A DNA stretch of 64,000 nucleotides from contig NC_091103.1 of the NCBI RefSeq assembly GCF_024713975.1, forward strand, positions 1,471,001 to 1,535,000, written 5' to 3'. The position numbers and the translations under genes are program-made. Below, piece by piece: positions 1 through 64,000 of this stretch (within the stretch, counting starts at the first letter, position 1; the number at the start of each line of letters is the position of its first letter). Source of the stretch: Paralichthys olivaceus (taxonomy: Eukaryota > Chordata > Actinopteri > Pleuronectiformes > Paralichthyidae). The notes under the pieces were generated by a model that saw only the letters and a list, made by a program, of their open reading frames with translations, searched no databases and was not told the DNA's origin.

Positions 1-103
1 TAAAAATACACTGTAGCTCAAACTATATAAACGTGCGGTAGATGTTATTTTCAACTTGTGCTTTGTTAGCATTTCTGTTTTCTGACCTTTGTACACGTTG
101 CAG

Positions 104-2112
104 GGGAAACTACACAGAAGATGAGATCTGCCAGCTATCCAACCCCAGCAGAGTTGGATGCCTATGCTAAGAAAATAGCCAACAACCCTCTGACCATCCA
201 GATCTTCCCCAACAGTGTCAAAGTACCTCAAAGGAAGCACATTCGACGCACAGTCAACGGGCTTGACACGTCCTCGTCCAGCCAGCGCCACAGTCCCTAC
301 CCCTCTCAGGTCAGCGCCAGCAGGGGCCTGCTAGCCGTCCTCCGTGCGCCTGCCAAAGGCGTCATCAAAGAGTCTGACGGTAGCCGCGCCCGACAGCTTC
401 ATAAGGCCATCATGAACCCTCACAGTGGACCGTACGCCACTCAAAGCACTTTAAATCTTCCCCAGCCTGTGCCGCATCTACAGGGCCCGTCCCAGGCTGC
501 CCAGAAGCAGGGCATGGTTCACCCACAGGTGCTGCAGCAGCAGCAGCAAAGTATGACTCACCCAATGACTCTACAGCAGCCTCAAACGATGTCTCACCCA
601 CAGGCTTTACAGCAGAGGAACATGGCTCACTCTCAGGCTCTGCAGCGGCAGCAGAGTTTGTCCCAGGTTCAGACTTTGCAGCAGCAGAGATTGGCTCACC
701 CACAAGGTGTTCAGAGGCAGCAGAGTCTGCCCCACAGTCAACCTCTGCAGCAACAGCAGAGTCAGTCCTGCCTGTCAGTCGTACCACAGCAGCATCTGTC
801 TCATCTGCAGACACTAAAGCATCAGGCGGCTCCTCCGCAAGCTTTACTTACTCAACAAGGAGGGACTCAGGATCTGCGCCACATATCTGATGGAGCTCAG
901 CTTCCGAGTCTGCAGCACACCCAGGGGCTTGCAGGCTCACAGCCTCTTCCTGAGGCTGTGGGTGCAGGACCCCCAACCATGCCTAATAGCCTCCAGCAGC
1001 CCCAACCGGGCTCATATGGGCCCCGAAAGCTCCCTGATGCAGATGCCCCACCAAATGTTACTGTATCTACCTCCACCATCCCACTGTCCATGGCGGCCAG
1101 CCTGCATCAGAACCGGCCCAGTGACATAAGCAGTATTGTGCACCAAATCAACCAGTTGTGCCAGGCACGGGCTGGCATGGGCACCACCTCAGTCTGCGAG
1201 GGCCAGATTGCAAACCCCAGCCCCATCAGCCGCAACCTGCTAATCAACGCCAGCTCAAGGGTGTCCTCTCACCACCCAGCCCTGGGCTCTGTGCCCAGCT
1301 GCCTCATGGTGGGCCCCCCAGACAAAGCTGCAGCTATGACTCCCAGTGCTGCGCTGCATTCACAGCCAAATATAGCTGCTGCTAATAGTGTACCTGCCTT
1401 TCACACTGACCCAGAGAAGGTACAACTGCAGCAGCAGCAGCTTCAGCACCATTTGCATCAGCAGAAACAACAACAACAACAGCAACAACAACATTTACAG
1501 CAGCAGCAACATTTACAGCAGCTGCAGCAGCTGCAGCAGCAGAGATCCTGGGCCCAGCACCAGCTGGCCCACATGCAGCAGCCTCCTGAGGGGGCCCATC
1601 CCTGCAAGAACCCAAGGATGGAGGTTCCGGCCGAGTGTTCTTTCCCCTCTCGAAACCTAAACTATTCCCACAAGCTACCAAACACTACACAATCCTTTCC
1701 TCTGAAACATCCTGCAGAAAAACCACGATCTTCATCCCCTGTTAACTGTGCAGTAGGTTCTATGCCTTACATTAATAGCCACTACATGCAGCCACTGTGG
1801 GGGGGCATTCCAGCCACAGCAGGAAACAATGGATCTGGCCCTCAGGACCTCCCTGTGACTTACCAGGGCGGGCAGGCCGCTGCATCCGCAGAACGAATCC
1901 CAGGGGCAAAGTATAGGCCAGGGAAAGAGGGTCCTGGTGGACCTTCGAAGTTGATGCAGAATGTGGATTTCTTAGGAGCGGACTTCCAGATGCCCAGCTT
2001 TCAGGAGCAGAACTTGGATGTTATGGAGAAGATGCACAGGTCAGCCATGGGCCACGTTCAGGAGCCCAACAATGGAGGAACTGTCCACACTCACCACCCA
2101 GGCTACCGTTAA
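104..2112 (+). CDS. fam222b: FAM222B-like protein, 3' terminal coding exon (partial gene)
   Basis: The last coding exon opens at a CAG acceptor (101-103). The bases after it read in frame as ETTQK before MRSASYPTPAELDAYAKK, which matches the vertebrate FAM222B N-terminal block. Residue 1 of the open frame (121) is therefore internal, and the true start lies in an upstream exon outside the window. Conserved blocks follow: FPNSVKVPQRKHIRRTVNGL near residue 30, a serine/threonine block containing NVTVSTSTIPLSMAASL near residue 313, SSIVHQINQLCQARAG after it, TSVCEGQIANPSPISR, and the C-terminal HPGYR. Between them are proline/glutamine repeats and a polyglutamine/histidine tract at roughly residues 436-475. 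At 663 visible residues the protein looks longer than human FAM222B, mostly through glutamine expansion. The family has no established biochemical role. The next gene downstream on the same strand is cul5. Confidence in the family is high; which paralogue it is cannot be decided here. Confidence 0.93.
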
Positions 2113-5100
2113 ATTGTGTGCTTGTTCCCTCTTGGTGTCTTGAGTTTTGTCTCAACAGCTACTTTCAGCTTCTGTGGTTTATTCTTTAAGATCTTGCAAG
2201 TGATCGATTACAGTTTATTGCTCTGGAGCTTGATTTGTAGACCCACCAGGTTGTGATGTTTCGAAGTATTCCTCAGGTCTTAAGCCATGTCGTACCTTTT
2301 GTTGCAGATGAAGGGTTTTGAGATTGTTGAATAGAAAATCCCTCTTTTCATCACTGGCATGTACTGCTGCTCTTTTTTCATGTATATATATAACGTGTTC
2401 TGAAACATTAGTTTGCAGCTGAGAGTACTCTCACTATATAACCGTCACAGTGCTTCACCTCGTTTGACAACATGGAACAACTTTACTTTTTTCCCAGCAT
2501 TTGTGGCCTTACAACTGCCCAAAGGCGAGACTTAGGATGTCCACGTGTGACGTTTTTATTTGCAGTTTTTTTTATCCTCTTAACAGTTTTTGATCCATTT
2601 AAACAAGAAGGTTTCATGTATATGCAATTAACAAGACTGTTGAAAAGGTGATTGTCCGTGGAGCTCGCTCCTGTAGTTGACACTGTTAAGGTTCTGAGCG
2701 AGAGCCACGACGACTCCCATCAGGAACACACGGCTTCCCAATTGTGCTACGAGCGGTGAAGGTAGTTTTTGCTTTGTTCCGTGGGGGGATCACGTCGTGT
2801 AAGAAAACACTCATTGTTTTAGTTCAACATAAGACAAAGGCCAGCTCTCGCAAAATCAGAAACGTTATCCATTCCTGAGATTTGCGTAGTTTCTCAAGTT
2901 GACACTAGGTCGTTTAAAAAAAAAAAAAAAAAAGTTTAAAGTGCCCTCTTGTGTGTAATATTTTAAGATTTGCTTTTGGAGTAGTTATTATTTTATTAAA
3001 TGTTTCATTTTATTTCAGTAGATGGTCCAACTTGAACAGTAGAATGACTTTTTAATGTTATGGTTAACGTTTGGCAAAAGGAGCAGAGACTCCGTTAGCC
3101 CCTATTTGTCTAAAGCTAATGTGAAGCCGAATAACAGCCCATTATTATTGAAATGGTTTACGTGTCGGTGTGTGAAAATCACAAAATGTATCAAGCGGAG
3201 GAAAATGCTTTATTTCCCTGTTTCAACATATTTCCTCACCACTTTACTACTGTAACGCAAGTGAGCTGATGTGGACTGTATCTGTGTGGCACCTACTAAT
3301 CACTGGCCTTACCCTGTGTCGTACTTCTGCTACCTATAAAGAAACAGAACTTTCACTGCAGGTTGTTCTGCTAGATGTTTCTAGCACAAAGCTCCGGATC
3401 TGTTTCCTCCTCTTGTTCTTTCGGGGTCGATGTTGTTTGGGCATATGTTCATCAAGCCTTCTGGAAAAAGCCTTAACTGTCACAGTGATTATCCTCCACT
3501 TCAAACTTTACTGACTTTTCTTTGTCTGCAGCCCAAACCTAAGGCTACATCCACACTACTACGTTTTCCGTTTGATACCTCCTGACGTCCACAGTACTCC
3601 TGAGTTTCAGAGACGCTAAAACTCCGCTGGCCCCGTTTCAGACTGAAAAAGTCCGGGGCTGCGTTTGAGTCTGGACAGGATTTTTAGAAACGATGATGTA
3701 GACGCTCACAACCACTTTTACTCTCATGATGTAGCCTTTGCTGATTTGTCAGGGTCCTATCACATGACCCCCCCTTCAGGAATAAAACAACAGAGTCTCG
3801 GCTACCGGTGTAGAACGCAAAACAGGGATCATCAATTACAAGCATTGCTGACCCTGCTGTGCAGTTACATTCTGCTTTTTACAACTGTTAACGTGTAGGA
3901 GACGAGATGTTACTCGTCAGTGTCCTGGGTTGTAGTCGAGCTCTTTCTGCAACCTAAGCCTGTGTTCGAGGATTAAAATTGATTCGGAGCCAAAACGTTT
4001 GTAAGGATGTAAACTTAGTCTGGCGTCATTGGGAGAAGGAGTCGAGTTATTCTCTTCTTTCCCTCGAGATTTCGGTTCATTTGTCGAAACTGTACTGTCA
4101 GATCAGTGGGCATTGTTAATACGTGCAGGCAGTGGGGACGGGTGATGTTGCCTTAAATGGAAATATTAAGGTAATAACTGTCGATAAATAACCCGTCATC
4201 GTTCTGTCTGAGGTGTCGCCTCTCTACTGAGGATTTAAGATGATTTTAAGAGTAAATATAAATAGTATTTAGCAGAATTACTAGGTATGTAGAACAGGGC
4301 TGTAGCAGTTATTTTAAAGTATTTGATCTGTGTTTTAGTTATTATTATTCCTAATAAATATCCTGATATAGTTTAATTTATTTTCTCGGACCACTGCATC
4401 CTGAAGCCATAGGTGATTTCACATTAGGTGCCATAGGCGACACATCGAGGCAGACGAGTGTAAACAGATGCGCTCAGACGCAAAATAGAGGTTTTGCATC
4501 TTCGCTGAGATCTGACGTCTGTCGCAGGGTTCTCCGAACTCTGATGAAAAGAGGCGGAGCGGCGAGATGATGTGTCATCGTCAGAAACAACGATCGAGAT
4601 GCAAACTACCGATTCTTGATTTTGGTCTTCATACTTGATGGCAGTTTTTTTTTTTTTTTTTTTCCTGGCTCTCGTTTTTGACGTGCCTGCTCCTCGAAGC
4701 TGCTATTGAATTTAATCTTAACACACACTCGTATGTTTTGTGTGTGAGTGTGTGTGTGTGTGTGTGAATAGTTATGATGTATGGGCTGTATCGGTGAATA
4801 TAAGTTCTTATTTATGGGATGGGGGAAGGAAGGGTTAAGATTGGCTGTCCACTCTGACGCTGGTAAACTGGCCGTTTGTCTCTTGGAGCAGGAGACGATT
4901 CTTATTGTCTAATAATACGTGAGCAGTGTTTGAAGTGGCAGAGTGATTTTCAGGCGTCTGTCTCACTGTGGCCTAAAGACAGACGCCTTCACATCAACAG
5001 ACACTGAGTGCAACCCCTCTGAGCGACCCGCCCTGTTAATGTTGAACTGCCTCGTCACAGCCCTTTACAGTCAGGTTCTACACTTTCATATGAAGTGCCT

Positions 5101-5893
5101 CCACTGGGCTTAGTATGGAGAAACGTGTGAGTGGATGCTTGTGTGTGAGCGTGTATGTTAAGCTTGGGTACTTGCACACAGGTGTGCATGAAGTTGATCT
5201 CTAACGGGGGACCAAGCTACTTAGTGTAACTACTGATACTGTGTCATGGACTGAAGTCCTGAAGTGTGCCACGACTCCCAGACGCTGTCGGGATGTGTGA
5301 ACTGTTTGCTGCTGACTCACTGACCAAAGTGACCAAGCGTCCCTCTCTGTAACCACCCCCGACCAAAAGGCTCGGTAGTGGGAACTCGTTATGTGCCGAC
5401 TGTAATAAGCAACCACCCGGTGACATAAAGTGGAGCCGCTGCCCCCGTTTGGACGGTCGGAGAAAATCTTGTGAAGTAAAAGTGTAAAGATGTGAAGAGG
5501 GAAGAAAAACAAATCTCGAGCCGACGTTTCCTGCCTCCACAGACCAACTTGTTTTTGTCCGAGTGAGATTCAGGTGTTTGGGTTCTTAGCAGAACTCACT
5601 GTTTGTTTTTGTGGTTCCATTTCACAGATCATGTCAACGTGCACTGTGAGAATCTGCGTCAGCACATTGCGGCTCACAGAAGTCGTGTTATTTATTGTGG
5701 CAGGTATGAAACGACACTCTGGCTTTGTTTTTACTCATCGATCGTCTGCGATCAAAGACGCATCGTGTGAGCGGTGGGGGGGGGGGGGGCGTTCTTTCTC
5801 TACTTTGTGAAAATGTGATATTCCAGTTTTGCCTAACCTTCAGGAATAAAATGTCTTGCACAAACATTCCCCCTAACCAAAATAAAGTTTGCA
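2113..5893 (+). other. fam222b: 3' UTR of fam222b (extent inferred)
   Basis: No credible coding exon is visible between the fam222b stop and the AATAAA hexamers near 5.85-5.89 kb. The stretch is AT-rich and has poly-A and poly-T runs (about 2917-2933 and 4646-4663), a TG tract near 4741-4766 and a G run near 5774-5787. FAM222B transcripts have long 3' UTRs in other vertebrates, so assigning this whole stretch to the UTR is reasonable but inferred. A segment starting near 3542 (GGCTACATCCACACTACTAC) resembles a common vertebrate dispersed-repeat sequence. Confidence 0.5.
5845..5886 (+). terminator. fam222b: Polyadenylation signals, fam222b
   Basis: There are two AATAAA hexamers, at 5845-5850 and 5881-5886. 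They are the first strong pair in a plausible position before the repeat-rich spacer. An earlier AATAAA-like site near 4353 (CCTAATAAATATCC) could serve a shorter transcript. Confidence 0.45.
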
Positions 5894-6736
5894 AACATAA
5901 AGATTTTATGAGCGACTTGTCTTGGTTTTCCACACATGAAGACGGTTTATTTAAATGTCTAAAGTTCCTGTTAAATGATCCATTACACAACATTATACAC
6001 CTGTTTACACACAGCAGGATGTTCTGTATTGAACATTGGTTTTTAACACGACACCAGCCGGTCTGCGGCGCCAGGCTAACGTTTTTATTTTCTTATTCTG
6101 TGGTTACATACGTTCCACTACAGCAGGTTAATTGTATATTAATTGTTTAATTAAAAGTGTAATTATAAAAGTTCTATCTCTATAATCATAACTAATTAAT
6201 GGCTCATATTCAGTATTTACAGAGTCTATTAGGAAATGTCATGATATCAAAAAGCTGCCGTTTTAGTTTAAAATAAACCTTTTAGACTGAAAAGTTCACT
6301 GAAGCAAATCAATATTCCACATGAAACTTATACACTGGTAACTTAGTTCTTTTATGGGTGGGGGGGTCGGGATCATTAGGGAAAACTGAAATTCTGGCGT
6401 CTGACACGAATCCTCTCAAACAGTGGACTCGGGTTCCACAGGTTCCCTGAAAGTTTAAATGGAAACTCATCAGTGACATTTTAGCAGTAAGAGACTCTTA
6501 ATAATAATAATAATAATAATAATGAGTTGCATTTATCTCGACACCACAGCACAATGAATGGAATTAGAAACTGGAAACTCTCCGGTGAACAGTTCGCTCC
6601 TCAGGCACCTCGCCACAGTTCGCTCCATGTCCATGACTCGAGTGATTTACACAAACATAGAAAACACAAGATATATTCTCTGTTTGCTTCACATCAGAAT
6701 CAAAACCAGGCTTTATTGCCAAGCACGCAGTGTTAT

Positions 6737-7437
6737 TAGTAGTTTTATATTATATATATTATATAAATAAATAAATATTGTGTGTTATTAGTAGTTTTAT
6801 ATTATATATATTATATAAATAAATAAAAAATAGTGTGTTATTAGTAGTTTTATATTATATTTATATTATATGAATAAATAAATATTGTATATATAGTAGT
6901 TTTATATTATATATATTATATAAATAAATATTGTATATATAGTAGTTTTATATTATATATATTATATAAATAAATATTGTATATATAGTAGTTTTATATT
7001 AATAAATAAATATTGTGTGTTATTAGTAGTTTTATATTATATATATTATATAAATAAATATTGTATATATAGTAGTTTTATATTATATATATTATATAAA
7101 TAAATAGTGTTATTAGTAGTTTTATATTAATAAATAAATATTGTATATATAGTAGTTTTATATTATATATATAATATATAAATAAATATTGTATATATAG
7201 TAGTTTTATATTATATATATTATATAAATAAATATTGTATATATAGTAGTTTTATATTAATAAATAAATAATGTTTGTTATTAGTAGTTTTATATTATAT
7301 ATATTATATTAATAATTAAATAATGTGTGTTATTAGTAGTTTTATATTATATATATTATATAAATAAATAGTGTATATATAGTAGTTTAATATTAATAAA
7401 TAAATAATGTGTGTTATTAGTAGTTTTATATTAAATG
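6737..7437. repeat. AT-rich minisatellite upstream of cul5
   Basis: About 700 bp of imperfect repeats are built from the core TAGTAGTTTTATATTA, an ATATATATTATATAAATAAATA arm, and a TGTGTGTTAT or TGTATATA link. At least a dozen copies are visible, of unequal length (about 45-65 bp). The array ends only about 80 bp before the cul5 start codon, so it directly borders the promoter. No coding potential is seen. Confidence 0.85.
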
Positions 7438-7459
7438 AATAAATCACAGTCAGTTTCTA

Positions 7460-7517
7460 TGACGTGATCTCGAGCTGTCTTCTCGCGAGACTCGGCGAGA
7501 TGTTAAGTTGCAGAAAC
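7460..7517 (+). promoter_or_regulatory. cul5: cul5 proximal promoter with TCTCGCGAGA palindrome
   Basis: Just upstream of the first coding exon are a CRE-like TGACGTGA (7460-7467) and a perfect TCTCGCGAGA palindrome (7481-7490), followed by a second CGAGA. TCTCGCGAGA is a known element of TATA-less vertebrate housekeeping promoters. No TATA box is placed sensibly for this start; the AT-rich minisatellite further upstream is unlikely to provide one. The transcription start is inferred to lie between about 7490 and 7510. Confidence 0.55.
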
Positions 7518-10500
7518 ATGGCGACGTCTAATTTGATAAAGGTGAGAGCAGCTCCGTGTTCGTCGTTCCTCTTGTTTGTGGGCAGATTGACGGAGTTCTG
7601 TTCCTCGCGCTGACCCAGGGTCAGTGCCGGGGACCGGGTCTGTTCTGTGACGGACACACTTTCATCATGATCGTGTCAGAATGTGGAACTAAAGCTCACA
7701 TCGCTGCGGCTCAAGTCACACTTGTCCCCGTGTGTCGTGGTTGAGCTCCGGTGATTTTTCCCCCCGCGGACCTGAACGGAACCGCTGCTCGAACCGAACC
7801 GGCACCATCCGCTGTTCCTCCATCCGAACCCGGGAACAACCCTGCTCGGCCCCCTCTGCCACGGAGAACCGCTGCCGAGCATGAGGCGTTTCAAGCCGCC
7901 GATCGAACCCCGGAGACGCCGCTACGAGGGGGGACTTCACCCCGGAACCAGACACCGGTTCTCCCGTCAGAACCACCAGGAGACCCCCCTTGTTGTTATT
8001 GAAGCAGCCGGGCTGCCCTCACCCCTCACCCGGCTCCTGCTGCTGTCAGGGGGCGAGTGAGTGGAGCCACAACAGCCGGTGGATTAACTCTGATTACTCG
8101 GGTGTTGATGTCGAGACATTAGATTCTCTGTGTCGGTGATTCGATCACAGACTCGTTGAGACTCGTGAGGATTTAAATTCGCTCTGTTTGAAATTAAGAG
8201 ACGATAACGGGACAGAGCCGAGAGACGTGTTCATGTTCCCGGGATGGGATCGAACATGTGATATAACAAATAACCGTGATCCAAGTGTGCTCAGTAACGA
8301 TCTATAAATATATATATCGTGTGATCTCAGTGAACACATTTGATCTGACTCAGATTTGTTGTGTTGTTGTTTGTCAGGAAGAAGCTTCACTCTGGAGCTG
8401 TGACTTTTATCTCCATGATTATCGATGATTCACTGATATGAAGGTTTTTATCTCGATGACATCTTCGACCACATCGTCCAGCTCTTTGGATTAATGTGAT
8501 GGTAGAGAGTCAGAGGATCGGCAGGAAGCAGAGATACCTTAAGTTCAGGTCAAGCATCACGAGAGACGACTGGTCGGGGTTCAGGATCAAGTGAGGTTGA
8601 GGTTGAGATAAGCAGATGTCAGTCAGGACATAAGAAACTACTGGACAGATAATCATGAAACCTGGTGACGGCAGTTGTTTTGGATCCAGGAATCTTTTCT
8701 CACTGACTTTAATATTGTGAGATTGGACGTTTTGAAACTTTAGTTCATGGATCTGAATGAAAGAACATCAGACATGTGAAGGGCACGGGTTTCTATCAGT
8801 GTGTGAAATTTGCTGCAGATTGATTGAACATAAGACTGTTGGGCCGTGGGACGGAGTGATGGACGGAGTGATGGACAGAGTGATGGACAGAGTGATGGAC
8901 AGTGTGATGGACGGAGTGATGGACGGAGTGATGGACAGTGTGATGGACAGTGTGATGGACAGTGTGATGGACGGAGTGATGGACAGTGTGATGGATGGAG
9001 TGATGGCCGGAGTGATGGACAGAGTGATGGACGGAGTGATGGACGGAGTGATGGACAGAGTGATGGACAGTGTGATGGACGGAGTGATGGACGGCGTGAT
9101 GGACGGAGTGATGGATGGAGTGATGGACAGTGTGATGGATGGAGTGATGGACAGAGTGATGGACAGAGTGATGGATGAGTGATGGACAGAGTGATGGACA
9201 GAGTGATGGACAGTGTGATGGATGGAGTGATGGACAGAGTGATGGACAGAGTGATGGATGAGTGATGGACGGAGTGATGGACAGAGTGATGGACGGAGTG
9301 ATGGACAGAGTGATGGACAGTGTGATGGACAGAGTGATGGACAGTGTGATGGACAGAGTGATGGACGGAGTGATGGACAGTGTGATGGACGGAGTGATGG
9401 ACGGAGTGATGGACAGAGTGATGGACGAGTGATGGACAGAGTGATGGACGGAGTGATGGACGGAGTGATGGATGGAGTGATGGACAGTGTGATGGACGGA
9501 GTGATGGACGGAGTGATGGACGGAGTGATGGACAGAGTGATGGACAGAGTGATGGATGAGTGATGGACAGTGTGATGGATGGAGTGATGGTCAGAGTGAT
9601 GGACAGAGTGATGGATGAGTGATGGACAGAGTGATGGACAGTGTGATGGATGGAGTGATGGACAGAGTGATGGACAGAGTGATGGATGAGTGATGGACAG
9701 AGTGATGGACAGTGTGATGGATGGAGTGATGGACAGAGTGATGGACAGAGTGATGGATGAGTGATGGACAGAGTGATGGACAGAGTGATGGACAGAGTGA
9801 TGGACGGAGTGATGGACAGTGTGATGGACGGAGTGATGGACAGAGTGATGGACAGTGTGATGGACAGAGTGATGGACAGTGTGATGGATGGAGTGATGGA
9901 CGGAGTGATGGACGGAGTGATGGACAGAGTGATGGACGAGTGATGGACAGAGTGATGGACGGAGTGATGGACGGAGTGATGGACGGAGTGATGGACGGAG
10001 TGATGGACAGAGTGATGGACGGAGTGATGGACAGAGTGATGGACGAGTGATGGACAGTGTGATGGACAGAGTGATGAACGGAGTGATGGCCGGAGTGATG
10101 GACAGAGTGATGGACGGAGTGATGGACGGAGTGATGGACGGAGTGATGGACAGAGTGATGGACGGAGTGATGGACGGAGTGATGGACAGAGTGATGGACG
10201 GAGTGATGGACGAGTGATGGACGCCACTACTTTGTGTTTTAGTTTTCTCTATAAGTAACAGCTGTGCTAATAGTTGTGGTGTTTCCAGGTTTCCTGAATT
10301 AAAGAAGTTATAAAAAGCTTTTCATTGACAGTAACATTTGAAATTCGAATGAACCTTCTGGATCCCAGCCCTTTCTTTTTTTAACTGTGTGTCTTCTCTT
10401 TCTTTCTTTCTCCCATCACCTCTCCTCTCATTGCTGTTCATCCGTGTTTCTCCAACCCACCCACACCACCTCTCTCCTCCAGAACAAGGGGTCCCTGCAG

Positions 10501-13500
10501 TTTGAGGACAAGTGGGATCTGATGCGTCCCATCGTTCTCAAGCTGCTCAGACAGGAGGCCGTCACCAAGCAACAGTGGTTCGACTTGTTCTCGTAAGAGA
10601 TGTTTTGTGCTCCGTCTCTCTGCTATATTTAGGGCTGCTGGTTTCATGTGAATACAAGTGGCAGAAATGGGTTTTGTGTCGGGTGGCTGGGCTCAGCTTC
10701 ATCTGGAGGGAGCGTGGAGTAGAACGGCTGCCCAGCTGAGGTTCAGGGATCCAGTCAGGATCCCTGCTGAGCACCTTCCGTTCCAACCCACGAGGAGACC
10801 CCAGGATAGAACCAGAACTCGCTGGAGACACTACATATCCCATTTGGCCAGGGAACACCTCGGGGACCCCCCCCCCCACCAGAGGGTTTCATGCTGGATC
10901 AGCTGTTGCTGCAGCTTCAGATCCTACAAAGCAGCTGCCGTGTTTCTTTGAACAATGACTGGCACAGCAGTTCAGCTATTCTGGTTCATTTCAGCGGCAC
11001 ACATGTGCAATAGACTTAGATTAAGCAACAGGTGATGTGCTTTACACAATCCCCTCACAGTGTCATGAACCTGTAGGTACATGACACGTAACTGTCCCGT
11101 GTCCATAGTTGAAACTTTCACAACTTGATGGAGCTTAATAGGGTAAATTTAAAAAATGTTTAAATGCAATTTGAGGGTAGTGGTTTTATTCTGTGCTTTT
11201 TATTCCCATATTAAAAAGGGCTTGTCTTTCTGCTCAGGCTGTGTCTCTCCATGAAAACAGGACATTAACTTTCTGAAACTATTCCAAGTCCCCAGAGTCT
11301 TTGTTTGAATCAAGCTTCTTGAAAATTGTATCAGGAAGTAAAACAGGCTGTTGGTACGGATGAGTTCACCAAGACCTTAATAACATCTCCTGTAAAGTTG
11401 AATAAACATCACTGTTTAATACACAGCCTCATTGACATTAATAATAAAAACTTGAATGAACTTCAGTGACGTCCCTTCTCCCTCTTGTCTGTCAGAGATG
11501 TTCATGCTGTGTGTCTATGGGACGATAAAGGACCGGCCAAGATCCACCAAGCTCTGAAAGAGGACATCCTCGACTTCATCAAACAAGCACAGGCTGTAAG
11601 TCGTGTGTGGACGAGTGCACGTCATGTTTCAAACATAGATCATAACTAACTGTTGTCTGTTGGAAGTTATAACTATATGTTTCTGTATGTCGGGAGCGGA
11701 ACATAAGAGGAAACATGCAACCTTAATAATTAAATGCAACATCCTCTCAACATTAATGTCATCGAAATAAATATCCAACACTTTACTTTAAAAAACAAAA
11801 GCTTTGTTATTCAGTGAACTGTCAGATGTTTAAAAACAGGCGGCTGTTGATTGTTCTCGAATGTGAAAATGCATCAGATGGATGAAAAGAGATTTTTTCA
11901 TCAAACCCACACGTTTAAAAACACGAGCGACTGTTTTTAATCTTCACCAAACGTTTTTCTGTTCAAACTCAGTCTTAGACAAAGTGAACATTCCGCTCCA
12001 TCGCCACTTTTCCTCTGGAAAGACAAAGACCTGTAGAGGATTCGTTGCAGGAAACAAAAGATCAGGACGTCTCACAAGTAGAACTTTAGTTGAACTGTAT
12101 CACCTCTTAACTTTTGCGTGTGTCTGTTGCCATGGCAGCGGGTGCTGAGCCACCAGGACGACACGGCACTGCTAAAAGCTTACATCATAGAGTGGAGGAA
12201 GTTCTTCACCCAGTGCGACATCCTGCCTAAGCCCTTCTGTCAGTTGGAGATCACGCTCATGGGCAAACAGGGCAGCAACAAGAAAGCAAACATGGAGGAC
12301 AGCATCGTACGCAAGGTGAGAGGAGGAGGAGGAGCAGGAGGTGGGAACATGGGAACCGATGGTAGGAAATCGAGGCTCACCTCCTTCTGAACAGTTTGGC
12401 TGCTCTTGATGTGTTTTACTGCATCCGCTTTTTTTTTTTCTCAGCTGATGCTGGACACGTGGAACGAATCGATCTTTTCCAACATCAAGAGCCGCCTGCA
12501 GGACAGCGCCATGAAGTTAGTACACGCTGAGAGGCTGGGGGAGGCCTTCGACTCCCAGCTGGTTATAGGAGTACGAGAGTCTTATGGTAAGAGAGACAGA
12601 CACGTGGCAGGACAGAGATACACAGGGACACATAATCTATGTATAGAAAGAAACCTGAGACAGACAAACTGTACTTCTGCCTTTCTGCTGTATGTATAAA
12701 GGATGGGAGCAGAAAGTGAAGTGAGTACTGTGAAGGTTAATGAATGAAAACCTCCTTCTTCTCCGCCCCTCTGTTTGTTCACCTCTCTCCCCAGTGAACC
12801 TGTGTTCGAACCCAGAGGACAAGCTGCAGATCTACAGGGACAACTTTGAGAAAGCCTACCTGGACTCCACAGAGAGGTTTTACAGAACACAGGCACCCGC
12901 CTACCTGCAACAAAATGGCGTCCAGAACTACATGAAATACGTACGACACAAGCACATCGACCACTGAAGTATACAAAGGACACGGCTCCTGATGTGTGGG
13001 GGAAATGCTGCAAACAAATACTAGACTAGAAATTAATTTCATCCATTAAATAAATAATAACATGCAGTCAATCAAAGTTACATATTTTGTGTTTTTATCT
13101 GTTGTCCAAAGTAAATATTTCCTATAGATTAAAATACTAAAAACTGAGACTAAAGTTTGGGCGGCCCCCGAAGTTGCAGCCTTGCCTGTGTGTCTGAGAG
13201 AGTTTTTAATTGTCGTAGTATTCAGTCTTTGTGTGTCCTCAATGTTTTGTGTTGATGTGTGTTGTGTTTCCCTGCAGGCAGACGCCAAGCTGAGAGAAGA
13301 GGAGAAGAGAGCACTTAGATATCTAGAGACACGTCGTGAATGTAACTCTGTTCAAGCAGTAAGTGTCTTTGACAGTTATCTCCCTCCAGCAACCTCAGTT
13401 TATTTTTCGGCATTTTCAAAAACTAAAGGTTTTGCGCCTGTCGTTTTATATTCATGTAGAAAAATCAGTTTTCTGGCTTCTTCACTTTCACTTTATTTGG

Positions 13501-16407
13501 TTTTCACAATCAAAAACAAACCAGGGTTTGTGAAGAGTCACGTGTTATCAGGTCTGACTGCAGTTTTTAAGAATAACTGACTGAGATCGTGTCGATGTGA
13601 CATCTCTTTATTTCAGCGTTGCTCTCACACTAAGTCTTTGTTTCCTCACAGCTTATGGAATGTTGCGTGAACGCTCTGGTGACCTCGTTCAAAGAGACCA
13701 TCTTAGCTGAATGTCCGGGGATGATCAAACGCAACGAGACAGACAGTGAGTCACGCCGCTCCGTCATCACATCGATGACTCGTGACTGTTTTATCATGTT
13801 TTCAGTTTTCTTATCGTGCTTCTCTTGTCTGTATCGATCAGTCACAAGCACTCACACTTCCAGTGTCATTCACCCACTCACATCACAGACCGTTCACGCA
13901 CCACAGACCGTGCACACACTGTCAGTACAGACATCAGGGGCAGCTTGGCGTTCAGTCTGGCAGCAGCAGTAGTATCTGATGAACTGACTGTCTGAAGTCT
14001 ATTTTAACATGTAACTCAATACATTGTGATCATGTAATGGAGGAGAAAGTACAGATATTTGCTGATGTACAGTATATCATGAAGTAAAAGTGAAAAGTAC
14101 CAAAAAATAAATATCCTCGCAGAGTGTAAAGGACAGATGTGTACATGTGTTACATCCCAGCGCTGGTCACATGCATAAAGGTTCGTATTCAACCAGTTTG
14201 CTTCCTGTCTTGTGTGTAACGCTGAATTTCTTCCCCCTGGAGCAGAGCTGCACCTCATGTTTTCCCTGATGGACAAGGTTCCCAGCGGGATCGAGCCAAT
14301 GCTGAAAGACCTGGAGGAACATATCGTCAGTGCTGGACTAGCAGACATGGTGGCTGCTGCCGAGACAATCACAACTGTACGTGCACTAACACACACTTAT
14401 TACACACACTCAGCTCGTCTCCTCAGCCTCATGTCCAGTTTAAACAAAAGCAGCTTTTCGTCTCGTAGTGTGAATGTGTTTATTCTGGAACATTCATGGT
14501 CCGACAGTGTAAAGAAGTGCTTCTTTGTGGAATCATAGATAATAATAATAATAATAATTCTAGAGCTGGAAGTTACGTTTCGTTCTGGAGCAGTGATGTT
14601 TTGACTCTAGAACTCTTGCAGTTCAAGTCGATGTTTGAGGGCAGCTTTTACAACATGTACAATAGTGTGTGTGTCTTCGTCCAGGACTCCGAGAAGTATG
14701 TGGAGCAGTTGCTGACGTTGTTCAACCGGTTCAGTAAACTGGTGAAGGAGGCGTTTCAGGACGACCCTCGCTTCCTGACAGCCAGAGACAAGGTCAGTGT
14801 CGTGTGACTAAATATCACAATTGTTTCAAACTTATTTTCAAACTGTGTGTGTCCCTGTGTCCCCGTCAGGCTTCACACAAACTGACGATCATGTATTTAG
14901 TTATTAATCTATGATGTCGGATCATGAATCCGGTTCGTTCCGCTCACTTTAAACCTGATGTCCTGAGTGAACTTCAAGTCCTGTAGCCTTCGTGTCCTAA
15001 TTACTTCTGATCAGTGACGCTGTTTGTTGTTAACGTGTGAAGTGAGGGCAGGTCAGCGGGGGAGTGAATTTATTTTTTAACAACATGAACAATTTATTGA
15101 TCAAAAGCAAAACCAGCTGATTCATTGACAATAAGAACGGCCGTTGCTGCTCTAATTGTTCTCGTGTTCATGTCCATGGTGCTCCTCACTCTCACATGTT
15201 GTCTCTTCCTGTGCAGGCGTACAAAGCTGTGGTCAATGATGCCACCATCTTCAAACTGGAGCTGCCAATGAAACAGAAAGGGTGAGTGTGAACCATCTGT
15301 TCTGTCGTCACCTTGTTGGAGAGGCTCCACGTGAGAAGGAAACAGAGTCAGTTGCTACGAACATTTTCCCAAACCGTTCCGGGGCAGCTCCTCATTAAAA
15401 TACCCCGAATATCTCAGAGAGCTTGTGTGAGGATAACATGAGTGTGTGAGACAGAAGATTCCCGAGAATGACTTCAACGAGATTCAAGAGCTTTTGGTGA
15501 AAGTAACGAAAACAAAACGCAGCAGAAGTGTGTGAGCTCCTGCTGCTCCGTCCAGGCTCCAGATACGTCCTGAGATGTTCCTGTTGTTGTAAATGACCTG
15601 AAGCTCTTCTTTCTTAGACGGCATTAAAGTGTGTTTCTCTGTTGCACCAGTGTCGGTATGAAGACTCAGCCGGAGTCAAAGTGTCCAGAGCTGCTGGCAA
15701 ACTACTGCGACATGTTGCTGCGGAAAACTCCTCTCAGCAAGAAACTGGGCTCAGAGGAAATCGAGTTCAAACTCAAAGAAGTGGTGAGTCTCTGCTCTGT
15801 CTGACGGACTTCTACTGGACACACTTCAACTTGCTTCTGGTTGAGCCTCTCTTCTCTCGTGGTCTCTGCCTGCAGCTCTTAGTGTTGAAGTACGTCCAGA
15901 ATAAAGACGTGTTCATGCGCTACCACAAAGCTCACCTGACCAGACGCCTCATCCTGGACATTTCAGCCGACAGTGAGATCGAGGAGAACATGGTGGAGTG
16001 GCTCAGAGTGAGTTACACTTTATTTAAATTGTTTTTACTCTGAAATTATCAGCAAGTTTTTTTAAACACAGTTAAACTGCTTAGAAAAAGATGATTGACG
16101 TCTTTCCCATTGCCAGCAGAGGAGTTTGCTTTCCTCTTTTTCCCAGGGTGCATCATGTCGATATCACAAACCGATTATATTTGTTCAGTTGAAACTGAAA
16201 AGACAGAATGTCCGGACCGCACAAGGAAAGAGTGAGAGCGTCCTTACTTCCTGTCCTCTGTGTGTTTGTGTTTGTGCAGGAAGTAGGGATGCCCGCAGAC
16301 TATGTGAATAAATTGGCCAGAATGTTTCAGGACATCAAGGTGTCAGAAGACCTCAACCAGGTCTTCAAGGAGATGCACAAACACAACAGGCTGGCACTGC
16401 CAGGTAC

Positions 16408-16506
<99 letters not shown>

Positions 16507-18577
16507 CATCAGTTGAAGCTCACACACATCTCTATATTTAACCGAACACATCAGATTTTCCTGAAGGAAGAATATGTTTGGATGCTCTTCATCGGTGTTC
16601 TCCTCTTCTGTTGCAGCGGACAGCGTGAACATTAAGATCCTGAACGCCGGAGCCTGGTCCCGCAGCAGTGAGAAGGTGTTTGTGTCGCTGCCCACAGAGC
16701 TGGAGGACCTGATCCCTGAGGTGGAGGACTTCTACAAGAGGAACCACAGCGGCCGCAAACTCCACTGGCATCACCTCATGTCCAACGGCATTGTGAGTAG
16801 AGGAGCAGCCGCTGCAGGGTTCCTGCTGCCATGAGGAGCCGACAGTCAGAATCTCATGGAGTTAAAATTAAGTTATTTAAACTCCGGGAAAATTGAGATT
16901 TGTTACAAATATTATCGGCATCAATTAACCTTTTGTTCCTTTTCTCCTTCTCTTTTCTCTTTCGCCTACTTTTCCTCCGCCCTCATCGAGCCATCCTCTT
17001 CTCATCTTCTCTTAGTTTCCTGCTCATAACCTCACTCTCTCTCTTCTCATCTATAAAAAGGTTAATGATGATCACTGCGGCTGTTTCCACTTGTTTTATT
17101 CCTCTTTTGCAAAAATGTAATAGAATAAATCATCGACTGTCGTCATGTTATCTCCTGTGAGACGTGAACAGACAAACTTAGAGTTCATTTGTAATCAGTT
17201 CTCTCAGGACACACGTTTGTATCACATCAGCCGTAGATTGAATATTTTCTCGGATTTGTTCTTTTCAGCTTTTCAGTTACCAAAACCGTCATCGTGTGAG
17301 TAAAGGACACTTCTATGATTTCTCCTCCTCTCTGCTCAGATCACCTTTAAAAATGAAGTGGGCCAGTACGACCTGGAGGTGACGACCTTCCAGCTCGCCG
17401 TGTTGTTCGCCTGGAACCAGAGACCCAGAGAGAGAATCAGCTTTGAGAACCTCAAACTGGCCACAGAGCTGCCGGACGCCGAGCTGCGCCGCACACTCTG
17501 GGTCAGACCAAAAACATTTTGTGTTCACATACATCAGTTACAAATTCATTCGCTGAGGTTTATTACAGAGAAGAAGAAATGATTGTGTCAGTATCACCAA
17601 TATAAGATCTCTAATTCTTCCCTGTAATCACACAAACCATGTTTAGGACTGAAACATCCTCTCATCTATGAAAACAACAGCAGGAGCCTGAGAAACGTTC
17701 ACATCATGAAATATGTTTGTGCTTAATTACCTGTTAATTATCTGTTAATCTTTAAAAGCAGTGGTCGTTCAGTCCTGTAGAATGTAAACAACCAGAGACT
17801 CAATGGAACACACACACACTCAAGTATTGATGATGTTTAGTAACTCAACATAAATCTATTCTTGTCTTCTGTTTCCCTTCAGTCCCTCGTCGCCTTCCCC
17901 AAACTGAAGAGGCAGGTGTTGTCTTACGATCCTCCGGTTAATTCGCCCAAAGACTTCACAGACAGCACACTGTTCTACGTCAACCAGGAGTTCTCCCTCA
18001 TGTATGTTCCTTAACAAGCGTGTTCGTGTCTGTGCGTGTTGATGCCTCGGCAGAAATGATTTTTGATTGTCTGTGTTTTTGTTTTTCTCAGCAAGAACTC
18101 CAAAGTCCAGAAGCGAGGAAAGATCAATCTGATTGGCCGACTGCAGCTGACCACTGAGCGAATGAGAGAGGAGGAGAACGAAGGAATCGTTCAGCTCAGA
18201 ATACTCCGAACTCAGGTTCGAAAATACAACACTCACATGGTCTCCGAGGATTTTTGCAGCCCCCTGTGGCCAGAGGCCTCGTGGTAACTTGTTACTGAAC
18301 TGGTTGGTGGAGGAAATCTTAGTTTCTGTAATGCAGCTTCTAAAGGCAAACGTAACATTTGCAGTTTTCTTTCCCAACTCAGGAGGCCATCATCCAAATC
18401 ATGAAGATGAGGAAGAGGATCAGCAACGCCCAGCTGCAGACGGAGCTGGTGGAGATCCTGAAGAACATGTTTCTGCCGCAGAAGAAGATGATCAAGGAGC
18501 AGATCGAGTGGCTCATCGAACACAAGTACATAAAGAGGGAGGAGGCCGACATCAACACCTTCCTCTACATGGCTTAG
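7518..18577 (+). CDS. cul5: Cullin-5, complete, 19 coding exons, 780 aa
   Basis: Coding exons: 7518-7541, 10483-10592, 11496-11595, 12139-12315, 12445-12586, 12795-12940, 13278-13358, 13652-13745, 14246-14376, 14685-14792, 15217-15281, 15651-15783, 15876-16007, 16280-16403, 16617-16792, 17340-17501, 17883-18001, 18092-18215, 18383-18577. They sum to 2343 nt (780 aa plus stop), the human CUL5 length, with every junction GT..AG and in phase. The protein starts MATSNLIK and ends NTFLYMA. Cullin repeats fill the N-terminal half, then the cullin-homology region (LHWHHLMSNG block). The C-terminal winged helix contains IIQIMKMRKRISNAQL, whose K724 is the expected NEDD8 acceptor. CUL5 is the scaffold of CRL5 ubiquitin ligases with RBX2, elongin B/C and SOCS-box receptors. 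The next gene, dcun1d5, encodes a cullin-neddylation co-factor. No broken exon or missing key residue is seen; the duplicate (a/b) cannot be assigned. Confidence 0.97.
8610..8845 (+). repeat. Dispersed fish repeat, copy 1 of 3 in the window
   Basis: The segment contains AATCATGAAACCTGGTG, TTTGGATCCAGGAATC, a degenerate TTCATGGATCTGAATG, GTGTGTGAAATTTG and an AAGACTGTTGGGCC end. The same blocks recur in the same order at 46889-47243 and 58735-58982. The copies are strongly diverged and have no ORF. It lies in cul5 intron 1 directly before the 12-bp minisatellite. I recognise the pattern as an abundant teleost interspersed repeat but do not assign a class. Confidence 0.6.
8851..10218. repeat. 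12-bp minisatellite in cul5 intron 1
   Basis: About 1.37 kb consists of more than 100 tandem copies of GTGATGGACGGA and its variants GTGATGGACAGA, GTGATGGACAGT and GTGATGGATGGA. Occasional shortened units (GATGAGTGATGG, ACGAGTGATGG) mark boundaries of longer higher-order blocks, most clearly around 9175-9760. The 12-nt period keeps several frames open on both strands, so long ORFs such as a histidine/serine/proline-rich frame on the minus strand are artefacts. Confidence 0.95.
10690..10880 (+). mobile_element. L2-like LINE 3' remnant in cul5 intron 2
   Basis: The frame through this segment reads ...RTRTRWRHYISHLAREHLGDPP, which resembles the C-terminal end of the ORF in fish L2-type LINEs (typically RTRWRDYISHLAWEHLG). 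Upstream are GGTTCAGGGATCC and GACCCCAGGATAGAACC, also typical of that element's end. It is short and interrupted, so this is a dead 5'-truncated copy. The family name is from memory of the motif. Confidence 0.5.
16409..16504. repeat. CA microsatellite at the start of cul5 intron 14
   Basis: About 96 bp of (CA)n with one interruption begin five bases after the exon 14 donor (gtacgac, 16404). The strand is continuous CA in the transcript sense. Confidence 0.95.
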
Positions 18578-18893
18578 GCGGCGATGGAGTCTGTACTTCA
18601 GGATCTGTTTTTTAACTCGTGGCCTGCGACCGGCGCTTTAAAAACCTGCAAGAAGAGGGGGGGGGGGGGGCGTGTTTGAAGAAGAGGAGAGGGGCGATGA
18701 TGAGGACGGAGTGTGTTGAAGGACAAGACTGAGCGTTTTTATGTTCGTGAGATGCCAAACGTGTCATCGGGAGTTATTTTAAAGCGTAGTGTTGTGTCAT
18801 CAGGCTGCGTGTGTCTTTGCCGCCCTCTAGTGTCCGATCAGAGGAGAAGGATGACGCTGGGCGCCGTCTGCCGGGACTTCAGAAGAAAATAAA
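18578..18893 (+). terminator. cul5: cul5 3' UTR and polyadenylation signal
   Basis: After the TAG at 18575-18577 there are about 310 nt of UTR with a G run (about 18657-18670). A single AATAAA lies at 18888-18893 (GAAAATAAATATCG). This is a compact UTR compared with the one inferred for fam222b. Confidence 0.7.
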
Positions 18894-19428
18894 TATCGAG
18901 ACATTTAAATGAAGTACTTCCTGCCTTACTTTCATCAGCAGCCGACTGCAGAGGAAGAGGAGGAGCAGTGAGGAGGACACGCTGATATCAATCCTTTGCT
19001 TTCACTTGATGCCACCGCTGTCGTCTCAGCGGCAGCCATTTTGCATCCCTCCTATTATCTACGTTGGTCTTATTTTTGAACGGGGAAGCGACGCGCTGCA
19101 AGTGAAAGCTACTTTTGAGGAGGAGTGGACACAGACTAGTTCCAACTACCGAGGAGTATTTTGCCAAATGGTGTGTGTTTGTGTGCGTGTGTGTGTGTGT
19201 GTCTGTACGTTTGGGGTTCGGGTGCATGGTGTGTCTTTTTAAATGTGTATGTGTGTGCACTTTCAACAGCATGCTGCTCTATGACGTTTGTTTTTTGTTT
19301 TTTTTGTTCAGTGGAGGATCCGTCACACTTGAGAAAAATTATGACAAACTGCCGTTAAAATGCAGTTATTAAGTTTTCCTTTCTGTTCGTTAACGAAATC
19401 AGGTTAAGTTGATCAGCAGATAACACCC

Positions 19429-19432
<4 letters not shown>

Positions 19433-19489
<57 letters not shown>
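19433..19489. repeat. GT microsatellite
   Basis: About 57 bp of uninterrupted GT lie in the cul5-dcun1d5 spacer. No other function is apparent. Confidence 0.95.
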
Positions 19490-19492
<3 letters not shown>

Positions 19493-21104
19493 GACAATTA
19501 TCAAACTGCAAACTATTTATTTTGTGTGTAAAAAAAAAAACAACCTGTGAGATTAAAAACCAGCTGAATGAATCAAAGATGGACGTTACTAAAATTGTCA
19601 CCAGGTGCTTCTTGTTTTTAACGCACTAAAAATAGAAACACACGCGATCGAAGGTTATGAATGTTGTTCTTTGGAAAATCAGTTCAAGTCCCTGATGCTT
19701 AGATTATATGTTAAAAAAGGATTTGGTTCAGACTTTTAAAAGCTTTCTCGATTTTATTCTGTACGTAGGTTCGGCTGAAGATGATTGACGCCTCACACGT
19801 GTGATTTGCGGAGGATAGAAGAGAGAGAATAAAATCAAGATAAAGTTTAAAAAGAGCCTCAACCTGAATTCTTGAAGAGTTTTAATTTCAATATAATACA
19901 TTCAATATTTAACGAACATAAAAGTTACACTCTGACGCTGCAGGATCTCTGAAGTTATGACTCATCTCACTCCAACAGAGTTTTACTCTTAATCCTTGAT
20001 TTTTTAGTTTTACCATTTAAAAAGAAAATATAATTTTTGGGTGATTTAGAACATTTGAAACATTGCTGATGAAATAGATCTGACCACAAATCCCTCAGAG
20101 TCGTGGAAAGTTTGGGTGGCTGTTGGAAACTTCAGCTTTATTGTGACAAATCACCTTCTGGATATTTTTGCTGCAGGAGCCTCATTTATTTTTAATCTTA
20201 TTTAAGATTAAATTTAGTTTTTCTCATGTTCTGATCTAGATCGCTGCATTTTTTAAGAACATTTCATATATTTCCAGTTTTAGAGATTAATGCCGCGGTG
20301 ACTCTCGGATCTTTTCTGTGTCCGTTCAGTGAGATAGAAAAGAGAAACGCTGCTGAGTGAAAACAGCGTCATCAGTTGTGTTGATGTCTGAGGTCAACTG
20401 TCAAAACTCAACATTTCAATCACGAGGAAACGATCATTTAAAATCTTGTTTTCGCTTCAGTTTAATTTTTTTTTTTCTGTGAGCTTTTGTTGTTGTTCTG
20501 CTCAGATTCTGGATTTCCTCTTAAACTTGATCATGAAATCTGTGAGCAGGAATAGTGAGTGTGTGTGTGTGTGTGTGTGTGTGGGGGGGGGGGGGGTTCT
20601 TTATTTATTCTATATTTATGACGAACGTTCTTCTGTTTGTTGGTTGAAATGTTTTTCTTTTGTAGTTGAAACTTGATTTCTCGGTGTTGGTTCACATCCA
20701 CAGTGTTCATTTACTGCAGGTCTCACTTTAAACTGCAGAAAAGAAACTTTGATAGAATTCAATCTACGTTAACTTCAACGATTAGCTTCTTAGCTGCAGT
20801 TTGTCGAAACGCTGAGGATCATGAAAACTTGGTTGCTTTGCTGTTTTCAGCTCGCTCCGTCGACAGGTTTGAATTTCTCTGGTTTATGAACAAAAAGCAG
20901 CAAAACTCATCATTTCAAACAACCTCAGCCGCAGTTTGTGTTCAGTGCTAATTAGCAGCATGCTAACACACTGAACCCTGCCTCCTCCATGCTAGCAGAT
21001 GGGACATGGACCAAACAACAAGCAACGCTCCGATTGCAGAGCGCTCATGTGGTTTGCATCCAGGATATTTTAGCCTCTTTTTCATTCATTGACAGTATTA
21101 CAGT

Positions 21105-21175
21105 AAGATACAACAACTTTATTTTTATAGCACTTATCAGAACAAGGTTGCAAAGTGCTTCACAAAAATCTTCCT
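21105..21175 (+). repeat. Dispersed repeat fragment (AAGTGCTTCACAAAA family), copy 1
   Basis: The segment reads CAACTTTATTTTTATAGC, CACTTATCAGAACAAGG, TTGCAAAGTGCTTCAC. A diverged relative is at 43830-43905 (CTATAGCACTTATCTAAAC, AAAGTGCTTTACAAAAC). The pattern is common in fish genomes. Class not assigned. Confidence 0.45.
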
Positions 21176-22051
21176 ATTCACGAGCTCATTTAAAACAGTT
21201 TGTCTAATTTGCTCATTTTGTCAAAGTTCAATAATTACGAGAACTCTGAGACGTGAAGACGCTCGGCTGAGTTCAGAACAAAACTCAGACTCAAAGGTTT
21301 TCTCGTCCAAATGTGAAACAATGGTTGTGCTCCTGAGGTTGTGTTTAAAGGTGGTGTTGTACATTATATTCTGATTCATCCCTGTCAAAACACATGACGG
21401 GGGCAGAATATTAGGAACACCTCTGAACATAATGCAACGTAACGGAGGTAAAATGACCTGTAGCCTTGTGTGATGACAGAACCTGAACTAAACACAGTCA
21501 CGACCTGCACCAGCTGAGAGACGACGTTACATCGTGTGAAGACATTACCTTTGTGTTGTTGTGGGGGGGGGGGGGGGGGGGGGGGGCGTGGTTCAGCTAC
21601 TTTTATGTGCTGCATTTTGTTTTGCTTGTTTCAAACGTTTTTTAAAGGTGAATAATTTATTTCCTGGCAAAAATAAAGACAATTCTAAACAGAGAGATTC
21701 CTCTTCTCTTTCTTCTCGTCATCTTTATTTATTATATATACATAATTATATATATTTATTTCAATTATTGATGAAAGTGAAACTGATTTGTAGAAAATGT
21801 CCTGCAGCTCTTTGTCTCTAATTAATCAGGTAAAAAACACAAGGAGAATTTTCCATTTCATTATTAATTAATGACTCAGAACCTAAAACACTTCCCTCCG
21901 GAGGTCTTGAAACTTTAAAGAAATAACAATGTGACATTCAACGTGAAAATTATCGATGTTTACGGATATAAACATTTTAATCTGGATGTTTTTTAGTGCA
22001 TCGTCCAAAAGACATTGGTGGTTCCCAGAGGATGCACCACCTCAGGTACAC

Positions 22052-22160
22052 TTAAAGGGACAGTTCACCCCAAAGTGTGAATTCACTCATTATCTCGCGG
22101 GGTGAAGTGTTTGAGTCGCATCGAGGTGAATTTTCATTTTGCAGTGAACCATCCCTTTAA
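22052..22160. mobile_element. MITE-like element with terminal inverted repeats
   Basis: The left end TTAAAGGGACAGTTCAC and the right end GTGAACCATCCCTTTAA are near-perfect inverted repeats (two mismatches) about 109 bp apart. The interior contains TGTGAATTCACTCATTATCTC. It encodes nothing. This inverted-repeat layout is a familiar non-autonomous DNA element of teleosts. Confidence 0.7.
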
Positions 22161-22420
22161 CAGCTGAGGTTCGAGTCCAGGGAAAACACGTGAGAGCCGA
22201 AAACATCGAACTGCTCCTTAAAACAACAACGTCTCACTTGCTTTGGTCTGGGGGGGGGGGGGGGTCACTCCTTCCTCTGGTTTTACTCGTGTTTCCCGCG
22301 GCTGTGTTGTCCGTGGTAATAATTCAACACACGTGGTTGTTTTCCTTTATTCATCTCAGTAAAAACAAAAACACGTGTCCGAACATTTGACTCGAGATTC
22401 GAACATTTGTTCCTCATCAA

Positions 22421-22443
22421 CCCCCCCCCCCCCCCCCCCCCCC
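22421..22443. repeat. Poly-C tract next to the dcun1d5 start
   Basis: A run of 23 cytosines ends nine bases before the candidate dcun1d5 ATG at 22453. The opposite strand is a 23-G run able to form a G-quadruplex. The exact length is uncertain because homopolymers are assembly-error prone. Confidence 0.9.
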
Positions 22444-22452
22444 AATAAAGAG

Positions 22453-25400
22453 ATGGTACCGTCCACTCCCCCGGAAACGCCGGCGACAACTGAGCTCCCG
22501 GAGAAGAAGAAGCAGGTGGAGCCGGACCCCGAGAGAGAAGGAGAAGAAGAAAGAGGAGAAAGTGAGTGATGGGAGGAGGTGAAGCTTCTCCTCCTGGTGT
22601 CTGGGATTCAAACAAACCGAACATCCACCTTTTACCTCCCGTGCGCGAGCCTCAGCTGCTGTTGACACATGAGCTAACGTTAGCATCGTAGCTCTGACAC
22701 CCGCCGACACAACAAACAAAAGAAGGTTCCCGGCAGAGCAGAGGCGGGATTCAAACCAACAACCCGCGGGTGCTCTTCCGGTCAAAGTTTCTCCGGTGGA
22801 GGATCCGCCGACACCCGCGAGACCTGACCACGATGTGGAGCAGACGTCACGCTAGCCTCGTTAGCCTCGTTCAGCTAGCATCAACGCATCAGTCTCAGCT
22901 GATTGAGTCACAACTGACCCGGGATCAGACTCAGAGGACTGGTTGTTACTGACGTTAGTCTAAGTTAGAGTCTTTATTAAATCAGGAACAGTCACAGTGA
23001 ACAACACACGAGAAAACACGAGCAGCAGCAACACACGAACTTAGATCGATTCAAACGGTCACGAGCGTCAAAGAAACTCAACCTGTGTCTGAGGAGAGTT
23101 AGTTCATCTGTCTGTTGAAGGTTAGTTAGATAACTGAACCCAGATCTGTTAGATAACTGAACCCAGATCTGTGACTGGATCTTTGTGTACATGAGTCCTC
23201 AACGGACTCAATCTGAAAACACGTTAAAGCAGCTGAAATAACCAACGGTGGTTTATTTACTTCATCCATCTGTTTATTTGTTTATCTGTTTATCTATCTG
23301 TGTATCTACCTATCTATCCATCTGTTTATCTATCTATCTGTCTGTTTATCTATCTATCTGTTTATCTATCTGTCTGTTTATCTATCTGTCTGTTTATCTA
23401 TCTGTCTGTTTATCTATCTGTCTATCTATCTATCCATCTGTTTATCTATCTATCCATCTGTTTATCTATCTATCCATCTGTTTATCCATCTGTTTATCTA
23501 TCTGTTTATCTATCCATCTGTTTATCTATCCATCTGTTTATCTATATGTTTATCTATCTATCTATCTATCCATCTGTTTATCTATCTATCTATTTGTTTA
23601 TCTGTCTATCTATCTGTTTATCTATCCATCTGTTTATCTATCCATCTGTTTATCTATCTGTCTATCTATCCATCTGTTTATCTGTTCATCTATGTGATGT
23701 CCTGCTTGTGTCTCCTCACAGGAACACCCTGCTCCAGCTGGACCTACAGTAACAGACACACTGGACAAGCTTGTATGTAGTTGATTCATTTTTATTAAAT
23801 ATAATCCAGCATTTATACAAAGTAATGTCTATATATGAATATGTTCATCTCATGTGTCCTGCAAATGTTTTAACTGAGGATTTAATGTCTTCTGTTGTAG
23901 AATCTCTTGGAGTTGAATGGACACGGCAGCCAGAAATACACGGGTACGACCTTCATCCACCACATTTTGTCTTTATGCACATGATCCATCACTGGGTGTT
24001 GGATGTTACATCACGACTCTCTAACGACATGTGATCTCTCCCCCTGTGTGTAGCCCAGCTAGTGAAGCCAGTCAAAGGTTCAGTGATGCCTGTGAAGAAG
24101 AAGAGAAAACTCCCCGACGCAGATGATCATGAGCACAAGTGTAAAATCACAAGGTAAACACGACACTCACACATTCGGTCTTCGGTGGTCGTCCGTCTGC
24201 GTTGCATCAAATCTCCACTCAGGGGCGCCGCAACAGGGTCTGCAAAGCATGCTACTGCCTGGCCGCAGCTAATGGGGGTGTGGGTGAACAGCTGATTATG
24301 TTAGTCGTCAGAAGTCTCTGATCAGCTATCCACAGGAGACCGCAACGACTCCATGGTGAGATACCCCCTAACCCCCGTGTTTAGTTCATTCCTAACCATA
24401 CCGGTGAATTTATATAAATATAATTTTTACTCTTCACACAACGTCTTTGCGGGAAACCAACCGAGTGCAGGACTCGGGTTTGGTTGAAGACTAGAACGTT
24501 TAAATGTTTGTATGAGTTCCTTTTGCTTTGGGCCCACAAAGTCCCTTGAAACGCTCCTGCCTCCACTCTCCTGTTTTGTGTCTCACTTTTGTTTGAGGTG
24601 TGTGAGTCAGTCTGGGTCCTGTGTGTGTTTTGTGTCGTGTCCACTGAGTAAGAGGCTCTTTGCTGAGACGACGAACTCTGGCTGAACCTGCAGGCGCCTG
24701 AAAAAGCTCTGGCAGGGTTGTCTTTCACCTGGAAGTGGGTTCACTGAACCCCCCACCCTTCTCAGTTCCCTCTGCTGAGTGCATGTGAGGAGATAAATGT
24801 GGACTGTTGCACTTAGAAAGCAGGAAGAAAAATGTCGTCCGAGCACATTCAGTTTATTAGGAACACCTAGATTTGGATGTAACACTCCTCTGATCTCTAC
24901 CTGAACATTATTAAACACTTAAAGACTTTTCTGTGAAACCAACAAAAGAAGAAATGAGACTTTCTTCCAACTGAAAAGTAAAAAAGAAGATTAACAGCCA
25001 CAGCTTCACGTGGTGTGTTGTAATGAGCAGCGTCTCACTGTGTAGCTTGGTCCCAGTAGCTGCTGTCTCACTGACCTTATGTGTTAAATCACCTGATGCC
25101 TGATGTTGTTTCTTGTATTTTAAAACTTTGTTGCAGTTTCACTCGACCTCAGATCCGCGGAGCGAGGCCGATCACCGGCGACAAACTGTTCTCCAGCAGG
25201 AAGTGCTTGGCCTGGTTCCACAAGTACGCTGGCGCCGACAAGGTGGTGGATCCAGAGGCCATGGAGAAGTTCTGTGAGGATATCGGTGTAGAACCAGAGA
25301 ATGTGAGTCGCCCTTCCAAGCGTCTCGGGTCACACTGAGGAATCACAGCGACCATTAACCCAGAACTAAAAACACCACAGTTATTTCTGAAGCTTCCTGT

Positions 25401-26563
25401 TCTGACTCTCACAGAAAGAGAAGAACGACTCCTGGGAACGTGTGACACTGCTGTTTCGTGACACATTTGCAGATTAGTAAAATATAAATGTTGGCAGCTG
25501 CACTTTGCAGATTTTAGTTGATATTTTGAGAAAGAAATGTTTATTATGTAAGACTGTCCACCAACCCTGTACGTTTCTCTGTGTCTTGCAGATTGTCATG
25601 TTAGTTTTAGCGTGGCATCTAGAAGCAGCAAATATGGGATTCTTCACAAAAGAGGAGTGGCTCAGGGGAATGACAGTATTACAGTAAGATCTTTTCTATT
25701 TGAAATAAAGTAAAATACGAACTGAAACTCACAAACATACAGATGAGATTTTCCTCTGTCTGTGGTCGTCAGTAACCTGAAACAGTTTGTGTATTTCACA
25801 ATGTGCTCGTCCTGCAGGTGTGACTGCACGGAGAGGTTACAGAGTAAACTGGATTACCTGCGCAGTGAGCTCAACGATTCTGTCGTCTTCAAAAACATCT
25901 ACAGATACGCCTTCGACTTCTCCAGAGTGAGTTTGACTTCCTCGTTTTGAGCATCACAGTTTGCACATTTTAAGTAAATCACTAATGTGAGTGAAACGCC
26001 ACTGAACTGTTTAAGTCACATTCCTTCAAAGTCACACAGGCGGTGATGTTGAGCTACAGTTTGACTTGTGTGCTGAGGTGTAGAACTGTGATGATTCTTG
26101 TTTCCTCTGTGTCTTTGTCTCGTGTTCAGGACAGAGACCAGAGGAGTCTGGACATGGACACAGCAAAGACTATGCTGGCTTTACTGCTGGGGAGAACGTG
26201 GCCTCTGTTCCCCATCTTCCACCAGTTCCTGGAGGTAAAAAGCAGAGAAAACTCTTCCTCAGTCTTCACATCGCTGTGTTGCTTCCTCACTGCCCCCCCC
26301 CCTTATTCTCCTCCCCCACAGCAGTCCAAGTACAAGGGGATGAATAAGGACCAGTGGTACAACGTCCTGGAGTTCAGCAGAACCATCAACACAGACCTCA
26401 GTAACTACGATGAAGACGGAGCTTGTGAGTTAACGCGTCCAGACGTATTCCAGAGTTCATGTCTGAAATCCTCTTGTATTGATTTAACTTGTTCTTTGTC
26501 TTGTCAGGGCCAGTGCTGCTAGATGAGTTTGTGGAATGGCAGAAAACTTGGTCAGCATCGTAG
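22453..26563 (+). CDS. dcun1d5: DCN1-like protein 5 (cullin neddylation co-factor), with N-terminal extension
   Basis: Exons: 22453-22515 (start and donor uncertain), 23722-23772, 23901-23943, 24054-24153, 25137-25302, 25592-25683, 25818-25926, 26130-26234, 26322-26424, 26508-26563. From 23722 onward all phases fit. The core starts [14 protein letters not shown] at 24086 (232 aa from there; human about 237). The PONY domain follows, with [73 protein letters not shown] and [19 protein letters not shown], closer to DCUN1D5 than to DCUN1D4. Upstream exons read in frame, including [16 protein letters not shown], which resembles the DCUN1D4 N-terminus; the long form would be 295 aa. The first exon joins in frame only through the weak donor CAG|GTGGAG at 22516; the stronger AAA|GTGAGT at 22562 breaks the frame. 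Translation from 24086 is the conservative alternative. The protein binds cullins and UBE2M/UBE2F to promote NEDD8 transfer; its neighbour here is cul5. Confidence 0.9.
23260..23695. repeat. TCTA/TCTG/TTTA tetranucleotide array
   Basis: About 430 bp of TATC-type tetranucleotide repeats with TCTG and TTTA variants (CTATCTATCTGTTTATCTAT pattern) lie in the intron before the second dcun1d5 exon and end about 30 bp before its acceptor. The leucine/serine/tyrosine ORFs here are repeat artefacts. Confidence 0.95.
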
Positions 26564-26634
26564 CAACAACAAAAACACCAAAAAGGAGGAAGAGGGAGAA
26601 AAAACAGAAACCACAAACGCAAGAGGAAAAACAG

Positions 26635-26673
<39 letters not shown>

Positions 26674-26936
26674 CTGGAGAATCAACGCTGTGGACTCTGG
26701 GTACAGTCACGTCCCATCAGAGATCGTCTCTGTTCATCGTCAGCCAACTGTTGTCAAGAGGCCTTTCTCTCACAGAGTAGACTTTTTAAATACGGTTAAT
26801 TTGGAAACGAGAAACTGAACGAAGAAAACACAGAACCAAAAAAAAGAACTGAGAGAAGAGATGTGGAATTTGTTTTCTTGATAATTATTTTTTCCCCATT
26901 TTGTGTATTGTTTATAGATGTTTTCACAGTAATAAA
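26564..26936 (+). terminator. dcun1d5: dcun1d5 3' UTR and polyadenylation signal
   Basis: The UTR runs from the TAG (26561-26563) through a CA tract (26637-26670) to AATAAA at 26931-26936 (ACAGTAATAAAAGAGG). Beyond it is a short spacer to the end of the convergent Ig-like gene. Confidence 0.75.
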
Positions 26937-27363
26937 AGAGGAAATTGAGATGTGACGAGCTGCTTCTTGATAATTACGACCAACTAACCAAACACTTTGT
27001 AAATGAATCAACAGCAGCTGACGGAGACGTCTCTCGTCTGTGGCGCAGAGTTTGGTCTCTAGAATAAAGATGGACGACATGACGGCTCCAAGTGAAGCCT
27101 TGAGTGTCTCGACCGCCCCCTGGTGGCTGGTTAGAGTACAGGTTATAAACGCTGCCTCCTCATGTTAGTGGATGTGACCAGAGTGAACATCACATCGAGT
27201 TGTTTGAGGTCGTTCTTCTCGAACTGTTCAACTTTCAGCTGATTAGAATCTGGAGGTCAAAGGTCACAGAGTTACATGAACCCACCACTGGCACAACTTT
27301 TCACAAAAGATAAAAATAATTTGTAGAAACAACAAACTACTCAACATTAAAGTCCACGTTTAG

Positions 27364-27369
27364 TTTATT
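27364..27369 (-). terminator. Polyadenylation signal of the minus-strand Ig-like gene
   Basis: TTTATT on the + strand is AATAAA on the minus strand, only 18 nt beyond the stop codon (27390-27388). If used, the 3' UTR would be exceptionally short. No other minus-strand hexamer lies as close. Confidence 0.4.
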
Positions 27370-27387
27370 TCCAGTTTTGTGTCCGTG

Positions 27388-29198
27388 TCATATTTCCATG
27401 TGGAAGTGCGTCTTGTCTCCGGCCTCCCCCCTCGTCTCTGTCCCATCCAGCGGCCCTGCTGAGGCGGCGGCCATGATTGCGTTGAGGCGTGTCAGAGAGA
27501 GGGAGCGCTGCTTCAGCCTCGGGGCGGGGACCGGCTCATCGGGGGCGGGGTCAGGCAGGTGGCAGTATCGCTGGCCGTCCTCGTCGTACTGGTACAGACG
27601 GATGACGCGGCTGCGACGGGCGGAACGGGGCGGGGAGGACGACGCCTCTCCTCCTCCCATGATGCCTTGAGTGTCCGCTGATGTTTTCCTGTCCATCTCT
27701 TCTTCTGTCTCTGATTGTTGAGGAGTGTCTTTGTCCATTTCTCCATCCTCTCCCTCTGTCTCATCTCTCTCTTCTTCCCTGCTTCCTTCCGTCTCCTGCT
27801 CACTTCCTCTCCTCTCTTCATCCTCCCTTCTCCTATTCTCCTCCTCCCTCCTCCCATTCTCCTCTCCATCGTCACTGTACTTGTCTTCATCTCTTTCACT
27901 TTGACTTCCTCCATTGTCTCCTAACAGATAAAAACCTGTGACCTCTCTTTCCTCCTCCTCTTCTTCCTTTCCTTCTTTCTTCTCTTCCAAGCTTCTTCCT
28001 TCCTCTCCCTCCCCCTCTATCCCTCTCTTCTCCTCCCTCGTGTTGTCACATCCCTCCAGATAGACAGCGGTTTCTTGCTGCTCCTCTCGTTTGAGTCTGA
28101 AGCTTCTCTGAGGTTTGACAGGAGGTGATGAGGCTGTTGCCGCCTCCACGGTTACGCCGTCCCACACCTGTCCAATCCCAAAGGCCTCGTTGTCGTACAC
28201 AGATGGCAGTGTTGTCATGGAGACCTCAGAGTCACGGTCTGGCATGTCAGGTTGGCGTAGTGATCGTACCTTTGCAGTGATCGCCCCCAGACACCTGAGA
28301 GGAAGGAGATTATATTTATCATCAGCAATTATTCCGTCTTTACATCTCCAGAATGACTGAACGGAGAACGTCTGAGTGTGTGAACCACAGCTGCTGCTCA
28401 GGGTCCTGAACGTACCTGAGAACTCGAGCTCTGGTCAGAGCTCCAGCGCTGAATCCCAACACGAACGTCAGCAGCACTGACGCTGCCACAGCTCCTGCAA
28501 ACTCTCCGTCTGAAACTCCCGCTGGCTTTTCTTCTTCCACTGACGCCGCGTTTCTCCTGATCCTGAGCGTCCTGCAGCTGCTGTCTTGCTCTTGGTTCTC
28601 CTGCTCTTGGTTCTCCTGCTCTTGGTTCTCCTGCTCTTGGTTCTCCTGATGGTAGGAACCAACGTGGAGCTCGTACGGCCACAGTGTGGTTCCCTCTGTG
28701 TGCTGCAGGAGGCAGTAGTACAGGCCGCCGTGGAGGCTGCTGCTCCTGGGGACCACCAGGCTGCCGTCATGGTGCATGAAGACAGGGGCCAGTTCACTGT
28801 GAAGTCCAGGGGCCCGCAGCTCTCCAAAGGGGGTGTGCCAGTACTGGACCACGCCTGCACACGAGAGGAGGCGACGACAGGTGAGATGTCAGAGAGCTGC
28901 AGGTGTCGCTCCACAGACGGTAAATAAAGATGAACATCTACACTTTCTCCCACTGGGGGGGGGGGGGCATGGTATCAAGGCCCCGCCATTACACACACTC
29001 AACCAATCAAGAGTCAGTGTCAGCTGTCAATCATAACTGACCTGTGTTTTCTCCGTGTCCACAGTTTAAAGTCAGCTCCACCTCTGGATGACCTCTGACC
29101 CTGCAGGTCGCAGCGACGGTCAGGGGCCCTCGGTCTGTAGCTGCTGGACTCGCTGAGGCGACCAGAAGAGCTGCGACAGTGAACCAGCGGGTTAACAT
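27388..29198 (-). CDS. Single-pass Ig-domain membrane protein with acidic cytoplasmic tail, 500 aa, unnamed
   Basis: Minus-strand exons: 29198-29042 (coding part; acceptor at 29206), 28854-28416 and 28294-27388, phases 1 and 2, together 1503 nt. The start MLTRWFTVAALLVASASPAA is a clear signal peptide. One Ig-like fold follows: C46 in LTLNCGHG, W58 in VQYWHTPF, and C100 in GGLYYCLLQ, a B-strand/F-strand pair with the usual core tryptophan. A stalk of QENQE-type repeats (122-142) and C146 come next. The transmembrane helix is FAGAVAASVLLTFVLGFSAG (171-190), followed by a basic stop-transfer RAR. The 300-residue tail begins CLGAITAKVRSL, has very long Glu/Lys/Arg-rich low complexity, and ends with a more ordered segment (SARRSRVIRLYQYDEDGQRY, SLSLTRLNAIMAAASA). 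I do not recognise an orthologue. The layout suggests a cell-surface adhesion or receptor protein; that is inference. It is convergent with dcun1d5. An upstream 5' UTR exon is implied by the acceptor before the start exon. Confidence 0.8.
28578..28650 (-). repeat. 15-bp coding tandem repeat (stalk of the Ig-like protein)
   Basis: There are four near-identical copies of TTCTCCTGCTCTTGG on the + strand, encoding QENQE/NQEQE units on the minus strand between the Ig domain and the transmembrane segment. The in-frame period means copy number can vary without breaking the protein. Confidence 0.9.
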
Positions 29199-29205
29199 CT
29201 TAAAT

Positions 29206-31399
29206 CTGCAGAGGAAAGGACGAGTCAGGTTTTTATTAGACAATGAGAGAACCTGTTTAATTAAACACATCACACGGGTTCTGATGATTGATTTAATTTT
29301 ATGTTTGTAAAAAATACTTTACAGGATGATTTTCATTGGTTGGTTTTTGGAATGCTCCTCAATTACAGCTTTCAAATCCAAATGGAAAACTTTCAATCAC
29401 AAGCACCTTAAATTAAAACTCTCAGGACGTAACACCTTTGTATTTTATTATTTTACACATTTATTGTATTTGTTTTATTTTACTCTTTCAATTAGTTTTT
29501 TAAATTTCTATTCAGATGTCTTTTTTTTTATCTCTTTACTTCTTTTTGTTCTTTTTAATCTTTTATTTAGATTGAAAGTTGCTGTAAACTCAGATTTTAA
29601 ATTGATTTCTTTGACTTTTGTCTGAGTTTAATGTCCTTGAATCTACGTCTGTGTATGAAACCTGCTTTATAATTCAAACTGTTTTGAGCCTTAAACTTAA
29701 CTTAAATTAACTTAACTTAACTTAAAGTCAACAGTTCATGTTTTAATCCTATAATCAGTGACACAGGTTCCAGAAGTGATGAGTGAATCAGGTCATGAGA
29801 TGTAAGTGATGCTGCAGATCGTCTCTGTGATATTTACCTGACGTGACGGTCGATATGATTTCTCTGAAACGCGGCCGTGTCGTTCTTCTCTTGTGTGAAC
29901 GCAGACGATCGTGTCAGTGTTTGTCGCCTCTGGCAAAGTGTAAAGTGCAGTTTCTCACATGACACAGTGGATGTCGTCTCCTGTGATGATGTTAAAGATT
30001 AATCACCTCTCAGACACAGTCGCCTGCTTCCTGTGAAACACTCGTAAAGTCGTTTCAGGCTGAATAAAGTGGAACCTGAGGAACTGAGGTCGGACACATT
30101 TGTCTCATTCAGTGAAAATGACTCGGAGCTTCTCTGTTAAAGCAACATTAGTCATCTGAGGCACTGCCCTCTAGTGGTGACTCACAGGGACTGCAAGAAA
30201 CATGAGTGTGATTTGCATCCCAGCGACTGGTTTTGCAGAATCATTGAACAAAGAGGTTTTCATCAACAGACCGACTCTCCTCAGACCTAACGACACCAGC
30301 TGAGCTCCTCTCTGCAGGTTTATATAGTTCGGCCAGTCCATAGATTGTTGCAGGGGAGAAATCACAGTCCTCTTTAAACCACTGTGGCACAGATGAAGGT
30401 GGCTCCTGAGAACTCCCCCGTCAGTCGACAGCAGGATGGTACAGTCCAATCAATCTCCTCTACTTAAGCTGTGGTGCTGCAGCAGATCGGTGTTTGTCAG
30501 GTTGTCAAGAGGATGGTGGACAAGACTCTGACAGGAAGGTAAATTCAAAACTAAATTATTAAAAATAAGACATGTTTACCTCATTAAATTTAACTAATTG
30601 TCTTCACTTCACTGGTAAATAAAGTGAAAACATCAGCTTTAAAGTGCAGCAGCTGTCAGGAATAGAAATGTTTGAGTCTCATTCAACTGGGAGTTGATGA
30701 CTCATGATGTTTTAGTTTGTTGCCTCCACAAAGGAGCTTTAGTTTTTTCACAATGCTCCTTGAACGTCTCCAGTGATTGTTTGAATATTTTAGGCCCTGC
30801 AGAGTCGAGCTGCTCAATTTAACTGGGAACTCCTCCCATGTTCTCTTTTGGTAGTTTCTCCTTCCTCTTGTTGAGAGTTAAGAACAGAGGATGTCTCGGC
30901 TTGTTAAAGCCCTATGAGACAAATTGTGATTTGTGAATGTCGGCTAAACAAATAAATCAGATTGATTGATAAAGTCAACGCTGGACTTTCTGTGGTTTCA
31001 TTCAACATGAGGCTCCAAACATTCAAACCCATGAGATGAGAGAACGGACACAGGGAGAGAGAAGCTCAGTGAGGTCGTGTTAACTCGCTCACATCATTTC
31101 AGCAGAAGTTTCTAGAGACAAAAAGTTTCCCTGGGTTTGGTATCAAATCTCTGTGGAGCCAGATTCAGCTGTTCCTGTAGTTACTGCAGCATCCAGCAGG
31201 GGTCAGTGCTGTACAATGCTTTCCCTCTGAATCTGATTCTTCCCGTTTGTTCATGTAAACGTTTTATTTATTTCTTGATTAAAAGTTGAATCATTATGTT
31301 TAGTTTCTACATTTCTAACAACAAGTTCAAATTAACCAGGTTTGTTCTGTCACTTAACTTTAATTATGCTTTGTCCGTGCTGCACCTGAAGGCATCGTT
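29206..31399. other. Spacer upstream of the Ig-like gene, toward capn5
   Basis: No convincing coding exon is seen. The Ig-like gene's promoter and 5' UTR exon probably lie in the first kilobase. Around 30885-30975 the sequence (CGGCTTGTTAAAGCCCTATG, ACAAATTGTGATTTGTGAAT, ATTGATTGAT end) has the look of a non-LTR retrotransposon 3' end; a diverged relative is near 61035-61100. Confidence 0.45.
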
Positions 31400-31638
31400 C
31401 AATCCGGCGCTGCCTTCAGGGGAGTGTGGGAGTTTTTCAATCCCGGAGCCGGAGCCCCTCCCGCGGTTGTGATCTTTGTGTGTGTCCGTGAAGTGAGTGT
31501 AGTTCATGAGGACACAACGAACATCACCGAGGGACACACACAGACAGAGAAACACCGGGACAACACCGGGAGGACACCCGGAAACACCGAGCATCATCAC
31601 CCGGGAGCAGCAGCGTGTTTGTGTGTGTGTGTTTGTGT

Positions 31639-31706
<68 letters not shown>

Positions 31707-31739
31707 TTGAGGAGCTTCCGTCAAACCAAACTCTCTCAG
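31400..31739 (+). other. capn5: Candidate 5' UTR exon of capn5
   Basis: A locally GC-rich block (AGCCGGAGCCCCTCCCGCGG) is followed by a (GT)n tract (about 31638-31704) and then CTCTCTCAG|GTAAAT, a good donor at 31740. The capn5 start exon further on opens with its own acceptor (34957-34958), so a non-coding 5' exon is required; this is the best-placed candidate. If correct, the microsatellite would be part of the mRNA leader. No transcript evidence is available here. Confidence 0.35.
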
Positions 31740-32599
31740 GTAAATAAATATCTTTAAATCTTTGACTTCACAGTTTTCAGCAGGAAACAGTTTTCACTTT
31801 ATTCAGTTTAATTCAATTCTCAGTTGAACTTTAACTGAGTAAACTTTATTTAAACTTATTTTTTTTGCGTTCGAAGAATCAGTTCCACTTTAAACAGCTG
31901 GAATCAGATCACGTGACAAATCTGGAGAAACTATAAAAATAAGTTTTTTATTCTCAAGTTAGATAAACGAGAACAAACACACATCCGGTAAATGGCCTCC
32001 AAAATAAAATATACAATGTTTATGAGGTGGGGGTGGGGGGTGAAAATGAATAAACTAAATCAGCCATTTATTCATGTGTGATGTAATAAGTGTTTGTGTA
32101 TTTGCTTTTCTGTCTGGCTGCATGTTTTGTCTTGTGAGTAGTTTATATAACAGAGTCCAGGTTTTACCAGTAGCTTCCTCCAAACCTCTAAATCTCAGTT
32201 ACTTCCTCAGTCAGCGACTATAAAACAAATGTTCTCACATAAGATGGAAACTGTTTATCAACTACTTCCTGTTCCATTACTGATCTTCTCCATCGAAGCC
32301 AATGCATTTGTATTCATTTATTTTGAAGGCACATTGATCATTTCCTGTGACGTGTAGACTCTGGGTGACTTCACACAGCTGAGGAATGACCGGAGCTCAA
32401 AGATTAAAACGTCTTTGATGTTTAGAACAAAGACACTTCACTTTTGTTTTCTTTCATCTCTCGTGTTCACACGTCATCCTCCGCTGCTGGTGACGTCATG
32501 ATGTTCAGTGTTTGTGTTGTCACATGTTCAAGATGAAACCACACCCATGAACACATGGTGATCATCTGTCGTTGTTCCACAGACAAAGCTCTGTCTGTA

Positions 32600-33342
32600 G
32601 ATCATCATCTCATACTGTCTGTAGATCCTCTCACTGTCTGTAGATCATCACACTGTCTGTAGATCATCACACTGTCTGTAGATCCTCACCTCATACTGTC
32701 TGTAGATCATCTCACTGTCTGTAGATCCTCTCACTGTCTGTAGATCCTCACCTCATACTGTCTGTAGATCCTCTCACTGTCTGTAGATCCTCTCACTGTC
32801 TGTAGATCCTCTCACTGTCTGTAGATCCTCTCACTGTCTGTAGATCCTCACTCTGTCTGTAGATCCTCACTCTGCCTGTAGATCATCTCACTGTCTGTAG
32901 ATCCTCACCTCACACTGTCTGTAGATCCTCACTCTGCCTGTAGATCATCTCACTGTCTGTAGATCCTCACCTCACACTGTCTGTAGATCCTCACACTGTC
33001 TGTAGATCCTCTCACTGTCTGTAGATCCTCATCTCACACTGTCTGTAGATCCTCATCTCACACTGTCTGTAGATCCTCTCACTGTCTGTAGATCCTCATC
33101 TCACACTGTCTGTAGATCCTCTCACTGTCTGTAGATCCTCACACTGTCTGTAGATCCTCACACTGTCTGTAGATCCTCACACTGTCTGTAGATCCTCTCA
33201 CTGTCTGTAGATCCTCACACTGTCTGTAGATCCTCACACTGTCTGTAGATCCTCTCACTGTCTGTAGATCCTCACACTGTCTGTAGATCCTCACACTGTC
33301 TGTAGATCCTCACACTGTCTGTAGATCCTCTCACTGTCTGTG
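32600..33342. repeat. 19-bp minisatellite (CTGTCTGTAGATCCTCACA)
   Basis: There are about 35 copies of a 19-bp unit, with TCTCA/CACA end variants and occasional insertions (CTCATA, CTCACA) that lengthen the unit. It lies upstream of the capn5 start exon, in its presumed first intron. Non-coding. Confidence 0.95.
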
Positions 33343-33710
33343 GAGGAAATAATCTGTGAAAAACATCACACATCTCCTTTAAAGCAGATTCGTTGTGAAA
33401 CCTTTTTAAGTTTTTCACCAAAGAAAATAAATGTTATATCCGTTCTTGTAACAGAGCAGATGATTTGTTCTGTGGAGCTACAGACGTCTCTGTCCTGTTG
33501 GTCTGTCTGTTCAGTGTCCTCTCTGTTTACCAACTTTGAGTGACACTGATGTAATTACGGAGGAGTCCCATTAGCTGTCTCCATGGTAACAGCATCCAGG
33601 GTCTGGACGGTGTTTGGACACTGAGCAGCTTCAGGTTATAGTTGATTGTTAATGTTGGTCAGTCTAATTTTCTTAACATTCACTGATCTCGGTAACTTTT
33701 CCCTCTGACT

Positions 33711-34113
33711 CCAGGTTCAGATCAGACTCCAGGTTCAGATCTGACTCCAGGTTCAGATCAGACTCCAGGTTCAGATCAGACTCCAGGTTCAGATCAGACT
33801 CCAGGTTCAGATCTGACTCCAGGTTCAGATCTGACTCCAGGTTCAGATCAGACTCCAGGTTCAGATCAGACTCCAGGTTCAGATCTGACTCCAGGTTCAG
33901 ATCAGACTCCAGGTTCAGATCAGACTCCAGGTTCAGATCAGACTCCAGGTTCAGATCTGACTCCAGGTTCAGATCAGACTCCAGGTTCAGATCTGCCTCC
34001 AGGTTCAGATCAGACTCCAGGTTCAGATCAGACTCCAGGTTCAGATCTGACTCCAGGTTCAGATCTGACTCCAGGTTCAGATCTGCCTCCAGGTTCAGAT
34101 CTGCCTCCAGGCG
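33711..34113. repeat. 18-bp minisatellite (GACTCCAGGTTCAGATCA)
   Basis: About 22 copies alternate between GATCAGACTCCAGGTTCA and GATCTGACTCCAGGTTCA forms, with three or four GATCTGCCTCC variants at the 3' end. The array is much more homogeneous than the neighbouring 19-bp array, suggesting recent expansion. Confidence 0.95.
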
Positions 34114-34598
34114 ACAGGAACGTGTTTTTGTTGCCTTGAGTCAACAGTTTCTTTAGAATATAACTTCAGTCCTCAGCAGACGTCTCACGTCTCCACCACT
34201 TCCTATTTCGTCTGTTCTTACTGTATCTATTTATCATCACTTTACTTGGTCGACAGGAAGCTGCTGTTTGGTCTTTGCTGGTTCCTGTTTTAGAAAGTTT
34301 AATGCTTAGAGAGAAACTCTGGGTCAGTTACCGTGGTAACGTACCCTGAGTTTCTCTCGGTTTCCTGCCGATGAGTCTGATTATTATTTTTAATGTGTAT
34401 TAATGTCACACATGAATCTTTCTGGATTCAATTGGAAGCTCTTCTCTTTATTTACCTGTTGCCATGGTGATTACAATATAAATACACACAAAGAATAATC
34501 GATGACTATGAAACCAAACACACAGTAACTCTCCCACCGTCCATGTGACAGGATGACAAACAGAAACACAGACGGTTGTTTGACTGTGGATCACCTGC

Positions 34599-34601
<3 letters not shown>

Positions 34602-34662
<61 letters not shown>
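34602..34662. repeat. CA microsatellite
   Basis: About 60 bp of CA lie 300 bp upstream of the capn5 start exon. Confidence 0.95.
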
Positions 34663-34667
<5 letters not shown>

Positions 34668-34962
34668 TTTAAGTAGTTGTTCACAGAGGATATCAAGACT
34701 AATGTTTGCAGACATGAAAAACGTATTTTATGCGATGATGAAGCATCAAATATTTGTTCTAGTAGTCTAAGTTCTATATATGTGTTTTCTTTTTAGTTAT
34801 GTAAAGTTTATAGTGAAACTAAAATTTCAAGTCTTGGTTCCATCTTTGATAACGACATCTTAAGAATCATTAACTCATTTATATCATTAAAGTGCTACTT
34901 CAGGTAATGGAGGACGATGCTTCATGCAGAGCTCTGATAAAGTGTGTGTGTGTTTCAGGGCG

Positions 34963-36107
34963 ATGGTGGTTCCGTACGAGGGCCAGTCTTTCTCTGCTCT
35001 GAGGAGGCAGTGCCAGCAGAATGGACGTCTGTTTGAAGACCCTCTGTTTCCTACGTCCGACCAGTCTCTGTTCTACCAGAGCAACAGCATCGGCCGAGTC
35101 ACCTGGAAGAGGCCGAAGGTGAGAGCAGAGAAACGGCTCAAAAAACAGGGAGCACAACATTTCTTTACATTCTCCACATTTTAAACACTTACCTGGAGTT
35201 TTAGGTATTTTTTGACAAACTCTGTGTTTATTCGACTAATCTGCAAAGTAGGAACAGTGTGAAGCCGAGAAAGTGAGAACTCGTCCAGTGAAGTTGGTGA
35301 TTTTCACATCAGAGATGGAGGCACAGCTTCAGATCAGCTGATTTAAAGAGGAGACGGAGGAGGAGACAGGAAGCAGTGTGTGGTTGAAGCGGAGACAAAG
35401 GGAGCATGTATCCACAGGGAGGGGGGGGCACAAGGACTGGATAGAGAAGAATCTGTGGAATTTATCTCCCAGAAGTCAATTGTGCGCATGTGTTTGCTCT
35501 TTAAAGAAATATTTGAGCTAATATTTAAAAGACAGAATACACGTGTGTCCCTCTCAGCTTCTATTGTTTCATACTGAAGTGATTCTCACGTCTGTGGTTG
35601 AACCAGGACAACGAGGACGACAGGACTGAAATCGCTTCAAACGCATGCGTCTAAACTTAAGTTGTAATTGAAACAAGATGTTGTGTAACTGCGCTTACGC
35701 TGCTCCTGCACCGTGTTTTAAATCTTCTCTCTCTGTGCTGAGGGCCTGGTCTCTGTCGTATTTACAAAACTAGGGCAAATATTTGGAGACAGGATTCAGT
35801 GGCGCTCATGTGCTGCGTTAGCATGTTGCCTGTGTCAGACTGATCTCTAACAGCTGTTCAACGTATATATATATATACATATAACGTATATATATATATA
35901 TACACGTCACGACATCTCAGCAACGACTTGTTTTGAATCGCAGACCGTTCAGATAAATACGGAGCTTGAGAAGAATTTAAAACATGAGAACCGTTTGGAA
36001 ATATGACAAGTTTCAGTTCCATACTTTTCTCATGGAACCAGATCAGCATCAAACATTTCATCAAGAAGAAAAAACACCTGAAGTGTGTGTGTGTGTGTAA
36101 ACACCTG

Positions 36108-36144
<37 letters not shown>

Positions 36145-36345
36145 CACCTGAAGTGTGTGTGTGTGTAAACACCTGAAGTGTGTGTGCAGACGTGACAGGT
36201 TGATTCGTGTCATGAATCATTTGAGTTTCTTTCAGTTGATGCTGTTTGTTTGAAACATGGTGGTTTAAACTGTCACAGTGTTTTTACTCAGTGCAGCGGT
36301 TGATGATGGAGAAATATGATGCTCTTAATATAATCACTCAATGAC

Positions 36346-36410
<65 letters not shown>

Positions 36411-38900
36411 TCTGTATTCCGACCTCTCTCAGTGACTCAGGCTGGATGTTACTGTTTCACCACTAATCGCTGTGTTTTGTGTATTAGGTGAGTTGCACTA
36501 TGACTCTGACATCATTAACTGCAGGTCAACAAAATAATTAGAGCGTCACGTTTCCCCACCTCCTCCGTCGACTTATCTTTCTGTCACATTCGGTCTGAAG
36601 TCTAATCAGCTCCCACCAACGTTAATGATCATCTACACGTCTGATCCAAAAACAAATTTACTTTCACGTTCATTAACTATTTGACTAATTGAAATAACAG
36701 CTTCTGTTCTGACGCACCTTTATTTTCACAAGCTACTTCGGCCAGATCCTGGAGATCAGAGCTATAAAGTTAAAACACGGTGAAACTGATGCAATGACTC
36801 TGAGAAGGTGGCGATAGAAACACAACATGTCCCTCACGTGTCTTTGTCTCCTGAGGCTGAAGTGACCCCAGTCTGCATTAGTCCTGACTCACAGTGAGTC
36901 AGTGATCCACGGACGTGTTAACACACAGTTGTAAAACATGGAGTCACTCCCTCTTCACCTCCACTCACAGAACAAATCAATACCATCATCGATCGGAGGG
37001 TTTTCAGTTTCCTGTTTAATTATTTAGCTGCTCAGATCAATGATTGACAGTAAAAGCACATTACAGTGTTTCGATACTGTTCAAATACTGAGTTCTGAGA
37101 GACGACTGGAAACTTGCTTTCACACTCACTTCCACCCCTAACGTCTACACCCTGACCACACCGACAGTTCGTGTTCACGCCAGTGGACATTAAACAAACC
37201 TTTTCCGTCCGGCTCCGTCGTACAAAGTCCCTGACAGGTTCCACTGAGCTGATGTGCAAACAGATAAAAGTCATAAACCGTCACAGTGCAAATACAAAGA
37301 CGACGTGAACGTGGCACTTTGTGATTTCACGATAGTTCTTAACTTTATTCTAAAATTCAGGCATGAAGTGGCTTTTGACCTTTTGTCATTAAAAAACGTA
37401 TTTCTCTTTTGTGTGTCTGTGCGTGTGCGGTTGTGTTGTTGGAGCTGCTGCAGGAGAACCACCCAGGCTGGACCTGTCATGTGTGTTGTGGTTGAACAGA
37501 CGAGCAGTGTGCGTGTACACTGTGCGTATAAATACATGTACGTGAAATGATGGCTTCTAATTTTCCGAAACACGACGTCCTCTCAGATCTGCTACCAGAC
37601 GTCCTGAGAACTGGATCTAAGATGAAGAGACGGAGTCTGTGTCTCTAAATCTGGAGCAGTTTTATTATTTCTGTTTCTGTCCACTTCAACTGAAACTTCT
37701 CCAAACTATCAATCCTGCTCCTTCGTATCCTAAAACAGTTTTAGAGAGTCTGACTGATTTAAAGCTTTGATGATATTATTAGTCGATATGAGCCTTTAAT
37801 GGAAATATATCAACAGTATCAGCATTTATGTTGGCTAACATGAAAACTTTTATTTTGAAGAATAAATGATTCAAAACCTTTTTTTAAATGTGTGTTTACA
37901 TTTTATCTAAAAATGTGTTTATTTCCTTAATTCAAGTTCCGTGTCGGCATCAGCCTCCAAACATTCACATCGCTCCGACTCTGACTTCTGTTGTACTTTC
38001 TGTTTTTATACTTTTCTTACTTGCTGTTAATGTGAAGAACATTATGAATAAAGCTTTACTTGTTAATATTCACTAATAATACTGAAATATTCATGTACAA
38101 TCGGTTGAATCATCGTGTTCAACGTCACTGAAACTTAAGGAAGGAGCAACGTGTAGATCAGAAGATTCATGACACGTGATATGAAGCTGTAGTTTATCTC
38201 AGCACAAAGGAAATACAGGTTCTGTCCATGTAACAATCTATAGATGACAAACAGCTTTATGTGTTATATATGTTATATTTGTACTGAGTTGTCTCAGACT
38301 GTCTCTGGGTGTGTCCCTGGTTTATCTCAGCTCTATCATTTGGCTGCCGTCCTGTTCGCTCTGTGGTTTGTTTCACTTTGAGCTTTCAGAGGAGTGTTCT
38401 TCTTAAGTGGAGAGTTTCGTCACCCAGTGTTTACCTTCTAATAGCTGATTGAGAATCTGCCTACGCCCTCACATTCATCATCCACACATGGCGGAGGCCC
38501 AGTGTGAGCGCAGCCTCCGACCGCATGTCGGCTCTAGTGCAGCAGCTGGAGGTCGACCACAGACATTACAAGAGAAGTTCACTTCACAGCACAAATCTAA
38601 AACGAATGATATCAACTCATCAGCTGGACCTGAGCAATAATTGATAGTTAATCATTCCTTTGTTATTGGAGAGTTATTTCCTGGTTTACAGATGTTTACA
38701 GATGTTTACAGATGTTTACAGATGCCTCTGTTCCTTCCACTGATTTTAAACATCTTTTCCTCTTAGGAGTTATGCAGCGACCCTCATCTGTTCGTGGACG
38801 GCATCAGCGCCCACGACCTGCACCAAGGTCAGCTGGGAAACTGCTGGTTCGTGGCCGCCTGCTCCAGCCTGGCTGTCAGGGACGCGCTGTGGCAGAAGGT

Positions 38901-38951
<51 letters not shown>

Positions 38952-41734
38952 GGTTCCATGTGTTGTCATTGCTTGGGTTGCAGCTGTTTGTTTGGGATCA
39001 GTGGATCCGTTTCATAAACTGTCAGACTTCAGTCACCGCAGGGTGAAGATGTGTCTCTATGTGAGCGTGTGTGTTAAACCTCCAACGTTCATACAGAACC
39101 TTCATCCAAAGTGCCTCAAAGTTTACAGCAGCTGAACTCACTCACTCACAGACAGGTGGCAGCACGAGGCCACGCTCATCTAGGTCTGACTGTCAGTGAG
39201 TAGCACAGGAGGACCTGGGGATCAAACCGTCAACCCTGTGATCCGTGTGTGGTGTGGTTCAGCCGGTAGAGCGGGCTGCTTGCGCTCAAACTCTGTGTGT
39301 GTGTGTGTGTGTTGATGGGTGTGGCCGTGTGTTGGTGCCAGATTTGTGTGTCTGGGTGTGTGTTTACTTCAGATTAGTGTGTAGTGTGACCATCTAAAGC
39401 AGCTGAATGAAGTCAGTCGAAGAATCCCAGGGTCTGTCTCCTGATCCTGATCCAAACTAGAACAGCAAAGAAAACTGAAGCTCGTCGCTGGAGGAACAGG
39501 AACCTGCAGTTCTACCTGTTTGGAATACTGGAAACACAAAATGACGTCTATCGTCCATTAGGTGGCGCCATTGACTTTGACATCACTGGTCTTCAGACAT
39601 GACACAGATTAACGTGTCAATGGATTTTCTGTCAGTTGGGATTAAATATTCACACGAGGACACAATAGAATACAAATATGTCTCCTCTGTCAACCTGCAG
39701 GTTCTTAAGATATTTGTCAGATCGGATGTTTCCTGTGTAGATTCAGTGTCGTTGTTTGATTCCAGACGGACTCCAGGACTTTTCCATCAGGCCTCTGTCG
39801 GGGTCTGACTCCCTGAAGATAATTCCTCATGATTCTCACTGTGCACATTTGTTTTTTACAGCTATCTTTGTGAGGACCAGTTTTAGCCTTTAACCTACTG
39901 AGTGAGGACGTTTAAGTCACTTTGTGTGTCCCCCTTTAATGGACTGTTTGGGGGTCAAGCTGTGGTTAGGTTAAGGGTGAGGCATTTAGTTTGGAGGGTT
40001 AGGGTAAGGGGGGGGGGGGACAATGAGTGTCCTCACTGAGACAGCTGTACAAACGTGTGTGTGTGTTTTCTCTCTTTCTTTCCACCTGGTTGCTTCATTC
40101 CTGCTCTGCGGTCTCGGAGGTCTTCTGCTGCAGCTCAGTTTTCCATCAGCTGAAGGAAACTCGAGTCTGTTTCTGGTGTCGCTGCCTCGGCGGAGCAGCC
40201 GGTTGTCTTGACACCATCAGCGGTTCAAACACAAACAGCGGTTCTGAAACTGAGCCTCTGAAGTGATGACGACAAACCACACAGGAAGTCTGAAGACAAT
40301 TAGCAAGGAAGTGGAAAAAAAACAGTTTTCTCTTTCTTTATTTTCCACCACATCAACACTGACTCCAGATCTGAGCGGACAACGCATCGTCATGAAACCC
40401 TGTGGTGTTTTGATTTTGAATCTATTTTAAAACTTGACTCCTCCTCCTCGTCCTCTGTCCAGTGACACAGATGATGATCCCCACCAATGAGAACACAGAC
40501 GGCTTTCAGTCGATATTTAATCGACGTCCCTCCATTGATCTCTCAGGCTGAAAGTCAACGTGAACATTTGATCTTTCCATTCACAGACAAGTTTTATTTC
40601 TACTTTAAACTCATCACACATGTTATTATTTCAGTAATCAGCTGATTAATAAAGGCATTCTTTATTTACAGGTTTTATTTTTATAGATGATCATTTAGTT
40701 TTCAAGATCATTTTATTATGACCCATAAAAATCTCTTAAATGTTCTTAATTGATAACGAGGCTTCAAAATCACCGTAGAATAATGTGAACAGAAGTGTTT
40801 CATGAATTCTCATGTTTCTATATGAATTTAAAATGTTTGAATATTGATGATTTATGATACATTGATCATCAACTAGCACCAAGAACCGTGCGAAGAGAAC
40901 TAGTTCCATATGAAGTTGAAGCAAAGTGCAGTCATACTTTTAATTTTCCTCTCACATTGGTTTATCCAGGATGATTGATGTTTTGGAAAAAGTATTTTAC
41001 GTTGCTCTGAAACTTGCCGTGAATGTACAAAACTCAAAGAGCTGGAGGGAGAATATTTAAGAAGAAGATTTTTACTCTCTGCTGCTCTAGTGTGTTTCTC
41101 TTTAAGGTCAAACAAGCTACAGGTTTGTTCCGGTAAAAAGTGAAAAGTCATTTTTCTGCTGTGAACTCCACCGAGCAGCTGAGGTTCGCTGCCTCTGCTC
41201 CGTCCTTGAAAGCAAACAGGAAGTACATGACCTTCCTGACCTTGGCCAGCTCAGCGATCCTCTCGCCAAACTCCTGCATGTCCGCTTCCAGGCATTTGAG
41301 CGCCGAGTCCTCGGGGTCGTCAGCGTTACGCCAGAACGTTCCGATGGGCTCTAGTAGCTGCCGGGTCATCAGGTGGGTGAGGTCAGGGGTCCAGTGCTGG
41401 GAAATACCAGTGATGGTGACACGGCCGTGGCCAGAGAGGGAGAAATTCCAGCGGGAGAAGTTCAGCCCCTGGATGAGGAAGTCCAGACGATACACGGCTT
41501 CGTGGGGAAGAAGCAGACGCTCGCCGTCCTGACGTTTTTGACCCGAGCGCTGCAACGACGACACGCGAAGACGCATCATCTGGAACAAAGGAAGGAGGAG
41601 AGAGAACAGAGGCCCCTCGTGATTCTGAGAGAAACATGGTGGAGTCAGTCGAAGATCTCAGTCTGAGAAACACACGACTTTCGTCAACAAAGATGATTCT
41701 GAAGAGAAACTTCTGCAGCTCACGACTACAAACC

Positions 41735-41791
<57 letters not shown>

Positions 41792-42945
41792 GCACAGCTG
41801 TTCTCATGACTTCCATTCATTGTGCACGGTCTAACCAAAGCCTGATATCTGACCATGACCAACTAAAGCCGAACCGTAACCTGATCCTAACCACGACTCG
41901 TGTTAACTCAAACCTGAACCACAGCACCCCCTACAGGTGTAGGCCATAAAACACAAGCACCAGATTTCACACAGTCGAGCATCAGAACCTAAAAAGTCCA
42001 GATTTCTTATTGTCTGGTAAAAACGCCCCAATGTTTAAGAAAATGAAAATAATTTCTCCAAACCTTAACCTGTCCACACAGAGGTGGTGGTGGTGTGCAC
42101 TGGTTGTTACTATGAAAAATAGTTTTCACCATGTTTCTCATCATGTCAGCTCACTGGGAAGCTCGGGCTCAAAGTTCTTCCTCTTCCTTTTCATTTTCTT
42201 TGGAGTCACTCATCAGTACATGTATGAATGTAGCTGTGAACCAAACTTCTCTGCATGGACAAGGTGCAAATTTACACTTGCTCACAGTCAGAGAAGCTGT
42301 GGAGCTGTGGAGCTGTCACGTCACTCTGAGAAACCAGAAAGAACAACAGGAAACTGTTCTCTGATCATTTAATATCTAACAATATAACTGGTCAATAGAT
42401 CTATTGATTGTTACACTGCAGCGACATTGAAATCACCAGGAGCACTTTAAGAACACACGTCGTGAAGAATGTGATGAACCAGAAAGAGACAAGTTTAAAT
42501 AAATCAAGACATTCCTATAAAAACAGCTGAAGTTCCTGAAAAGCATCCGTCTGCAGAAAGTGAACTTTGAAAACTACAAACAAAACAAATGATGTTTATC
42601 GTCTGTCGTGTTTAAAACTGAAAGTAATTAATATGTGATATATTTAAATATATCCATGTTGAACATTTCATCAACTGTCAGAACTGACGTCTATAATCAG
42701 GTCCAGTCTTTGTACATGCAGTTGTATTTAATCACACACACACTCAGCTGAAGACGAGCAGTCATGTCAGTCTCACCTCGGTCAGAGCAGAGTCTTCTTT
42801 AAACGTCAGCACCATGGTGTCAGAGGGAGTCTCAGCCTGGTCCATGTCTGACTCGGAGGTTCTGATCCCGGGTTGTGTCGAGGGCAGCGCTGCCTGTCTG
42901 GACGGATCCTGTAATGATGAAGCTTTGCAAGAGTTTCTGATTTCA

Positions 42946-43005
<60 letters not shown>

Positions 43006-46000
43006 CCCCTCTCTCTCCCTCTCTCCCTCTCTCTCTCTCTCTCCAACTCTTTCCATCACAGTTGGGCAGTGCCTCACTGTTGCCCCCCCCCACCTCCCCT
43101 CTTCCTGCCCCAGGGTAGTTTGGGTCGGCCGCATTGATTGGCATGCCTCACAACATGAGAGAGATCGATGAGAAAACAGGATCAGTCAGATCAGTTAGTC
43201 GTATTTTTGTGTTCTGTTCTTTGTGCCCCCCCCCCGTCCTCTAAATCACACAAACACACACACACTTCTTCAAAAGTGACATTTAATGTGCATTTAATTT
43301 GTACCGCCATGAAACCAGCTCCAGTATTTATATACTTTGAATTATTATCTGAGGTGTAAACTATGGAACAGGTTTGAAACGTCTGAATATCAAATGAAAA
43401 TACTCTCAGCCTTTTTCAGGTGGGTGATGTGTGAGGGTGCTTAGCAACAGATCGCACTGATGACGAACAAGAGGGAACTCTGGGAGTTTCCTGAGGGCTT
43501 CTGGGAGCTCGACTGGTCTTGGCTCAATGGATCATTTATTTATTTATATCATTCACTGACGTGTGTGTGTGTGTGTGTGTGTGTGTCACACAGGATGTGG
43601 GTGGTTGGCGTTCCCTTGTTAAAAACTTTGGAAATCTTTAGTTAATTACAGATGCTGGAGGTTAATTAAGTGGAAAACATGATGTATTTCAGATCTTGAA
43701 GAACAAATGGAAGCTGTGGGATGCTTCTTTATTTAGTAGATTATATATTTATAGTTTAGATTTTTGCATTTGGTAAATTGAAGTCTGTTTTGTAGAAACT
43801 GGATATTAGTTGTTCAACAGTTTCCTGTTTCTATAGCACTTATCTAAACAAAGTGCTTTACAAAACACATGGGAATCAAACAACACAGAACAAAGCAGAA
43901 AGAGATGGATAACATAAAACAGAGCGACCGCTGGTTCGAGTCCTCCGCTCTGATGACTATGATCACATGTCCACGTTGTTTCTCTCAGGTGATCCCGGAC
44001 TGGAAGGACCAGGAGTGGGATAAAGAGAAACCGGAGTCGTATGCCGGGATCTTCCACTTCCACTTCTGGCGGTTTGGTGAGTGGGTGGATGTGGTGATCG
44101 ACGACCAGCTGCCCACGGTGAACGGAGAGCTGGTGTACTGTCACTCCAACGACAGCAACGAGTTCTGGAGCGCGCTGGTGGAGAAGGCCTACGCCAAGTA
44201 AGCAAGTCCAGCATGTCCCTGTCGTCTCCCTGTCGTCTTTATTGGGATAAGAATTAAAGTCCTAATATCTTAGTTTTTCAACTGAATTGAATTCAAAATG
44301 CTGTGTTGCACCTAGATTATTTTATTATTATATTAGTTTTACACTTTCAGCTTCCATCTGCCTTGATGCTGCACGTAGAAGAATTTTAAGCTTGATTTGA
44401 GGCTTCTTGAACAAATGGACGAAGTCAAATCTGATTCTCCCACAAAGACTTTATGTCCATTTGAATCCAGATGCAGGAAAGAATCCGCCTGACACAATAA
44501 AACTCTGCAGCATCTGATTGAAACCACGAATGATTGTTTGTGTTTCCCAGAATGTGTGGATGTTATGAAGCTCTGGATGGGGGCAACACAGCCGATGCTC
44601 TCGTGGATTTCACCGGCGGCGTGTCAGAGCCACACGACTTAATAGAGAACGGATACAAAGATGATGAAGACAAACGCAACGAGCTGTTCGAGAGAGTCCT
44701 GAAGGTCCACAACAGAGGAGGCCTCATCAGCTGCTCGATCCGGGTGAGGAGACGTCAAACACCCAGCTCCGGCTCAGTGAGTAAATCACTCAGCTTCATT
44801 CTCACTGAACCGGAGCCGATGTGTCGTTCCAGGCAACCAGTGCGGCGGACATGGAGGCCAGGCTGGACTGCGGCCTGGTGAAGGGTCACGCTTACGCAGT
44901 GACAGACGTCCGCAGGGTGAGGCTGGGTCACGGCTTTCTGGCCTATTTCAGGTCAGACAAACTCACCATGATCCGCATGAGGAACCCGTGGGGACAGAGA
45001 GAGTGGAACGGGCCCTGGAGCGACAGGTGAGGAAGAGGAGCGACAGGAGCAGGAGATGAAGGAGCAGAGTCGATAAATGTTGGTGTCAGACTTTTTACTG
45101 TGGAGATGCAAAGGTCACGTTTGAGATCATTGAGATGCTCAGGTTCACATTCAGAGCTGAGATATTAACAGGTTTGACCTGTTATTTGACTGAAAAGAGA
45201 TTTTCTCTGCACAAATTGTAGGAATCAGGATTTTTAAATCTGTAACATTTGTACTTCCTGATCACTTGTCTTCAGAATTTAAAGTTAAATGTCCTTTTTT
45301 TCCTCTTCTGCGTTTGGCGTGTGTCTGCAGCTCTGAAGAGTGGAAGAAGGTCAGTAAGAGCGAGCGGGAGAGGATCGGCGTCACCGTGCAGGATGATGGC
45401 GAGTTCTGGTGAGGTTTAGAGCAACGCTGCCCTCTGTTGGCAAATCAAAGGTGCCTGCATGTGGCACTCGGTGACGCTGCACCTGAAATGAATTAACATG
45501 TTCTTCTACTTGTTTGTTTCTCGTTCCTCCTCTTCCTCTCATCATAAATATCACTGAGTCAAATTTCTCTGATCCTAACCAGAATTTTCCTTCTCTCCAT
45601 TTCTGCAGGATGACGTTTGATGATTTCATCACCAACTTCACAGACCTCATCCTCTGTCGTCTCATCAACACGTCCTACCTGAGTTTCCACAAGACCTGGG
45701 AGGAAGCTGTGATGAGGGGCTCCTGGCGTCGCCACGACGACCCCCTTCTCAACCGAGCGGGGGGTTGCTCCAACAACAAGCACTCCTTCCTCCAAAACCC
45801 ACAGGTATTTTGTTCCTCCAAACATTTGTTATTGTTGCTGAATGACGGAGTGAACTCTGATAACGTGTGTGTGTGTGTCTGTGCTCCGTGTTGTAGTACG
45901 TGTTCGACGTGGAGAAGCCAGAGGACGAGGTTCTGATCTGTCTGCAGCAGAAAGATCGCAGAGCCAGACTGAGGGAGGGACAAGGAGAAAACCTGGCCAT

Positions 46001-46024
46001 TGGTTTCGACATACACAGAGTGAG

Positions 46025-46083
<59 letters not shown>

Positions 46084-47832
46084 TGTGTGAGAGTGAGTCA
46101 AATTAGGGTCAAATAGTTTTTAGAAAAAAATGTTTAGAAAAACAATAATTGACCTCAAATATGAAAATAATGATAAATTGATAAAATTTTAAATAATATT
46201 CCAGAATTGAATAGAAAAAACTTTTCTTACACTGTTATATTTAAAAGCAAAAGTTAAACTTTCATATTCAAATGATAGTTTCTCTCTGTAGTTTGCCTCT
46301 CAGAAGTCTGACGTATGAATATTGTCTCTGTGTGCAGGTGGAGTTAAACAGGACGTACCGTATGCACATCACCCAGCAGAAGGTTGGTGGGAGTGTCTAC
46401 ATCAACTCAAGGTCTGTGTTCCTACGCATCGACCTGACAGAGGGACGCTACGTCATCATACCCACAACCTTTGACCCCGGCCTGGAGGGAGACTACCTGC
46501 TCCGCGTCTTCACCGATGTGTCCTCAGACTGCAAGTAGGACCTCGCTGCTTTGTGTTTGTTCCTCTGCAGCATGATTGAGTCTTTAGATGACAAACGAAT
46601 AATGTTATCAAGGCCTCCTCCAACCTGAGCTTTACACCACAGTTAAACCAACAACATAGACACTAGGACATCATCTGTCTCTCTGTCTCTCTGTCTCTGC
46701 TGCAGGGAGTTGACTCAGCATGAGCCTCCACAGACCTGCTGGTCCGGGTTGTGTGGTTATCCCTCTCTGGTCACTCAGGTCCACGTGCTACAGGCGAACG
46801 GACTCGCAGGACAAGACTCTGGTGGAGGTAGATCTAACTTCATTCTTGCTTTTTCCAGGAATCGTCAACATGGACTCAGAGACACGAAGGAATATTCACC
46901 TCCACGCGGAGGTTATGTCCTCGGCTGAGTCTGTTTGTGTGTTAATCAGCAGGATTAAAGAAAAATGACTGGACAGATGTGATGTGGGTCAAGAAAAGAA
47001 CCCTTTAGATTTTGGTGTGGATCCAGATCAGGGGGCTGATTCAAGAATTTAGTTTTTATTACTTCAACAGTGTGAGGATGTTTTTCAATATTTTCACGTC
47101 AATGAATTCACGGATCTTGATGAAAAAGATCAGGCAGGATTCAGGGACTGAAAGTCATGAGTGTGTTTGAAATTTGTCCCAGAACCAAACAAAAATGTGG
47201 ATCTAGTGAATTCAAATTAAAGGACTGTTGTGCTTCAGTGGAGGAACCTTCACCATTGTTGTCTCTCTCTCTCCAGTGTCAGACCCCTATGTGATCATTC
47301 GCTGTGAAGGACAGAAAGTTCGCTCTCCGGTCCATAAGGACACACGCAGTCCCGTCTTCAACACCAAGGGGCTGTTCTACAGGAAGAAAGCCCACCAGCC
47401 AATCAGCATCGAGGTTCGTGTGCATGTGTTTGATTGTGTGAGTGTTTGATTGTGTGTTTGTGTGAGTGTTTGATTGTGTGTTTGATTGTGTGTTTGTGTG
47501 AGTGTTTGATTGTGTGTTTGATTGTGTGTTTGTGTGAGTGTTTGATTGTGTGTTTGATTGTGTGTTTGTGTGAGTGTTTGATTGTGTGTTTGATTGTGTG
47601 TTTGTGTGAGTGTTTGACATGAAGCTTTCACTCCCTCTCTCTCCGCCTCTCTCAGATCTACAACCACAACGCGCTGAAGGACTCGTTCCTGGGTCAGGTG
47701 ACGCTGCCGACGGATCAGGGTGATTTACAGCAGACGCTCCACCTGAGGGACAAGGGCAATCGCCGTGACAACGACCTCCCTGGTACCCTCACTGTTGCCA
47801 TAGTGACCAGCACGGTGCTCACCAACATCTGA
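34963..47832 (+). CDS. capn5: Calpain-5, complete, 12 coding exons, 637 aa
   Basis: Exons: 34963-35118, 38767-38898, 43989-44197, 44551-44743, 44833-45026, 45331-45408, 45609-45804, 45897-46019, 46338-46534, 46706-46827, 47277-47413, 47656-47832; 1914 nt, all GT..AG and in phase. The start exon begins at acceptor 34958 and the ATG gives [16 protein letters not shown]. The peptidase core has catalytic C78 (GQLGNCWF), H249 (KGHAYAVT) and N281 (MRNPWG), each three residues lower than human C81/H252/N284. The CBSW (domain III) region contains [17 protein letters not shown] and [17 protein letters not shown]2-like domain ends the protein ([36 protein letters not shown]). Calpain-5 is an atypical calpain without penta-EF hands, a Ca2+-regulated cysteine protease expressed in retina and nervous tissue in mammals. 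Intron 2 hosts omp on the opposite strand. Human CAPN5 is 640 aa. The teleost duplicate (a/b) is undetermined. Confidence 0.96.
35119..38766 (+). other. capn5 intron 1 (after the start exon)
   Basis: This is a 3.6-kb intron without any exon-like ORF. It contains a block of (GT)n separated by TAAACACCTGAAGTG units (36060-36187), a CA tract (36350-36406) and an AT palindrome (ATATATAT, 35866-35900). Short GATGTTTACA tandem copies (38690-38722) lie near the acceptor. Confidence 0.7.
36060..36187. repeat. Compound repeat TAAACACCTGAAGTG + (GT)n
   Basis: Four copies of AAACACCTGAAGTGTGTGTG are separated by GT tracts of different length. This is a hybrid of minisatellite and microsatellite. Confidence 0.9.
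38902..38949. repeat. CA microsatellite at the start of the omp-hosting capn5 intron
   Basis: A 48-bp CA tract begins three bases after the donor of the exon carrying the catalytic cysteine (gtgac, 38899). Confidence 0.95.
39240..39300 (+). mobile_element. Possible tRNA-derived SINE fragment
   Basis: GTGTGGTTCAGCCGGTAGAG resembles an A-box-bearing tRNA-SINE head, similar to the fuller copy at 62376. No B box or cloverleaf is present, and a TG tract follows. Confidence 0.3.
39850..40022 (+). repeat. Possible dispersed repeat remnant
   Basis: TTTGTGAGGACCAGTTTTAG, GAGTGAGGACGTTTAAGTC and GGTTAGGTTAAGGGTGAGG resemble an abundant fish repeat whose copies carry tGTGAGGACC and GGTTAGGG blocks. 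It lies in capn5 intron 2. Confidence 0.35.
41148..42845 (-). CDS. omp: Olfactory marker protein, two exons, 166 aa, nested in capn5 intron 2
   Basis: Minus-strand exons are 42845-42777 (23 codons, [20 protein letters not shown] then LTE, donor GAG|GTGAGA) and 41579-41148 (acceptor TTCCAG|ATGATG, phase 0). The joined protein aligns along its length with vertebrate [43 protein letters not shown], the hallmark [43 protein letters not shown]-like [20 protein letters not shown], and FTAEK. Human OMP is 163 aa. OMP is a small cytoplasmic beta-sandwich protein of mature olfactory neurons that buffers cAMP signalling. It lies antisense inside the 5.1-kb capn5 intron between 38898 and 43989. Mammalian OMP is known as an intronless gene, so the 1.2-kb intron here is notable. 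Starting at the internal ATGATG of exon 2 would lose the conserved N-terminal strand. Confidence 0.9.
41733..41788. repeat. CA microsatellite in the omp intron
   Basis: A 56-bp CA tract (GT on the omp sense strand) lies about 150 bp upstream of the omp exon 2 acceptor. Confidence 0.95.
42955..43042. repeat. CT (GA) microsatellite in the omp promoter region
   Basis: (CT)n with C-run interruptions lies 110-200 bp upstream of the omp start codon on its strand, where it reads as a GA-rich tract. It probably sits in the 5' UTR or core promoter of omp. Confidence 0.9.
43830..43905 (+). repeat. Dispersed repeat fragment, copy 2
   Basis: CTATAGCACTTATCTAAAC and AAAGTGCTTTACAAAAC match the 21105 copy with several changes. 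It lies 80 bp upstream of the capn5 exon 3 acceptor. Confidence 0.4.
46026..46081. repeat. GT microsatellite at the start of capn5 intron 8
   Basis: 56 bp of GT start six bases after the donor (gtgagct, 46020). Confidence 0.95.
46889..47243 (+). repeat. Dispersed fish repeat, copy 2 of 3
   Basis: This is the longest copy. It holds TTCACCTCCACGCGGAGG, TTGGTGTGGATCCAGATCAG, TTCACGGATCTTGATGAAAA, GTGTGTTTGAAATTTG, GTGGATCTAGTGAATTC and GGACTGTTGTGCTTCAGTGG. The other copies share these in order. It occupies most of capn5 intron 10. Confidence 0.65.
47414..47613. repeat. 36-bp minisatellite filling the start of capn5 intron 11
   Basis: Copies of TGTGAGTGTTTGATTGTG + TGTTTGATTGTGTGTTTG repeat about five times directly after the exon 11 donor (gttcgt, 47414). 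The array and the next acceptor (47655) together make up the whole 242-bp intron. Confidence 0.95.
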
Positions 47833-49550
47833 GACAGTTCTGCCAAACTGATGCAGCTGATTCAGAAACTTTAACAACAGTGTACAACATCTTGAGATAA
47901 CAAGATCCTACGTTTTGAAAGATTTTTACTTAACGACACATCCAGGAGGAGAACTGTGACAAACACATGTCACCTTTTGTTTTAGCTTCATGCCTATAAA
48001 TGTGTGTTTACATCATTATTATCAGCTCCTGTTGTGGCTGAACGTCCATACCAAATATAGTCGTCATTCCAGAAACGTCACGCAGCAGCTCCACAACAGA
48101 CGACGTCTGGCTGTGTCGCTGATCTGCTGAGCGTGGCCCAGGTCTGATCTTAATATCCTGAATTTAAAGTTTATAAACATCGTTTACACGTTTCTTCTGA
48201 TTGGATATCATCTTATCTTCTTCAGCAGCTACTGAGTGGAATTTTTATTCTACTGTTTAATCTGTTTGAGCTTTCTTATCTTTTATTTTAGTTTACACTA
48301 TCATTCATATATTTGTCTTTTATATTGACAGAAGCTTTACAAGTGGACTTGTCTAGTAGCATAGCACCATGTGCCATCACCGAAATCTTCCATTGTGGCA
48401 TTAGTTTGATTCAATGCACTCAGTTTGCAGTTTAATAGCATCCAGCTTAACCTAATGCAGTGTAATACATAATGTACAATATGTTAGTTAACTGCTTCAG
48501 ATAGATGTCGATTTAACCCAGTGGTTATTCTGGAGGCTGCAGTTTGTGATGCAGAGGTGTTTGTGTCATACGGTCCACCCTCACTGTTATAAATGGGCAA
48601 AATAATAGGAACAGCTGTCAGAGAGTTTTTAGGTTTACTCATCTTCAGACTAAAAACCTTTAGTACCTTTGACGGTGTTATGTGGACACTGAAATCATAT
48701 TTTAAACAGGTTAATCCATCCATCATTATCTAGGTTATGTTTAATGATTAACTCATGATAGAGTGTAGAGCTGAAAAAGAGTGAAATGTGATAATGTCAA
48801 TAAATTCATGCTCTTGGTAAATAATTCATATCGTTCATACTGGCTTTCACTATTATCTTTCATACTATAACAGCTATCATGGTTTAAACATGTTTTACAT
48901 TTAGTTAAATTTGGTATTAAAATGTTGAAGTGTCTGAAATTCAAATGTCTGAAACTCAAATGTATAAACTCTGCTAAAATATCTAGTATCAATTTTGTCA
49001 TTTCTAAAAAAGAAAAGTAAAGTAAATATTGTGAGTTCAGTTCTACTTCCTGTCTGAAACCAAAATACAGCAGGGGCAGCAAATCTAACATACAGAACAT
49101 ACATGCAGTGTTGTGCCAGTTCACACAAGAACTAGTTCAAAGTTCACAGTGGTTGTTTTTGATAGTAAAGGTTGACGACCCCTGACCTACAGTCTTTTTC
49201 ATATGTCCCCACAATGTGCACAAGTCAAGAATGCTCACACACGCCTTGTGTTTCCTTTGATGTTCCTTTAATGAACGAACGCGTTGTTCTGTGACATGAG
49301 ACTAAAATATAAAACAAGTGTAGAATTCTAACATTCAAATACATTTAAAAATAAATAAATGTAGAAATTCAACTTTACATGTCATGTAAAGTAAAAATAA
49401 CCTTTTTCATCACTAAATTAATTAATTTTTTCATTTTTTATGTATTTAATTTATTCCTGCATTTATTTATTACTTGTGTTAGTTTTTTCTCCCTCATAGC
49501 TACGGAATGCATTAAGCCAATGAATATCCTCACTTAGATAGAAGTACAGG

Positions 49551-49591
<41 letters not shown>

Positions 49592-49790
49592 CCTTTAATG
49601 AAGGGAACGTGTTGCTCTCACAAGACTTTGATATAAAACAATAGTATAGAATTGTAGAACTTCAAAGGGCCGAGTAGGGAGACAAGAAAAGGAAATACAG
49701 TGAAACACTTTGATGTTTGCTGCGTCCGGTTTCGTGGTCATTATTTCATTCTGCCTTCGTTCATTCATTCATTGGGAAACACTGTGATCT
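47833..49790. other. capn5 3' UTR and spacer before the intronless ORF
   Basis: No coding exon is seen. An AATAAA at 48799-48804 (GTCAATAAATTC) could end capn5 with a UTR of about 970 nt, but the assignment is uncertain. The rest is AT-rich, with a GT tract at 49555-49590 and TTCATTCATTCATTC just before the ORF. Confidence 0.45.
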
Positions 49791-49813
49791 TCCAGTGTAT
49801 GGGTTAATCTGCA

Positions 49814-50812
49814 ATGGCAAATTGTCCCCCCCCAAAAATGAACAAAAGTAACCTCCACCAAACACAGAGCGGCAAACAAGAGGATTCCAGTATCTTGAAA
49901 CAGAAACAGCTTATCAAGAAAATAGAGGCTCTCAAGACTGAGACCCAGATTTTACAGCAAGAGGTGAAAACTGGCAAAACGAGGCAGCAAGTGCTCCTGG
50001 AAACTGTTCGACGTAGCCAGAGAGTGATAGCAAATCTTATCCTGGACAAATGTGCCAGCGAGTTCAAGGCAGAAAAACTGAGCGCCATTGTGACGAATCT
50101 CAAACAGCAGTTAGCTGAGTTTGAGAGAAAAGCGAATAAAGAGAAACAAGAGTTAATTTTAGCCTCAAAAGCAAAATTCCACGAGAGGTTGGCTAAGCAA
50201 GCTAAGAAAGCATGTAGCGTACTGAATGAGCAGGCGAAAAAACATACGATCGAGATTTCAATGATGAAGAAAAAGCTTGAGTCGCAAAAGAGAAAAATGA
50301 TAGAGAAAGTAAAAGACATGCGGGAAAAAGAAAAAAAACGGGAAATGAAAAGGAAACTAAAAGAGGCCGATAGAAAACTCAAGTCGCAAAACGTCCAGGA
50401 TGCAGCAAATAAACTGTCATCGGCAGTGACGCTGAAAAAGATATGGTCCACATCAACGGACGCTGATAGAGATAAAGCATCAAGTACAGAACAACTGCTG
50501 CAAGAACCGGCACTGAACGTCAAACCAATGGATCAGGAGGTGAAAAAAATAAAGGGAATACTGAAGAAACCTCGCACTGTGAACGACAGCCACTCAGAGA
50601 GACGGAAGAACAAAGACCCTGAGAGGACTCCAGAAGAGCAGGAGAAATTAAAATCCACACTGAGCAACGTGGAAGCAAGAGATGTTGACCAAGTGGCCAA
50701 AAATAAGATTGTTACTCGGAAGAAAGGAGTTTCTTTCAATGACGAAATCAAGGTTTTCAGATACCTGCTGAAGAAACCGAACAAGTCGAAGTCTAAACGA
50801 GCAAGACAATGA
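49814..50812 (+). CDS. Intronless coiled-coil protein with PP1-docking motifs, 332 aa, uncharacterised
   Basis: One uninterrupted frame opens at ATG 49814 (G at -3, G at +4) and stops at 50812. Composition is Lys/Glu/Gln-rich and helical. A predicted coiled coil spans roughly residues 28-200 (for example IKKIEALKTETQILQQEV, SMMKKKLESQKRKMIEK). Short docking motifs stand out: SILK at 26-29, GILK at 248-251 (IKGILKKPRTVNDSH), and KGVSF at 304-308 within RKKGVSFNDEIKVF. These fit the SILK consensus [GS]IL[RK] and the RVxF consensus for protein phosphatase 1. The spacing and the IKVF tail resemble the N-terminal PP1 site of the kinetochore protein KNL1. No globular domain is recognised and no name can be given. 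It lies between capn5 and myo7a on the same strand. Lack of introns plus an A-rich tract after it suggest a retrogene. Coding is supported by length; function is inference. Confidence 0.7.
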   Translation: MANCPPPKMNKSNLHQTQSGKQEDSSILKQKQLIKKIEALKTETQILQQEVKTGKTRQQVLLETVRRSQRVIANLILDKCASEFKAEKLSAIVTNLKQQLAEFERKANKEKQELILASKAKFHERLAKQAKKACSVLNEQAKKHTIEISMMKKKLESQKRKMIEKVKDMREKEKKREMKRKLKEADRKLKSQNVQDAANKLSSAVTLKKIWSTSTDADRDKASSTEQLLQEPALNVKPMDQEVKKIKGILKKPRTVNDSHSERRKNKDPERTPEEQEKLKSTLSNVEARDVDQVAKNKIVTRKKGVSFNDEIKVFRYLLKKPNKSKSKRARQ

Positions 50813-51067
50813 CAAGAGAACATGAGATGGTACAAACTGAACAGAGTCCAAACTGCACCAAACAAAAACGATAGTGACAAAGGGAACTACGATAGAACTG
50901 CTCCCCAGTTTGAGCTCTGCTGTTTGTGGATCCTTTACATTTCTCTCTCCACCATTGCCCCAGACAACACTAAGGCCATGCAAGCAGATCTAACGGTGCT
51001 CCGAAGCATATTGTGTTCACTTGTTAATTAATAAGTTAGAAATATTCAAATTGCAAGATACGTTTTC

Positions 51068-51096
51068 ATTAAAAAAAACAAAAAAACAAAAAGAGG
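51068..51096 (+). terminator. ATTAAA signal and A-rich tract after the intronless ORF
   Basis: ATTAAA at 51068-51073 runs into an A-rich stretch (AAAAACAAAAAAACAAAAAG). It may be a polyadenylation signal, the fossil poly-A tail of a retroposed copy, or both. Confidence 0.4.
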
Positions 51097-51187
51097 CTGT
51101 TTTTCTAAATTCATGAGGTCATTATCTTGGAAATTCTGAGAAAGTTTTCATGGGAAAAAAAAGAGGAAGCTGTTTTTCTGAATTAAA
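51068..51187 (+). repeat. Imperfect tandem duplication downstream of the intronless ORF
   Basis: TTTTCATTAAAAAA...AGAGGCTGTTTTTCTAAATT is followed by TTTTCATGGGAAAAAA, AGAGGAAGCTGTTTTTCTGAATT. This is a diverged duplication of about 85-90 bp. Confidence 0.6.
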
Positions 51188-51414
51188 GCGTCAGCTCTCA
51201 CCTTCACGGAGTACGGTTGCTTCCGCATCATCCTGATGTGCAACAGTGCTCATCTATCATCTCCATAACATTCATAATATGTACTATAAATAATCATAGT
51301 GTGCAGTATTTAAAAAACATAATTATATTCTTATGCTGTTATAGGAAATATCTGGATGCAGTTTTGAGTTGTTTAAAGCAATTGATTCATCTTGCAATTA
51401 ACTCGTGAAATTGT

Positions 51415-51417
<3 letters not shown>

Positions 51418-51459
<42 letters not shown>

Positions 51460-51489
51460 TGATTACAACCTCCCCTGTGCTGTGTCTCA

Positions 51490-51520
<31 letters not shown>
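51418..51520. repeat. GT tract and 30-base poly-C run upstream of the candidate myo7a exon 1
   Basis: (GT)n at 51418-51458 is followed by 30 uninterrupted C at 51491-51520, about 140 bp before the purine-rich leader exon. The complementary strand could form a G-quadruplex. Confidence 0.9.
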
Positions 51521-51522
<2 letters not shown>

Positions 51523-51659
51523 TCTCTGTGTAACAGGGTTCAGTGGCAGCAGTGAATGAGCAGCTTGCTGTGTCACTGTTAATACCAACAAGAAAGAGGG
51601 AGGGATGAGCGGAGGAGGAGGAGGGAGTTATTCACTGCTTAAAACTCTGTATACCTTCA

Positions 51660-51970
51660 TATGAAAGAGAGAAAAGAGAGTCAGAGAGCAAAGAACAGAG
51701 GAGGAGTCTGGAAGTAAGGAGAGGAACTCAGGAAGAAGTAGACAAATCTGCCAAGAGAGGAGAAGAGAGAGTGACAGAGACAGAGGAGAGACAAACAGGT
51801 TTTCCTGCTACTCCTGAAGAAAGACTGCACCATCTCGTCCTCCGTTCTGTTCCCCTGTTCTTCATCCCTCCATCCAACAGGCAGGACGTCTGTGCGGAGA
51901 CCCGCACCTGAAACGAAGGGAGGACAGAAGAGAGAAAGAAGCAGAAGAAGAGTTCAGATCATGCAAAAGG
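51660..51970 (+). other. myo7a: Candidate 5' leader exon of myo7a
   Basis: A purine-rich block follows a TATA-like CTGTATACCTTC (about 51647) and ends with GATCATGCAAAAGG|GTGAGG, a consensus donor at 51971. Its only late ATG (51961) leaves one base in phase 1. Joined to the exon at 54636 it makes a short upstream ORF (MQKGSTGD then stop). Joined to 55336 it opens a 72-codon frame. Start position is a guess; the donor is what I see clearly. Confidence 0.4.
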
Positions 51971-52500
51971 GTGAGGACAAACAGTCGGTCAGGCTTAAAG
52001 AGGCATGTTGGCTTTCTGCATAATCTCCTTACTGTGTGTGTGTGTGTGTGTGTGAGCAGCTAAATCTGTTTACACACTCATATAAGTGGGACATGTCTTA
52101 CTTCTGGGGACAAAAAGCAAGTCACCACATTATAAATGATTACATTCTAAGGTGCAGCTGTGTTTGAGTCTATGTGTGGCTGGATATTACCCATGATCCC
52201 CAGCTTCCTGAACTAAAAGCTCTTAATAACTTCTCAGTCTTTTGAACTGATCTATGATTCTGATAAATAAAGTTATCAAGCTGTTGTTAGACATGAACTC
52301 TGGAAACGAGTAACGGGTGCTGCATCATGCAGGAGGCAGGACATGAGATACATTCCACTGCAGAGATCATGAACTGAACAGATTCAACACCAGCGTCGGC
52401 TCCTATCACCTAAAGCTCTGAAATCTCATCATCTTTCCAAGTCTTCTACAAGTGCGACTCCTCTTTTTCATCCGGACGAGTTTGTATTCTTTGTTTTTTT

Positions 52501-53126
52501 ATGTTTTGCATCCGTCATGCGTTAGAAACGTCGTTAACGCTCCCACTCATCCTTGTTGAATCTTCCAGAGAATCTCCCGTGGATATTATCCAGAGTTTTT
52601 ACTTTTTAGGAGAAAACTCCAGAGAACGTCCTCAGCAACTGTCTCGAACATTTGCGTCCTCACATACGGCCCCTCCAGATAATGTCAGGAGACCGTCACT
52701 GAACCATCACACGAACTGTAATGAAGCTGCTGGTTTAACTTTAACTTCTGTTGTGACTGTGCAGCAGGTTCGACTCCTGGTCCCTCCCTGTGTTCACACA
52801 GCTTTTATACTCTTATCTCCACTTCATGCACACATCACGGTATCATTTTCTGAACTGGGTGTATCTGAGGTCATGTCAACACAATCAGCTGAGAACTCGG
52901 CAACACTGGTTAATTCTGACTGAAAGAATTGGCCCATTAGAGGCAGCGACTCGAGCTGAAAACACAAAGTTTGACATCTTCACTTCTTCTGTTCTTCCTT
53001 CCGACCGCCCGTCTCTCTTTTCTCACTTTTCACTTCTTTCTCCATTAATGTTCTGTCTCTGTTTAACTTTCACTGTGTCGCTAATGTGTCTTTATCTACA
53101 AAGGTTTAAATCTGATATGTTTAGAG

Positions 53127-53183
<57 letters not shown>

Positions 53184-54373
53184 ATGTACACCGGCAATGG
53201 CTGCACACAACCTTTGTCCACCTCTGCTGGGTTAATTAGATGCTGAAATATTTATAGTGTGTGTGTGTGTGGGTGTGTGAGTCTGAGGGTTATTGTATTT
53301 CCATTCTTCTGTTTCATTGTGTACATATTTGTCGGCATGTGATGATAATTCTTTACATTTTTCACCATCAGACTTTTTTATGACATTTCCTTCCCGGTAA
53401 ATCTTGGTGAGCTCGTACGTCTCTCGCTGGTTTGGTCCCTCGCTCCTCTGTGACGATGGGAAAGAGGCTTTCAGCAGCGTTTGAGGGAGAAGTTCCACTA
53501 ATGTTGATTTAATTTTGAAAGAGTAACTACAACCTCTAATTCAGCTTGGATCGTCAGAGGACTGAGGGAACAAGAGCTGTGGGAGGCCTTGTTGCTACGT
53601 AGCGGGTAATGTGGGGGGTGAGGAAGGATGGTTGACTGAGCCGGTGTGGCGTGGATGGAGAGTTAGAGCTGGTGGTCGGAGCTAACACTCACAGGAAGCT
53701 GATGTTAGACTCTTAACAAAGGTGAGAACATAACGTCCTTCTTGGTCGGAGATAACAGTTTCTAAACTCTCCATTTAAATGCACCAAAGAAATCCTCCTG
53801 ATGCATTGTGGGAGATGTCAGATCACAGTACAGAGAGGGAGGATTTTCACCTTAAACCTTCTCGTTGTTCAGGTGTAACTTTTCAAACAGAACAAAACCT
53901 CAGATGTGGTCGAGCTGTCACAGCTGCCAGGTGACAAAAAGTCAAAGGATCAAAGTAACCGTCATCAAAGAAGGATGAATAATTCACAAGGACTAATACA
54001 CACACACACACACACTCACACACACACACACAGATAGCTGCAATTACCGCGGGTGTACAGCTTATATGCTCTAAATCTGTCCTTAATGAATAACACATGC
54101 AAGAGTGCACTGTTATACACACACGCAGAACGAATCCTAATGACTTTCTAACCAACGTTCAAGTCAGAAAATGGAAACAACATAATCACATGAATAGATT
54201 TTTACATAAAGGGATATTATGTGATCCAGAACAACCCTTCACACAATAATCTTCTAACTTGCAACATAAAATAGATTTCTCTGAAAATGGTGATGTGCAG
54301 AATGTGTCCGGTCTCAAGTTTTTGTTTTACCAGTTTCATGTTTTCACGTGTGCTCACTCTGTGTGTGTGTGTG

Positions 54374-54431
<58 letters not shown>

Positions 54432-54635
54432 TCTCCACTAAAGGTGAAGTACACTGACACAAACAGTTAACGATATCAACAGTACATGTTACGTCTTGTT
54501 GCTTTGTGCGACAACCAAGTGAACTAGTAAAGAAATGTGTCGTGTAAATAAACAGAATCGATTTAAAGACGGACTCAGACACTGAATCTGAATTAAACGG
54601 AAGAATAACTGTTCTCGTCTCTGTGACATTCTCAG
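52501..54635. other. Intronic or intergenic sequence before the canonical myo7a first exon
   Basis: I see no supported exon. There is a 140-codon open frame at 52501-52923 but without family resemblance or splice context. CA/GT tracts occur at 53130-53180, about 53258-53274, about 53998-54031 and 54360-54428. Confidence 0.5.
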
Positions 54636-54682
54636 GGTCAACAGGTGACTGATGTCCATCCATCAGGACAACAACCAGAACC

Positions 54683-63862
<9,180 letters not shown>

Positions 63863-63964
63863 GTAGGAGAGAGTAAAGTACAAGTCTGATTAGTTTGGTC
63901 CAAAAACTTTGGTTCACAGTGAAAAATCTCAACAAATATCATTATTGTTTAATTTGGCGTGTGT

Positions 63965-64000
<36 letters not shown>
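63863..64000 (+). other. myo7a intron continuing out of the window
   Basis: The sequence after the donor (AG|GTAGGA, 63863) has no exon and ends within a GT microsatellite (from about 63958). Confidence 0.8.

Follow-up and report, generated by a model that had tools for sequence, protein, structure and literature searches.

The specificity of PP1 comes from its many docking partners. Between capn5 and myo7a of Paralichthys olivaceus lies an uninterrupted frame with motifs of the types found in such partners, which raises the question of whether the frame is a gene and whether its product could target PP1. The window analysed here is a stretch of 64,000 nucleotides of this fish, and all window coordinates are positions within it. 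The explanation that we put first, tentatively and at somewhat less than an even chance, is a real, unnamed, single-copy fish gene whose basic coiled-coil protein works as a PP1-targeting subunit. The frame is probably a real unnamed gene; the PP1-targeting role of its protein is plausible from the sequence.

The reading frame and its neighbourhood

The features of the frame, its flanks and the rest of the window are as follows.

49814..50812, + strand: uninterrupted frame of 332 codons, from Met to TGA (translation)
49632..49638, + strand: TATAAAA, a possible TATA box by pattern only, about 180 bases 5' of the ATG
51068..51073, + strand: ATTAAA, a possible polyadenylation signal by pattern only, about 255 bases 3' of the stop and leading into an A-rich stretch
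41151-41657, - strand: uninterrupted olfactory marker protein (omp) frame (Pfam PF06554, E 2.8e-61)
70-2112, + strand: FAM222A-family frame of 680 codons (PF15258, E 3.3e-234)

Translation reproduced the intronless frame described in an earlier sequence-only reading, 332 codons followed by a stop; the word "intronless" applies to the coding frame, and the 5' untranslated part could contain an intron. The start context, gcaATGg, is favourable, and the third codon upstream of the ATG at 49814 is an in-frame TAA.

The codon-position asymmetry of the frame is 55.3, beyond every one of 1000 simulated sequences that were purged of stops and matched in dinucleotides (mean 11.0, maximum 35.9); by thirds, which have no null of their own, it is 24.1, 24.8, and 16.6. 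Stop-free runs reached at most 246 codons when the whole window was simulated 40 times with an order-2 model, and up to 368 codons when 40 sequences of 64 kb were simulated with the A-rich dinucleotide composition of the ORF itself, so the length of the ORF alone is weaker evidence than it looks. Codon-position asymmetry is better coding evidence than ORF length.

The 368-codon runs can be cited in favour of a chance or decaying open frame that makes no protein, as can the synonymous codon choice: measured against capn5 and myo7a usage (a training set of 506 codons), the frame scores -0.228, further from that usage than uniform choice, which scores zero. However, back-translation with the local background gives an even lower value (-0.459, sd 0.043), none of 5000 simulated single 332-codon stretches was stop-free, and the asymmetry exceeded every simulation. 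The chance opening of a 332-codon frame is unlikely, and we regard this explanation as a whole as exceedingly improbable.

The neighbouring genes were located by tblastn, with human CAPN5 and MYO7A fragments as queries. The exons of capn5 span 34960 to 47829 on the + strand, with a TGA stop at 47830-47832, and coding exons of myo7a were found from 61925 onward, also on the + strand, which bears out the earlier placement of the frame between these two genes. Their shared orientation with the frame would suit a frame that is a single large coding exon within a longer gene or an alternatively spliced one, or that belongs to a transcript running towards myo7a, as would a weak acceptor-like cttccag that ends 18 bases 5' of the ATG at 49814. 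The upstream in-frame stop, the frame's own stop, the favourable start context, and the possible TATA and polyadenylation signals instead fit a complete short gene, and we consider a larger exon highly unlikely.

The omp frame is antisense and lies between the capn5 exons at 38770-38901 and 43872-44207. According to an excerpt of PMC13378369, these genes occur in teleosts in two sets, and ompa contains an intron in all teleosts examined. The uninterrupted omp frame found here therefore suggests that the locus belongs to the ompb/capn5b/myo7ab set of the teleost-duplicated block. The same excerpt lists cul5, dcun1d5 (printed as dcan1d5), capn5, myo7a, and gdpd4 (printed as gapd4) as neighbours of omp; the window holds a cullin-binding frame upstream of the 332-codon frame, which by its position is presumably dcun1d5-like. 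The excerpted omp-synteny literature (PMC13378369, PMC4640105) names no gene between capn5 and myo7a; fish gene catalogues may carry the frame as an uncharacterised locus.

Directly 5' of the frame is a diverged local duplication (49185-49480 and 49500-49812), which might contain a promoter; TGTTCCTTTAATGAA and ATATAAAACAA are common to both halves, at spacings of 327 and 324 bases. A scan for bacterial promoters, which has no bearing on a fish gene, found nothing. Used as a DNA query, the downstream flank matched itself and gave two short further matches, both inside query bases 276-374. At 51400-51530 a long TG repeat is followed by a run of about 30 C, which may be prone to assembly errors, and the purine-rich stretch after it might be the untranslated first exon of myo7a. 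Elsewhere in the window, four overlapping long frames of 502, 517, 264, and 211 codons at 8740-10321 on the - strand might reflect a tandem repeat; the 517-codon frame has a sub-threshold Pfam match only.

The predicted protein and its candidate PP1 docks

Within the 332-codon frame, we distinguished the following regions and motifs.

49880..50449, + strand: residues 23-212, a long helical basic region and putative coiled coil (AlphaFold2, charge count, heptad count)
49889..49900, + strand: SILK, residues 26-29, within a predicted helix and probably no dock (pattern search, model)
50555..50566, + strand: GILK, residues 248-251, followed by KPR, a candidate PP1 SILK-type dock (pattern search)
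50723..50758, + strand: residues 304-315, KGVSFNDEIKVF, a candidate RVxF dock with the following hydrophobic residues, KNL1-like (pattern search, KNL1 comparison)
50771..50809, + strand: residues 320-332, KKPNKSKSKRARQ, a basic C-terminus and candidate nuclear localisation signal (translation)

The 332-residue protein has a computed pI of 10.1. AlphaFold2 run without an alignment predicts helices at residues 23-52, 57-83, and 86-212, with block pLDDT above 90 for residues 101-200, and residues 23-212 contain 50 K/R against 25 D/E. The long basic coiled coil proposed earlier thus agrees with the predicted basic helical region, which fits a coiled coil; the heptad evidence is a simple count without a control. 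Over the whole single-sequence model the mean pLDDT is 72.8 and the pTM 0.29, and confidence is mostly low after about residue 210.

No Pfam family scored above its cut-off against the frame (best E 1.7), and a sequence search of the PDB gave no relative (best E 0.21, or 0.17 for the tail alone); these matches are weak and chance-like. A scan of viral contigs returned four pattern matches and no relative of the frame.

A pattern search placed [GS]IL[RK] at residues 26 and 248 and [RK]x(0,1)[VI]xF at 304, exactly where the sequence-only reading had put its motifs, with the SILK-type GILK (248-251) N-terminal to KGVSF (304-308), itself followed by NDEIKVF. Among protein shuffles, a single SILK match occurred in 3% and a single RVxF match in 24%, and a lone SILK or RVxF therefore means little. 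Combinations were far rarer in 200,000 shuffles: at least two SILK matches in 0.04%, a SILK with an RVxF 5-80 residues after it in 0.15%, and KNL1-like strings in none.

The first SILK had been offered as a PP1-docking motif. Residues 26-29 fall inside the first helix of the predicted long helical region, and for that reason we rejected this motif as a probable dock. GILK is at the end of a low-confidence predicted helix (241-249), in blocks with pLDDT of 54 and 45, and residues 254-267 are below 50. A helix is also predicted at 308-319, over NDEIKVF, with block pLDDT of 66 and 74 in the single-sequence model, so this part is not clearly disordered; NDEIKVF would need to be extended when bound, and the predicted helix counts against a simple disordered dock. 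The residue before V306 is Gly, with the basic residue one position further away, an arrangement that the RVxF consensus permits and that is not optimal. Serine at x is canonical, since the excerpted text of PMC10066265 gives S or T at this position in more than 50% of RVxF regulators. The linker between the candidate docks comprises 52 residues, of which 14 are basic and 10 acidic, a small charge excess.

These observations bear on a competing explanation, in which the frame is a real lysine-rich coiled-coil gene (structural, axonemal, chromatin or cytoskeletal) and its PP1 motifs are incidental. The frequency of lone motifs in shuffles is what this explanation would expect, and one of the two SILK matches is in a predicted helix, where docking as an extended peptide should fail. 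The rarity of the ordered SILK-RVxF pair counts against it.

Likeness to KNL1 and to other PP1 regulators

The human KNL1 dock used as reference (64 residues) agrees with PDB chain 8ppr_K at 64/64 residues; PDB chain 6czo_B aligned with it over 59 residues, with mismatches at position 24 and at the first aligned residue. Compared without gaps, KGVSFNDEIKVFR of the frame and RRVSFADTIKVFQ of human KNL1 score 37, a value reached by 0/20,000 and 0/300,000 protein shuffles in a comparison that is post hoc, its reference having come from the earlier reader. With gaps, the ORF scores 41 against the 64-residue dock, which 223 of 2000 shuffles equalled or beat. The suggestion that the frame mirrors the PP1 dock of KNL1 is thus partly supported: the RVSF-IKVF segment and the order of the motifs speak for it, whereas the whole dock is matched no better than by shuffles and the fish's own knl1 lacks IKVF. 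For incidental motifs the two scores point in opposite directions, the gapped comparison being not significant and the extended match being unattained by any shuffle; we see that explanation as a serious contender that is nonetheless rather doubtful.

Like human KNL1, the frame has a SILK-type motif followed by VSF-xxx-IKVF, with a phosphorylatable Ser at x, and 8 of the 11 residues of the human RVSFADTIKVF are identical. In contrast, the dock is C-terminal in the frame and N-terminal in KNL1, GILK takes the place of SILK, and the start-to-start spacing of the motifs is about 56 residues as against 33. Neither an RWD domain (Pfam, no match above cut-off) nor MELT-like repeats (pattern search of the 332 residues) were found in the frame, and outside the dock we saw no likeness to KNL1. 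By sequence, the resemblance appears confined to short motifs only.

The fish's knl1 lies apart from the frame, on contig 19, where Knl1_RWD_C scores 38.6 bits with its neighbours against a cut-off of 27.8, and it has MELT-like repeats; a second Knl1_RWD_C match, below cut-off, is elsewhere on contig 11. At about 16958000-16958330 of contig 19 the dock sequence of this gene is RRVSFAPANDVLLF, in which the IKVF of human KNL1 is missing. From three frames read beside splice-like signals we obtained the stretches ILKAPRKSARFPDPEQQENV and VERAKPVEKRNSRRVSFAPANDVLLFSK, and the ILKAPR and RRVSF stretches appear to be in separate exons with an intron between them. Aligned with the dock of the frame, the fish knl1 13-mer gets a score of 8; the highest score that it attains at any position of the frame is 11, under the shuffle mean of 12.3. 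Descent from the fish knl1 was rejected on the different tail and the chance-level score; the dock is therefore KNL1-like, and its derivation from KNL1 is unsupported. Judged by these sequences, a common grammar of short motifs is a more probable source of the resemblance to human KNL1 than is descent from the local knl1.

The same results weigh on a further explanation, that knl1 or some other known gene gave rise to a derived copy (a retrogene or a fragment) which came to lie beside capn5. The uninterrupted frame, the ATTAAA and A-rich stretch 3' of the stop, and the likeness to the human KNL1 dock are what such a copy might leave. But the dock of the fish knl1, apparently split between exons and with a different tail, scores like chance, the likeness ends outside the dock, and no obvious target-site duplication is present in the repeat list. 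Moreover, when the assembly that contains the window (588,085,608 bases, 25 contigs) was searched in six frames, there was one match, the frame itself, both at E<=0.001 and at E<=10 (12 candidates scored). No second copy, paralogue or parent was thus found at E<=10 in the 588-Mb genome, a search that distant parents split into exons can escape. We consider a derived copy quite unlikely.

Among other PP1 regulators (for PP1 docks and KNL1, see also PMC5005033), the docks of spinophilin, Ki-67, RepoMan, and NIPP1 were rejected as counterparts, their 13-mers scoring no better than chance. Inhibitor-2 contains KGILK, and neither Inhibitor-2 nor Inhibitor-3 is known to have a long coiled coil. A pattern search of the frame found no CCC motif of Inhibitor-3. 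What the frame has in common with Inhibitor-2 (PPP1R2) and Inhibitor-3 (PPP1R11) is that a single protein combines motifs of the SILK and RVxF types, as described for both in an excerpt of PMC10066265. With RIF1 it shares a SILK and RVxF pair near the C-terminus. However, RIF1 of multicellular species has the RVxF before the SILK, as well as HEAT repeats (PMC3410773, in excerpt), while in the frame the SILK-type motif comes first and no Pfam domain was found.

The duplicate interval and a possible mode of action

A search of the genome with capn5 exons gave four places: the window, two places on contig 15 and one on contig 22. At 2.30 Mb of contig 15 the end of a capn5 gene is followed, 12,291 bases further on, by myo7a exons; this place is the duplicate capn5-myo7a locus. 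Compared with this interval by tblastn, the frame gave five matches at E<=10, the best with E 2.1, and nothing similar to it. The longest stop-to-stop frame there is 160 codons, and K+E+Q make up at most 19% of its ten longest frames, against 36% of the 332-codon frame. In about 20 kb after the other capn5 place on contig 15, at 13.46 Mb, no myo7a exon was clearly recognisable (best E 0.26), and the best match to the frame had E 0.56. It follows that either the duplicate lost the gene or the gene is younger than the duplication, unless the copy in the duplicate interval diverged beyond recognition. A lineage restriction of the gene is compatible with its absence there.

On the preferred reading, that of a PP1-targeting protein, the frame would be expressed and residues 23-212 would form a long coiled coil that probably self-associates, perhaps as a dimer. 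Most likely, this coiled coil would position the protein and the tail would recruit PP1 via two pockets. GILK (248-251) would fill the SILK pocket of a PP1 catalytic subunit, KGVSF-NDEIKVF (304-315) would fill the RVxF and following hydrophobic grooves of the same subunit, and the 52-residue linker would cross the PP1 surface between the two docks. The basic tail would direct the protein either into the nucleus or towards an acidic partner; we infer that its location is probably nuclear.

By analogy with the action of Aurora B on KNL1, Ser307, at x, could be a kinase switch that turns PP1 binding off; its KKGVS context is not an ideal Aurora B site. In KNL1, phosphorylation of the SILK and RVSF motifs by Aurora B inhibits PP1 binding, according to an excerpt of PMC6715587.

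A more specific version, which we think improbable, is that the gene is restricted to a lineage and that, after the teleost genome duplication, it arose or survived only at this omp/capn5/myo7a copy. In it, a KNL1-type dock would have evolved independently on a nuclear coiled coil and made a new PP1 holoenzyme, maybe acting at chromosomes or the spindle and perhaps in germ cells. If this is true, the docking motifs would be convergent, with a human-KNL1-like dock in a fish whose own KNL1 tail differs.
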